A DNA stretch of 64,000 nt from Phytophthora quininea (lineage: Eukaryota; Oomycota; Peronosporomycetes; Peronosporales; Peronosporaceae). The stretch covers positions 496,001 to 560,000 of the forward strand of contig JAAVTG010000670.1 of the NCBI GenBank assembly GCA_011947345.1, read 5' to 3'. Shown piece by piece: positions 1-64,000 of the stretch (positions are counted from its first letter, which is position 1; each line of letters opens with the position of its first letter). A program made the position numbers and the translations under genes. A model generated the notes under the pieces. That model worked only from the letters and a program-made list of their open reading frames with translations. It was not told the DNA's origin and did no database searches.

Positions 1-1941
1 GCGATCGACTCACTGAAGTCCCTTGGTCGCCACCAGACTTGCTTATTGGTGAGTTTTCATCATCGTCCAGCAGCACCCCTTGATCCCCAAGACCACGTTT
101 GTAGATACTGTGCAGCTCAGTCACAGACAGCATTTCAGAGTCGGCTGCAGCAATACTTGAATATGAACTTGCGACGTCTAGGTGATCCGATTCGTTGGTG
201 TTTTCTATGAGTTGTTTTTCTTGGTCCGTGGCGCGTTTGATCTCGTTCAAGATTTTCTCCTCCTCTTTTCGCTCTTTGTCTTCATAAGACTTGCGTCGAA
301 GTTGAATCTCTTCACCAGCCATCTCGCTTGGATCGGCAGTAGGCTGGATATCAAACGCAAACTCATCGTCTTCACCATCTGCAGAAGCTTCATCTCCTCG
401 ACCAGGGTATTCACTAGCATTTGTCGCTACCGAAAACGTCAAATCCGTCGACAATTCCAGCTCCTTTTCAAATTCTCGCTCGTCCGGAAATGCTGGCCCG
501 CTAGGCAGCGTGTATCCGCCATCATCTCCAACATCGTCTACGCTGTGGGCCCCATCGTTTTGCTTCCGCATGCTTTGATATGAAATGCCAAATGCATCTG
601 GACTAGAACTTCCACCAACGACTTTGTGAAAGTCCGAAAAGGTTCCACTGGGCTCTAACGTTGTCACGTGGGCGACTCGGACTTCCTCTTGAAGGGATAC
701 GTCGATGAAGCCTTCCGTTTTTGTGGCTGGTAGCGCCTTCAATAATGCGTTGTCTGCGGTAGAGGCATTGCTATCCACAGCTTTAGTTGAAAGGGACTGT
801 TGCTCAACAGTGAGGGTACGCTGCTGCTTCCCCTCAACCTGGAGAGTACTCACCACTGCAGCGTCTACCTCTAGTACGTCTTCGTCGTCATCGGAATCAT
901 TCAAACGAAGAGGTGGTGTTATGGAAACACTCTCGTCGTCTTCCTCGCCTAGCGAGTCGTCGGAATCGTTGTCGTCCTCAACAGGGTTCATTGTACCTGT
1001 AACCACAGGAATCGACACTGGTGCTGGTGGCGGCAAATTCGCTGGCGGTGGTATTGTTTCATCGTCAAGTGAAGCGATCGAAGTATCTTTCACCATGTTG
1101 GAGCTTGCTTGGCAGTCAGCACTCGCATCTGCTATCTCTGAGTTCACAGCATCGGTTTCTTTTGGTGAAAATTGTTCCTGTTTGGGTAGCTCGACGTCGG
1201 CTTTCGGGGATAGATTTTTACGCTCTGGTTCCCCTTGAACTGCTGTATGAGCGTTACCCAGTTCTTCTTGAGGTGGTCCTGCGTCATCAGAACTTGCTGC
1301 GAGATCAAGAACTGCGTCGACGATATCAACACCTGACGGCAGCTCCTCGGAGAGCGACTCGTTTCTACGTTCAACCTCATCAACGATTCCACCTGCGTCT
1401 ACAGGGAGAATTAGCCTGCAACATATTACCAAGCATTTCTGACGGCGTACTAGTCTCTGACTCAGGCATGGAAGTGGAGTCGTGGAATTCTTCTCCGTGG
1501 ACGTCGTCATCTACAGCAGTGAAATTAATCTCCGCATGACTTTATTCCGCAGTAAGTGGCGATTGCCCACGAACCGTCGAGGTTGGTGACAGCGTCCAGC
1601 TGGCTTAGGATGCCTTCTGCGGTCAGGTCTCCGCCCTGGTCGCCCTCGACCGCGTCTGTATCAAAGAACTCTGCGTCTGCTGCCGAGTAGCATCGACGTC
1701 GGGTTAGATCCTTCTGCTAGTCGTACCAAGGAATTTTCTGTGGCCCGACCTTCGTCCTCCTCGACGTCGTTCAGCAAGTCTACAAGTGCAGCACCACACA
1801 GTCAGCCACGCGAATGATTAACCATCTCGTCTCTCCGCGCACCGTCCAGCACTTCCACGTCCGACAGCCCCGTTGCTTCCATCTTCTTGAGCTCCTTATT
1901 GGCAAGTGAGCCGTAACAGCTTCAACAACCGCTGCAGCCAT
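1..1941 (-). pseudogene. Acidic, serine-rich protein of unknown function, disrupted in its 5' part; runs off the left edge
   Basis: Read on the minus strand, positions about 1395 down to 1 form one unbroken frame of roughly 465 codons. It is rich in Asp, Glu, Ser and Pro, with short acidic runs near 950 and a charged Lys/Glu stretch near 250. No domain is recognised. The likely start is the ATG at 1941, 56 bases from the divergent IMP1-like gene. Between 1941 and 1395 the same compositional style continues but in changing frames, with shifts near 1905, 1690, 1530 and 1395 and an in-frame TGA near 1803. Each shift fits one extra base or two missing bases, unlike the one-base losses elsewhere in the window. 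It is either a decaying gene or a poorly sequenced one. The minus-strand coding sense is well supported; function is unknown. Confidence 0.55.
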
Positions 1942-1996
1942 GCTTTATCGCAGTATTTATCCCGATCGATAGAAATACAAGCCACACCGACAAGCC

Positions 1997-2566
1997 ATGC
2001 CCGTGCAGGCGCTGCGCGACGTGGGCGTGGTGCTCTCGTGCTTCGCGCGCTTCGGGGGCGTGGCCTACTGCCTCATGCAGGCGGCCGACACCATCAAGTG
2101 CGTGGGGCCGTCCATGCTGCCCACGCTCAACCGCGACGGAGACATCGTGCTGCTGGACAAACTCTCTCCCAAGCTCTGGCCGCTGCAGCCCGGCGAGGTG
2201 GTGATCGCCAAGAGCATGTCCAACCCGCGGCAGACCGTGTGCAAGCGCATCATCGCCCAGGAGGGAGACACGGTGTGCGTGCGCCCCAGGTATTCCTCCT
2301 CGGAGGTCGAGTTCCACCGGATCCCAAAGGGCCACGTCTGGCTCGAGGGCGACAACAAGTACGACTCGCACGACTCGAGATACTACGGACCGGTGCCTTA
2401 CGCTCTGCTGCAGGGAAGAGTGCTCATGAGGGTGAGTCTGTGTTGTGGGGTGATTGGTGGGGGGTACGTGTTGATGGTGGTGGTGATTGTGTTGTAGATC
2501 TGGCCGATCAACCAGGTCAAGCGGATCCAGAAAGAAGTCGCTCCGCAAGCCTTCCGAGAGAGGTAG
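1997..2566 (+). CDS. IMP1: Mitochondrial inner membrane peptidase, IMP1-like
   Basis: Signal-peptidase family S26 serine protease. In the family, IMP1 removes sorting peptides of inner-membrane and intermembrane-space proteins. The spliced product is 167 residues: exons 1997-2431 and 2498-2566 with a 66-base GT-AG intron that restores the frame into IWPINQVKRIQ. A hydrophobic N-terminal segment precedes the catalytic serine in GPSMLPT. The catalytic lysine is in VCKRIIAQEGDTV. The C-terminal signature GHVWLEGDN..DSHDSR.YGPVP is classical for IMP subunits. IMP1 is preferred over IMP2 because of the GPSMLPTLN motif and the DSR-YGP box. A second family member lies at 4380, consistent with an Imp1/Imp2 heterodimer encoded by near neighbours. 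The 56-base gap to the divergent upstream gene must hold a shared promoter. Confidence 0.9.
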
Positions 2567-3034
2567 AGGGAGGAGGGCGGTAGAAGGAAGGGTGAGGATC
2601 GCTACATGTACGCTCAGCACGATTAAATAGCCCGTGCGTTGCAAATGGACACGGTCGCCTGGTTCGGCTTCAAAAACCAATTGTTTTCATTCCGCTACGC
2701 TACAACTAACGTTGTAATCGCTGTAGCTTACTGCAAAGTGAACAGGACTCTCTTCACGCACACAAAAACGAGGAAATTTGAATGGGAGGCGAGCACGGCG
2801 GATATTTACTCCGTCGGAGCTTGCGGTTCGCAGTCGCAGTCGCGCTCGCTGTTGCTCCACATGAATTGCCGGCGTAGCCGTCATAGCTGCCGTAGCCGTT
2901 TAGATACCCACTCCACCAACACTGACGCCGACACCGCTGCTTTCGTCGTGGTTTGCACCGCGACACGTTTTCGGCGGACACACTTCCACACCGTGCATCC
3001 AACACAGTAACTTAGTTGGAAATATCCACAGCGC
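2567..3034. other. Intergenic stretch with no supported gene
   Basis: No conserved coding signal was found on either strand between the IMP1-like stop and the archaemetzincin stop. Open frames here have composition driven by short GCCGTAG-type and CAGTCG-type near-repeats around 2830-2920 and match no family I recognise. The two flanking genes end tail to tail, so this is 3' flanking sequence. Confidence 0.5.
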
Positions 3035-4352
3035 TCATTGCGATTGAGACCTCAACCATGCCGCGAAACCACCGAACATCCGATCTTCACCCTCAAAACG
3101 CTTGCAAAACGCAAGCAGGGCTTCGTATCGCTTGTCTGACTCTGCTCCAGTCGCCCGTAATACTTTTTCAAGATCAACAGGGCACAGGTACGGCGGCTGC
3201 CGTGCGTCCTCGCTTAGACCGGCGGATCCTTGCATCGAGCACGCATAATAGACGCAGTGGTCTATCCCAAAGCAGTGCCCGAGCTCGTGTGAAGCAGTCT
3301 TGCAATACCGAGACAGCCAGAGCGTAGCGTCAGACTGCTCACAGGCAGTCGAAGCGCTTGCAGCAGCTTGCAATGCCCCAGACGATGGACAAACTTGAGA
3401 TGATTTCCTCACGGTCTTAGCCTTTTTTTTGCCGGCGGACTGTCAGAGGTAGAACCCTTCAAACAGGTGTCAATATACTCCTGACAATGTGATGCCGGCC
3501 AGGCATGTTCCAGCTCAACTTCTTGGTCCGTGTCTAAAGTGGGGTTATATCGTGCCGTGGACACGACTGCCACGCGGCTTCCCCGTATGCTCGTCCGCAG
3601 CAAAACATATCTTCCTCGTCTTCATACAAGTCGTGATCGACGAGGAGCAGCAGCGCGTACGCGTCCTTCGGTAGCAGGGAAATGGCGCCGTCGAGAAGGT
3701 CATCCAAGCTCAGTTGACCGTCGAACACTCCGTCTAGCGATGGGCGTGTTCGGACTCGCACAGATTCCGAGCCGATATTCAGCGCAATATGGGCACCTTT
3801 CGACCGCTTCTTGGTCAGTCGACCATCGTCCCAAGCCTCGAACCGCAGTTTCGACTCCGCCAGCAGCTTGACAGGGACGTTGTAATAGAATGCAGCAACG
3901 TACTCCACCACGTCCTCGTGACGAGGCCTTGGAATTGAGGAGAGCTTCGTTTTCGCATTGGTCTGCGATTTGATCTTGGGTTGGATCCAGTCCTGAACGT
4001 GCTTTATCTCCGCAGCGATGGATGGAGCTGGTACAACGTACACCGTCCTCTTGTCGGGAGTCACTCGGTTCCGCTCCGGCAATTGCAGCCAGGACCGGAC
4101 GCTCTGTGCGTCGTATTTGGGGTCCCATGCCAAGTCGTCGCCCGGGAGGACCAGTGGGCCGGGGAAGGCCAAATGCTCCGACGCGGCGTCTTCGACCGCG
4201 GCCTTAGTCGCTCGGCCTGACGGTCGCGTGGCTGCAACGCGCTGTTGCAGCGTGCGTCTAGTGTACCCCGCCTTCTGCGCGTGGGACGACGGCTCCACTC
4301 GCAGCAGATCGTGCTTGCAGCTCGGCATGGTGAAATTCCACAATGTAGCCAT
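3035..4352 (-). CDS. Archaemetzincin-type zinc metalloprotease (two homopolymer frameshifts)
   Basis: Peptidase family M54 (archaelysin/AMZ). The minus-strand product has the zinc-binding and family signature HELGHCFGIDH followed by Cys residues spaced as in the family's second zinc site (CVYYACSM ... LCPVDLEKV), near the C terminus around 3270-3160. Upstream are matching N-terminal pieces, including YVVPAPSIA and a region ending DHDLYEDEEDMFCCGRAYG. The coding frame breaks twice. One break is at a run of four G near 3580, where one more G restores GGSRVAVVSTARYNP. The other is at a run of eight A near 3425, where one more A joins KKKAKTVRKSS. Both look like undercalled homopolymers, so the gene is probably intact. 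The start at 4352 (MATLWNFTMPSC) lies 27 bases from the divergent IMP2-like start. Substrates are unknown for the family. Confidence 0.85.
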
Positions 4353-4379
4353 GTTGATACCACAAAAGTCTCGACTGGG

Positions 4380-4947
4380 ATGGCGCTGCTGCGGACGGCG
4401 CGCAACGCCGTGCTGATCGTGGGCTGGGCGGGGGCCATCAAGCGCTACGTCGGGGACGTCAACTACGGCATGGGCGTGTCCATGACGCCCTCCATCCCGG
4501 ACGGCTCCTTCATCTTCATCGAGCGGCTCTCGCGGCGGTGGCGAAGCTGGCAGCGCGGCGACCTGGTGCAGCTCTACTCGCCCACGCGCAGCCACGGCGA
4601 GACCATTACCAAGCGCATCCTGGCGCTGGTACAGTGTCCAGCTACTGGAGACTATTGCGGCAGTTAACGGTAGACTCCTGACGACGTTGTTGCTGCAGGA
4701 GGGAGACGTGGTGGAGCTGCAGCCGCGCTTTGACAAGCAGCGGCGGGGCAAGGTGACGGTGCCCAAGGGCCACGTGTGGGTGGAAGGAGACAATCCCACG
4801 TGCTCGGTGGACTCGAGGCATTTCGGGGCCGTACCTGCAGCCATGCTCATCGGGCGACCATTCTGGATTGTACGTTTGCAACGGAGCGAGGAGGATGACA
4901 GACCATTAACGCCCGTTGCTTGGTATTATGTTGCTGCGCAGATCTGA
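4380..4947 (+). CDS. IMP2: Mitochondrial inner membrane peptidase, IMP2-like
   Basis: Second S26-family protease, about 165 residues, exons 4380-4628 and 4699-4947 with a 70-base intron. The catalytic serine is in GVSMTPSIPDG and the catalytic lysine in TITKRILALEGD, a motif completed across the intron. The C-terminal box reads VPKGHVWVEGDNPTCSVDSR with FGAVP. The spacing and the SPTR...KRILALEGD block resemble IMP2 more than IMP1. The last 26 codons after RPFWI may instead be an in-frame 72-base intron (4870-4941, GTACGT...GCAG) leaving a two-codon last exon; both readings use the same stop. Paired with the IMP1-like gene 1.8 kb away, it suggests both catalytic subunits of the inner-membrane peptidase complex are encoded together around an unrelated protease gene. 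Confidence 0.87.
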
Positions 4948-5153
4948 AGAGGACGTTTGTCTGTCGGAAGAGCACCCAGCAGAGTAGATGCTGTAGAACT
5001 GGTGGATACGTTGAAGGTCCGGGTGCCGACGGAATTCTCGTCTGTGAGCCGATACCCGGTAGAGCTATGGCTTTCGTCGCTGTCAAACTCTAATATAAAT
5101 CTGCGGCAATGTGTCCAGTGTCTTCTTCTTACAAATGCTTGGGCTGCTTATCG

Positions 5154-5537
5154 TCATGAGCTGTCTGCTCGCTTGGCGCCACAGTTGGCGCAGAAGTTTG
5201 CCTGCTCGGAAGGGTATGCAGCCTGACACTGCGGACAAATCGTCGGTCGAGGTGCTCGCTTCCTCTCTTTGCTACCTCCTGCCACTGTCTCCTCCTGCCG
5301 CGCCCTCTGCTTGGCCTCGTACACCGAGTGGTAGTAGTCCATCCGCGCCAGCTCCTCCTGTCCGTCCGCCAGCAATGCACGCACTCGGTCCGGGTCCCGC
5401 GTGTTCCTCTCGTCGCGGAACTTCATCTGCACATACGCCTTCATCATCTCGCGCTGCTCCCACTGCGGGCATCTGCGCGCCGAGCGCAGACACTGAGCGT
5501 ACAGCTGCAGCACCGCCCAGCGCTGCTTGCTCGTCAT
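5154..5537 (-). CDS. LYR-motif (Complex1_LYR) protein with C-terminal zinc ribbon
   Basis: 127-residue product, single exon. Residues about 8-75 match the LYR-motif fold: a variant motif LYAQCLRSARRCP followed by an amphipathic helix pair ending in DYYHSVYEAKQ. LYR proteins act in mitochondria as assembly factors or subunits, usually binding acyl carrier protein and helping Fe-S or complex I/II/III assembly. The C-terminal tail has two Cys pairs, CPQC...CANC, spaced like a zinc ribbon, which is not usual for small LYR proteins. The canonical Arg of LYR is replaced by Ala. It is divergent from NDUFB8 with 127 bases between starts, suggesting co-expression with complex I. The fold assignment is from motif reading only; the partner is not known. 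Confidence 0.75.
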   Translation of the reverse strand: MTSKQRWAVLQLYAQCLRSARRCPQWEQREMMKAYVQMKFRDERNTRDPDRVRALLADGQEELARMDYYHSVYEAKQRARQEETVAGGSKERKRAPRPTICPQCQAAYPSEQANFCANCGAKRADSS

Positions 5538-5664
5538 TGTGCTGAGGTTCCGTTGAGAGGGTTACGTTAGGCGGTTACTCGAAACGTATTGGTCGAAAAT
5601 GGTTTTGACCCATTTTCATTTACCCATTCCGGCTGTGCAATTTCAGCCGCAGAACCGAGAGACC
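5538..5664. promoter_or_regulatory. Shared divergent promoter of the LYR protein and NDUFB8
   Basis: The 127 bases between the two divergent ATGs must contain both start regions. There is no TATA-like box, as is common in oomycete promoters. The short pyrimidine-rich patches near 5600-5640 could serve as initiator elements, but no specific site can be assigned. Confidence 0.4.
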
Positions 5665-6131
5665 ATGAGCTCCCGAGCGCTCAGCCACGCCCTCCGCGGA
5701 GGCCTCAGCACCAACGTGCGTCGCCACGCGCTCGCCACGCGCGGCGGACACGCGCACCGCCCGCCACCGCCGCCGTTCGCGCGCATCACGCCGCCCCAGC
5801 AGGCGCTGCACGAGGAGGCGGAGCTGGTCTGGAACGACGGCGTGGCCCCTGAGACGCTCATCGACTTTGACGCGCCGCACATCCCCAAGTACCAGGCGCT
5901 ACGCCACTGGCTGATCGGCCTTGGCGGGTTCGTCACACTCATGGGCGTGGTGACGCTCTACAACCCGGACTCGTGGCGACAGGCGGTGAGGAAATTCGCC
6001 CCCTGCGTTTAACACGAGAGAAGCGAACTGACCTGTATATTCTGTTGCAGTCGAAGCGTGGAGACAGTCTGCCGGACCTCAAGTGGGAACTGGGCGAGGT
6101 GAACGAGCCCGAAGGAGAGATGGACGAGTAA
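5665..6131 (+). CDS. NDUFB8: NADH dehydrogenase (complex I) subunit NDUFB8/ASHI-like
   Basis: Spliced product of 133 residues, exons 5665-5985 and 6051-6131, 65-base intron. The N terminus is a typical mitochondrial presequence, rich in Arg, Ser and Ala with no acidic residues in the first 30. The core matches the ASHI/NDUFB8 pattern: EELVWNDG-like box (AELVWNDGVAPE), then KYQALRHWLIGLGGF and a single transmembrane helix, ending with the family C-terminal block LKWELGEVNEPEGE. NDUFB8 is an accessory subunit in the membrane arm of respiratory complex I. A second complex I subunit gene lies at 12.8-13.1 kb. The chosen ATG gives the presequence; an upstream ATG at 5599 would add 22 residues and weaken it. 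Confidence 0.85.
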
Positions 6132-6667
6132 GGATCTTTGTCAGTGTGGATGAAGAGGCTGCTGTCAGGGAGAGATAACCAGCGCACACAAAAAAAATAA
6201 GAATCGATTTCAATGCACATTTTCCCACCACGGTGAAAAGAATGCAAGCCGCGTCCCAGGTTTATTGCGGGAACGGTAGTTCCAGGCGGAAATCGCAAGC
6301 GCTGTTAAGGATTGGACAGCCAAGTCGATGCCTTTTCGAATCGATCTCGGCGTTGGTGCTCACTTTGCAATTCTCCATCGGCTACGAAAGCTTCTTCGCA
6401 TTGTATCGACAAGGCTCCACCAACCGAGCAGATGCACACGCAAGAAGCCGAAAAAGCTCAACTACGTGGATCCAGCCAGGGATCAGGCAGCGAGCACACT
6501 CGATGGTCTCCAATTCAGTGGATCTTCAATGACTAACAAAACCGAGCAACCCCGCACTACGAGGACGACATTCTTCATACTCTATCGACGGCTGCTGCAG
6601 AACCAACCCCCGATAAAAGCAGCAACTAATCGCTTACTTGTTGAAAAACCTTGATCTCTTCGCAAAA
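6132..6667. other. Intergenic sequence between convergent NDUFB8 and ClpP genes
   Basis: Both flanking genes end here. Open frames in 6233-6654 lack conserved features and overlap each other in different frames, as expected of non-coding sequence. I see no RNA gene, repeat or promoter that can be defended. Confidence 0.5.
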
Positions 6668-7469
6668 CTACTGCTCGGGGGTCGGCTGGATCGGACTCCG
6701 GTTGGCGACGATGGAGTCGATGATGCCAAAGTCCTGCGCCTCCTGCGGGTCCATGAACAGATCACGATCCATGGCCTGCTCGATCACCTTGAGCGGCTTG
6801 CCCGTGTGCGACGCGTAGAGCCCGTTCAACCTGTTCAGAAGCAACACCTCCGTGAGAAGGATGAATCTCCAGTTCATTTCTTCAACTGTCACCCACCTCG
6901 CCCGGAGCTTGATGATCTCCTCGGCCTGAATGGCAATATCACTCGCCATGCCTTGCGCTCCTCCGGACGGCTGGTGAATCATGATCTACTCAACAACACC
7001 CAACAATCATCAACTCATTTCCGCGATCTAAAAGCCAGACACTTTCTCAACTCACACGAGCGTTGGGCAGAGCCGACCGACAGCCGGGGGCCCCCTGCGA
7101 GCAGCAGCGACCCCATGGAAGCGGCCTGGCCCATGCAGAGCGTGTTGACCTTGGGCTGGATGTACTGCATGGTGTCGTAGATGGCCAGGCCGGAGGTCAC
7201 GATGCCCCGGGACTGTTGATGTACATGAAGATGTCCTTCTCCGGGTTCTCCGACTCGAGGAACAGAAGCTGCGCAGACACGAGCGACGCCATGTCGTCGT
7301 TTACAGGGCCGTGTACGAACACGATGCGCTCCTTCAGCAGGCGCGAGTAGATGTCGAACACGCGCTCGCCCCTCGGAGACTGCTCCAGCACCATCGGCAC
7401 CAGCGAGCTCACGGCCGAGTGGACGCCCCGGCGGCCCATAGCTGCTCGCATCGCCCGCTGCATCATCAT
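6668..7469 (-). CDS. CLPP: Mitochondrial ATP-dependent Clp protease proteolytic subunit ClpP
   Basis: Family S14 serine protease. In mitochondria it forms the proteolytic barrel with ClpX. The minus-strand gene has exons about 7469-7056, 6985-6897 and 6830-6668, with introns of 70 and 66 bases. Catalytic Ser is in GQAASMGS, catalytic His in IMIHQPSGG just after intron 1, and the Asp lies in the AMDRD...EAQDFGIID region. A short Arg-rich presequence supports mitochondrial targeting. Two breaks occur in the first exon. Near 7207 a G run is one base short of YINSPGGIVTSG. Near 7088 a G run is two bases short of LLLAGGAPGCR. Both positions are in G/C runs and the rest is well conserved, so sequencing undercalls are likelier than decay. 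Confidence 0.9.
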
Positions 7470-7688
7470 CGAGGATCGATCACCGCAGCTTCAAATGAAA
7501 GCTCACAATCGGGCGGATGCTCTCCCTCGAGTTACGGACCCGGCACTCTTTACAACCAGGGAGAAGCGCCAGGGTCGAGAGGAGGACAACAGCGTCGTCC
7601 TGTAGACGAACGCAACCGAGGCAGACAGACGGACATACACGTGCAATCTAGTACTATTGATCGGGGATCTGTTCGCTGTTCGGCGCGG

Positions 7689-8218
7689 CTACTTGGTCGG
7701 CGGCACGACCTCGTCCAGCGCCTGGTACATGAACTTGGCGAACGTCGGGTCCAGCAGCGCTTTCTCCAGTGTCTTCATCTTGTCCTGGCTGCTGTCAATC
7801 TGGGAAGTCACACCGACAGAAACCACACGGCCTTGTTAGTAGTCTACGTGCAGCCATCCCACACAAACTTTGTCCTCACCTGTGTCAACGCCTGTGTAAT
7901 GGCTGGGTTCTTGAGCATCTGCTTGGTGGCTGCAGACGTTCTCAGCACCTCCATCCGCTCGTCCGTGAGTCTGTGTTGTGGATCCATCTCCTCGTCCTCC
8001 TGCGTCTCCATTGGGGTAGCTGCAACATTCACTGGTGCAGCAGCAGTTGTAGCTGGCGCTGCTTCCTGCGGCTTTTCAGGCGCCACCGCTGGCTCGCATG
8101 GCGTCTCCTTGTGCTTCTTGCAGCACACCAGGCTGCAGTACGGCGCGCGGCACGTCGGGCACTTGTACTTGGTCTCCTCGGCTTGGCACACGACGCAGGG
8201 CGCTGTCATTTTGGCCAA
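7689..8218 (-). CDS. HIT-type zinc-finger protein, ZNHIT3-like
   Basis: 149-residue product, exons 8218-7880 and 7799-7689, 80-base intron. Residues about 8-40 form a zf-HIT domain: CVVCQAEETKYKCPTC...YCSLVCCKKHKETPC. The middle is Ala/Pro-rich, and the C terminus carries a helical region (LRTSAATKQMLKNPAITQAL ... DPTFAKFMYQAL). That order, HIT finger at the N terminus with a LLxNP-type helical tail, is that of ZNHIT3, which in other eukaryotes helps box C/D snoRNP assembly with NUFIP1. It is 176 bases from the divergent mannose-6-phosphate isomerase gene. Assignment to ZNHIT3 rather than another HIT protein rests on length and tail and is moderate. Confidence 0.8.
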
Positions 8219-8394
8219 GGTTGGACAGTTTTGTGATAAAGCATACCGACCATACTGAAATCAAGGTTCTCGGTAAAGTGCGAATAATCCTGCCTGATCC
8301 AACACGATTGCTACAGGGTCGCTGCATAGTAACTGCTGCGACGTCCTGCGCACACTTGGAACCCTTTCCTTGTGGACGAACCTCCCCCAGAGCC

Positions 8395-9917
8395 ATGCAG
8401 GAGCTGCAGTGCGTCGCGCAGACCTACGCGTGGGGCAAGAGCGGCCTCGACAGCTCCGTGGCGCAGCTGAAGGTGGGGTCGATATCTTGTGTCAATCAAT
8501 GACCGAGTGTCTGCTGACTGGTGCGTTGTCTGCTGCAGGACGCTGCTGACAGCTCGTTCCAAGTGGATGCCACCACTTCCTACGCCGAGCTTTGGTAGTG
8601 AAGAATGGCCATACTTTGACACCATTGATACAAACGTGGCTGACTGGCTGACTGTTTGCTGTTGCTGCCTGCCAGGATGGGGACGCACCCGAACGGCCCG
8701 TCGCGAGTGTTGCGCGAGGACGGAGAGCTGCAGCTACTGAGCGACTATATCCGCTTGCACCACTCCAACGAGACGGGGATTTGCCGTGCTTGCACCACTC
8801 CAACGAGACGGGGATTTGCCGTACTTGTTCAAGGTGCTGTCGGTGGCCAAAGCGCTGTCCATCCAGGCCCACCCGGACATCAAGCTGGCACGCGAACTGC
8901 ATGCCAAGTTCCCGCAGATCTACAAGGACCCGAACCACAAGCCGGAGATGACGATCGCACTCACTCGCTTCGAGGCTTTGTGAGTTAGATGGGCTGCGTT
9001 TTGAAATAGTTCGTCTGTATCTAACTACAAACCCTGCATTGAATGCGGACAGGTGCCAGTTCCGCACACTGGATGAAATTGCTGCTCACCTCCAGGAAGT
9101 TCCTGAGCTCCGCGCTCTCGTCGACCCCGAAGGTGCGTGATGTTTAAGGCAAGAAAGGGAACGGTTGAATGTTGCTGACGAAGCTACTGGTGGTAGCTGT
9201 CCAGCGGTTGGTGACCCAACAGGACCAAGCAGCTCTGCGAGAGTTTTTCCGTTGCTTTGTCTACGCCGACGTGGACAAGATCGCAACGCAGTTGCGTACT
9301 CTGCGTACACGCCTCGAGGCAAAGTCGAACCTGAGTGCTCTCGAGAAACTTGTGATCCGACTGGATGACGCCTACCCTGGTGACATCGGCTGCTTTTGCC
9401 CGTTCCTGCTAAACTACGTCACGCTGGAGCCTGGCGAGGCCATGTTCCTGGATGCCAACGAGCCCCACGCGTACTTGTCTGGAGATTGCGTCGAGTGCAT
9501 GGCTTGCTCCGACAATGTTGTTCGCGCGGGTCTCACTCCCAAGTTCATCGACAAGGAGACTCTGTACTCGATGCTAACTTACAACACTGGCATTCCACGC
9601 GTACACCGCGGCGAGATCCAGGGAGATGGCGCTGCGCGGTTGTACACGTCCCCGGTGCCCGAATTTGAAGTCGAGGCTATCGAGCTCAAGCCCCGCCAGC
9701 GTTATGCGCTTCCAGCACGAAAGGGGACTCGATCATGCTTGTAAGTTCAGGTAGCGGGTCTACAGTGGAGCCTTCGGGTGCTGCGGACGGTCGGCTGATG
9801 TCCATGGGCCATGTGTACTACTTGCCAAAGGGCGAGATCCTGGAGATTCAAGGCGGTGAGGAAGGTATCACTACATTCCGCGCCTCGCCAAACGAAAGCC
9901 TAGCGCATAATGCGTAG
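8395..9917 (+). CDS. MPI: Mannose-6-phosphate isomerase (phosphomannose isomerase, type I)
   Basis: Interconverts fructose-6-phosphate and mannose-6-phosphate, feeding GDP-mannose for glycosylation and wall mannans. Exons about 8395-8472, 8539-8594, 8676-8979, 9053-9132 and 9197-9917. Motifs in order: the N-terminal YAWGKSG box, [14 protein letters not shown], the zinc/substrate block [17 protein letters not shown], and the [18 protein letters not shown] metal-site region with the RAGLTPKF block. The frame is broken at three runs of four G: two inside a tandem duplication at 8753-8822, and one near 9722, where one added G gives [13 protein letters not shown]. With those bases added the reading is continuous to TAG at 9917. 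The gene is probably functional, provided the duplicated 12 codons are tolerated. Confidence 0.9.
8753..8822 (+). repeat. Two-copy tandem duplication inside the mannose-6-phosphate isomerase gene
   Basis: A 35-base unit beginning GCTTGCACCACTCC occurs twice, the copies starting at 8753 and 8788 and differing only near their ends. Each copy contains GACGGGGATTTG. If each run of four G is really five, the unit is 36 bases, both frames repair, and the protein has [11 protein letters not shown] repeated in frame just before YLFKVLSV. The extra copy lies in the loop before the conserved core. Confidence 0.85.
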
Positions 9918-10019
9918 TAGCCAAGTCAGCGCACAATGGAGCTTTACATGACAAAGGCTCAAGACAATATTGCTATCATCATGCGTTTGCACACTTATCG
10001 TCACTTATGCAGACTTGCG

Positions 10020-12126
10020 TTACGCAGCCTGGCGAGGGTGCAGATCATCCCTAGTCAGCATCAAACTCTGCGCTACATTTTTCATGACCCATTGCACTTC
10101 TGTCGGAGCTTCTAGCTTTCGGGATCGAAGAAGAGGAGACATTGAGCCATCCAAGTCGGTCACGCTGTCCTCGTCTAACCACCGCGTAGGTTTTGTTTGG
10201 TCGTCCTCCTGTTCGTTGTCTGCAGTTGCAAACCCGTCATCCGCGTAGTCAATGATATCGGCATCCGAGTCGTCAAAGTCCTCACTGTATTGTGTACCGC
10301 TCCGATCGAAGTAGTCCGATGAGCCATCGCTGTAGAAGTTCTCCTCGGCTTCGTATTCACTCTGGGACGTGTCCGCAGATGCATCGCTGTCGGCACTGTC
10401 CGCATCGAGCTCATGTTCTCGCATCATGCAGCTTTCACTGAGCGACGGCGTGTCTGTCCCCTCCGACCCATCGTCATCTAACGACAACGTCGACAACTCG
10501 ACGCCATTCCCGTCATGCAAAAGCGTGAACGTCCTTCGGTTGGCGTGGTGTGACCTCTTTGTCGGAACTGATCGAGGTTTCGATCCGTTGAAATGCTTTC
10601 GGGCTGCTTGGAGCCGTAGTCGATCTGCAAGCTGTCGATGCATTCCTCGCTGTACTCGTTTTGGAAATTCGGACTCATTTCCACCGCTTCGGAATAAAAG
10701 CGTGCGTCGGGGTCGTCGTCTTTGATTTCATAGGAGCTGGAGTGATTTCCTTCGTCCGCGTTTTCGCCAGAATTTACCCAGGCCACAGGATGACCATGCT
10801 GCGAAGCTCGTCGTGCTTTTGGCCGTATGGGAGAAACCACGGAACCAAAAGTTCTTCCTCGATTTCACCTTTGCCATATAGCTGTGGCAGTGGATGCGGT
10901 TTATCCTCTGCACACACGAGCGGCTCGGGGTCGTGCTGCGCTCTGGAGGTCGGAAATGTAGCTGAGTCTCCTCGAGTATGCTAGCGTCAAGCAATTCCAG
11001 CTCGTTGCGCACGTCCGCGTCGTCGTTGTCTCCGCTAGGAGTTTGTACTGGCAGCCATTGGATCGGCGCCACACGTGAATCTTGACGAGCAAAAGGTCTG
11101 TCTCCAGTCGGTGATTGAGACGACGCGCTCGATAAGCGCATTTTCGTTTTTCCCCGGATGAGCGGCGAGCAGATCCATTCTTGGGGTGCAGCCGACGCCT
11201 TCCGTTTGCACTTGCAGGACCGTGCGGCCTTCGCGCCACAGGGTTGAGAATTTTCACTTTGAACGAGCCCCCGAAGCTACAAGCCCCTCCATGTGATGCC
11301 GAATGTAAGGAGTCGCGAATATTTCCTCCATACTGGGTCTTCGCTCAGGGTCTTTGTCCAGCAGCTTTCGCAGCAGTTCTGACACCTCTTTGTCGTAATG
11401 TGGCGGCACTGGAGCGAAATCTTGCTGCACGATTTTCAGAATCAGTGTGAGTATATTGGGGGCATCGAAGGCGTGGCGCAGCGCGAGCATCTCGTAGAAG
11501 ACGCACCCCAAGGACCATACGTCGCTCGCGTACGAGTACGGCTTGCTCTCGCAAACCTCCGGACTCATGTAGTACGGGGTGCCGACCACCGTTTTCGCCT
11601 GGTCCAGTGTCGAGTCCAGTGTCTTGGCAATGCCAAAGTCTCCCAGTTTGACCACGTTCTCGGTCGTCAAGAAAACGTTGCTCGTCTTCAAATCGCGATG
11701 CAGCACTCGTTGACTGTGCAAGTATTTGATGGCCATGGCCATCTGCACAAACCAGTCGAGCACCTGGCTGATGGGGAAGAACCCGCTGGGGTCTGCAGGG
11801 TCCTTCTCCTTGCCCAGTGCCTCCTCTCGGATCTTCTGCTGCTCCTTAATCTTGCCAGCGAGGTCTCCTCCGTCGCAATAGGCCATGACGATGTGCAGCA
11901 CGTTGTCCACCACAAAGTTCTCCTTGTACTCGACCACGTTCGGGTGCTTGAGCTTGGCCAGCAGATCAACTTCGGCGAACGACTGGTCCTTCTCCTTGGC
12001 GGATAAGAGCTCCATCGGGATCTTCTTGACCACGTAGCGCTGGTGCTCGTCGGCCTTCTCGACAACCAGATGTGCCGAGCCGTAGCTGCCGCGGCCGATG
12101 CACTTGAGCTCCTGGAAGCGGTCCAT
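10020..12126 (-). CDS. NEK-like serine/threonine protein kinase with long acidic C-terminal tail
   Basis: Residues 1-270 are a protein kinase domain: glycine loop GRGSYGSAH (11-19), VAIK-type lysine in RYVVKKI, catalytic loop HRDLKTSN, DFG in KLGDFGIAK, and GTPYYMSPE in the activation segment. The NEK pattern is clear (RGSYG, HRDLKTxNVFL). After the kinase come a basic stretch with Ser, and then a highly acidic Ser/Asp region including YFDRSGTQYSEDFDDSDADI. The tail lies in changing frames. Breaks near 11270, 11153, 10929, 10778 and 10602 are each repaired by one extra base in a G or C run, giving one continuous protein of about 700 residues ending at 10020. NEK kinases act in mitosis and cilia; the specific role here is unknown. 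Confidence 0.82.
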
Positions 12127-12216
12127 GGGAGTGGCGATCTTCTCGCAAGTCTACGACCCTTCAGGATCGTGTCCAAGATGGCAAGAGAGCTGTAGCGCTA
12201 TGGGGACGATGAGTCC

Positions 12217-12417
12217 GTGGAGAAGAGCGAACGGCAAGGGCCTCCGCCGCCAGACTCTAGCTCTGGTAGCGCGGCGAATTCTGGGAATGTCTGGGGGTGG
12301 AACTACTTTGACCGTTGCGAAGTCGAGGCGCCGGATTTTACGGAATATGAAGGATCGAAGGATCCCGCGCTAGTGTCCTCCAGGACGCACCACAGAGCAA
12401 TGCAGATGGACGACTAG
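12217..12417 (+). CDS. Small hypothetical ORF, possibly the 3' end of a broken gene
   Basis: Sixty-six codons ending at TAG 12417. The C-terminal half, including NVWGWNYFDRCEVEAPDF, has unusually protein-like composition with clustered aromatic residues. The frame is preceded by an in-frame TAG near 12194, after MAREL. It sits head to head with the kinase gene. I do not recognise a family. It could be the last exon of an unseen gene, a relic, or chance. The remainder of 12127-12757 shows nothing else convincing. Confidence 0.3.
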   Translation: MEKSERQGPPPPDSSSGSAANSGNVWGWNYFDRCEVEAPDFTEYEGSKDPALVSSRTHHRAMQMDD

Positions 12418-12757
12418 CTGTCGTTAGCTGCATCAAGTACAGCGACTGGCTTGGATTGCGACCCGGGGACGAAATACCTTGTCAGGACAAATGGTAACGT
12501 GCTTGTCGATGCAAGTATCTTCTGCAACTGTAAACATAAGAGACGCTCACTCAGCACTAGTGGGGTCTCTTGCGCAAGTATCAACGCGTATAGCCGATCT
12601 GTACATGTGCCACACGGCATCGCTGTATTCATCCATCGCGTCCTGCAGCTTTCACTTTTTCTCTTTCTCTTCTTCTTTTCCAAGTATCCCGCGGATAGTC
12701 GACGCCTGTAAGCTGCATCCACGGCCCTGCATTTATTGCTGAGTATGTGCTGCGCTC

Positions 12758-13142
12758 TTAATTAATGCCCTCCCCGTGGGCGTCGTCTCCGCCGTGACGA
12801 GCAGCAGCCTCCTCCTTGGCCTTTTGAGTCAGGACCACGTTCATGCGCGTCAACTGGTCGGCACATACAAGCACACTGTGAGTGATTCAAGTCTCCAGCG
12901 CTCCAACTTTTGCTGCGTGTGTACCTCCTTCCTGTGGTGCAGGCACTCCAAATAGTCCTCCACCTGCGCGCCGCACTGGCCCGAGTACTCGGTGTCCTTC
13001 TGCAGAGCGGAGTCAAAGCGTCAGTCTGTTAGCAGGCCAGCAGGGGAGAGCTCCGTCTCGGACGTACGCTGCACTGCTCGACATCCTTCCAGAACTGGTA
13101 GCAGCGGCCCTCGCGGCCCTTGAATCCGAAGCCCGACGACAT
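12758..13142 (-). CDS. NDUFS5: NADH dehydrogenase (complex I) 15 kDa subunit NDUFS5-like
   Basis: Spliced product of about 81 residues, exons 13142-13068, 12999-12925 and 12853-12758, with two introns. The twin Cys pattern is GREGRCYQFWKDVEQC followed by CGAQVEDYLECLHHRKE and then a charged C-terminal helix (LTRMNVVLTQKAKEEAA). This is the CHCH-like NDUFS5 pattern; the phrase ECLHHxKE is characteristic. The protein is an accessory subunit on the intermembrane-space side of complex I, imported by the Mia40 disulfide relay. All three exons are too short to be obvious as open frames. The second intron could end at an earlier AG (about 12876), but the acceptor at 12854 keeps the frame. Divergent from the PAP2 gene with 262 bases between starts. 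Confidence 0.85.
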
Positions 13143-13404
13143 GCTTGCGGCGGCTGGTATGAGAGGCTGGGAATTGCTGTGCTACACCCCCGAACCGCAC
13201 TTGGATAAAGTATCGACGGAAACGACGTGTGATTGGACGAAAATCCCGATGACTCCTCACACGTCGCAGATTATGCGGTTCACGGCAACAACTTGCCTTG
13301 TCTCTTCCTTGGCCTCATCGCTCGCCGTTGCGCGCAGTTCTCCGCCCCGCCGAACGCACACAAGCAGATTCACCTGATCGCACCAAAGACTCCATCGACA
13401 GACC

Positions 13405-14277
13405 ATGCAACGCCGACGAACAAACCTCTTTGCCAACGCTGCTGCATTGCTGCTGCTGGCTCTTCTCGCTCCGTCGCTGACATCGGCCAAGGACCCACCG
13501 TGCTCCAGTGCCGAAGAGTGCTGCTCGCTGTGCGGAGACGACTCGGAGCGCTGCGCGCGCGGCCCGTGCAGCATGAACATGGTTACGCGCACCTTTTTCA
13601 GCATCAGCGCGCCTACTGAGAGCGTGGGCTTCTGGGACGTCGTCTTCTCCTTCTATGGCATGGTGCCCTACCTCGTGCCGATCGCCATCGCGCTGGAGCT
13701 CATCTTGCACCGCCGCAGCTGGACGCGCGTGTTCGCCTTCCTCTTCATCCCGATCTTCGCCATCGTCAACGCGGTCATCCTGGTCAAGAGTTTGGGCGAG
13801 TGCAGCGAGTGCGACCGCCCGTGCGGGAGCTGCGTGTCCAGCAACGGCATGCCCTCAGGCCACGCCACCAACGCCATCGGGCTCTGCTTGTGGATGATGC
13901 TAGAGACGATCCTGGGCGTCGGCAAGCGGTGGAAACTGCTCGCAAAGGTTGCTACGTGCGCCGGGCTCGTGCTGCTCTTCGTTCCAGTGCCGTACAGCCG
14001 AATGTACTTGGGCGACCACACAAAACTGCAGGTGGTCATTGGCAGCGTCGACGGCGTCGTATTCGGACTCATCTACTTTTTCGTGCTGCGCTATGTGGTC
14101 GGAAAGCGGCTGCCAGGCGCCACGGAGCGGATGAAAGAGGGTCGACTCAAGTTCCTGAACATGGCCAACGACTTTTACACCGTCGAAGCGGATCGCCCCG
14201 CGAGCTTGGCGCCGTTGGCGAGTGCCGATCAGTACACTGCATCCGAGTCGCCACGGAAGTTAGAAGGAGGCAACTAG
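13405..14277 (+). CDS. PAP2-superfamily lipid phosphatase, copy 1
   Basis: 290 residues, single exon. An N-terminal signal-like hydrophobic segment (AALLLLALLAPSLTSA) is followed by a Cys-rich luminal stretch CCSLCGDDSERCARGPC. Several transmembrane helices follow, with PAP2 motif C2 PSGHATNAIG near residue 150 and motif C3 SRMYLGDH near residue 198. The usual motif C1 is altered to a Cys-rich ECDRPCGSC. PAP2 enzymes remove phosphate from lipids such as phosphatidic acid, sphingosine-1-phosphate or polyprenyl diphosphate; the substrate here cannot be read from sequence. A paralogue at 39034 shares the Cys-rich N-terminal block and the same motif order. The start at 13405 gives the signal segment. 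Confidence 0.85.
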   Translation: MQRRRTNLFANAAALLLLALLAPSLTSAKDPPCSSAEECCSLCGDDSERCARGPCSMNMVTRTFFSISAPTESVGFWDVVFSFYGMVPYLVPIAIALELILHRRSWTRVFAFLFIPIFAIVNAVILVKSLGECSECDRPCGSCVSSNGMPSGHATNAIGLCLWMMLETILGVGKRWKLLAKVATCAGLVLLFVPVPYSRMYLGDHTKLQVVIGSVDGVVFGLIYFFVLRYVVGKRLPGATERMKEGRLKFLNMANDFYTVEADRPASLAPLASADQYTASESPRKLEGGN

Positions 14278-14879
14278 GTGAAAGACATGTTGCTTGACTA
14301 GCGACAGAAGTAGAAACGATAATTATCTTTATGAGCGCAAGGAGTTGGCTAATTCGATCGTTGTGAACCTGACTTATTCTGCTTTCAGCACCATTGGAAT
14401 TGGCGTTAGGTGGTTCATTTTGGAGGCCTTGCAAGGTTTACTTTTTCAAAACTACGCAGCCCCGCTGCAGGAGCCCACTAGCCCGGTTAGATCTCATCAA
14501 TGGCAGACATCGCTTCACGGCAGCGTCAAGATCATGGGAAAGAAGGTAGCCGAGACCACCAGCGACGACAAAGAAAAGAAGACCAAGGAGGAACTCGCTC
14601 AATGCTGCTGGGATTTCCATTGGGAATTTCATTCTGTGCGGTAATAGATAAAACGGCGACGTGTTTGCGATGCATAGATCCTTTACGATACGGCACGTCA
14701 CCAAATTTCTTTGCTCCAAACGGAACGAGAAACAGTGCGAGCGATAGTTCTTTCTCAGTGAAAATAGCAGTGTCTCCTGAGCCTTTTGGAATTTTGCAGT
14801 CGATCACGGTCAGGAACCAAACCGAGCAATCTCCAATGTCGAGACGATCGCCTCGTTTTAGCCCGTATTCCACGCGTGG
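14278..14879. other. Unresolved degraded sequence left of the hAT fragment
   Basis: Short open frames on both strands overlap here. A plus-strand stretch from 14535 begins MGKKVAETTSDDKEKKTKEEL and a minus-strand stretch 14873-14590 contains GDCSVWFLTVIDCKIPKG. Both look protein-like but neither is extended by its neighbours and I recognise no family. It is probably relic transposon DNA at the edge of the island. Confidence 0.3.
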
Positions 14880-15114
14880 TACACCGCAGCCGTTTTCTCA
14901 ATCGCCAGCTGCTACACACCGTTTACAATCAAGACGGAATGTGGGCAGTGGTGGATGCTCGGCTCACGTGCTCAATTTACTCATGAAGGATGTCTGTAAG
15001 TTTCCGTCGATCAAAGCTATTCATTCTAGAGCGGTCGCACTTGCTCGATTTGTTCGTGATCACGTGGCTTTACTGGATGAGTTTAAGCGTCTACAGGATG
15101 GGGTCCGTCGAATT
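14880..15114 (+). mobile_element. hAT transposase gene, left fragment
   Basis: The plus-strand frame contains GGCSAHVLNLLMKDVCKF and RAVALARFVRDHVALLDEFKRLQ, a typical hAT ribonuclease-H-fold region just ahead of the conserved TRW box. Coding sense stops abruptly at 15114, exactly where the Harbinger terminal repeat begins, and resumes at 20159. It is therefore the 5' side of one interrupted transposase gene. Confidence 0.75.
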
Positions 15115-15152
15115 GGGCACCTTCCACAACCATTCTAAAACGGTTTAAGGCA
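15115..15152 (+). repeat. Left terminal inverted repeat of the Harbinger-like element
   Basis: Starts GGGCACCTTCCACAAC and pairs with the reverse complement of 20121-20158. The first 16 positions differ at one base, and the rest, through the shared TAAAA and TTTAA blocks, aligns with small gaps. Confidence 0.8.
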
Positions 15153-15189
15153 ACCCTAACCGCATCATTAAACGCCGCATTAAACGACA

Positions 15190-15234
15190 CGAATTGTTTG
15201 ATCGCCTATCTCTTTAATGTCATCAAACAATTCG
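15190..15234. repeat. Subterminal hairpin of the Harbinger-like element
   Basis: A perfect 13-base inverted repeat, CGAATTGTTTGAT at 15190-15202 and its complement at 15222-15234, is separated by 19 bases. Together with the nearby CATTAAACG motifs (15160-15188 and again near 20107-20131) it may be part of the transposase or Myb-like protein binding region. Confidence 0.65.
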
Positions 15235-15329
15235 GCGTTTTAGTTTTAGTCAGGTGTTTTATGCCGCCCTGGAGCTGCAACCTGAACCCCGCAACGCGCA
15301 ACCGGTTTGAATAAGCGATCTTCTGCGGG

Positions 15330-16828
15330 CGCGAAATTCCGCGCGCTTTTCGACCCGAAGCTCACTTTCGAAGACGCCGAGCCGGAGACGCACTGCTTGG
15401 TGACCGAGACGGTAAATTTGTAGTGGGCCTGCTGTTGCTATCGCTGGCTGACTACTTGTTCTACCTTCTAGCTCAACGATGACGATAACCAACACACGCA
15501 AAAGGAGCCCCGGTGCCAGCAGAGACCCCATCGAGAGCCTTGAGCCGTCAAAGGCCTTGAAGACCGCCAAGACGATCTCGCCGTCAATATCGAGTCGCTC
15601 CCAGTCAACGATGATCGCGCTGTCGGGCGCCCCGAAGACCGCCTCACGGTCGTCGTCGTGCAGATCGCCGTGGAAGACGAGATCGACGACAGCCTCGCCG
15701 TCGTCACTGCGAAACTCCCCACTGAGTCAACGCCGCTCTCCGTCTCGCGTGACCACTAAAACTGCTGCCACCGTGGGAATCCGCTCAACCTCCATGTGCG
15801 CGCCCGTGCAGCCCGTCGACCAGGGCGAAGAACCAGCATATGCAGCAACCAGGGCAAGTTTGTTGTCCGCCCCTGCGAGTCCATCGCTCGAGGCCTGCGA
15901 GGCCTGTCGACGTCGCGATCTCACAAGAAGCCCGCCGACAGATTCTTACGCCCAACCTACGCTTCCTGCTCCACGCAATCGGGCTACCCGTCCGACGTGA
16001 CACGTCGGCACTCGTTGGACAGCCAACACTCCGTCGTCTCGGGATGCGCCACGCCACTTCCAGAGCCCGTTGATGCTCACTCTTCGCAAGAGACGCTGAC
16101 CCAGTCGCTGCCTGGAACTCCAAGTAACTCTCAAGGTTTGTCTTCACCAGCGAATAGTCCGCCGCCAGAGTGGCAACCAGCGTCATGGCCGGTGTATGTG
16201 AGAAGCATACTGAAGCACGCCAACCTCGAGTTGGAAGTTTGAGGCCCAACCTGTGAGGCCGCGCTGTCGCTGTGCTCGACGTTGCAGCGCATTTACTTGC
16301 AGCAATGCTCGCAGCAACAGGTTTTGTCGAGAAGACAACTGCGCATTCAACGGAGACTGTGAGAATGCGCTCCGAGAGAACCCTGACCTGGTGCTCTGTA
16401 CCAACCGACGCACTGGGGAATATGGCATCACCACTGTTGGACTTATTCCAAGCGGAGAGGTGATCGGACAGTATTTCGGCCATTTCATGGGGGTTGGTGA
16501 TGTGCCCAATCGCGCGGCATCGGATAACGGCTACCGCATGCTTCTCGAGACAACGTCGCTAGACGGGAGGAGCGTCGTGATCGATGCGCTCTGGTGTGGC
16601 GGAAAGATGAGGTTCTTAAACCGTCACTGTGACGCGAACTGTCGTTTCCAAGAGGTACAGGTCGGCGATGAACTAACGGTTGTGTGCGTCACGCAGCGCA
16701 ACGTTCTGACCGGAGAGAGCTTACGGTTTCCTACGGAGATCAGCTCTGGTTCCTGTGTCGCTGTGGGTGGTGGGGCTGCCAGCACCGATACTTGCAGGAC
16801 CTCTAGTGCGTCGCATTCCAGACCTTAA
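15330..16828 (+). CDS. SET-domain (histone-lysine methyltransferase-like) protein carried by the Harbinger element, frame-disrupted 5' part
   Basis: The C-terminal frame from about 16200 to 16828 encodes a cysteine-rich pre-SET-like segment (CRCARRCSAFTCSNA, FCREDNCAFNGDC) and a SET domain. The SET motifs include YGITTVGLIPSGEVIGQYFG, a GYRM box and IDA...MRFLNRHCDANC, the last matching the family's cofactor/lysine-site signature. SET enzymes use S-adenosylmethionine to methylate lysines, usually of histones. The upstream part, Ser/Pro/Thr-rich and poorly conserved, runs in several frames from about 15330. An intron is likely near 15413-15472, and breaks lie near 15530, 15760 and 16235. A stop at 16826 ends the product soon after the domain. 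Whether it is active cannot be told. Confidence 0.68.
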
Positions 16829-17056
16829 GTGCTAGCGGTGCAAATAACTTGTGTTCAGTATACCATGTGATGCTCATTTAACTTGATATTTGTATACTCG
16901 ACCTTTTCCTCCCGTTTTCAATACAAACTCTGAGCCATGCTACTTGGTGCATTCTGGATTTCGTCAAGAAGAGGGACAATCATGAAGGTCTGATCGCTGT
17001 CTGTGTCTGTCTAACAGAAGCTGCAGTGCTAACAGTGTGTGCTCGTCCTGTTGCAG

Positions 17057-18520
17057 CAAAAGGGTCGGCAGGTTGGATACAAGAACTATAGCGTGCACGA
17101 AGTCATTATGCTGTGCCTTACAGTTCAAGAGCTCAAGCCGCTGGGTGGAAACCACTGGGAGCGAGTCAAGTACGTCTACGACGAGGGACGTCCGAGGCAC
17201 TGGCCAAACCGTACTGCTGGATCACTCAAGCGCAAGTTCAAGGAGCTGGCGGGGACTTCCAAGCCGACGGGCGAAGCCAAAATGCCCTTCCACGTAGCTC
17301 TCGCCAAGACTGTGAAGCAGACAGTGGATGAAGACACTTCTGTACGGACCCTGGACGACGGCCTGGATGATGGCAAAGATGACGACGAATCCTGAAGCGT
17401 GTCGCTCATGCCGCACGCGCAAAGGCTGACAAAGCCATGACAGATCTTCGGAACGAGGAGAGGTCTCAGCACGAGGCTGTGGGGAGGATGCTTCTGCTGA
17501 TGAAGAGGAGATCGATGAATACTCCCAGCTAGAAGTATAGGAAGGAGGAGCGGCTAGGTCCAGTGAGCCAGACGTTGGAAACACGGAGGGGAATTCGCAC
17601 CACTGCACGGGTCAGACACAATTTTACGACGAGATGGCACCATGATTGACGTGGCGGTGGCTGCTGAGTTGGGGCTTTCTGAGGAGTCCTACGACGAAAA
17701 GGACGAAGAGGAGAAGCCTGCGCCGCCGCCGATTGTTGAACCAAACGGAGTCGGGTTCTCCAGCGCTCAAAGTCCAACGGCTGCCACCATCCAAAGTCAG
17801 GCGTCTGCAACTTCCGCTATGACCCCAACACGAAATCCCATGGGCAGGCCCAAACGGCCGAGGAACGGTGAGCGGCCGACGGTCACCAGCCCTTCAAAAG
17901 AACCCCTCCAGCGCGACCCAGCAAAGGCCGCGGCCGACGCTCGTGAAAAGAAGGCAAACCCGAAATTGGGAGCTATCTCCGCACGTTTGGGTAGCCAAGA
18001 CCTTCGCGTCTTCAGAGATAACATTGCGACGCTCGCAAAGCAATCGGCGAGCGATGCATCTGCGCAATCCACAGAGAACGCTTACAGCAAATCGAAGCGA
18101 GTTCGGACCGCTCGCAAGTTGAGCGACATGGACAAAACTCTGGCGGCGGTCGAACAGCGGCAGTCATCTGGCCGAAGTGAGATTATGGAGATGATGCTAC
18201 TGTTTCGTGAGGAGTCCAAGCGAAAAGAGGCGGCCGGTGCAAAGCGGCGTCGCGAGGAACGACTCGAGAGAGGCAGCTGAAAGACGTGAACGGAAAGACC
18301 GTGACCGAGCGAGGGCGAAGAGATGGAAGCGACTGAAGCGCGTCGACAGCGGGAACTCGACGACGCGAGACTCGAACGCGAGGAGAGATACCGGGCAGAG
18401 TCGGCAGCTCAATCGCTGCGAACCGAGCAGTGGGAGCGAGAGCGCGAAGAGAATCGTCGTCGCTATGAGCAACGGCTCGAGCTCGACCGCGAGGAAGCAA
18501 AAATCGCCATGACCAAATGA
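17057..18520 (+). CDS. DUF6818 / Myb-like protein of the Harbinger element, with frame breaks
   Basis: After an AG acceptor at 17056 the frame reads KGRQVGYKNYSVHEVIMLC...LGGNHWERVKYVYDEG...RTAGSLKRKFKELAGTSKPTG. This tri-helical Trp/Phe-spaced domain is the oomycete DUF6818 type, related to Myb/SANT. An acidic linker follows, then a Ser/Pro/Thr-rich middle (from MIDVAVAAELG at 17642) and a charged coiled-coil tail ending AMTK at 18520. Frame breaks near 17392 and 17482 are each repaired by one base in a C or G run; others lie near 17530-17640 and 18280. In Harbinger elements a Myb-like partner binds the ends and brings in the transposase, so that role is inferred here. The first exon upstream of 17057 is not resolved. 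Confidence 0.65.
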
Positions 18521-18595
18521 TGCTGATGTTTTCAGCAATGCAAAGAAGTGAGAGAAACACGCTCATCGTCTCAGTTAACAGCAGCTATCTCCAGA

Positions 18596-19882
18596 TTATC
18601 TTCTACACCAAAAAAAAGTTGTGCGGATCTGACTTATCTCTAGAGCTCGCACCCGGTAGTTCGACAGCCTGAAGAGGTTGTCCAAGCGCAGCGAGCGTTT
18701 CTCTTTGCTCGGCGGCAGTGGCACCATAATCTCTCGTAGACTTTCTCTACAGAGCCCATTCCCCACTCCGCCGCTTGCCGAATCGAAGTGATAGCTGCTA
18801 ACAGAGTACTTGCTGATACTCGCACCGACGGTAGCAGTCGCCCAAGATCACCGTCCTTCAAGGGCGTCAAGATGCGGCCAGTCATGAGCCCAGAACATGG
18901 GAAGGCGCTGTCGGCTGTGACGCCATAGCGCATGTCCGGGCAGAGCTCAGCATCCAACAGGTTATCGCGAAACTCGACGCAGTTCTCTGCGTCATTCCAG
19001 CTTCCAGGGCAGTTGTGCTTCGCCCAAACAATGAGACCATCCGCACTAAAACAAAGCGTTCCTGTGACAAAGACGTCATGTAGCCAGCCGTTGTAGAACG
19101 CATTCTGGACATCGGGATCAGCTGGGTGCAGCACCTGATCGCCATCGAACAACTCCAGTTAGCATGGTAAATTCACCTAAACAACAATAGTGCAGTGTCA
19201 CCTTCAGATTTTTCCCGTCAATAAATCCCCAGGTGAACTGCAGCAGCGACTGGCGAAGGGCAGTCAGCTTGGCCAGTGCGCGTTGGCGAGTGCCAGAAGG
19301 CCACCAGATGCGGGCAGGGTAGAAGCTGGATAGGGATTTGCCCAGAGCCTCCTCGGCAGAGTTGAGCACGCGACTCAAGGTCGCTGGTGGAGCTCCAAAG
19401 AAAACACACGCCATCTTCGCATGAAGGGGTTCACGTAGAAGACCGAAACGATGGCAAGAGCCTGATGCTTGAACTTCAGCCGCGGAGGCCGCCCACCCTT
19501 CTTACTGTAGCCAGGCAGCCGGTAGAACAAGGAGAACTGCTCCAGCAAGGACTGGAACGACGACCTGGCAGCACAAGCAGTCAGCGCAGCTGTAGTTAGC
19601 TTAGCTAGTACGGTAAACGGCATAATCGACGGACCTATCGAGACTAGTGAAGTGTATGAGGTTCTCGTCAGTGCCCTCCCGCCACATTTTCGTCCAGTCC
19701 GAGTCGCAGGGCTCAGGAATGCATTCAAGCGTCGCGTAGTGACGCACCCGAAGCAAGCTCCGACGCTCATGCCGCAGAATTTCCTGGCGGAGCTTCCTGC
19801 GTAGCTCCTGGAGCACCAGAACGAGGCGGTCGCGCGTGCGTAAGTGTAAGGCTATCATCGCCAACAGACCTGCTCCGCGCAT
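18596..19882 (-). CDS. PIF/Harbinger DDE transposase (DDE_Tnp_4 type), disrupted
   Basis: The minus-strand order is: N-terminal MRGAGLLAMIALHL...TKMWREGTDENLIHFTSLDR; an intron of roughly 80 bases (donor near 19635, acceptor near 19560); then SFQSLLEQFSLFYRLPGYSKKGGRPPRL. Next come ACVFFGAPPATLSRVL and IDGKNLKV holding the first catalytic Asp, a short second intron near 19200-19150, and FYNGWLHDVFVTGTLCFSADG...WAKHNCPGSWNDAE with the second Asp region. VTADSAFP and the tail end in RVRALEISQ. Breaks near 19420 and 18724 are one-base losses; the latter is repaired by one base in a C pair (plus strand). The gene is convergent with the DUF6818 gene. Coding capacity is nearly complete, so the element may be fairly young. 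Confidence 0.78.
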
Positions 19883-20120
19883 CGCTTGTCAAATTTCGAA
19901 TTTGATGCGGGGTCTTCGCGCTCGCCAAAGATCGCAAAAGCTGTTGACTGATACAAATGTTGTCCGGTCTGAATTGACCTGATGATGCATCGTAAGCAAG
20001 AGAGTGGGGCAATCACAACTGGTCAGATTAAAAGTCTTTATGACGGTTTTGGTAGTACGTTTTTGGCCAAGCTGGTGCGGGCGAAATCGACGTCCCCTAA
20101 CCCCAGCATTTAAACGCTCC

Positions 20121-20158
20121 TCCATTAAACGCTTTTATATGAGTTGTGGAAGGCGCCC
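20121..20158 (-). repeat. Right terminal inverted repeat of the Harbinger-like element
   Basis: Read on the minus strand it begins GGGCGCCTTCCACAAC, then continues through TATAAAAGCGTTTAATGG. It is immediately followed on the plus strand by hAT coding sequence (NGVGARNLVKPVPTRW). Confidence 0.8.
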
Positions 20159-20776
20159 AATGGCGTAGGAGCACGAAATTTGGTGAAACCCGTCCCGACC
20201 CGCTGGTACTCAGTGTTTAATGGCTTGGAGAATGTGATGAATAATCGCGAAGTACTTGAGAAACTATTTGTGAGTCGTTCACACAAACTCAATGTCCATT
20301 GCACTCATGCTTGACCCATCGACAAACCTAAATGACTTTGTTGACAACGACAACGACAAAGTCGATAGACAAATACTTCAAATGGCGAAGTGGTGTGGTC
20401 TAACGACGACATCCAATGACCCCAAACTGACCGCAGAAATCCTAAAATTTAAAAGTTGGGGGCAGCGTGGTGGTGCATCCGTACGGGGTCAATATTCTCA
20501 GTCAAGCCCACGTAACTACTGGAGCGCTAAGAGAAGCCAGGATTATCCGTTGCTGACGAGAATTGCTGAATTGTTTTCGCCATTCCCACTTCATCAGCAG
20601 CTAGCAAAAGGGCCTGGAGTACGTTTGACCACATCCACTCGAAGAGGACGAACAGGCTCTCAGTTGAAAAAGTTGATATGCTTGCATATATCTGCATCAA
20701 TTACGGCACGATAAAGAAGGATGTAGTTGATCTTGCGCGCCATCAGTCGTGCCCTGAAAGTGTCGATGATAATTAA
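20159..20776 (+). mobile_element. hAT transposase gene, right fragment with dimerisation domain
   Basis: From 20159 the frame reads NGVGARNLVKPVPTRWYSVF with the hAT TRW motif, then LENVMNNREVLEKLF. From 20292 it continues ALMLDPSTNLNDFVDNDNDKVD and a block with YWS...DYPLLTRIA. After one shift near 20605 comes the C-terminal hATC dimerisation segment (WSTFDHIHSKRTNRLSVEKV). It is the continuation of the fragment ending at 15114. Breaks show the element is no longer coding. Confidence 0.75.
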
Positions 20777-20870
20777 ATAGTAATGATTTGGTTGATGCTC
20801 CATTCAACATTCGTGAACAGACAGCAGCTCTGGTATCCTTCACGAACCAACAACATCTCGTTTGCCTCTT

Positions 20871-22691
20871 TCACAGCTGCCTGAGCGGTGGTCTTCGTCT
20901 ACATCTCCCGTGATACCCAGGTGTACCTTGCCGAGACAGTATCCACACGTATCCACCACCAGGTTCACCTCCTGCCGACTGTCCAGACGCGCCTACACAG
21001 CCGCCTTCATCATCTACATTCCCTGCAACAGCATCAAGCAGTGCCCGTCCAGCGACGCCGGGCCTGCGTGCTGTCCTCGTATGACAAGAACTCGGGTCGC
21101 GGTCGTTCCTAGTACACAGATCATAACCGCAAGCCCGCCCATCGGCCTTGGCACTGAATATGAGGAGCCTCGTGATCAGTGTGGGCAGGAGGATGAAGAT
21201 GGCGTAGTACGACATGAATATGACGAACCACTGCGGTATCGCCCGTCTCAAGCTTCGTCTTGGGGTCATTCGGCTCCTGTCCGTGCGCGCGCTCGATGAA
21301 CTCGACGGTTGCCACGGCCTCGCTGTAGCAGCCGACACTGGCCAGCCACTTGGGTGACTCGGTGATGTAGGCAGATGGCGATCCCGTACAGCACGGGCGC
21401 GCGGCAGATGAAGAAAGTCTCTCACCGATGCGCGGTGGGGCGCCGAAGGCTATGACGACGGCTGGCATGCAGCCGACGGCCCAGAACGACTCGAACAGCC
21501 CGATGATCTTGCTGGGCAGCTTCTTGGGGACAGCTCCTGCACGAGCGTGGAGGCCACGGGCACCTCGCCGCCCAGGTCGATACCCGAGAGGATCCGCGCG
21601 AAGGTGACTGTGGAGAAGCGGCCTGGAGAAAACGCGACTGTTGAGTGATGGGTAGTCACGCGAAGGGACGCCCACTGGATTCTTCCTGATATGGGTTCAG
21701 ATCTGACCTTCACTCACGGACCGCGATCAGGAATGGTTACCATCATTCAGCGATGGCGATCATGAACGGCGACCATCACTCATCGACTGCGATCACCAAT
21801 GGTGTATGATGGAACTCAGGTCGGGACATGATGTGACGGAGTTTCACCCACATGGAGGCCTACAGTGCGGCCAGTTTCAGGCGGGATGCGAAGGGAATGA
21901 ATCAAGTAAGACGCAAGGCCACGTAGGAGCGATGTAGGGTACAGGATAGGCAAAGCAAGGAGGAAGCATAAGGAACAAACAGAGAGTCGATTTTGCCTTC
22001 TAGTACACAAGTGGTCATCGGGGCACGGGAAGTATATTGGCCCACCCCTCGCTGTTGCTAAGGCCCCGGAGATTTGTGGCCGGTGATCACCCTCAACCCC
22101 TCAAGCCCCCGCTACAGGAAGCGGTCAAGCGCTCGCAAGAGCCCCATTGGAAAGGACAACCCCTGGGTACACACCCAACCAAGGCAACCCCGTCAACCCC
22201 GACCTCGAGCTACTCGGTCGGAGCTGACACCTCCACCGCCGGCGGCTGCGTGAAGAGTTCCCGCGCAGTTTCCAACAGTCTCGTGCCGCGCCAAGGCGGT
22301 TCATCTTGCAACAACTGCACATCCTCTCGAGTTTCCCGAGGAGCAGAGTTGGCCCAACCGACGGGTACACAAGGTGAGAAGACTTCAGCATCCCCTTCAC
22401 GGACGATCGGAGTACCCCTCCGTTAGTCGGTAGTCTCGGCGCCGTGTGCTAGCTGATCGCAGACGATTTCGTGATTGCGCTTCGCCACATGACGGACGTG
22501 ACGCTCAAGCTGAAGTCCCAGAAGGCCATAGCGAAGAGGAAAATGACGAGCATCACCGTAAACATGGAGCAGCGATCGCACTTGCTGGCCAGCGTACCGA
22601 GCGGGAACCGCGCCAGGAAAACGTGGAGGCCGTGAAGTGTATCACTCGCCGCATCGTCACTATCAGCAAGTGCGACAGTGGCGTACATCAA
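20871..22691 (-). pseudogene. Major facilitator superfamily transporter relic
   Basis: Pieces of one MFS protein lie in order on the minus strand. Near 22690-22450 a hydrophobic part contains GTLASKCDRCSMFTVMLVIF. Near 21640-21450 the piece is FARILSGIDLGGEVPVASTLVQEL followed by IIGLFESFWAVGCMPAVVIAFG. Near 21370-21250 it is YITESPKWLASVGCYSEAVATVEF, and near 21220-21150 IPQWFVIFMSYYAIFILLPTLITRLLIF. The G-GGE-PVA block and the ESPKWL block are hallmark MFS (SV2/sugar-transporter type) signatures. Frames change many times and about 700 bases of unrelated sequence interrupt it, so it is dead. Confidence 0.62.
21716..22440. other. Non-coding insertion inside the MFS relic
   Basis: The stretch separates two MFS pieces. 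Its left part has loosely repeated words around GCGATCA/CCATCA (21720-21800). Its right part near 22080-22430 is Pro/Ser-codon-rich but shows no family. It is probably a repeat insertion of unknown class. Confidence 0.35.
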
Positions 22692-22741
22692 GCTGATCCT
22701 CGCGGGGCCATTGACTCGTTGCTCCGAAAAATTATTCGATA

Positions 22742-24020
22742 GAGTACAATATCCTAATTGGCAGTTTTAGACAGTTTTGCATTCTGCATGGATTTTGGAC
22801 ATAGTTTAGAAGTATTCAGAATTCGTCGAAAACCATCCCTAGCTTGAGCGACGAATATAGGATCTTGCTATAGACAGACATGTTCGAACGACGCATTTAT
22901 TGATCACGTTGATTTATTGAATCTTAAAATAAAGGCAAACTTTGCTACTACGAGCGATCACTATTGCATTTGCCACACTGGCACGAAGAAAATTTGAATT
23001 CACTACCGTAGTCAAAATCAATTTCCTCACCTTCCAAGACGTCTCGGAGAGCAAAGATCCCGCTTCTCTACACCCCGATACAGTGCATTCCTCTGCTTGA
23101 TAGTTCGGAGAACAGCTATGGTTGATAAATCGCCCACACGACTTGCATCAATACATTTGCCATCTCCATAGTCCATTACTACGCGTTATCCTCCATTTTC
23201 TCACGGCGGCGCTTTTCATCCTCGCCAATGATTTCACCTATGTACTTACTCACCAAAGAGTCTGAGCTGGTTACCTTCGCCTATCATCGCGATAATTGCT
23301 CAACATCCTTCTTTTTCACTGGTAGCATTTGATATCATCGCGCGACATTGAAAATCCCAATCAATCTACCTGCTGGTCAAAGTGTCTCCACAAACCATGC
23401 GCAGCGTTGCTAGTGTCGATAGCCAACAACTGCTAAACCTTGTTTAACATCTCGAAGATCGGTGGAACGCTATTGCTACAAATGGATTAATACCAGATCC
23501 TCCGATTGTTTTCAGGCCCGTTCGGGATTTAATGTCGGCCATAGGGACAGGTCTCCGATCTTTTCGGTTCCAACAATGAAAGAGAGCAGGTGCACGCAAA
23601 AGTATTGTCGATGCAATTGCAGTTTGGTCAACCTGTCATTTGTTTTTACGATGACGCTACTTACCGCATTGAAAATCTTGCTGGCGAGATATCCAATGAT
23701 TTGTTAGCCTCGGATCGGAATACATTACAGGAATGCCTGGAATTCACATAAACTAAACTCGGGATGGCTTCAACAAACAACCCTGTTGCGTGCGCAAGAT
23801 ACTTTTATTACATTATGGAGATTATCATTAAAGTCGTTTTAAATTGGGACATAACGAAGGGTACTAATGCGTTAGGATACTCACAGCCAACACTATGACG
23901 TAGCGAAAATTTATTATCGGTGGCCCCATGTAGTTGTGTCTCGTGCATCTTTAGGTAAAAAAAGCATGCGGCAAACCTTACCACTAGGTGTGCGTTTTGA
24001 TGGCTTAAAGCACGACTTGC
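22742..24020. other. AT-rich degraded sequence left of the Helitron
   Basis: No convincing gene. The open frame at 23462-23707 contains RSGFNVGHRDRSPIF and might be N-terminal Helitron sequence, but it is short and unsupported. Base composition is distinctly more AT-rich than the gene blocks. Confidence 0.3.
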
Positions 24021-24024
24021 AGTG

Positions 24025-24555
24025 CTACCAATGATGTACTTCATATTGGAGTAGCGATTGGTCCATGAGTAATTTCTGCTCCTCCGAGGCGATTGTAGAT
24101 AGTGGTAGAAATGCTGAAATTGCTCTTGAGCGGTGTGTTGCTGAATTGGACCACGCATCGGCGTTTACACCGTTGATGTGGGTATCGTTTCTGCAAAAGG
24201 CAGTAGTAGGCCTCGTGCTTGATTTTGACGGTTTTTGAAATCCACTAGTATCGAATGGCCGAGCAGAGAGCTGATTGTCATTACAACACGGGCAACAGGA
24301 AGTTTCAATCGGAAACGACGAAACTGCAACGGACTCTACGAACGCAATCAATCTTTGCTGAATAGCGCTTGAGTTCCATGAAGCACAGAACTCATCGGCA
24401 GTTTTGGTCATGTTGCCCACCGAGATTAACATATGAATATGCAAGTTACCAGGGAATCCTTGAGCTTCAGTAGATGAAAAACAAGTTTTAGTCTCTCGGA
24501 ACAAGCCAGAACCTGGCTTTGAAATACCGCTAATAAATAGCGTATTCAACAGCAA
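24025..24555 (-). mobile_element. Helitron Rep-region fragment, inverted relative to the rest of the element
   Basis: The 176-codon minus-strand frame contains GNLHIHMLISVGNM, with the His-x-His spacing of the HUH nuclease motif, and further on CRNDTHINGVNADAW, matching the R-D-xx-IN-x-N block of Helitron replication initiators. The Tyr/Lys motif expected after it is found on the opposite strand at about 24660-24715. The segment therefore appears flipped in place. It is coding-like over its whole length without a stop. Confidence 0.55.
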
Positions 24556-24599
24556 TCACGACGTGAAATTCCGGACAGCTGCTGAAGGTGAGTTATGGA

Positions 24600-25540
24600 T
24601 ATTTCGTTGTTATTCTTTATCATTTTGGGATCTCTTACGCTTTGATGCTCGTCATTTAGGACCCGAGAAGGCCTATTACATGATGAAGTATGCGACGAAA
24701 GATCAAAACCTGTCGAAAACTTGCTGGCAATCCATTTGACGCATACGACAAGGCTCAACTACGTGCGGGGGATTCGGACGAAACTGTGGTGGCAGGCCGT
24801 CGGTGCGTGCAATCAATGTGTTGCACTTTATCGAATGCCCAGGAGGTTTCTGCTCCGATTGCTGTATTGTATCCGGATCGAAAATCGCTCTTTCACTATT
24901 CTGTGAATTCTCAAAACGTTCACGTGTGGTCGTACGCTGACACATTGTTCAATGGCGCGTCCGTTCAAGGCCTACTTTCCCGCGGTCAGAGTGCCGTCAC
25001 ATTATCCGTCACCAGCCCCTTTCTTGATTACATCTATCGTCCTGACCAACATGAACACGTAAGCATGACGATAATTTTTCAGTTGTGGCAAAAATGAAAC
25101 ACAAACAGGAGCACTGTTTTCGAGCGCCACACGCACAAATGCGTTCGTACACAATTCACCCGCGACAGGTTCCTGCTGTTTGCTGAATGATTGGAATACG
25201 TCTACCTGACATGCGTAGCGCTGTTTCGGATAAGCAAAGAAACGAATACCAGGGCAGTGTTACTGTACAGCATTTGTCCATCCGGACAAGGGCTCTGGCC
25301 AATGATAAGCTGTTACTGTTACGAGAAACTTCGTTACAGACCATTTGTTCGTACAGACTGCTTTATTTATACGCAGCTGTCCAGTAAAGAGGAGTCAGTG
25401 CTGTTAGCGAATTGCAGCAGAAATGGGCCGCGGACTTAAGCCGATGTCAGGAAGCGCTCGTTGTCAGCCGAACGGCTACGGCCGACATACGCCAAGAAGT
25501 TCGATGTTATCAACCACTTTGAGGAGCATGGAATTGCTTA
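24600..25540 (+). mobile_element. Helitron Rep/helicase-linker relic
   Basis: On the plus strand GPEKAYYMMKYATKDQN near 24655-24715 resembles the Y-x-x-K-Y-x-x-K catalytic motif of Helitron Rep proteins. It is followed by AYDKAQLRAG, VQSMCCTLSNAQEVSAPIAVLY, VHVWSYADTLFNG, and FLDYIYRPDQHEH. This order is common in oomycete Helitrons. Frameshifts near 24725 and 25090 and stops beyond mark it as inactive. Confidence 0.6.
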
Positions 25541-25544
25541 GGGC

Positions 25545-26545
25545 TTAGGCTTTCTCAATCTGCATGAGATATCTCTTCACGCCAAAACTCGCCAGAGGCA
25601 AAAGCCTCCAGCGGAAATGGAGGATGAAGGATGCAAATTTTGGCAAGAAGTTGAACAAATTAACCGTGAGCTTGGAGTGACTAAAATTTACAATGAAGAC
25701 CAGGGTGAAATCTGCTTCGAATAAATGACGAAACACACTATGAGCGAGAAGGGGGCGTCGACGTTTTGGGCGCGCTACGGTGGGGAGGACAAAGAGCGCT
25801 TCACGGGGATGTTTCTTGCTGACTCGGACGGTCAGCAATATGATCTTTTTCGTCATGAAAACTCAGCCGTCTAAGAATGAGACGACAGGGCGATATAACA
25901 GTGCTGTTCAGCACGGTTTTGGGAAGAAAAAAATGTGGGAAAATATGACAGCAGTATCGGAAGCTCTCAGCGCCCAAATTTATGGTAATACTTCGGCCTG
26001 GTGGAAAGAGAATTTGTCGGTGGAATTGCTAGACTATCACTTTGCGAACAGAGATGATGATACTCCTGTCCTCACATCGTGGGATGAATTTTCCACGTAC
26101 TGGACAGAGCAAGTTAACCAACATGTAGACGTCCTTGGTGTCCTCCTTTTGAAAGTACCTTCGGGATTAACTTCTGTTTGCAAGCCCGCGGACATTTCAT
26201 GGTTTCGACCTCTGAAGCAAGCACTGCGTAAGAAATGGGTACAACATTTGTCTAGCCAGCTCCAAAGCTTTGGCTGCAGTAGTACTAGAGGTAGTTTCAA
26301 GCTCGCATCTCTAAACCGAAAAAGCTATCACCTGGGCGACACTAGCCTGGAGAAATTTGGGAAGTACGGTCGTTAAAAGCGGACGTTTACGAGTGGCAGT
26401 CAACGCCGGGAGAATTGATTATGAGAACGGCGTAGTCGAGCAGCTAGAGCGGGTGAATGCGATCGAGGACACAGTTGAAGACTCTGACGTCGTGATAGAA
26501 AAGTGCACAGACGGAATCATGCAGCACGAGGACGAGAGTAAGTAA
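25545..26545 (+). mobile_element. Pogo/Tigger-like (DDE_1) transposase fragment inserted in the Helitron
   Basis: Plus-strand frames contain EMEDEGCKFWQEVEQINRELG, then YNEDQGEICFE around 25690. After stops at 25723 and 25872 comes a 199-codon frame with AWWKENLSVELLDYHF...VPSGLTSVCKPADISWFRPLK, the third-acidic-residue region of DDE_1 transposases. A C-terminal piece lies at 26357-26545. Helitron sequence flanks it on both sides, so it inserted into the Helitron. It is not intact. Confidence 0.65.
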
Positions 26546-28680
26546 TGCGATTTGCTGTTGTATAGCAGAATACTTCTGAATTTGAGATTTTTCATTTGTA
26601 TGCAATTTGCTGTGCCCGGATGGACAAATGCTTCACAGTAGCTTTATATCACCCTTTTCGAGCTGTTGATGATTTGAATTCTACCGTTGGACATGACACA
26701 GTCAACACCTGATGGCCCGACTCGTCGCCCGAAGATGCCCGAACCCTTTCAAAATACTCGAACGACAACTATTTGTCCCTCGAGCTTGCCCGTCAACGTG
26801 TTGATACAGACACAGAACGATACATGTCCTGTGCTCAAGTGGATCCGATGAAAATGATTGGATTTGTGATCTATGATACAGATTCTGAATCGGACTATAT
26901 TTCGAATGATGAACCCGAAAGTTACGATGATACTGCAGTCTTAACGTCGTCGTCAACATACACTACATTAATTTAAAAGCAGACACCACTGCCACACTGG
27001 CGGCAAGTTCCCAGCATAGACCTTCAGAAGTAATTTGCGTGTGAGGTTGACGAGCTGGATCGCTGTATTGCACAAGCTGAACAGACGTTGTCTATGCAAG
27101 AGCAAACTCTGGATACAGATTCCCTTACACAACTACTACCTGATAAAATTTATCCGACTCGAGTTTCTTTGCTAGAGAATGTACTGGAACTAGCCGTCTT
27201 TTAGAGCGATCCTCCTACTCAATTCTTTACTCAGACTACTAGAAATAGTGACCAATTTGCATCACTGCGTGAGGTTTTCCGGTATCACTGTCGCAACAAG
27301 AAGCAGCATAAAACTTTCGTTCGTTTGGGGAAACCTTTCTTACAATCGCTCCTCCCCACATTAGATGATCCTGTCCCACAAACAATTGTTTTCTTGATAG
27401 CTCGCCTGGTTCTGGAAAAGGCTAAGTAATTCGCACTTTTGAAACCCTAGCTATCTCGTGGAGAAGTGATGATGCAACAAGGACTGTGGTTTACCAAGGC
27501 GTCGCAGCCGGAGCTGCGAACGTTCAGACAATCCATAAGCATTTCTCAATCGGGAACCAAGAAGAGACCACTAACGAAACGTTACTCCTTTAAGATTTAC
27601 TCGATTAAAGCTGTTGATTATGGATGAGCTATCGACAACGGATGCTAAGATTATCGGAATGATTGACATTGCGCTTGAACAACTCAAGAATTGTCAAGCT
27701 AAAAGATTTGGTAGCGTTCACGTCTTGTTTGCCGGCGACGGATTACAGCAACTACCACGGGCGGGCCACCCTGCGTTTTACTCCAACCGCCGCTTCCACG
27801 TCCATCGCTCCCTCAATGGTAACGGTAACGACGAAACAACAACTTATTTACTTCGACAGCGTGGAATTGACTCATACCACGACGTTAACCAAGTTGTCAT
27901 GCTAGAAGAATACATGCACCACAAAAATGATCCCTTCTGGAGAGATATCTTACACCGCTGACGTTTTTCAGATTACAGGCGAGAAGATATCGTGGTTAAC
28001 GCTACCTGCTACGGTTAAAATTGGACAAGTTGCGCTTCAACTCAAATCCTTCTCCCCTGGCATCCTTACCTCCAACGCGCTGAGGGTCGAATTTCACAAC
28101 CTCTCTGTGATAAATTACTGTTTGCACTCTCCAGAACCTCTACACTACTTTCCTGCATCCGTTCAACATTCTCGCTTTCAATTAACTCGTGGGCAGTGAC
28201 GCAGCTTGGGCCGGATTAGAAGTGACAAAACGGGCGGTCTTCCGATGCTGCTGCCTATTGCGGTCCGCTTACCCACGCAGTACATTAAAAAATATCGCGC
28301 ACCCTCTACCTTTCTAATGGTACCATCGGGACTGTGGTGGGCTATCGGGTTTCCCCGGCTTACATAACACTTACATTCGAAGCCTCCTAAACGTAGTTTT
28401 CATCAGATCGTACGATCGCGCCGTTGTAGACCGTTCGATTGTATCCTGCGAATGAGGCGACGGCGGTGAACCGAAACCACCCAGGGCAGTATAATGCAGC
28501 GCCTTCGAGGCGGTTTAGAGCTGGGTTCCTCGAACAAGTCCTGGTTTCAGCCCTAGATCCACTTAAAGAACTCCAGGATACACAGTCGAAATCCTGGGTG
28601 GCTTGTGCTCATTGTGGCAATCCCCTTCGAGGTTCGTTTGATTTGATCGTTTGTCACCAGATCCTAGCACAAAAGTGAGA
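26546..28680 (+). mobile_element. Helitron PIF1-type helicase relic
   Basis: An acidic stretch near 26860 is followed by decayed helicase sequence. The best piece, 27614-27961, reads MDELSTTDAKIIGMIDIALEQL and SVHVLFAGDGLQQLPRAGHPAFY, which correspond to the Walker B (DE) and following motifs of PIF1-family helicases as found in Helitrons. In-frame stops near 27205, 27430 and 27593 show decay. The helicase C terminus lies beyond a 1.3-kb interruption at 30014-30325. Confidence 0.65.
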
Positions 28681-30010
28681 ACGAGAAGAGTTGAGAGTTA
28701 GTGCCGACACTCATTTCCCAGGAACAACGCTCCTAGCGAGAACCAAGCTGACAACCATCGCACAGCGTTAATATACCACAATTAATATGCAGGTTCCTTA
28801 ATTATTTGCACTGGCCCAAGGAACTGGGTCACAAACATCAAGTGCTGATGAGTAGTAGTTTCCTGGACCACCCGACGAGAATATCCAGGTACTCAGACGT
28901 GTTATCACGCGCACCACCTCCTTGTCACCTAAAACAAAAAACACTTGGATCAGGAGGACTTTCGAGTTCAAAGCTAGTTGCTGTCCCTGTATGCGGTAGT
29001 CAATCGAGCGAGAGATTCTGAAAGGTGACTTCAGATGTCCCTCCAAAACCGTTGTTACCATGAAATCGTACACCCCAATGCCACCCAGGTACCCAACTAG
29101 GATATGGAATAGATGGGATAACTCCAAAGTCGACCTGCCTTGGTCTTCCGCCTAACTTGGACTTAAGTTGGTGGAGTTCACAAGGATGACCAGTCCTAGC
29201 CGATGTGCCCGGTAGGGATAAGCTTCACAGGCATCAATTGGCCTTGGATCCCTTCCGGACCGCAAGCCACTTGCGTGTTAGATGGCAAATTGAACTCTGC
29301 TCATATGTTAGGCTATTTACTACGGACTTTTACCTTGTATATCGGTTTGACTCGATCTTTATATGAAGACGAGTGGCGGGCGGCTTTAGATCGCGCGACC
29401 CTCCCCAGTAGTGACCTTTGAGTAGACGATGCTTGGTCCGGTGACCTTTCGAACAATATCTGGAATGATATCACCAGGATACGTGCCTGTAGTGCGTGGT
29501 TTCAGGGGTATAAATTTCTACTGCCTCGATCCAAGTAATAGAAGGTAGATCTTGGGAAACACTGCCATTTGCCACTTGGAAACGATTGGGTTCTGCCTGG
29601 TTCCAGGAACATCCATCTTGTTCTGGATGGGCCCACTTGGTTTCAGGGTACTTAGAAATGTCTTGGCTTGAGTATAGCAGATTCAGGTATAGTTGTATCG
29701 AGATCTTGGTTGCGGTACTTGAATCGTAGTACGTCGACATGGACACCCTAGTATCCAAGTATCCGCATCGGGATTCTTGCAAGCCAGCATGGATCCAGGG
29801 ATGAGTCAGCACTCACAACTTGGATCCTGGGCTGACAGACTTGCGAACACGATATCCCTTCACAATCACGCTTGACAGTCGGAATCAGATGACACGGCAT
29901 CATCACCGGGCAAATTCAGGCTGAGACAGTTGCAGTGGCATGGGTACGCACCCATCAAACTTAAAATCTGTGCCAATCACAGGGCAGAAACAGGAAAATC
30001 GTTGAGTTGA
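28681..30010. other. Insertion of unknown class within the Helitron helicase
   Basis: This stretch splits the helicase and encodes nothing recognisable. It has repeated CCAGG/CCTGG and TGGATCC words on both strands, as in a degraded LTR or non-autonomous element. Ends and target duplication could not be defined by eye. Confidence 0.4.
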
Positions 30011-30013
30011 ATC

Positions 30014-30325
30014 GTGTCACGAACCTCACGGCATTATTCCTGTCCGACGCAGCAAGCACGCTTGGTGTCAAGGTTTCTATTCGCGATCACTTTTTTCACG
30101 CTTACAGTGGATCAAGTTCCTCTCGTGCCTGAATTTGGTTTGACCACGGAGAAGTGCCAGGGTTTAGCTGTAGACAAGGTCATCGGTCCTCTCAGACACT
30201 ACACCAGACGCGTGCCTCAGCGCTCCTCATTCTACGTCGCAGGTACTCGAGTGAAATCTATGCAGCACCTCTATCTGATCGAACCTCTCTCACTCGAAGT
30301 TTTACAGTATTTCACTCCGTCGTAA
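30014..30325 (+). mobile_element. Helitron helicase C-terminal fragment
   Basis: Contains PLVPEFGLTTEKCQGLAVDKVI and RSSFYVAGTRVKSMQHLYLIEPL. These match the last PIF1 helicase motifs (A-x-T-x-x-K-x-Q-G and V-A-x-T-R). The stop at 30323 follows shortly, a normal distance for the family. It continues the piece ending near 28680. Confidence 0.65.
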
Positions 30326-33300
30326 TCTGCGCTCAACTAAACACTCGGAGCTTCCTGCGATCCATTAGCAGTAGAAAACACTTCTAATCAAATATGTTAT
30401 TAAAATACCCCCTTTTAAATTTCAGAGCAGCTTCGTGCGCAGCGCCACTTTATTCTCGTAAAGAAACTATTAGGCCAGCTATTTTTTTAATAAAAGGTTT
30501 TTAAACGTGTATTCTCCAGGGAGAGTTAACGGAACGACTAACGACAAATGAAAATGTATCTCTCATATGCTATCAGTTTATACAAAAAGGTATCAACGGA
30601 AAGATAAAAGAGTATCCTACGAATGTATTGAATCACAGTCGAAAATTGAAGCTAAGGAAGGTTTCATTATTATATTTGTTGTTTGGGGTCACTTCACCTC
30701 ACTCAACCAGGTCAAACATCACAATATCATCTGAGTGAATATCAAGATCATCTCAAACTACAGCCGTAAGGTCGGCTGACCAAGGGATCAACTGGGGTCT
30801 CAATGGACTGTCTTGGTGTTCAATATGCGCTAAATTCGCTGCTACTTGATCTCAACTTGTGTCTGAGGCGAGTAACAAGGTGAATGCAACCTTGTCGCTC
30901 TCCTGCAAGTCATTCGTAGCGGTGCAAACCACTGAATCAGCGCTTGTATCACTTGAAGTTGGAGCTGTGGCCACTTCGATACATAGTCTTTACCACGGTC
31001 TTCCTGCCAGTTCTGCGCTTTTCTCGCCTTGTACGCTCACTTTAGTTTTGGCTGCATGGTTTGTCTCCTTCAAGATTGTTTTTTTGTTCGCGCCTCTCTA
31101 GGCGTTCTCGAGCTTTGGTGACAAGATCTCGTGCTTTCTGTCTTTGTTCAGCTTTCGCCCTGAGCAATGCAGCTTTCATTTCCGGGGTGTCATCAAAATT
31201 CCTCCATCGACAAATGTGCGAATGTTTTTGCTGGTTGAGTGGTGGGAAAGGCAACGCTTTCAAACATGGATCTTCGCGCTTCATTGTGATAGTGGTCATA
31301 CATCCTTGCTGCAGAAGCAGTATATGGTTGAGTGGCTATCGGAAATATCTCAGTTCAACGTCGTTGCCAGAAAATCAACTCATGAGCGCTCATCGTCGTT
31401 TGGCGGCGCTCAAACAGAAACTGCTGGTTTCAGCTTAATTGCTAAATACTTTTATGCATCATGTATTAAGGCATTTTGTGGTGTAGGAATCCACTGAACT
31501 TTCACTAAGGTAGCAGCGAGCTTCCGCACACAACAATACACCTTCCAAATTGTCAGGCGAATGTTGGACGTGATCTGAAGGAACCCGATCCGACCCTGCC
31601 CGGAGCCGGTGTGGCCTCCACTCACTGTCTACGCTGTAGGCAAATATAAACCGACGCTACAGACACGAGCCTTTGACTGTACGTCCAGACACTTTCTCAC
31701 ACACTCAAAACCCCGTGGCACAAGCAGACGAAGGTTGTCTAGTCCTGTGGACTCTCTTATGGGGCGCCGGAGTTAACTCCAGTTGGAAGTCACGTTGGAA
31801 TGCGACTAGAGCTCCAAACACAAGGGCCCTTTCGCCCAACACTCCCCTATTAATAGGGTCAAACCAAAATACACTCTAACTACCACTCTTCACTCTTGGT
31901 CTGACCAAACGAACACTCACTTCACGAAGGTCTGTGTTCGCTGGCAGCTATAACCCACGATAACAGGGCAAGGTGCTTACCTAGGACGCTTGGCCGCTTG
32001 GGAAGTTGAGGGGAAATTCTGCTCTGTTTGTATCGCCCTCGCGGGCTCTTACTCTCTCTAATCCTACCCTTATCTATGAATCTATACAAATATCAAGCGA
32101 AACGCAAGCGTCACCGTCGGAGCTACCTATCCGACGATTCACGACCAGGCGATGGTTCGCAATAGCGACCACCTCGGGATAGCGACCTTCAACGAACCTT
32201 CGCCTCACGTCGCCATTGGTCCAGCTCGACGCCTTTTATCAGCCAATAGCGGAGGCAACAGTTTGTTGACGGATCTTGGAGAATTCTCCAAACCACAGTA
32301 ATATGAAATGTGCAAACTCGGGTCGGCCAGACCGCTACCGGGTCACACAAATATGAAATGCCTAACCCCTGGGGGAATATAGGCAAAATGAAAGGAGATA
32401 GTGCCGGGAAGCCTCGATGACAGCTCCGATCTTCTGTAGCCCTGGTCCCAGACGATCGCACTGAAGAGTATACTTGCACGCTCGAGGGAAAAAGGTAGGC
32501 TGAATTGGTCGCCCTAGCCTTCGCCGGGACAAGTTGCGTTCCTCTGAACTATACTTGATTTTACTTAGGACCCAGTCCGAGGCTCGGGTCCACCGCCTTC
32601 GACGCTGTCCCGATGTGGCCCTGGTGCGTACCTTGATCGACTTGACTTGGAAACACTATGGTTCGTCGCACTTGACCGGGACCCAGTATGGTCTGGATGG
32701 AAGGCACCTCGGCACATCTCAGGGAGAGAGTGTCACCTTGAAGTGGATTCTCTTGATTTGACTTGACTTGAGTATGGCCCACGAGGAAAGCCAGTGAAGA
32801 TTCTGACTGGACGCGCGAGACGGGACAACTTGAGGTTCGGACCCGATATGGTCCACATCACTGGCCCCGTTCCCGATGCGTCCTGGTCCTGGTCCGGTGT
32901 GGTCCACATCACTGGCCCTGGTCTGGGTGAGACGGTGGTTGGCACGGGAGTTCCCGGCACTATGCCACACCGGAGTGAGTGCTCCGAGTAGCTGGCTCAG
33001 CATTCGCACTTCCGGACCTGGGCTCCTCCTTGGTTCAGGAATCTCGATCCTGACCATCGCAACAGTTCCTTCCATAGTTAATGTCTTATAAACAGCTGGT
33101 CGCTCTGGCTCCATTTCTGAATCCAAATCAGGAGCGACCATACTTTAGCCAATAGAAAGCCTTCATCCGGAAAAAATCAAGAACCTAGTGTCAGCGTACT
33201 CGACGGTGCACAATTACCGCCTTCGTGGAGGCTATGTTTTGGTAAACGCGCTACAAGGTCTCTAAGATGCCGACAACTTGTGCCTGTTACTGTCATTTGT

Positions 33301-33942
33301 AAGTACTTTCACTTTTGACCAAGTGCTATGTGCTAATATCAACACGCAGTTTTGAGAGATAGTGCCAAGAGAGGACAAAACTTACCTCAGACATCACACG
33401 GGTTTGGTGACAACACATGCCACTGGGATTTAAATGTGCACTTTGCGTATCCTAAAGACAGCACCCACGATGTCAAAATTCTTCAATGGGTCGCTTCCTA
33501 CAGTGTATTCCTTGATCTCTTCCGTGCTTGCCGACGTCGGCTATGGTTTAAGTAAACAAGCGCTTACTCCGTCGTGCGGTGGATTTTAAGAAATAGGTAA
33601 ATTCATCCAGCAGGCCCCGATACAGCTGCAATCTCTACAACCGTCGCCACATGAAGGATCGGAACGTGGTCATGCACGAGCCTCATCCAAATCAATCATG
33701 TCGCGCTGATGGCCAAACTGGAGAGAAGAGCAGCATGTACGATCGAGCGGCTCTGGCGTAGATGCAAGCACGGTGACTATTCCGTTTCCACTACAGCGGT
33801 GTGACGGTCAAACATTGGTATTGATAGTAAATGCAAATTAACCAATACTCCGTTCACAGCAAGTTGTATTCTCTGATCCATGAAGGCCGGTCTGTGTGGG
33901 TGGTAATATCATTAGCAAAAGCGAAGTCCCCGGATTTGTGGA
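30326..33942. other. Repeat-derived sequence without a supported gene
   Basis: AT-rich to about 31.5 kb. Around 31640 a TATAAA box lies in an LTR-like context (31.5-32.5 kb), suggestive of a solo LTR, but paired ends could not be found. At 32560-33140 the minus-strand frame (32719-33141) contains an imperfect internal repeat of a DVDHTGPGPG-like phrase; on the plus strand GGTCCACATCACTGGCCC occurs twice about 57 bases apart. The rest shows no coding signal. Confidence 0.35.
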
Positions 33943-34669
33943 TCAACCATGGGACGGCCGATTCGTTGGAATGAATCGGTCACGAGAATGCGCGAATAAA
34001 TGCTCACCATAGTATTTGATATCCCATACAATCGTGGATTTCCGGTTGCATTGTAATGCTGCTGGATAACCGCGGCCGTCTATCGAAATAAAAGACCAAC
34101 GCTGAGGTGCTGAATAGCTAGGGGAAATGGAGAGGGGTTTTAATGACAACGTTAAACATGCCGTTGTCCCCCCAAAAAAAAAAAATAAAAAAACTGCGAA
34201 GTTCCTTAGCAATGGGATATTCTCATCATCCTCGTTGAAGAAACGTTTACCAATAAGCACGTTTACGATGTGCTCGGGAAATGGGAAGTGCAGAACAGCA
34301 CTTTCTCCTTCGAAATCAGAGGTCAATTGAATATTGCGAGGCACCAGTCCATCAAAGTAGGACACTTTTTGCTTATTGTTCAAAGCTTGGTACTTAGTCC
34401 ACTTGATATTATCGGCACTTAAATCCGATTCGTGGTGATTACGGTAATTTACGGACGGTACGGGACCTTGAAGAACGTCTCATTTGAAGTACGCCTTCGT
34501 TTCCCTGACGGGCCTTCTTCCCTGCCATAGAGTTGGCAAAACGACAGCAAACGGAGCAGACAAATTCGTTCTCATCGCGCGCCTCTATCTCCAGGCCAAA
34601 CTCGAGCTCGTGACTTGGTTGAAAGGGGTTTTGCCAGAGGTGCTGGACTTGAGAACTGACATGGTGCAT
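33943..34669 (-). mobile_element. Broken ORF of an oomycete repeat with a Cys-rich (BED-like) N terminus
   Basis: The N-terminal frame (34669-34439) contains a Cys cluster FVCSVCCRF and the basic run QMRRSSRSRTVRKLP. The next frame (34383-33943) has NNKQKVSYFDGL and FPEHIVNVLIGKRFF. The two frames lie in order and look like one protein with a shift near 34440. A run of C then A near 34178-34192 disrupts the second part. It resembles repeated zinc-finger ORFs seen in Phytophthora repeats; the class is uncertain. Confidence 0.4.
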
Positions 34670-35661
34670 GAGGGTGAAACTCGGAGTGAGAGCTTAGATT
34701 TTCGGTCAGTGGTTTCAAAACGACCATTGCACGTCTAAATTCGTTTCAGCAATACAATTCTACAGTAAACATTCGTTGAAGGACCTGCTCAAATAAGTCT
34801 CAGTGAGATCTCTTAAGTATCACTTTACCATCTATTTTTTAATGCCACTTTAGAGAAGGTCTGCTGTACGGCGATCAACATAGCGATGCGACAGCAACAG
34901 GAGGGGTAGTTTGCTTTGTTTGATGCGATTGATGGCGCCCATTCGGCACCTGTCGTGAGTCTTTGTCCTTGCCGGGTCTTGAAGTAGCTCCAGGCCGGAG
35001 GAAGGGAAGGAGAGGCTGTAGCCGATCGAGGCTTTAGCAGCAAAGCCAACAGTAAAGTACAATCTCTAACTTAAAGAGGTCTGATTCTCGCTATATTCTT
35101 CTTTTTCTTGGCTCTCTTCTTGTAGCTTGGTCCGCTGGGGTTGACAAGGTAAGTTCACGACTGACTGCTCTTACTCGATTCATGGGACGAATCGCACGAG
35201 CCGGCCACGATGAGGCCGTCTGGAATCGGCCGCTTGCACATCAGGCCACTGTACGGCCGCAAGGTCCAGTCGGACTTCTATACAGGGTATTCGCAGCTTC
35301 AGTCCGTAGTCAACCCGTAGTAAGCACGGAGACGAGAGCTGCGTCGAGGTCCTGGCATTTATGTGATATGACGGGGTCGACCAGCCATCGATCGAGGCAC
35401 GGGACACACCGCAGTAGTCGGTGATGCCCTATGTAAGAGGGAGTTTGTCTACCAGAGGTTGACTACTTCAGCGCTGCCAGCCCAACCTTCTAGTCAGAAA
35501 GCAGTTACTCTATACCTTGACTAACATGTACAGCAACTCGGCTTGACGATTGCTACACCACGAAGACCCGTCTCTAACGCTCTTTGGCCCGTAATACATG
35601 TACCGCGTGATGTGTACAAATGTGGCGTCTTGGACCAAGACTCTTGGTCGCAGCTGCGGCA
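34670..35661. other. Degraded sequence left of the MULE
   Basis: No gene can be supported. A minus-strand stretch near 35690-35510 (VHITRYMYYGPKSV, SSWCSNRQAELLYMLVKV) looks like the relic of a repeated oomycete ORF, into which the MULE inserted. Confidence 0.35.
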
Positions 35662-35670
35662 CAACGAAAG
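35662..35670 (+). repeat. 9-bp target site duplication, left copy (CAACGAAAG)
   Basis: Identical to 38601-38609 and directly abutting the left terminal repeat of the MULE. Confidence 0.85.
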
Positions 35671-38600
35671 GGAAGAATTGTTTTGGGGTCAAGTTTGGGT
35701 CAGGTCAAGTTCGGGTCAAGTTCAAAATTTAGTTTTTTTCTGAAACTTGATCCTAAAACTTGACCCAACTCGTGACTTGACCAACCTCTATTCTGTGATG
35801 TTGAATAAATTCTCATACTTTATTCATGAAACTTTCACTTTTAGAGGTTGTTTGCCGCACTAGTCGAGCAGTGATTATTCACTTCAACTTTAACTTTTGA
35901 TTGAATTGGCTCGATTAACGCCAAAGCAAAACCGATAGGAAATACCATAAGTAAGTCAACCATTCGAAAAAATTTCGAAGATATTGGTGCACTGAGTGTG
36001 TGTCAACGTTTCTAAACGCATGATTCGGGTTCAAATCCCGTCGTGTCCTACTCTTCACGTAAGGTTCGTCGCTCATCCGTCCGCCGATGTCCGTTCCGTT
36101 CACCCATATGGTAATATGCATTGCATTCTGGGCTAACCTACCCAATTGTCAGTGGTGACAGGGCAAAGGTCAGGTACATGAGAACGATGTGGCAATAGAG
36201 GGACACGGGAGTAAGTTTTTGACGTTGGTAATTGTACATGATATTTATGTACTTTCTTGTATCGGATACATTCCAGGTCCTCCCAAACAGGGTACAAGCA
36301 GCGAAATTATAGTGCTACAAATTCTAAATAAATTAAAATGTTGAACAGCTCACTTATGCACTAATCAACTAAGTTTCAGCTTGATTTTTTATTATTAGAT
36401 CTCAGACACTCAAAAGCCCCCGGCATAAAACTAAGACCTAACTATTGCCAATGAATGAAAATGGTGCATACAAACCGTCTAATACGCAGGCGATTGCGAT
36501 TCGTCCGACGAGGCAAATGACTCAGTGGCCACCACGGACGAATTATCGGAGTCGGAAAATCTTCCTGGTGCTGACTGTGAGTCTTCGTGGGCGGGTGCTC
36601 GAACAATTCGGTTGGAAATATCGTCCAACAGCTGTGCATTCTGCCGACTCTGCTCTTCGATTACTCCGATAAATTGAGTGACGTCTGGATGAGGCACTGC
36701 AAAAGCCTCATTTAGTGCCCGATTATAGCGCTCTAGAGGATTGTTGGTCCGATTCACGATGTCCTCTCGCAAGCCGTAGATATTCCACGACTCTGGCTTG
36801 AACTTCTTGATCCATGTGTTCTTGAAATATTTCCAAAAGCGTTTCCACTTCTCCGTCGAATATTGGATGCCAAGTTCTTCACAGTCGTCCTTGATCAAAT
36901 TTTTCACCTCGCGTTGCCCTCTGTTCATAATCTCACTGCGACGAATTACTGTTAATTTGTCGAGACAACCTTCGGCCATAGCAACAGCAACTTCTTGGAG
37001 TGGTATCCTCAACTTTAGTAACTTTCGACGAAAAGCTTGCTTAAAGTGAAACAGGCAACCAATAATTCGAGCCTCTGGAAACTGGTTCTTGGCGGCTTTT
37101 ATCATGGCATACTCGAAGTCACATACGACGTGCGTCGGTCTAAGCTTTCGATCGCAAGCCATGAACACAAAGTGTAGCAAATGTTCGTAAACTTGACCCG
37201 TCTTGCCGGTAGTCAACACGTAAAACACCGGTAGATAGACATCTGAAATGGCGTCGTGAGTCATTAAAATGACGAGTTGGTAAAACTTAGTCGGCACACA
37301 CTTGTACGTTGCGTCCATGAATAGAGAGCTTTGCCGCTGCTTCATACGATCGACCAAGTTGGGGTGTCCCCAGCCAATAACGCGGTGCAACACTTCGTCT
37401 TCGTAGTACGTGAAGTGAAATCGGAAAAACTTGAGATCCGGGCTATTTTTAACGTTGCACAAAGGTTCACTTTCAATGCGACCATAAATTTCTCGGCCGA
37501 AGTGTTTCGCTCTTGTTCGATATAGCCGGCCTAAAACTTGCGTTTTAGTCGCCCCACGGAAAATCTGCGTGACATCGCCATAAAACCGATCACGGACAGT
37601 CAACCATATTTGTTTTAGTGGCATGGTCACGTTACGAAGTGCCAGCGTATCCGTAAAATCCAGCATCTGCTCTTTGCAGTCGACGGTCACCGGTGGAGGT
37701 CCTTGCTCAGCAGGCTGATTACGATCAGGATTGCATGCTGGTTTGTGAACTCCTTCCACCCATGCAGCGTTTGGAGTTATCGCTAGTTTTGCCCGACAGC
37801 CGGTACGTCTGCGCACGCTGCAGCGATGACGCTCCGATAAACCGCTCGCCCAGTAATACGAGTAGCTATATCCGCGGTAGTAAACTGACTTCGTCTTGTC
37901 GTTGCGCACAACTTCGTCGGGAACGCCATGTTGACTTGTGCCTGGAACAGGGTTGTCATAATCACCAGCACCGTCTCCTGGTACTTGGATATTATCAGTG
38001 TCCCCTGGCTCATCGTCGCCTGGCTCATCGTCACCTGGCTCACCATTTATGCCTGTGGTTGTTGCAGTTGGACCACGATACGGAGACCCTTCGTAGTCGA
38101 ACGAAGCAGACTTGTAACTACTCGAATCGGACTGAGCGTCTTCTTCTGCTTGATAGTCGTCGGATTCAGATTGGTCGGACATGGAATCGTCGGGCGACAT
38201 CGACATTGCAACGGGGTAGGTGCACCCGTCGCTCGCTTGGACCGAAGAGCAGCGCAATACGAAGACCGAGTCTGTGGTTTGGGGGAAATTGACTCTGTGG
38301 CGTGGGCCATTGAATTAAAGTCGACACATGATTGGCTGACGTTAAATCTGTTACCCAATCAGCGGATGCCAACGCACGGCAGCCTTGATGCGTGCCGTTG
38401 TACCTATTTATGTATTTAGTGTGGCTATAAACGAAATTTACATAAATCTCTGTGATAATTGATAGGGGTTGACCCAAACTTGACCCAAATAAAACTTGAC
38501 CAGAACTTGACCCAAAAAGGCATCTTGACCCGACTTGACCCCAAAAAATGGACTTGACCCGAACTTGACCTGACCCAAACTTAACCCCAAAAAAGGTTAC
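35671..38600. mobile_element. Mutator-like element (MULE) with intact transposase
   Basis: Element of 2,930 bases flanked by a perfect 9-base direct repeat, CAACGAAAG, at 35662-35670 and 38601-38609; 9-base duplications are the Mutator hallmark. The ends are inverted repeats built from tandem GGGTCAAGTT-type units: left 35671-35780, right 38467-38600 read on the minus strand. After a few variable bases they share TTTGGGTCAGGTCAAGTTCG. Inside is one 592-codon transposase frame on the minus strand without breaks. Intact coding, good end match and an unmutated target duplication suggest recent movement and possible autonomy. Confidence 0.88.
36479..38257 (-). CDS. MULE transposase
   Basis: 592 residues in one exon; a second ATG at 38206 (MSMSPDDSMSDQ) is also a plausible start. 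The N-terminal 130 residues are acidic and Ser-rich with GDDEP repeats. Next is a Cys/His-containing, aromatic-rich segment (YYRGYSYSYYWAS...RHRCSVRRRTGCRAKL) like a FLYWCH/WRKY-type DNA-binding finger. The MULE catalytic core follows: SSLFMDATYKCVPTKFYQLV with the first Asp, PVFYVLTTGKTGQVY, THVVCDFEYAMIKAA with the second Asp, and GCLFHFKQA with the C2H-type motif. The region NRTNNPLERYNRALN contains the usual C-terminal N-P-x-E motif, with a plausible last catalytic Glu. No stop or frameshift is present. Confidence 0.9.
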   Translation of the reverse strand: MRCSSVQASDGCTYPVAMSMSPDDSMSDQSESDDYQAEEDAQSDSSSYKSASFDYEGSPYRGPTATTTGINGEPGDDEPGDDEPGDTDNIQVPGDGAGDYDNPVPGTSQHGVPDEVVRNDKTKSVYYRGYSYSYYWASGLSERHRCSVRRRTGCRAKLAITPNAAWVEGVHKPACNPDRNQPAEQGPPPVTVDCKEQMLDFTDTLALRNVTMPLKQIWLTVRDRFYGDVTQIFRGATKTQVLGRLYRTRAKHFGREIYGRIESEPLCNVKNSPDLKFFRFHFTYYEDEVLHRVIGWGHPNLVDRMKQRQSSLFMDATYKCVPTKFYQLVILMTHDAISDVYLPVFYVLTTGKTGQVYEHLLHFVFMACDRKLRPTHVVCDFEYAMIKAAKNQFPEARIIGCLFHFKQAFRRKLLKLRIPLQEVAVAMAEGCLDKLTVIRRSEIMNRGQREVKNLIKDDCEELGIQYSTEKWKRFWKYFKNTWIKKFKPESWNIYGLREDIVNRTNNPLERYNRALNEAFAVPHPDVTQFIGVIEEQSRQNAQLLDDISNRIVRAPAHEDSQSAPGRFSDSDNSSVVATESFASSDESQSPAY

Positions 38601-38609
38601 CAACGAAAG
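38601..38609 (+). repeat. 9-bp target site duplication, right copy (CAACGAAAG)
   Basis: Identical to 35662-35670 and directly abutting the right terminal repeat of the MULE. Confidence 0.85.
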
Positions 38610-39033
38610 TTGTGCGATTGATGATGCCCACGGTCAGGGACTAATCGATGCGACAGGCACTGCACTGCGTCATACAAAAATCGGAACGACCAATGAAAAT
38701 GTCAAATAACATGAGGTTATGTTGCAAGAGCGGGCCCAATATCCTCGTTCAATCAACCCGGCGGTTTGACTAACCCAGTACCCGCGTGGACAAGCTACCA
38801 ATTTCGCCACTGAAGACCTTGATTCACTTTATATGCCCCGGATCGCCCGCAACGACGGCGTCATGCGCTTCAAACGAGCCGTTGTTCGGTCCAGTCGAAT
38901 GTCCGCCTCAAACTGCGCTTCAACGATCCTCAACTAAAACTGCTGTTGATTTTGGCGTAATCATCGACGGAGTATCAATGATGATCGAGAACTGGCTGCC
39001 ATTTAGCAATTCGCCGTCCGCCTCGCAGCTCCG

Positions 39034-39951
39034 ATGCCAGCGCCTGCCGCCTCCCGATGGGGCCTGCCCCTGCTGCTCTCCGTTCCTGTCATCATGGCGG
39101 AGACCGACTACGCCGCCACGTATGTGCGCTGCACGACCTTCGAGCAGTGCTGCGAGATGTGGGGCGAGCACTCCAAACGCTGCGAGCGCGGGCCGTGCAC
39201 GCAGACGTGGATCATGCGCAAGTTCTTCTCGCTCAGCATGCCGCTGGACAGCGTCACCTTCTGGGAGGTCGTCTGCACGGTCTACAGCATGATGCCGTAC
39301 CTGGCGCTCATCACCATCATCGTCGAGGCACTCTTCCGTTCGCGCCGCTACACGCGCGTGTTCGCCATCTTGCTGCCCATCATCCTCACAGTGCTCAACA
39401 CTGTCATCCTGGTCAAGGTGCTGGGCGACTGCGACGAGTGCCCGCGGCCTAGAGGCTCCTGCCTCGTCAGCAACGGCCTTCCCTCGGGCCACGCCACCAA
39501 CGCCATCGGACTCTGGATCTGGATCGTGCTCGAGGCGCTCGCCGGCACGGGAGTGCGCGTCCGCCACTGGTCGGTGCGTCGTCGCGCTGTTGTGGTCTTC
39601 TGCGCCACGCTCGCTCTGACCCCCGTGCCCTACAGTCGGTACTACCTGGGCGACCACACGGCGCTACAAGTCATGGTCGGATCCGCCGACGGCCTCGTGC
39701 TGGGCGTGCTCTACTTCTTCTTCGTGCGCTGGAGTGTGATGCATCGCGCCATTGACGCAAGCACACGCTTCATTGCACGGACCATCAAGTTCGAGATCCG
39801 AGACGACTTCTACCTGACGCCGGGGCAATCCACCGAGGCGTCGGCTGACGACGGCACCATCGCCGACGACACCAGCGAGAGCGAGAACGCTGGCGTCCAC
39901 AACACCCACGCTGTGGAGAAGGAGATCCAGACGCCGTACGTGCAGGCGTAG
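39034..39951 (+). CDS. PAP2-superfamily lipid phosphatase, copy 2
   Basis: 305 residues, single exon. Paralogue of the gene at 13405: it shares the Cys-rich block (FEQCCEMWGEHSKRCERGPC), a TVLNTVILVKVLGDCDEC loop, motif PSGHATNAIG and motif SRYYLGDHTALQV. The tail differs, being acidic and Thr/Ser-rich (ASADDGTIADDTSESENA). An N-terminal hydrophobic segment (LPLLLSVPVIMA) replaces the longer signal of copy 1. Codon use is GC-rich like the other host genes, not like the repeat island. The Cys-rich luminal loop shared by both copies distinguishes this pair from ordinary PAP2 enzymes; function beyond lipid phosphate hydrolysis is unknown. Confidence 0.85.
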   Translation: MPAPAASRWGLPLLLSVPVIMAETDYAATYVRCTTFEQCCEMWGEHSKRCERGPCTQTWIMRKFFSLSMPLDSVTFWEVVCTVYSMMPYLALITIIVEALFRSRRYTRVFAILLPIILTVLNTVILVKVLGDCDECPRPRGSCLVSNGLPSGHATNAIGLWIWIVLEALAGTGVRVRHWSVRRRAVVVFCATLALTPVPYSRYYLGDHTALQVMVGSADGLVLGVLYFFFVRWSVMHRAIDASTRFIARTIKFEIRDDFYLTPGQSTEASADDGTIADDTSESENAGVHNTHAVEKEIQTPYVQA

Positions 39952-40089
39952 ACCAACCAACTCGACCACTAGAGCATTTATAACATAGCAACACAGTTTT
40001 CCAACACCTTCCCGCCACGGCTATTTGAAGGCGTTCTAATTGTGCCTGGTGACGATGCGAGTTGGTCGCAACAAGTCCCAGACTCGAGC

Positions 40090-40699
40090 ATGAAGACCGT
40101 AGCTGCGAGTCGCGATCGCGGCGGAAGCGATGAAGGAGGAAACGTGGAGAACCGCAAGGCTGAAGAGGGGTTGAAGTCGACGGTAAGCATCATCGACCAG
40201 CCGTATTCCGAGCGGGCACTCGAGTCGAACGCGAACTCGACGGACTGTGGTTTCCTGGCACAATCACACATGCCGAGCCGGCCAGCGACTGCTACGAAGT
40301 CGAGTACGACGAGGACATGAACCGAGAGAGCGAAGTCTCGGCCAGTGAGCTGAGATGGCTGGATCCCAGTCAAACTCAAGAGCCACGGATGAAGCTGCAA
40401 CTGACGGCTCAACAGCGCGAAATGCTGCGCAAGGACTCGTTGCTGATGCAGACTCCCGACTTCGATCCGAACAAAACGCCGACCGTGGTGCTGCACCACC
40501 AAGGAGAGACCAATTCAGGTACTGTACAGTAAGTGAACTTTCCGGCACAATTGTATCCCATGTACCCGCGTTGCTGATGGTGTTGTTGGTCTCGTGTATC
40601 TGCACAGCGGCGGGGTATATCATTAACGGCCTCGAGAACAACGTAGCAACGGGCAACGGCCTGCGCGGCATTCGGTGGCTGCGAGGCAACACTTTTTGA
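40090..40699 (+). CDS. Hypothetical protein with possible C-terminal transmembrane segment
   Basis: From MKTVAASRDRGGSDEGG the frame is hydrophilic and acidic. It shifts by one frame near 40265, continuing as PASDCYEVEYDEDMNRESEV and then LQLTAQQREMLRKDSLLMQ. Past 40520 either an intron with a perfect GTAAGT donor at 40530 is spliced, or the frame runs into a hydrophobic helix (ALLMVLLVSCICTAAGYII) and stops at 40697. The gene ends exactly where the convergent neighbour ends. No family is recognised. Confidence 0.45.
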
Positions 40700-41954
40700 T
40701 TAATAGAATGGCTTAGAGCTCGTTTCAGCTCGCTTCTGCTGGTGTGGCGACGACGCGTTATCATCGAGACCAAGCTCAAGACGCAGCGCGCACTCGTAGC
40801 TCTCGAACGCCTCATCCAGAAGAAACTCCTAACACCACATCGAGTTAATGGCAGAATCCAACAATCAGTGCTTGTCCCCATGCAACACTCACTCGTTTCT
40901 CCAGATCTGCGGCGGTAGCTGTCAAGAATTGAATCTCGCGGTGAATTCGCGCTTGCAGAGCCTGCACTGCCATTTTCCGCTCGCGATGCTCGAACGAAGC
41001 GTGCTTCATGCGTCTCTGGAATTCTCTTGCAGCACGGGAATTGGCAGTGGCCTGCTGCAGCATCTGAGCCTGGTCACGCCGTCGCTGGCGGTGGATCGCT
41101 GATAGTGATGCACTTGCTTCCAGCGTGCCACGGAGTTTGCTCTCGATCTTTACAGCCGGAGCTTGCGCTGGATGAGTCTACGTACGATGAATTAAAAGCG
41201 ACGTCACCCATGCCAGCGCATTTCACTTCTCTCGGCCCGATCACGTACATTCTCCTTGTCAAGAATGCCCGACAGCTCGCTCGCTAGAGACGCATTCACA
41301 TCTGGGAACGCCGTCGCGTCTAGTACCGAGTCTTGTAACAGCCCACCAAATGCTGTCGACACGGCGCGCTCCAGCAGCTCCCTCGTTAGCGTTTGCTGCT
41401 CGCTCTCCTCGTGCCTCTGATCTTGGCCATCCTCTTCATCCTCCGCATTCTGTCTGCTCCTTCGTCTTGGCGCTTGCTCCTGCCTCACTCTCCTCTCTGC
41501 TCTCGTGGCAGCTGCTCTCCTGGGCTGCACCAACTTGGTCGATGAGTTCCACGACCGCTTGGGTCGAGCCTCCTCCTCCGTCTCCTGCTCTGCAGTCATC
41601 TCCTCAAACTCAAGATGAACAGTCGTCTGCAAACGCTTTAGCTTGTATTTGGAGGGCTCTTAAATACTCATCAGGGCGACGTCCGCTTCCAGACTGCCAG
41701 CCATCCCCCGTGAACGCGTTCATCTGCTGCGTGGCCAGCGTCATGGCCTCCAAGTGGGCGCTCAGCTCCTGCAGTGACGTGGTAGCAGCCGAAATGGCGG
41801 CCACGCAGCTCTCGTAGGCCTCCACGCGCCGCTGCACACCCGCCAGATACTCCTCCCGCTCGGTCAGCGTCGCTCGACGCCCCGACTCGCTCCCGTGGGG
41901 CGTTCCTGGCTCGCTGTGGAGCTCCGCAGCTGCTGCTGGTTCCGGCGACGACAT
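40700..41954 (-). CDS. Coiled-coil protein of unknown function
   Basis: The minus-strand product begins MSSPEPAAAAELHSEPGTPHG and has helical heptad-like stretches (REEYLAGVQRRVEAYESCVAAI...LQELSAHLEAM). Then come an Arg/Glu-rich linker, an LTRELLERAVSTAFGG block, and a strong coiled coil (LQQATANSRAAREFQRRMKHASFEHRERK). Introns are likely near 41180-41210 and at about 40905-40843. The last exon encodes EFLLDEAFESYECALRLELG and stops at 40700. The frame changes near 41645 by either an intron or a sequence error. The architecture suggests a structural or cytoskeletal protein; I do not recognise it. Confidence 0.55.
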
Positions 41955-42044
41955 GTTCGGATTTGAATTTATGGCGCCACAAACTTGTGGATGAAATGTG
42001 AGGAAACGATTTGTATTGTGAAAAAGAGCTGGTTGCCTTCAACT

Positions 42045-42644
42045 TCAGGCGCGACCATCGTTCTGGAGGAAGTACTCGTTGCGAGAGATCTCTGCGCACA
42101 GATTGTGGGTCCTCTCCACCGCAAATGCCTGCAAAGTAAAGCGTGGTATTAGTTTGTGTTGTGTTGTCTGTTAATGACTAGTCTCTCTGTCTTACCGTGA
42201 CGGCGATCTCGAGCAGCAGGAAGAAGTAGAGGAACACGAAGAGCGAGATGCCGGGGCTGTTCTCGATATGGACGAGCTTGTCCAGCAGGTAAATCTTGAT
42301 CACAAAGTAGGTCGTGACCCCCAGGGCCACCACGTGCGAGACGAGACTCAGGATGGTCCCGTAGTGGAACTGGAGGAATTGCAAGTTAGAATTCGGTCGG
42401 TGACCAGGAGGGAGACTACGCGTCTTACATGCCGACAGCGAGCCGCGTTGAGGTGGATGGGGTTGGTGTCGCGCAGGATGAAGTAGCCGTAGCAGGCCAC
42501 GGCGAGTCCGATGAGCGTGTCCCACCAGACCTGGTACCAGGTCACCGTGAAGCTCACGAGGAAGACGCCAAAGAGAACCACCGACAGCTGCTTGCAGAGC
42601 GGCGCGTACTCGAGCGTATGCGGCGGCGGCGTGCTCTTCTCCAT
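42045..42644 (-). CDS. Small four-helix membrane protein of unknown function
   Basis: 157 residues from exons 42644-42429, 42369-42196 and 42128-42045, all joining in phase 0 with GTAAGA donors and AG acceptors. Four hydrophobic helices: SVVLFGVFLVSFTVTW, TLIGLAVACYGYFIL, ILSLVSHVVALGVTTYFVIKIY and SLFVFLYFFLLLEIAVT. The N terminus is short and the C terminus charged (ERTHNLCAEISRNEYFL), with no signal peptide. Size and helix spacing are reminiscent of small tetraspan proteins, but no family motif is present. The three-exon model is clean. Confidence 0.72.
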
Positions 42645-42904
42645 GGCCGGCGGGTGATCTGCAAAATGACGTCCAAAGGACGCAACGACCGCTGAGGAAG
42701 ATCCGGGCACCTAGGCGAACGGTCCGTGTTTGCTGGCCTCAATCGCTGCAAGTTGTTGCCGGCAAGCTAGTCGCCTTTCCTGGCTTTCCTGACAAGTACA
42801 TGCATGATCGCATCGATCTCTTGGCTGTCACCATCGTAGCGCTATTCTCTTCGTGAACCCAGTCGAGCCGAAGTGGCCCGTACCGGCTCATTGACGAAGC
42901 AGCG

Positions 42905-43979
42905 ATGGACTGGTGGAGCGTTTTGTACGTCGTCGGCGGGTGCTCGCTGCTGGTACGTGGCTCAAGATAGCGACCACTTCCGCCGCACAGCTAACTCACT
43001 TGCTGCAGTCGCATCTGGTGACGAGACTGCGGGCACCAGGTTTTAACGTTGACGGCAAGCACGTCTTCATCACCGGAGGCAGCTCGGGCATCGGGCTGGC
43101 GACGGCCAAGAAGTACGCTCAAGCGGGGGCCAAGGTCTCCATTATCGCGCGCGATGGCAACAAGTTGGAGGCTGCCAAGCGCGAGATCGAAGCTGTGCGC
43201 AAGCACGCGGACGTCCCAGTCTTCATCCACTCGTGTGACGTGGGGGCCAGCTTCGAGGGTGTGCAGGAGGCGGTAGACGCCGCCAACGCCTTCCACCAGC
43301 GCGTGACGGACCATATCGTCTGCAGCGCTGGCTACGTCGAGCCAGGATACTTTCTCAAGCAGGACGTCGAGGGGTTCAGGCGGTCCATGGACATCAACTA
43401 CTTTGGCTGCTTGTACGCGGTGCGTGCTGCAGTGCCAGCCATGGCCAAACGCCAGGAAAAGGAGTGCGGCAAGGACGGGGAGGGCAAATTGTGCTGGTGG
43501 GCTCAGCGTTCTCGCTCATGGCGTGCATCGGCACTTCGCAGTACTCGTCCAACAAGTACGCGCTGCGAGGGCTGGCCGAGTCGCTGCGCAACGAGTTCCT
43601 GCTGTACGACATCCGTGTGAGTATCTTCTACCCAGGCAACATCGACACCCCGATGCTGAAGTACGAGCAAGCGCTGACTCCACCAGAGACCAAGACGATC
43701 GAAGGCGTGAGCGCACCCCTTTCACCTGACGACGCAGCGCAGACACTCATCAACGGGATTGCCAAGGGCCACTTCAGCATTACGACAGACCCACTCGTGT
43801 ATCTGCTGCGAATTCTTTCCAACGGCGTGACTCCCGCTCACAACGCTGTGCTGGAAGCTGTGGCGCTGCCGCTTCTCAACGTCATCCAGTTTGCCTTCCT
43901 GCTGTTCATGGACGCTGTCGTCGAGTACTCGCGCTGGAAGCGAACGAAGCAGCGCAAGACAGAGCGGAAGAATCAGTAG
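42905..43979 (+). CDS. KDSR: 3-ketodihydrosphingosine reductase (KDSR/TSC10-like SDR)
   Basis: ER enzyme that reduces 3-ketosphinganine to sphinganine with NADPH in de novo sphingolipid synthesis. Exons 42905-42952 and 43009-43979. The N-terminal membrane segment is split by the intron. The Rossmann nucleotide motif is ITGGSSGIG, the NAG-like box is VCSAGY, and the catalytic motif is YSSNK. The region after it (SIFYPGNIDTPML) and the hydrophobic C terminus (LLNVIQFAFLLFMDAVV) are KDSR-like. One frame break near 43483 is repaired by one G, giving QIVLVGSAFSL. The two PAP2-type lipid phosphatases in the window could act in related lipid metabolism, but that link is speculative. Confidence 0.88.
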
Positions 43980-44115
43980 CTGTCAGAAAGCAAGTATCTG
44001 TCAGCACTGTCAATCTCTCACAACAATAGCAGAAACACTCCATCATTCGGTTGAAAACCCCAGACGCCACTCCATTGCCTCTCTCCAGGGCCCCTCTTCT
44101 CTTCCTCCTCTCCGT

Positions 44116-44850
44116 CTATTCCTCGCTGGCACTCGCCAACGCCTTCTTGACCTGAATCTCCGGTGACAAGTAGCCGCGCTTGTCGTAGTTGGTGTAGTAC
44201 TTGAGCTTCTTGGGCGTCGGGCGCGCGCTCTGCGGGATGGTCTCGAACTTGTGCGGCTTGAGCAGCGCACGCAGTGCCAGTCGGTTGTGGTAGACCGACA
44301 CGACGTTGCCGCCTGCCGCCTCCACGGCCTTGATGGCGCTCTCGGAGGCCTGCGAGACCTCAATGTCCAGCTTGGCCGTCAGGTGCTGCGCGCCGTTGCC
44401 CAGCAGTTTGACGCCGTGCTTGACGCGCGAGCAGGTGAGCAGTCCCGAGTCGACCAGCTCCTTGATGGTGATCTTGTTGCTGGCGTCCAGACGCCCCATG
44501 TCCACGAACAGCTGCAGCTTGTCCAGGTTGACGCCCTCCATGGGCGTCGCGAACTTGTTGTTGAAGCCGCGCTTGGGCACGCGCTGGTAGATTGGCGTCT
44601 GGCCGCCCTCGAAGCCAGGACCGCGGCCGGAGCTGCCTCCGGAGCGCGCCTTCTGGCCCTTGTGGCCGCGGCCGCACGTCTTGCCCTTGCCCGAGCCGAT
44701 GCCGCGGCCCAGTCGCTTGCCGCGTTTGTGGGCGCCATCGTTGTCGCGCAGAGTATTGAGGCGGACGCCGTCCACGGGTGCGGCAGTGAAGGTGCTGAAG
44801 GCCGCACGTGAGCGGGGCAGCGCACGCTCCAGCGCCTTGAGACTCCACAT
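44116..44850 (-). CDS. MRPL15: Mitochondrial ribosomal protein uL15m
   Basis: 244 residues, single exon, no breaks. A short Arg/Ala/Ser presequence is followed by the L15 core: LGRGIGSGKGKTCGRGHKGQKAR, then FEGGQTPIYQRVPKRGF, both diagnostic. The middle contains IEVSQASESAIKAVEAAGG, the conserved C-terminal fold of L15. The presequence and eukaryote-type C-terminal extension (LKYYTNYDKRGYLSPEIQV) support mitochondrial targeting over the cytosolic relative. It is the large-subunit protein that organises 23S-type rRNA in the mitoribosome. Confidence 0.93.
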   Translation of the reverse strand: MWSLKALERALPRSRAAFSTFTAAPVDGVRLNTLRDNDGAHKRGKRLGRGIGSGKGKTCGRGHKGQKARSGGSSGRGPGFEGGQTPIYQRVPKRGFNNKFATPMEGVNLDKLQLFVDMGRLDASNKITIKELVDSGLLTCSRVKHGVKLLGNGAQHLTAKLDIEVSQASESAIKAVEAAGGNVVSVYHNRLALRALLKPHKFETIPQSARPTPKKLKYYTNYDKRGYLSPEIQVKKALASASEE

Positions 44851-45592
44851 GGTTGATACACTTCAGAGACCTTGCGATGAACGTGTGGACGGCGAAAGGG
44901 ACTTATAATCGGTGGGAAGAAGTGTGCGATAAGTGACGCGAAAAAAGGCTGCAGGCACCGAACTGTAGCCATGATAAAGGGCAACAAGTCGAAGAGTTGC
45001 CATCGGACACATCTCGGCAACAAGTCTAGCAGAGTTGTTGTTAACGTCAATACTATCCTTGTTGGTCGGGTATTTGGCACTGTCAACTTCGTACCCAGCA
45101 GTTTAGATGGCCACGTTCATCTGATCACTACAGCCTGTGTCAATTTGTTTACCTGGCCTTGCTCATCGAATCAACCGAGCGTCTTCAAGCTCGGGTAGTT
45201 CCTTCATTTTCTGTATCACTCCACACCCGGCACTCGCTTCACGTTTCCAGCCAAGACGACAGAGACGAAGCTCAACCAGAAACCCACCCAGCTCGCTTCC
45301 ATTCACCTGGTCAAGACGAACATGCCGAGCAATGGACGCCAAGTAAAGCAACAGCGAGAGAAGCTGTCGGAGCAAAAGAACAAGATTCGCTTCATCTCGC
45401 CGCACTCGCTGACGATTTTGAAACTCTGGAGGCCGCGCTGGAGGAAATCGGCGAGTTGGGGGAGTTGGCAAAACCAGACACTTTACTGCTGAAGTCACAA
45501 AAGCCCAGCGAATGCATTTCATTTATTCCGTGACTATTGCTTGTTTCACTCGAGTAAATAACAGATGGCCTACAACAAGCGTTTGTGACGCA
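44851..45592. other. Region with an uncertain ORF and a duplicated gene tail
   Basis: A plus-strand frame at 45159-45533 reads PGQDEHAEQWTPSKATAREA and AALADDFETLEAALEEIGELG. It could be a small gene, but the 45425-45472 part is a near copy of 45615-45655, the end of the adenylate kinase gene on the other strand. No other gene is evident between 44851 and 45592. Confidence 0.35.
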
Positions 45593-47427
45593 CTAGCCAT
45601 GCAGAAGCTGTTCGAAGCCGCGCTGGAGGAAATCGGCGAGTTGGGGAGTTGGCAACTCCAGATCCAGCGTTCGAGTCGGCGTGACGAGCGACACGTAGCA
45701 TTCGTAGCGAGCCAAATTCCCAGATCGCTTGAGGACAGAGGTCTTCATGCCACGCGCGACTTGGATGACGTCGCTCAGCACAACACTCTGTTCCAGCTTC
45801 GCGTGTTTGCCTTTGCCGACTCGGTCCGTCGGGCCCATGGCTTTCTGCCAGAACACGCGCTTGAACTCCAGGTCGGCGAAAATGAGTCGCGGGTGGGGGC
45901 GACCGCGGCGGCCGTGCTTCACTGCGTCAAAGCCATCCAGCAGCAACTCCTTGAACGTCTCCATGTCGACGGAAGCTGCTGCCGCCTCCAATGTTGTTGT
46001 GCTGGTAGAGCTTCCAACACTGCTGCTGCTACTGCTTCGAACACTAATGTTATCGTCGGTCGACTGGTTTACTGTGCGTACTTCGCTTGGTGCGCTGAGA
46101 CCTTTGAATCGCCCGGTTGGAGTTGGTAGCGGTCGCAGCATCGGAGCTGGGGAGGCGGGACGCCTTCGTCGTTGTTTGACTCATCCTGACGAGACGGAAG
46201 ATCTGGCAGGGGCAACGCCGCCATGAATGCCGACGACAACGTGGTCTTTTCAGACTTCTGGACGGCAACAGGCACCTTCCTGTCAGGCAGACGTTGCAGT
46301 TGTTTCGCGGGAGTAGACTGTTTCTGAGGACTTCCTCTTTGGCTGGAGCTGATGGGGCTGTCATCCTCCTCCCAGTCGTACTGGTACTGCTGCATGTCAT
46401 CGTCGTCTTCTTCGTCCGTCTCTGGGATCGTCTCCGGTCGCTGCTGAAAGTGTTTATTGTCCACCTTGGTGCTGTGCTGCACCTGGTTACTAATGTTGAT
46501 GCTGCTCCGACTTGGTTGTGCTACGAGCGAGTGCAGGAGCGACGACACGTCCTCTAGAATCGCTGCTGGAGACTTTGATGCGTCGATGCGGTGCACTACA
46601 CCCCGGCGATCGTCAAACAATGCGTTTGTGGCGTCGCCAAAAGTCCGATAAGCTTCGAATCGTGGTGACAGCTTTTCACTTGTGTCGTCCCGCCTTTTAG
46701 TGAGTCGAGATCGGACATTCGCGTCGCGAGGGAGATTGTTCGGTGAGTGGAAGATGGCACCGGTCACGGGGTCAAATCGACGCCCAACGATACGCGCAAC
46801 GCACTCTTGCTCGGGGACCTCAAGAAGCAGCACAATCTCGGGTCGAAGTTTCGGTACGGCCATGAGAGCCTTGGCTTGGTCGGTTGTTCGTGGAAAGCTG
46901 TCTAGCACCCAACCCACGCGACCACGAACCGTGCAGCCTGCCACCTTGTCCTCAACCATGTCCAGTACCACTCGATCGGGCACGAGTGTCTTTGCTGCAA
47001 TGCAGCGCTGCGCTCTTCGGCCAGAGGACGTCTGTGCCTTCATGTTCTCACGAAGTAGATCGCCGGTGGCGATGAGCTCCAGATTGAACTCGTCACAAAG
47101 GAGTTTGGCGAGCGTCGTCTTGCCCGATCCTGGTGGGCCATTCACAAACAACTGAAGCACCATGCTCGACGGCTCGCTTTGTCGTGGGGTGTTGTCCGGA
47201 GGTTGTCCGGAAAGGAAATGAGTGCATGTTGCGCAGATGGAAGCTTTGCCGGGGTAAATGGAGAGCTGGGAAGTGCCTACCGGGAGGCAAGCATGCTCGC
47301 ATAGCTGGCAAGCAAAGATAGAACCCCCACTGGATCGCATCGCTTGAATCCATGCGACGAAGTCGAACAGCAAAAAACAAATTCTATTGCGCTTGGAAGT
47401 CTTCACCGCGGGATTCCTGTCGCCCAA
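45593..47427 (-). CDS. Adenylate kinase fused to a C-terminal PH-like domain
   Basis: N-terminal Cys pairs (CQLCEHAC...ICATC) suggest a small zinc-binding module; the ATG at 47340 is an alternative start. The nucleotide-kinase domain follows, with P-loop FVNGPPGSGKTT, AMP-site TGDLLRENM, LDSFPRTTDQAKAL, and an R-x-x-D-P-x-T-G lid sequence. A long acidic/Gln linker joins a C-terminal domain reading KHGRRGRPHPRLIF...SDVIQVARGMKTSVLKR...TRTLDLELPTPQLADFL, which matches the PH fold pattern. One frame break near 46151 is repaired by one base in a C run (minus strand). Adenylate kinases balance AMP, ADP and ATP. A PH-like partner suggests membrane or protein targeting. Confidence 0.75.
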
Positions 47428-47558
47428 TTCGTTCCAAACCCCGCAATGGTGTTCGCTTCAGCTCATCACCGAGGCAATCGAGATTCTTATGCTCGATCAA
47501 TATAGCTCCATTGCTACTTCTGTTTCACCAATGCGCTTTTCACCGTAGCGCATCGAGG

Positions 47559-48823
47559 ATGATTCCCGGTACTACCTCGCTGGAGAACCTCCACGAAGTC
47601 CCCGTGAGTCGTCCCAAAACACTCTCGAGGGTTAGTACGGCTGCAGCGTCATGGCTTTTAAGACCTCACCCGATCTGGCAGCCGCTGCAAGTGAGTCAAA
47701 GAGGAAGCTACTCCATCGAGAGAATGTTAGCGCTGGACGACTACATCCGCTCGACGTCGTTGCTCCGTGTCGTGTCCGTGTGTTTGGCCAAATCCACTGT
47801 AAAACGCGCTCATACATCCACCCAGGACCAGCAAATTCTTCAGCGAAATATGGACGCCAGCAACTCGATGCTGCATCTCCAGCACGATCGTAAACGCCAC
47901 CGTTGCGCCCAAAACGGCAGTTCGCGTCCACACGCCGTAATTTGCCTTCCAACCACTTTCAGGAGGGTCGAGAGGCACGCTTTCTTGCATTAGCACTACC
48001 GCGATCATCGGCAACGGTGTGGCGGCTCCTGATCGCGTCTCCCGGGGCAATGGCGTTCATCTTTCTCCTCCATGTCGTCTGTGGCAAACAAACGTGGCAA
48101 CAAATCACAGCCAAACCTGTCCTGGTCATTCGCCTCATGTTGTTCCTGAGCGCCCAAGCTGCAACCGCGATCATTTACCAGGCCTACAGCGCTGCCTTCC
48201 GAGCCGCAGCCAGAACTCCGTTTGAGATGTCACTCATATTCGTGCTACCCGTCATAAAAATTCTCATGAAGAACGTCGTTGCTCGTTTTGTGGATCATCT
48301 AGAGGACCTCATTCCTGAATCGGTGATGTTCACGGTCGAACTCTTCAACGCGCTGTACGTGACGATGTGTCTGCAAGTAAACTCTTCCGCGAGTGGAGAT
48401 TCGACAAAGGCACTCGAAGATATGCTCAGCGCTCTCTTTATGTTGGAGTGTCTGGTGATTGTGGAGTAGTTGAAGGCTTTCATCCCCATCATTTACGCGA
48501 TCTATCTGCTTCTGATGGCGCAGCTACCAGTTGCAAAGTATCATGGCGAGCTTGAAGGAAATACCCGAGCTGGAGTTGGGAGAAAACTGACCGCAGTGGT
48601 TTTGTATGGCGCACTTGAATTGGCCTCGTTCGCAGCTTTTGCAGCAATGGTCCAGCGCAATTGCAAGCTGAACACGCTGTACCATCTCGCGTTTGTCCTC
48701 GAGACACACACCGCCGTCATCCAGACGAAGCTGGTCGTTTGGATGGTTGCGTTGGCTAGACTCCAAGTGCCGCATTTCGGCATTGACTATTCTTTTGCGT
48801 TCGTATGGACACAGGACAAGTGA
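47559..48823 (+). pseudogene. Oomycete multi-pass membrane protein pseudogene with an internal inversion
   Basis: The plus strand encodes RGSYSIERMLALDDYIRSTS up to about 47786. From about 48023 it resumes with the hydrophobic block AFIFLLHVVCGKQTW...LMLFLSAQAATAIIYQAY...PFEMSLIFVLPVIKILMK. The missing middle (TPLPMIAVVLMQESVPL...WTRTAVLGATVAFTIVLEM) is found at the right place but on the minus strand. An in-frame TAG at 48467, where other family members would have a codon for an aromatic residue, and further shifts confirm decay. I recognise this as a repeated oomycete membrane-protein family but know no function. Confidence 0.65.
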
Positions 48824-48829
48824 GCCGGC

Positions 48830-49270
48830 GAGGAAGCTGCACCAGCGAGAAATTGCTAGAGCTGTACACGCTCTACTACCAATAGCAGATACTAGCTCCA
48901 CCGGGAGGTGTGAGCTGTGGAACATTGCCTCGAACGGCAATTTTAGCTGTAACTGTTTTTTGAAAACCAATCAAGCAAATCGTGGTGTTGGCTTGCTGGA
49001 GTCTCCTTCGTGAATCTCCTCATACTCGTCGCAATTTGTCGCTCATTTCCAGCAACCGGACGTAGCGGAACATTTTATCAAAGCCCGTGCTCGTCACTAC
49101 CCGCAGTCGATGAAAAATGTCGTCGCTCGATCTGTGCGAGTCATGTAAAAGACCTTGAATCGATCGCGGAGGTATTTAACTCGCTGCAAGTAGCTGTGTG
49201 CTTGCAAACGACGCCGCTGGTCTTTGCAAAATTGTTTCGTAAAAAGCTTTCGAAGCTGCCCGTTGGATAA
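48830..49270 (+). pseudogene. Second, fragmentary copy of the same membrane-protein family
   Basis: Short pieces KNVVARSVRV and DLESIAEVFNSLQVAVCLQ (49110-49210) echo KNVVARFVDHLEDL and VMFTVELFNALYVTMCLQ of the pseudogene just upstream. The pieces are in different frames and lack the rest, so only a tail fragment remains, immediately before the first P450 gene. Confidence 0.4.
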
Positions 49271-49310
49271 TCTGTTGGGACGACGGATCCATTCAATAGA
49301 GTCCTCGGCC

Positions 49311-50876
49311 ATGTGGAAAGCCCCACGCTACGCGAAAACGAGCGATGCGCTCTTCTGGACGACAGCTTCTCTCGGCGCACTGTACGTCGGGCGGCAAGTT
49401 GCTCGCAGCGTCTACTCAAATCTCGTGGTGGAGGCGGCGATCCAGCGACAAGATCTTCACTCCCCAGCGTCGACGTTGCATCTGCTGGGCAACACGCTGG
49501 ACGTGATGATCTTCCACAGGCATCGGTTGTGGGACTGGATGACCGACGAGAGCAAACTCTCCGGCGGCAAGCCGTGGGTGCTGCGGGTCCTCGGCCTTCC
49601 GACCACCTTCGTCTTGACGTCGCCCGAGGCTCTTGAGGACGTCTGCAAGACGCAGTTCGACATCTTCGAACGAGGCCCCGACATGCGCGCGCTCTTCTAC
49701 GACTTTGTCGGCGACGGCATTGTGGGCTCTGACGGTGAGCAGTGGCTCCTGCACCGACGCACAGCTAGCCACATGTTCTCGTCTCGAATGCTGCGGGACG
49801 TCATGGACGAAGTCGTCAAGGAGAAATCACTCAAGCTCTGTGCAGTGCTGGGTGAGTGTGCCAGACAGGGGCGAACAGTCAATTTGAAGTCGCTGATCAG
49901 CAAGTTCACGAGTGACGTCTTCACCAAAATCGGCTTCGGCGTCGAGCTCAACGGACTTGACGATGACATTGACTCCGAGGGCCACCCTTTCCTCGATGCG
50001 GTGGACGTGTATGCAGAGGTGCTTGGAGCTCGACTGATGTCGCCCGCGTGGTTCTGGAAGCTCAAGCGGCTGCTGAGTATTGGAGACGAACGCAAGCTGA
50101 AACATGCCAGTGCTGTCATGTTCGATCTGACCCACGACGTCATGCGAGAATCCATGGAGGCCAAGAAAACCGGAACCGCCAGGAGAGATTTACTGATGCT
50201 CTCCCTCGAGTCCAACAGCGGAGAGACCGACGTCAACCAGGTCCGGGACTCGGTCATGAACTTCTTGATCGCAGGAAAAGACACGACGGCCTTCAGCTTG
50301 GCTTGGATTGTCATCAACTTGAATCGACACCCAGAAGCTCTGGCTAAAATGCGGGGCGAGATGAAGGCCAACCTGCCTGGTCTGGCCAATGGTGAGATCG
50401 ACGTCCCGAGTATGGACGATCTCCAGAAGCTGCCGTACTTGGAAGCGGTGGTGAAGGAAAGTCTGCGGCTGTTCGTCCCCGCGTTGAACCGCGTGCCGAA
50501 CCAGTCGACCACCTTGAGCGACGGGACGTTCGTGCCGTTCGGCTGCGGCGTGGTCATGCCAATCTACTCGGCGTCGCGCATGAAGAGCGTGTGGGGTGAC
50601 GACGCCGAGGAGTACAACCCGGACCGGTGGATCGACCCCAAGACGGGTAAGGTGCAGGCCGTCTCGCCGTTCAAGTTCGCCAGCTTCTTTGCTGGCCCTC
50701 GACAGTGCATCGGAATGCGCTTTGCTCTGCTGGAAATGCGGGCCGCCACCGCGGTCGTGTTCAGCCGCTTCGACCTCAAGACGACCAAGAACCCGCTCGA
50801 CTTCACCTACGAGCACTCGTTCACACTGCCGGTCAAAGGCCCGCTCGACGTCACTGTGCACGAGGTTTCGATGTGA
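49311..50876 (+). CDS. Cytochrome P450, CYP86-clan fatty-acid-hydroxylase-like, copy 1
   Basis: 521 residues, single exon, no breaks. An N-terminal hydrophobic anchor is followed by the P450 fold. Oxygen-activation I-helix AGKDTTAFSL; E-x-x-R in KESLRLF; PERF-type YNPDRWIDP; heme loop FFAGPRQCIGMRFALLE with the heme Cys at about residue 466. It resembles the oomycete CYP5014-type enzymes of the CYP86 clan, which hydroxylate fatty acids. The ATG at 49311 gives a normal anchor. It heads a tandem trio, all on the plus strand. The exact substrate cannot be read. Confidence 0.92.
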   Translation: MWKAPRYAKTSDALFWTTASLGALYVGRQVARSVYSNLVVEAAIQRQDLHSPASTLHLLGNTLDVMIFHRHRLWDWMTDESKLSGGKPWVLRVLGLPTTFVLTSPEALEDVCKTQFDIFERGPDMRALFYDFVGDGIVGSDGEQWLLHRRTASHMFSSRMLRDVMDEVVKEKSLKLCAVLGECARQGRTVNLKSLISKFTSDVFTKIGFGVELNGLDDDIDSEGHPFLDAVDVYAEVLGARLMSPAWFWKLKRLLSIGDERKLKHASAVMFDLTHDVMRESMEAKKTGTARRDLLMLSLESNSGETDVNQVRDSVMNFLIAGKDTTAFSLAWIVINLNRHPEALAKMRGEMKANLPGLANGEIDVPSMDDLQKLPYLEAVVKESLRLFVPALNRVPNQSTTLSDGTFVPFGCGVVMPIYSASRMKSVWGDDAEEYNPDRWIDPKTGKVQAVSPFKFASFFAGPRQCIGMRFALLEMRAATAVVFSRFDLKTTKNPLDFTYEHSFTLPVKGPLDVTVHEVSM

Positions 50877-51418
50877 ACGCGCAGGAAGTCAAGGGAACAG
50901 CTTCCTCACTGCCGTTTCCGCCTTGATTGCTGCGTCCCGTTGTTTGTTTGAAAGTCTGTGCGCAGGTCGGAGACCTCTTCACACCGCTTCGCTCCCTGCT
51001 CGGTTTGGGCTCCATCTTTCCCTGCTCGATGGTGCTGGCGGCGTCTGCAGCTGCGTTCGGGACCGCAGGCATGGCGACTTGGTGCGTAGACTGCGCCTGC
51101 ATGGCTTCCTTTTCTAGACCAGACCCCTTCAACTGCATCGCTGAGACCGTCGAGCAACAGACGGCGCGCACACAAATCGGTGGAGGCCGCTCCCTCCATA
51201 GGTAAGGGACCCTGGAGACGAGTCGACGGCTCGGCTTGCCTGCGCGCTGGCGGTGTCGGGTGGCAAACTGCTGATCAAGATGGGTGCTGATCTTTGTGGT
51301 GGTGCGGATCACTCCGCGCGCAGTCCTCCGAGCTGGGACCTGGCTGTGCCATTCTGCAATCCTCCCTGCGTCTCGCAGCCGTCCTCCCAAAGCGTCCAAG
51401 AAACCGGAGACCACCGCC

Positions 51419-52997
51419 ATGTGGGGCATCGCTCAGCACCAAGTGAACGAGCGCGAGGCCGTGATGGCCGTCGGCGCGCTCAGCGGCCTGTACCTCGGCT
51501 ACAAGTTGCTGTCGGCGGTCTACAAGGAGATGAAGATCACGCGCGCGCTCGACTCCCAAGGCCTCTACCGCCCTAAGTCCACGCTGCCGATCCTGGGCAA
51601 CACCCTCGACGTCATGTTCTTCCAAAGCACCGACTGCAGGACTGGATGGCTGAGCAGAGCCAAATCAGCGAGGGCAGGCCCTGGGTGCTCAGCGTCGTCG
51701 GTCGCCCGCAGACGCTGATTGTCACGGACCCAGACGAGTGCGAAGACGTCTTCAAGCTCCAGTTCGACAACTTTGGCCGTGGCAAGGACCTGGTCGACGT
51801 GCAGCACGATTTCTTCGGCGAGGGCGTCGCCGGAGTTGACGGCGAGAAGTGGCTCAAGCAGCGCCGCATCGCCAGTCACATGTTCTCGCAAAAGATGCTG
51901 CGCGACGTCATGGACGAAGTGATCATCGAGAAGACCATGAAGCTCCGCGACGTGCTGGCCGAGTGCGCTCGGGAGAATAAGGTCGTGCCCATGAAGTCTC
52001 TGCTGGGCAAGTTCTCGTGTGACGTCTTCACCAAGGTCGGCTTTGGCGTGGACCTGCACGGTCTGGATGGAGACCTCAACGCGGAGATGGATCACCCTTT
52101 CATCGAGGCTGTGGACGTTGCGGCTGAAGTGTTCGGCGCTCGTCTGCAGTCTCCCATGTGGTTCTGGAAGCTCAAGCGCTACTTAAACATTGGCGACGAG
52201 CGCGAGGCCAAGAAGTGTCTGAAGGTGGCCGAGGACCTGCTGCATGAGGTCATGACCAAGTCGATGGCCAGCAAGACTGCCGACGACTGGAAGACCAAGA
52301 CGGATCTGCTGACGCTGTTTGTTGACCACACGGGCAGCACGAGCTCGTCCGACATTCGCGACGCCGTCATGAACTTCTTCCTGGCTGGCAAGGAGACCAC
52401 GAGCTTCAGCATGGCGTGGATCATCGTCAACCTCAACCGATACCCGCGTGTGCTCGCCAAGCTCCGCGCCGAGATCCGCGAGAAGCTGCCGCAGCTCATG
52501 ATGGGCGAGCTGCAGATCCCGACCATGGAGGACCTGCAGAAGGTGCCGTACATTGAGGCGTGTCTGAGGGAGAGTCTCCGTCTGTACATGACGGGAACGC
52601 ATCGCACGCCGTACAAGTCGACCACGCTCCGCTCCGGGACGTACGTGCCGCTCGGAACGTACTTGATCATGTCGGTGTACGCTGCCGGACGCGTCAAGCA
52701 GGTGTGGGGCGAAGACGCCGAGGTGTACAACCCGGACCGGTGGATCGACCCCGAGTCGGGCAAGGTCAAGCACATCAATCCATACCAGTTCATCACGTTC
52801 GGCGGGGCCCGCACCAGTGTATTGGCATGCGCTTCGCGCTGCTGGAGATGATGACGGTCATTGCCGTGCTCTTCAGCCGCTTCGACATCAAGACTGTGCA
52901 GGAACCGTTCGACATTACGTACGAGTACTCGGTCACACTGCCGATCAAGGGCCCGTTCGAGTGCACGGTGCGCGAGGCCACGGCTGCCGCGTTCTAA
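51419..52997 (+). CDS. Cytochrome P450, CYP86-clan, copy 2 (two homopolymer breaks)
   Basis: Close paralogue of copy 1. Starts MWGIAQHQVNEREAVMAVGAL. The frame breaks near 51625, where one added A restores QKHRLQDWMAEQ, and near 52805, where one added G restores FGGGPHQCIGMRFALLE in the heme loop. I-helix AGKETTSFSM, E-x-x-R RESLRLY and YNPDRWIDP are present. Both breaks lie in runs of three or four identical bases and the rest is intact, so the gene is probably functional. Confidence 0.88.
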
Positions 52998-53320
52998 GGC
53001 AGCGCCGACCTCTTTATTCGTGCCGAGACACGGCTTATTAACATCTTTGACCCTTTCGCTGCCAACTTCTTGCGCTGAATTAGTGCAGTGGCTCCTTAAC
53101 TCGATCTTGTCGTTGTCGTTGTCGTTGCTGTTTGCCAGGGCGGGAGGCCCCATCAAGTGATGACGACTGCAAGGCCTCGCCGTGGTCTCACCACGCAAGA
53201 GCCTGCGCGACAGATGGCGACAACGTCAAGGACTACCGCTACTCAACTCTTCTGAGTGTCTGCACCAACGTAACGGGGGCCTCTCAACTCTTGGATTTCG
53301 CGGCGACCCAAGCGAGCGGC

Positions 53321-54897
53321 ATGTGGATAGTAACTCAGCACGCGGACGTTAACAAGGCTGCGACTGCGGTCGTGTTCGCGACGGCGCTCTTCGTGGGCTG
53401 GAATGTGGCGTCCGCTGCTTTCACGAGCCGCGCCGTCAATCGGGTGCTCGCTGAGCAAGAGCTCTATGAACCTCCGTCGCCGCCACTGCTGGGCAGCACG
53501 CTGGACATCATGATCAACCACAAGCACCGCATGCACGACTGGTTCGCGGAGCAGAGTCTCGCTGCAAAAGGCCGTCCGTGAGTGCTGCGGATCATCGGCC
53601 GCCCACCGACGATCGTGCTCACCTCACCGCAGGAGATCGAAGACGTGTTCAAAACGCAGGTCGACATCTTCGAGAAGGGCCCCGAGATCTGCGAGACCGG
53701 CCACGACTTTTCGGCGACGGCATCGTCGGCGTTGACGGCGAGAAGTGGGTCAAGCAGCGTCGTCTCGGCAGTCACTTGTTCTCCATGCAGATGCTGCGCG
53801 ACGTCATGGATGCGGTCGTGGTCGAGAAGACGCTCAAACTGCGGGACGTCCTGGCGGAGTGTGCTCGTCTCAACAAACCCGTGAGCATGAAGTCACTGTT
53901 CGCCAAGTTGTCGAGCGACGTGTTCACCAAGATCGGTTTTGGTGTCGACCTCGACGGACTCGGAGGCGACGTGGATGTGGAAATGGAGCAGCCGTTCATC
54001 AAGGCCGTCGAGACGTACGGCTCGGTCTTCCAGTCGCGACTGCAGAGTCCGATGTGGTTCTGGCGATTGAAGAAGCTGCTCAATATTGGGGAAGAGCGCG
54101 AGCTGCGCAAGGCCAAGAAGATCGTCGAGGGTCTGGTGATGGAGATCATGCAAAAGTCGGTGGCCGACAAGGCTGCTGCAAACAGCTCAACGACGCAACA
54201 GAAAGACATCACCACGCTGTTCCTCGAGACGATGGACGGCTCTGTGGATCTCCTGCAGGTCCGCGACACGACCATGAATTTCTTTTTGGCGGGCAAGGAC
54301 ACCACGTCCTTCAGCATGTCGTGGATGCTCGTCAATATGAACCGGTACCCGCGAGTGCTCGACAAGATCCGCGCTGAAATCGGTGAAAACCTGCCGGAGT
54401 TGCTGACCGGTGGATTGGAAGCCCCCACCCTGGCAGATCTCCAAAAGCTGCCGTACCTCGAGGCGGCCATGAAAGAGAGCCTCCGCCTGTATATGGCCAC
54501 AGTGCACCGCGCTCCGAATCAATCCACGACGCTCAGCGGCGGCCTTCGCGTGCCGTTCGGTACGCATGTGATCGTGCCAGTGTTCGCCATGGCCCGCATG
54601 CCTTCCGTTTGGGGACCTGACGCCTCCGAGTACCGACCGGAGCGCTGGATCCACGAGAAGACCGGACGTGTGCTCAAAATCTCACCTTTCAAGTTCTTTA
54701 GCTTCTTGGCCGGTCCGCACCAGTGTCTGGGCATGCGCTTCGCGTTGCTGGAGATGCAGACGGTGATGGCTGTGCTGCTGAGTCGCTTCGACCTCAAGAC
54801 GGTGGAAAACCCGTTCGACATCACGTACGACTACTCGCTCGTGCTCCCCGTCAAAGGAGCTTTGATGGTCAACGTCCGCGATCGAGTAAAGCAATGA
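53321..54897 (+). CDS. Cytochrome P450, CYP86-clan, copy 3 (in-frame TGA and one homopolymer break)
   Basis: Third tandem paralogue, starting MWIVTQHADVNKAA. An in-frame TGA at 53579 stands where copies 1 and 2 have TGG (Trp, as in KPWVL and RPWVL), a single base change rather than an indel. A second break near 53708 is repaired by one T, giving HDFFGDGIVGVDGEKW. Downstream is intact: I-helix AGKDTTSFSM, KESLRLY, YRPERWI, heme loop FLAGPHQCLGMRFALLE. Either this copy has a true nonsense mutation or the consensus is wrong at one base. Confidence 0.82.
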
Positions 54898-55045
54898 ACT
54901 CGCATGTTGTTTCAAGAAGAAGGGAAAAGGAAAATGGCATTAGCTTAGGTAGATAGTCGAGGTCCAAGACAAGCTCAAGCAGCGCTCCATGTCCTTCATT
55001 AGTCCACTTGCGACTCTCTCGCTGTCTCCTCCTCTGCGTTTGCAT

Positions 55046-55671
55046 CTAGTGACGCGTGTTGGCAGCCTGCTGGAAGGCGAACTGGCCAGCCTTGGCGGCC
55101 AGCTCCGGGTTCTTGCTCATGAAGTTGGCGGCCTCCTGGCTGCTGGTGGTGTATCCGGCCGTGGGGTCTGCGTCAGCGCTGAGCGTCGATTTGAACTGCG
55201 GGTGGCGGCACATGACCAGCAGGTTGATGAAGGCGTTGAAGCACATGAGCACGCCGGCGATGGTGGCCAGCGCCGAGCCGATGCCAAAGTCCAAGAAGCC
55301 GATGAAGAAGATGAAGGCGGCGCGGCCCTTGTACGAGTAGAGGAAGCCAAAGTTGGAGCGGATGGCCGTCTCCATGCGCGAGAGGCGGCACTCGAAGAGC
55401 AGGAACAGGATGCCAAACATGATGACGTAGATGGACACGAGCGTGCCCGTCACGTTGAGCGTGATGAAGCTCGTGATGCCCACGATGCCCGCGATAACCT
55501 GCAGGATGGAGCAGGCCACGTTGCCCAGACGCATGTAGCGCAGCAGCTTGGGCAGCTCCATCTTGTTGACGTCGTTGACCTTCTGGATGAAATTCTTCTT
55601 GGGGGCGCGGCCGGAGCCATGTCGCCGCCCACCGAGTCCGTGTTGATGGTGACGCTGGTAGCGTTGAGCAT
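55046..55671 (-). CDS. COPI-associated (Golgi) membrane protein
   Basis: About 208 residues when one base is added to a run of five G (plus strand) near 55603, which joins MLNATSVTINTDSVGG...APKKNFIQKVNDVNK to MELPKLLRYMRLGN. Four transmembrane helices follow (ACSILQVIAGIVGITSFI, TLVSIYVIMFGILFLLFEC, AAFIFFIGFLDFGIGSALATI, GVLMCFNAFINLLVM). Helix spacing and the RLSRMETAIRSNFGFLYSYKGR loop match the COPI-associated protein family (yeast Tvp15-like), resident in Golgi membranes and linked to COPI vesicles. The tail NPELAAKAGQFAFQ is short and cytosolic. Confidence 0.8.
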
Positions 55672-55739
55672 CTGGAGCGGTAGGAGAGGGAGGTGAGGCG
55701 CCTGTGAGTAGTTCAGGAGTGAGAGACGAGAGATACCTT

Positions 55740-56104
55740 CCTAGCGAGCAGCTATATCGGGGAGGAAGAGTCGGCGGAAGCGCTTGATAGGAATGGAAGA
55801 AAGAGCTATTTTGGTTTCAGTATGCAAATAGCGACGACAGCGGACTGGTTGAAAATAAAACGGCTGTTTTGCAGCGCTCTCATTGGACAAAACGTAAATT
55901 GCAGGTTTGCGCAATCTAATTCCTGCATCCATTTCGACGGATACACGCTTAACACAGAAAACCCGATAGACAACGACTCGGCAAAAAAACAAGGAGTCAA
56001 TGTGAACCAGAAACGAATTAGTAAAACCGCGCATGGAGACTGCTAAATCGTACTGCAACCGGCTCTAATAAAAGTCGAATGGCTGCATCCAGGCGCCTTC
56101 AACG
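55740..56104. other. AT-rich intergenic sequence
   Basis: No gene supported. Small opposing frames near 55741-56058 have low-complexity hydrophobic and charged composition and no conserved features. Confidence 0.45.
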
Positions 56105-56614
56105 TCAACTATTCGCCAAGGCATGCATTTGCCTCTGTCGCACTCGCGCTGGGTCTTCTTCATTGCCAGCATCCCAACGATTCTTATGTGTCGGTTGTGA
56201 TGCGAAATGTTCAAGAAGCGCGTAGACCCAAACAAGAGGAGGCTGCTGTCTGCAAAACTCTTCTGCTTGCAAGGTCCTGATCACCGCTAGAAAGTCTTGC
56301 TTGGCGCCACGCTGGTCGTTATCGGAATGCATTTGCCATCCCCCTCGTTGTTCCTCGTCACTGCAGTGCTCAGGCTGCTTCGAAACAATGTACATACACA
56401 CTGTACCGGCACGCCATCCTGGTCCTGGACAGCGAGCGCGTGCCGGTGCTAGGGGTGAATCTGATCGTCTCCGTCTCCTGAACAGGATCCAAACGATCCT
56501 GTTCAGGCCATCAGCAGCAAGAAGTCGAGCAACTGCTCCTTTGCTCCGAAGGTTTTGAGTCTGCAGCAGATCCAGAGATAAAGCCACCACCAAACTGGAG
56601 CTGGTGCGGTGCAA
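56105..56614 (-). CDS. Hypothetical protein
   Basis: 169-codon frame without introns. The C-terminal half (EHCSDEEQRGGWQMHSDNDQRGAKQDFLAVIRTLQAEEFC...LVWVYALLEHFASQ) is protein-like with balanced composition, while the N-terminal half is Arg/Ala-rich and less convincing. A perfect hairpin lies inside it. It could be a host gene or a relic; I recognise no family. The following 56615-57108 shows nothing certain. Confidence 0.35.
   Translation of the reverse strand: MHRTSSSLVVALSLDLLQTQNLRSKGAVARLLAADGLNRIVWILFRRRRRSDSPLAPARARCPGPGWRAGTVCMYIVSKQPEHCSDEEQRGGWQMHSDNDQRGAKQDFLAVIRTLQAEEFCRQQPPLVWVYALLEHFASQPTHKNRWDAGNEEDPARVRQRQMHALANS
56477..56507. repeat. Perfect 13-bp inverted repeat
   Basis: CCTGAACAGGATC at 56477-56489 pairs with its exact complement at 56495-56507 around a 5-base loop. 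No other terminator-like features are present. Confidence 0.7.
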
Positions 56615-57108
56615 CGAGTTTTCCGCCCCGCCGCCGTCTACTGCATTTGTGAGACGGTGACGTGCTGGGCGTCTTCGCTGAGCAACCTGCGGGGTGCATT
56701 ATAATTCGGTAATCCGCTTGTCCTCTGCTTTCCAGGCGCCACGCCACATCTCGCTTCTGCAGCCTCGCACCGTGTCTTGCCCTCCTGCAGCATCGGTCAA
56801 CGTTGAAACTCGTTGGTCGAGATGTCGATCGCGAGGTTTCTCCTCATTCGGACGAGCTCGAACAGGTTTGTGTGGGCAACTTGGTCTTCAGACGTGAGGC
56901 TTTGAGCGTCCGCGTGCCTCATTGAACGTCGCCACCCCATCGACCAAGATCACCGGGTGTTTTCAAGGACAAGCCGCTGGCAGAGGCTCCTGTACATGAA
57001 CGCTTGGTTGCGTGCTTGCTTGCTGTGCGGGTTTCGCTGGGGGCATTCCACAAACGCGACCACGTGAACCAAGGGGTCTGGTCGCCGGTGCCGAGGACTC
57101 GTCTCGAC

Positions 57109-58289
57109 ATGTCCAACATCACCGACGCAACGTGCGACTTTGGTCTCGCGCAGACCGACGCTGGCTGCGTCCGCACGCTGGCGTCGTATCACCCGAGCGA
57201 CTACCACTTGACACAGGCTATCTACTTGGGTCTCGGCGGCATCAGCGTGCTCGCGAGTGTCATCCTCTACGTCCGGTCGGTCAAGCACGAAGGCGCGTTG
57301 CTGCAGCAGTACAGCTTCCTCTTCTGCTGCTACGGCGCAGTCACTGTCATCATCCGCGGAGCAGACCCGTCCAGTTACGGCCATGTCATCCCGCGCCCCA
57401 TTAGCGCATTCCTTGCCGACACGTGCACCGCCGCACTCTACTCTGTGTAGTACGTCACGGTCAGCTTTGCTCTGTCCACCGTTGGGGTCTAACCGCTTGC
57501 TTTTGTTGTGTTAACTTGCAGCATTATGGCACTAGGCTACTGGGCGACCATCATCCAGCAGGGCGCAGCAGTGACAGGGAAACCTCCGCAACTCGTGTGC
57601 TTGGAGAGTATCGCCATCGCGGTGGTCTGGACGTTCCAGATCCTCTACGATATGTGTCTGTTCCTCTCCAAGGGCTTCAACCCGCAGGGTCTCATCTACA
57701 TGCAGCTCACAGTCAGCGCGTGCATGTTGGGGATCATCAGCACTGTCTTCCTCATCTACGGCTTGCGGGTGCTAGCGCGACTGCAGCAGTACGAACGCCA
57801 ACTGAGACTGCGGGTGCCGAGCATACACTCGGATCGGATGATGTCGAACCGATCCTTCGACATGAACATGAGCGACGACGAGGACGGCACCCCCGCGGCG
57901 GGGCGCGACCGCAAAGTGGTTCGTCCTCGACCGGCAGACGGCCACGCCGCCAAGATTAAGAAGATCCTGTTCGTGGTCGAATTGGTCTCGCTGGCTGTCA
58001 TTGCAGCGCAGATGTACTTGGCCATTGACCGCACGAGCGCCACCCCCGTCGAGCTCTCGTGCGCCAACGGCATGCTCTGCGAGACAGTCAAGTGCACGGT
58101 GAACGTGCTCCACATCTTCCAGGTACGAGTTGTCTAGGAACTTGGCCACTTGTTGTTCTGCTTATCTAACTGTCGTGACTCGTGTAGATTATGAGCATTT
58201 GGGTCGTCCTGTGGACATTCCGCAAGATCCAGAAGAAAGCAGTAGTCCCGCAGCCCAACGGCGGGCTGCGGTCGCGCTATATCGTGTAG
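57109..58289 (+). CDS. 7TM receptor-like protein, array member A
   Basis: Three exons: 57109-57449, 57522-58122, 58188-58289. Starts MSNITDATCDFGLAQT, with N-glycosylation sequon NIT and two conserved Cys before TM1. Seven hydrophobic helices follow. The loop after TM5 has RLQQYERQLRLRVPS and a Ser/Asp-rich stretch (MSNRSFDMNMSDDED), probably cytosolic. The C terminus is VVPQPNGGLRSRY. The first intron splits a Tyr codon as TA|GTACGT. The family resembles THH1/TOM1-like or GPCR-like 7TM proteins, but I do not assign a ligand. Confidence 0.85.
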
Positions 58290-58707
58290 GTCGACAAAGG
58301 TTTAACGTTTTCCCAGCGCCGACCCTCCTAATGTATTGGGTAGCGTGTGTATCACTATGTGTGAATGTCGAGTGTGTTTTGCGTCCCCGAGATCAAAGTT
58401 CCTTTCCTTCTTCCGCTTCTTCGTCGTCCGAGAGATGCGGAGCAACGAACCCCATCAGCGAGCGCCTTGCCCACGTGTTTCGACGGCAACTCCGATGTCT
58501 TTAGCACACGATCAAACTATGGCCGCCAAAGAAAGTTTGAGTGCACGCCGATTTGCTGGGCGAGTTTCGCGAGTTTATAGCCAAGGTGGCCGATCCCAAG
58601 ATGGCCATCGCACGATTGAAAGGCACTGCGGAATTAACGGAACCGTGGCGGCGCGATTCTCCGAGCTCTCGGTCGATATTGATCGCCGGCATCTCCCCGG
58701 GAGCGCA

Positions 58708-59917
58708 ATGGACTCGCGACGACACGAAGCAACCGTCGACCACGAGTCCAACATCACCGCCTCGACCTGCGACTTTGGACTCGCTCAGACGGAGGACGGA
58801 TGTGTGCGCACCCTGGCATCGTTCGACCCCGACGCGTACCACCAGGTGCAAGTGGTCTACCTGGCTGCCGGCGCCATTAGCTTCATCACCTGCGTCGTGC
58901 TGTACGTCCGGGCGGTGAAACACGAGGGCCCGCTACTGCAGCGCTACAGCTTCTTGCTCTGTTGGTATGCTGCCGCCACCATATTTATTCGAGGCGCAGA
59001 CCCGCTCAGCTACGGGCATGTCATTATCCGCCCCATCGGGGCCTTCCTCGCTGACACCTGCACCGCCGCGTTGTACTCGTGCTAGTACGTTTGGTAACTA
59101 TGATTTAGTCTCTACGGATGTCTAACACCCCTCCCATGGTGCTACAGCATTATGTCGCTAGGCTACTGGGCAACTATCATGAGGAAGGGCGCCGCGGAGA
59201 CAGGCAACCCCCAACGACTGATCATCCTGGAGCGGATCGCCATTGCCGTGGTTTGGACATTTCAGATCATGCATGCCTTCTGTCTGTTCTTCTCCAAGGG
59301 GTTCGACCCGCAAGGACTGGTCTACATGCAACTAACGCTAAGCGCCTTGATGCTCGGGGTCATCAGCGTGGTCTTTCTCATCTACGGACTGCGAATGCTG
59401 TCGCGGTTGCGGATATACGAGCGGCAGATGAAGCTCCGGATGCCAACCACCATCCAGTCGGACCGGTTGGTGTCAAATCGGTCGTTCGACCTGAATCTGA
59501 GCGACCTCGAGGGCGACACTCCAACCGCAGCCACAGCCAACATCGTGCGTCCACGACCGGAAGAGGGCCACGCTATCAGGATCCGCAAAATCCTGCTCAT
59601 GGTGGAGGTCGTTTCCCTCGTCGTTGTCGTCGGCCAGGTCTACTCTGCAATTAGAGGCACGAGTAACACGCCCGTGGAGCTGTCCTGTGCGAATGGAAGG
59701 CTCTGCGATACTGTCCAAGCACGGGTGGGTATGCTGCACGTGTTCCAGGTACGGCATTGCGCTGCGGAATGGATTGGTTTACCAACCTGCATCTAACTTT
59801 CGCCGTCGTGTGCTTCTCTTCCAGTTCGTGTGTCTGTGGCTCATCCTGTGGACCTTCCGGAAGATCGTCAAGAAAGAAGTCGTTCCTCGCCCGCAAACGG
59901 TGGTGCAGTGTTATTGA
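58708..59917 (+). CDS. 7TM receptor-like protein, array member B
   Basis: Three exons: 58708-59084, 59148-59748, 59825-59917, in the same phases and sizes as member A. The N terminus is longer (MDSRRHEATVDHESNITAST) but again has NIT and the CDFGLAQT box. The first exon ends in an apparent TAG that is TA plus the G of the GTACGT donor. The cytosolic loop reads RLRIYERQMKLRMP with MSNRSFDLNLSDLE-like acid/Ser repeats. Earlier in-frame ATGs exist, but the chosen start aligns best with the other members. Confidence 0.82.
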
Positions 59918-60163
59918 GCCCGTGGTTTGCCGTCGTTAGAGTGGGGCTTCGTACGTGTCTTGATTAAGAAATATTTGGTCTTCGTGCCATTTATCGCCGC
60001 AGAGAAGTGCTGGTGCCCGCCGATTTGTCTTGTGAACCACCGTACGGTTGGCCGATCTCTCTCTAATCCTCGGAATGGGACAGCCCAACGGAGCTCGCCA
60101 TAGCGATGCCTTTGTGCCGTGAGCTTCGCCATTACCAAAGCGGTCGGGTGCGTGCAAGACGGC

Positions 60164-61328
60164 ATGCCGAAACTCGAGGCTGCCAATATCACCGAGGCGA
60201 CGTGCGACTTCGGACTCGCGCAGACACACGCCGGATGCGTTCGCAGTTTGGCTTCGTACGACCCGAACGGGTACCACCAGACGCAAGCCATTTATTTGGC
60301 TGCAGGTTGTGTTAGTCTAGCGACCAGCGTTGCCCTGTACATTCGATCGGTGAGGCATGACGGTTCCCCGCTGCAGCAGCGCAGCTTTTTATTTTGCTGG
60401 TATGCTTCCGCGACGATATTTCTTCGAGGTGCCGACCCTTTCAGCTACGGACACGTGATCCCACGACCGCTTACAGCTTTCCTGGCGGACACGTGCACCG
60501 CTGCGCTCTACTCGTGCTAGTACGTCTAGTGTTGCCATGTGAATCAATCCATCCGTACTAACCCCCACTGGCAGTATTTTATCTCTAGGCTACTGGGCAA
60601 CGATTATGCGGAAAGGTGAAGCAGAGGAAGGCAACCCAGCGCATTTGGTGTGCTTGGAGAGATTCGCCATTGCCGTCGTGTGGACACTCCAGATCCTCCA
60701 CGCCTTCTGCTTACTCTTCTCCAAGGGATTCAACCCCAACGGACTCGTATACATGCAGCTGACGATGTGTGGGCTCATTCTGGGCATCATCAGCGTCGTG
60801 TTCCTCATCTACGGCCTGCGGATGCTGTCACGACTTCGGACCTACGAGAGGCAGCAGAAGTTGCGGATGCCGAGTATTCGCACAGACCACATGCTGTCCA
60901 ACCGGTCGTTCGACATGAACGTGAGCGACGATGAAGACGACACCCCCAAGATGAAGGAAGCTGGCAAGGCCATGCGGTCTCGACCGAAAGAGGGTCATGC
61001 TGCTCGGATTCGCACCATCCTGTTGGTGGTCGAAGCCGTTTCGCTTGCGGTGATCGTTGGCCAAGTGTACACCGCGATCAACGAGACGAATAGCCCGCCG
61101 ATCGAGCTCTCCTGCGCGAACGGCAAACTATGCCAGAGGTTCAAATGCAAGGTCAACTTGCTCAACGTGTTTCAGGTACGATCGCAGTTCTTGTACCGGT
61201 AGTATCGCCTTTCACCCAGCTAACCTGCGCTGATGTTTGTCCAGCTCATGTGCTTGTGGGTCATCCTGTGGACCTTCCGTAAGACGCCTAAGAATGATGG
61301 GGTTCCGAAGCTGCAGACAATTGTGTGA
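60164..61328 (+). CDS. 7TM receptor-like protein, array member C
   Basis: Three exons: 60164-60519, 60575-61175, 61245-61328. Starts MPKLEAANITEATCDFGLAQT. Exon 2 is again exactly 601 bases. The Ser/Asp motif is SNRSFDMNVSDDEDD. The last exon ends WTFRKTPKNDGVPKLQTIV. It is closest to members A and B, with which it shares the third intron. Confidence 0.85.
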
Positions 61329-61713
61329 TGATAGATCGGAGACGGCCATACGTTTTGAAGTGATAACTACAGCACTGCTCACCAGAAGTATATCGCTTGG
61401 ACTTTGTCGTTGACGTACGCTAGAACTTCCCAACGTGAAGGCCAGTCAAGCAGGTTTGTTGAGACCGGCCTTGCTTTCGCGTGGTGTGTATCCAACCGCT
61501 GCTACGCTTTGACTAGCATGTGTTTTGCGACCACAAAAGTGGTGCATTTCGAGTTGAGCGTGACGTCTAGCGAAGTTTGAAGTGCGCTCCATGTCGCGAG
61601 GGTATCGATATGCAGGCACAGGGATCAGCTGGGAATTGATCAGTCCGTCCGACGCTAGATAGATTGGCGGAGGTCACTTCGAGAAAAGCGCTGGGTCCGA
61701 CGTCGCCGTGACG

Positions 61714-62807
61714 ATGATGGGGCTCAACATCACGGACGCGACGTGCGAGTACGGACTCGCACAGACAGCGGTGGGGTGCTCCAGGACGCTGGCGTCGTTC
61801 GACACAAGCGCCTACTTGAACTTCCAGATCGGCTACTGCGTCGTGGGCGCCGCGACGCTCGTCATTAGCGCCATCATGTACTACCGAGCGGACAAGTATG
61901 ACGGATCGCCGCTGCAGCTGTACAGCTTCCTGTTCTGCTGCTATGCGTCGTTGACGGTGATCATCCGAGGAGCGGACCCTGCCAGCTACGGCCACATCGT
62001 GCCAAGACCGATCGGCGCGTTCCTCTCGGACTCGTGTACTGCTTCGCTGTACTCGGTGTAGTAAGTAGCCCTTCCTGTCATCGACTACGTTCACCTGTTT
62101 GACGGCTCTTGTCTTCGCTGCTTCTGTGCAGTGTTTTGGCGCTGGGCTACTGGGCGACTATTATCCAGCGAGGAGCGGCCGTGGTCGACAAGCCCTCACA
62201 CCTCAAGTGTTTGGAGTATACGACCATTGTCTTTGTCTGGGTCTTTTACATCGCCTACGACATGACCCTCTTTGCGTTCAAGGGCTTCATCCCGCCGACA
62301 CTGAACTATGTGCAGCTGGGCGTGAGCATCGGCGTGCTCGCCACCATGAGCTTGACGTTCTTGCTCTACGGGCTTCGCGTGATTGTCCGCCTGAACGAGT
62401 TTGAACGGCAGATGAAGCTGCAGCTCCCGAGTCCGGACTCGTACATGATGTCGAACCACTCGTTCGACCTCAACATGAGCGACAGCGAAGACGATCTGAC
62501 GCCCGTGGCTCAAGAGCCGCGGTACGCGCCTCGACGGCCACAACAAGGCCACTCGGCCAAGATCAAGAGGATCCTCGTGGTCGCCGAGGCCGTGTCGGTG
62601 GTTGTGCTCGCCGGCCAGATCTACATGCTGTCTCAGGTGTCGAGTTCGCCGGTGGAGCTTTCGTGTGCCAACGGTCGACTGTGTACCACCGTCAAGTCCA
62701 AATGGAGCTTGCTTCACGTCTTCCAGGTCGTTTGCGTGTGGGCTGTGCTTTATGTCTTCCGGGGCGTTCAGAAGAAGAGCGTCATCCCCGCCCGCGCGGC
62801 TCGATAG
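61714..62807 (+). CDS. 7TM receptor-like protein, array member D (third intron absent)
   Basis: Two exons: 61714-62060 and 62132-62807. Starts MMGLNITDATCEYGLAQT. Exon 2 runs through the position where A-C splice and ends FRGVQKKSVIPARAAR. The junction LLHVFQVVCVWAVLYVFRG keeps TM7 intact, so the last intron has been lost in D or gained in the A-C branch. The cytosolic acidic motif is NHSFDLNMSDSEDD. Confidence 0.88.
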
Positions 62808-62810
62808 TGT

Positions 62811-63445
62811 ACTAAACGTGTAGGTAAACTAAATCACATACGATTGCTTCCCAAACAGACCAACCGCACCCGACGAGAAAGTGCTTGCTTCGAAGTGGAC
62901 AAGGGCCCCGCTCCAGCTAGTGATCTTGGTCCGTCCTTTACTTCTCAACCGACTTGAGTTGATCGTCGTTGCTCATGTTCGTCGCGTACGTCTCGACCCA
63001 ACGAAAGGTATCAAGGTATCTGCTAAAAGCGCGAGGTGTCATGCTCACGTGACGCATTTCACTCGAGTCGCAAGCACTCTCCGCGCTCTATGACCGCCAT
63101 CCGCCGGGGCAAGACCAGCTCACGACGACGTGCGGGCGAACTGTCAGGCGTGTTTGATCTTCTAAACTCCATTACGACGAGCTCCGCAGTGCTGGAGGCA
63201 GCACGCAGTTTCAATGTGCCGGTCAAAAACATTGCGGGTGCGTTCGAGCCAACGACCAACGCTACGCTAACTTCTTCGGAGTTGAACGCTCTACCGGGCC
63301 CACTCGTTCGAAGGTTGATCCTTCAAGGATCCCTCCAGGACAGATGGCTCTACTGCGTTGACACTTTCGGTCGGGCCCTGATGCACTTTGATGGCGGCCA
63401 CCCAGTTGCGAATTTCGTGTCGGTCTCGCGAACGTCCTGAGCGCC
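62811..63445. other. Spacer between array members D and E
   Basis: A frame at 63036-63440 (RGKTSSRRRAGELSGVFDLL...PGPLVRRLILQGSLQDRW) has plausible composition but no match and no partner; it could hold an upstream exon of E. No other feature seen. Confidence 0.35.
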
Positions 63446-64000
63446 ATGTTGGGCTTGAATGTCACGGACGCCACGTGCGACTTTGGACTCGCTCAAACAA
63501 GTGCCGGCTGCGTACGCACGCTGGCGTCGTTCGACCAGAGCGGATACTTGACCTACCAGATCATCTACTGCATCGTAGGCGCGCTGACCGAAGTGGCCAG
63601 CGCCGTCATGTACTGGCGCGCTGTCAAGTACGACGGATCCCAGTTGCAGCAGTACTCGTTCCTGTTGTGCAGCTATGCGTCGCTGACGCTTCTCTTCCGA
63701 GGCGTGGACCCGACGAGTTACGGCCACATCATTCCTCGCCCCATCAGTGCGTTCCTCACAGACTCTTGTACCGCAGCCATCTACTCTGTGTAGTAAGTGC
63801 CACCTCGTCCTTTTGCCTATCGACTCCAACTCTGCTAACGGTTCTCCTCGTGCAGCATCCTGGCGCTCGGCTACTGGGCCCTCGTCATTCAGCAGGGCGC
63901 TGCGTTGATGGACGGACCGTCCAATCTCAAGTGTCTGGAGGCCTCGGCGATCACTTTCGTCTGGGCCTTCTACCTGGCCTACAATACGTCGCTCTTCGCC
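63446..64000 (+). CDS. 7TM receptor-like protein, array member E, cut by the window edge
   Basis: Exon 1 is 63446-63792; exon 2 begins at 63856 and runs off the right edge. Starts MLGLNVTDATCDFGLAQTSAGC. The TA|GTAAGT junction and the first TM helices match member D most closely (exon 1 is also 347 bases). The array therefore has at least five members and probably continues. Confidence 0.8.

What the first reader, a model, noticed from the sequence alone, without database searches (positions are those of the whole stretch)
15115..20158. Harbinger-like transposon carrying a SET-domain gene, inserted inside a hAT transposase gene
Seen: terminal repeats starting GGGC(A/G)CCTTCCACAAC in inverted orientation at both ends, and hAT coding sequence that stops at 15114 and resumes at 20159. 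Between them lie SET, DUF6818/Myb-like and DDE transposase genes. Known: PIF/Harbinger elements normally carry a transposase and a Myb-like protein. Inference: this element has captured or evolved a chromatin-modifying SET gene, which could act on silencing of the element or on the chromatin of its targets. SET fragments are numerous in Phytophthora genomes; this arrangement would explain how they multiply. I am not aware of this three-gene cargo being described, but could not search.
Basis: partly seen in the sequence, partly recalled or inferred. Interest (0 to 1): 0.87.

Follow-up and report, generated by a model that had tools for sequence, protein, structure and literature searches.

The report
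Jumping gene carrying histone-modifier gene
A decayed DNA transposon in what looks like a Phytophthora genome carries a histone-methyltransferase-type (SET) gene next to its own transposase; this class was already named HarbingerS in 2014, so the arrangement is real but the basic discovery is not new.

Summary
A 5.04-kb element with inverted ends lies at 15115-20158 inside an internally deleted hAT transposase copy. Eight of eight fetched empty hAT sites read a single ATT there, showing a 3-bp target duplication (window: ATT left, AAT right). SET, DUF6818 and DDE transposase genes lie between the ends in 7 of 7 gene-bearing copies with both ends found, in three diverged lineages, so SET is a regular part and not a chance nesting. 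Flanking triplets fit ANT in 18 of 18 ends. Between lineages the SET domain keeps 56-72% protein identity with third codon positions near saturation, so it was selected for function. The window copy is broken in all three genes. That this explains the many SET copies is mostly not supported: 10 of 111 SET matches belong to this group. [quoted passage not shown] I file this as a HarbingerS member; Repbase itself could not be compared. Possibly new: gene modules, SET among them, seem to have been exchanged between lineages (copies C867 and C476).

The parts
15112..15114 (.). left target-site duplicate, ATT
   Evidence: empty hAT sites read ATT in 8 of 8 fetched
15115..15148 (+). left terminal inverted repeat
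   Evidence: (I1)
15479..16861 (+). SET gene, decayed; SET domain match 16421-16723; frame breaks near 16224 and near 16717; start at 15479 inferred from the open frame in L023
17057..18177 (+). DUF6818 gene, decayed; DUF6818 match 17138-17380; likely intron 5' of it (acceptor just before 17057, by eye)
18611..19882 (-). DDE transposase gene in several frames; FIDG, ADSAFP and E motifs read by eye; 5' end uncertain
20125..20158 (-). right terminal inverted repeat
   Evidence: (I1)
20159..20161 (.). right target-site duplicate, AAT (middle base differs from ATT)
14820..15114 (+). left part of the host hAT relic
20159..20500 (+). right part of the host hAT relic

Best explanation
It is a degenerate member of HarbingerS, the known clade of PIF/Harbinger-type DNA transposons of Phytophthora that carry a SET methyltransferase gene. 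The DDE transposase (helped, by analogy with other Harbingers, by the DUF6818 protein as a DNA-binding partner) cuts at the inverted ends and pastes into ANT sites, leaving a 3-bp duplication (shown: ends, ANT, empty sites; inferred: the proteins' roles). The SET protein most likely methylates histones, best guess H3K9-type by profile similarity, on the element's own chromatin, damping or steering silencing so that copies persist (inferred, low certainty). This copy inserted into a hAT transposase copy; both are now defective.
For: Ends, genes and target duplication. SET, DUF6818 and DDE inside both ends in 7 of 7 copies: window, L023, L024, L027, L028, L029, L035. 18 of 18 flanking triplets at 9 copies fit ANT, the Pangu type (PMC4482050, passages), and Kojima 2025 relates HarbingerS to Harbinger2/Pangu. 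Selection: between lineages SET-domain codon positions 1+2 are 71-81% identical against 37-43% at position 3; NG86 dN/dS 0.11-0.14 for L028 against six lineage-B copies, dS above 2. The element SETs and six of the seven database relatives form one clade, 100/99 (the seventh, a weak fungal hit, was left out). Three of the seven are named as Phytophthora; P0004 of P. cinnamomi has SET followed by DUF6818. A profile of five relatives matches EHMT2 (H3K9) best, E 3e-21, ahead of H3K4 and NSD/ASH1L enzymes.
Against: I could not compare with Repbase HarbingerS sequences, and the transposase was not placed on a tree of PHIS groups. No expression, enzymatic or chromatin data. dN/dS in the SET domain is 0.27-0.82 within lineage B and 0.41-0.67 within lineage A, which fits decay but also weak constraint of late. 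Triplets differ in the middle base in 3 of 9 copies. The single L029 SET protein fits MLL1 (H3K4) and EHMT2 about equally, so the histone site is a guess. One of seven SET relatives is fungal (P0007, E 3e-5).
Confidence: 0.9

Rival explanations
1. SET is passive cargo: an old capture that rides along without a function for the element.
For: The NHxC histidine or the tyrosine of GEExTVSYG is changed in 4 of 10 SET copies (window, L034, L036, L069). Short copies L032 and L033 with related ends carry no SET and still have target duplications. No copy was seen with all genes in clean long frames (ORF list of 9 loci; not tested systematically).
Against: Strong constraint on the SET domain between lineages with near-saturated third positions; the tail CRCGWWGCQHR(H/D)LQHL is kept in 3 of 6 database relatives, a variant in a fourth, the other two being cut short or mis-joined there; SET present in 7 of 7 gene-bearing copies with both ends.
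Confidence: 0.12
2. The SET protein acts on host chromatin or on target choice, rather than on the element's own silencing.
For: A trans-acting enzyme need not be limited to the element; SET matches also lie within 5 kb of listed MULE matches (5 of 111), so SET genes may be a recurrent acquisition, as Kojima states for MuDR.
Against: No data either way here; Pfam shows only SET in this protein and its relatives, apart from the DUF6818 in P0004.
Confidence: 0.25
3. Chance nesting: SET is a separate element or host gene inserted in a Harbinger.
For: The genome is rich in SET copies (111 matches).
Against: SET lies at the same place between the ends in 7 of 7 copies at different sites and in three diverged lineages; 10 SET matches lie within 5 kb of DUF6818 matches.
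Confidence: 0.02

Closest known systems
HarbingerS (Kojima and Jurka 2014, Repbase Reports 14:2243-2250; known to me only through its citation in PMC12730594)
   Same: Harbinger-type DNA transposon encoding a SET histone lysine methyltransferase, from Phytophthora, related to Harbinger2/Pangu
   Different: Nothing shown to differ; the Repbase sequences could not be compared, and whether the named families carry DUF6818 was not checked
Pangu / Harbinger2 (PHIS superfamily, PMC4482050, passages read)
   Same: DDE transposase, 3-bp ANT target duplication
   Different: This element carries SET; the words SET domain do not occur in the main text of that paper (term search)
DUF6818-DDE_Tnp_4 pairs without SET in the same genome
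   Different: No SET match within 5 kb; their ends and target duplications were not examined
TET/JBP-carrying Harbinger (PHISTA) of rust fungi (PMC12730594, passages read)
   Same: Harbinger-type element with an epigenetic enzyme as extra gene
   Different: DNA dioxygenase instead of SET; TA duplications; placed near Nuwa, not Pangu

Membership tests
HarbingerS | Encodes a SET histone methyltransferase within the element | tested here: met
   SET inside both ends in 7 of 7 gene-bearing copies; enzymatic activity not tested
HarbingerS | Harbinger-type DDE transposase | tested here: met
   PF13359 E 6e-8, above its cut-off
HarbingerS | Transposase related to Harbinger2/Pangu | tested here: inconclusive
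   ANT duplications fit; no transposase tree made
HarbingerS | Sequence match to the Repbase HarbingerS families | not testable with these tools
   Repbase is not held here
HarbingerS | Occurs in Phytophthora | tested here: inconclusive
   Window genome unnamed; of seven SET relatives three are named P. fragariaefolia, P. cinnamomi and P. nicotianae, three carry no organism, one is fungal and weak
PHIS group Pangu | 5'-ANT-3' target-site duplication | tested here: met
   18 of 18 triplets fit ANT, identical on both sides in 6 of 9 copies; empty site ATT in 8 of 8 fetched
Canonical PIF/Harbinger | 5'-TWA-3' target-site duplication | tested here: not met
   Triplets are ATT, AAT, ACT, AGT
hAT (host of the insertion) | hAT C-terminal dimerisation domain | tested here: met
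   PF05699 matches adjoin the homologous flank at 13 of 13 other loci; sub-threshold in the window copy itself

The most novel reading that the evidence does not exclude
The genes of HarbingerS are exchangeable modules, and the SET gene is one of them: lineages keep SET under selection and swap it by recombination independently of the DUF6818-transposase half. In copy C867 (L028) third codon positions differ from five lineage-B copies by 0.63-0.65 in SET but by 0.36-0.41 in the middle of the DUF6818 gene and 0.42-0.45 in DDE. In copy C476 (L036) the middle of the DUF6818 gene differs from its four lineage mates by 0.25-0.28 while SET and DDE differ by 0.03-0.06.
Probability: 0.4. Interest if true: 0.55.

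Novelty: new member of a known kind. Interest (0 to 1): 0.35.

Why it matters
Transposons that carry chromatin enzymes are a natural test of how mobile elements negotiate with host silencing. The clade is known; the passages I saw in print only name and place it. This window adds integration-site evidence (ANT, with empty sites), long-term constraint on the SET domain, signs that gene modules are exchanged between lineages, and a bound on how much of the genome's SET expansion the clade explains.

Tried and rejected
1. SET multiplication by this element as the main cause: 10 of 111 SET matches near DUF6818; rejected as main cause. The DDE_Tnp_4 and MULE lists are capped (150 candidates scored of 338 and of 411), so those neighbour counts are lower bounds; the SET list does not show the frame-broken copies on C956 and C957.

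2. Other SET matches within 5 kb of DDE_Tnp_4 (10 of 111, one being C580 of this clade) as a second Harbinger-SET group. For C558 the repeat shared by five SET copies (L062-L066) ends after 2.3 kb, before the DDE match, so there it is not one element. L071 showed no enclosing end repeats. L072 has a 19-nt pair that encloses SET and DDE, but its right arm lies inside an open frame next to DDE. The rest was not examined.

3. AlphaFold model of the SET protein P0001 with four relatives: mean pLDDT 37, useless; no fold search was made.

4. One fused SET-DUF6818 gene, as annotated in P0004: in three relatives and in the lineage-B reading the SET frame ends after a conserved tail, so two genes are more likely; unresolved without transcripts.

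6. The SET tree used 23 of 29 fetched non-element SET loci (L041, L058, L061, L065, L066, L067 left out; L068 is the C571 element copy, entered as L029), and six of seven database relatives (P0007 left out). The 111 matches were thus only sampled, and long branches were flagged.

7. My first control for the swapped SET gene, lineage A against B, is near saturation everywhere and so is weak; (within lineage B) was added as a better one. Checking also widened the 5' identity of L028 to 73-89%. The two changes offset each other and I left the odds at 0.4.

Full report
What is there. The window lies in an unnamed 87.2-Mb genome of 993 contigs, by its protein relatives most likely a Phytophthora (inference). 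The element at 15115-20158 has inverted ends, arms 15112-15148 and 20125-20161, 37 nt, 81% complementary, flanking triplets included. Between them Pfam finds SET (+), DUF6818 (+) and DDE_Tnp_4 (-), each above its curated cut-off.

Insertion. At 12 other loci the left-flank match runs up to the last base before the element, and at 12 loci the right flank resumes there with a 3-base overlap. Eight of eight fetched empty sites read ATT where the window has ATT on the left and AAT on the right. At 13 of 13 other loci that match the outer right flank a Dimer_Tnp_hAT match adjoins, so the host is a hAT copy. Compared with relatives it lacks two internal pieces; whether they were lost before or after the insertion is unknown. 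Contigs C956 and C957 carry the same insertion (same flank, 100%) and are not independent copies.

Other copies. With both ends found there are seven copies carrying genes: the window, L023 (C490, 95%), L024 (C85, 94%), and the diverged L027 (C221), L028 (C867), L029 (C571) and L035 (C508), which align to the window in pieces mostly at 65-77%. All seven hold SET, DUF6818 and DDE between the ends. L029 holds an extra insertion of about 4 kb near its 5' end. L034, L036 and the C756 copy (L030, L031, L069) also hold the genes, but one or both ends were not found in the fetched pieces or lie about 19 kb apart. The order SET, DUF6818, then DDE on the other strand is kept, except in L028, where a block with the end of the DUF6818 gene and DDE is inverted. 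Two short copies, L032 and L033, keep related ends but not SET.

Target site. In nine copies with both ends (the seven plus L032 and L033) 18 of 18 flanking triplets fit ANT; they are identical on both sides in 6 of 9 (L024, L028, L029, L032, L033, L035) and differ only in the middle base in 3 of 9 (window, L023, L027). ANT is the target type given for Pangu in PMC4482050 (passages read), not the TWA of canonical PIF/Harbinger.

The SET protein. It has a cysteine-rich stretch before SET, the SET domain and a post-SET-like tail (by eye). The NHxC histidine and the last tyrosine are both kept in 6 of 10 copies and in five of six database relatives, the sixth (P0004) being mis-joined there. The window copy is damaged: NHxC reads NRHC and a frame break removes the last motif. 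A profile of five relatives fits EHMT2 (H3K9) best, E 3e-21, ahead of H3K4 enzymes (7e-15) and NSD/ASH1L; the single L029 protein gave MLL1 and EHMT2 about equal, so the substrate is a guess. AlphaFold gave no usable model.

Selection. Between lineage A (window, L023, L024) and lineage B (L027, L029, L034, L035, L036, L069) SET-domain third positions are 39-41% identical while positions 1+2 are 76-81% in the pairs tabulated. Between L028 and B, NG86 gives dN 0.29-0.32, dS 2.1-2.8, ratio 0.11-0.14. The region before the SET domain is looser (dN 0.44-0.54 between A and B). Within lineages the ratios are higher (0.27-0.82 for the SET domain in B, 0.41-0.67 in A), as expected for decaying copies, though it also allows weak recent constraint.

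Exchanged modules. L028 against five B copies: third positions are 0.36-0.38 identical in SET (307-309 codons) but 0.52-0.61 in DUF6818 plus DDE (475-491 codons); 0 of 10,000 shuffles reached the difference in each of the five (in L034 and L035 the DUF6818 domain itself aligns badly, dN 0.7-0.9, probably a frame shift, which lowers their second value). The A-B control shows no excess, but it is near saturation in all genes (0.33-0.40) and so is weak. A better control is the rate within B without L036: third positions differ by 0.047 in SET, 0.049 in mid-DUF6818 and 0.028 in DDE, so SET is not generally faster than DUF6818, yet L028 differs from B by 0.63-0.65 in SET and 0.36-0.41 in mid-DUF6818. 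SET is about 1.7 times as fast as DDE in that control, so the DDE contrast alone (0.42-0.45) would not suffice. In the same table L036 differs from four B copies by 0.25-0.28 in mid-DUF6818 but by 0.05-0.06 in SET and 0.03-0.06 in DDE, a second sign of exchange. In DNA, L028 is 73-89% identical to B at the 5' end, 72-74% over the stretch from the SET domain to the start of DUF6818 (the first half of SET does not align), 79-81% in DUF6818, 83-84% in the DDE block and 73-77% towards the 3' end (four B copies). The B copies are closely related, so the L028 result is one event in one decayed copy, and a faster rate in that lineage alone is not excluded.

How much of the SET expansion it explains. 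Of 111 SET matches in the genome, 10 lie within 5 kb of a DUF6818 match, 10 within 5 kb of a listed DDE_Tnp_4 match (one shared) and 5 near a listed MULE match, 24 in all. The element's SETs and six database relatives form one clade (100/99) apart from 23 other SETs of the genome (a sample, long branches flagged). So the element accounts for about a tenth of the detected matches. DUF6818 beside a listed DDE_Tnp_4 without SET occurs at 11 places, which fits SET being an addition to a DUF6818-DDE core, though those loci were not read.

Literature. Searches of the open library. The term DUF6818 gave no paper, so I found nothing in print on that third gene under that name.

Mechanism. Shown: structure, target type, repeated insertion of the whole unit, constraint on SET. 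Inferred from Harbinger biology (recalled): DUF6818 as the DNA-binding partner of the transposase. Inferred with low certainty: the SET protein marks the element's own chromatin.

Noticed in passing
L028 (G000:C867:72000-79700), 956-6634: Mosaic HarbingerS copy: SET much more diverged from lineage B than DUF6818 and DDE, and an inverted block at about 4340-5862.
   Followed up: partly
L036 (G000:C476:24500-31000): Mid-DUF6818 third positions differ from four lineage mates by 0.25-0.28 while SET and DDE differ by 0.03-0.06: a second possible module exchange.
   Followed up: partly
window 15112-15114 and 20159-20161; L023; L027: Target duplicates differ only in the middle base in 3 of 9 copies (ATT/AAT twice); could reflect carry-over of a donor base at the cut ends, or mutation.
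   Followed up: no
L062-L066 (C558, C591, C674, C806, C807): Five near-identical (98%) copies of an unrelated SET gene in a shared stretch of about 2.3 kb; the three of them in the tree fall outside the HarbingerS SET clade.
   Followed up: partly
C772:189527, C589:63028, C532:155355, C386:51226, C111:24837: SET matches 1.4-2.9 kb from MULE transposase matches, in line with the MuDR-SET elements cited by Kojima.
   Followed up: no
C756:23926-42859: HarbingerS ends about 19 kb apart with an unrelated SET copy (29025) in between: probably a nested insertion.
   Followed up: no
window 13405-14277: Open frame of 290 aa with a PAP2 domain beside the hAT relic.
   Followed up: no
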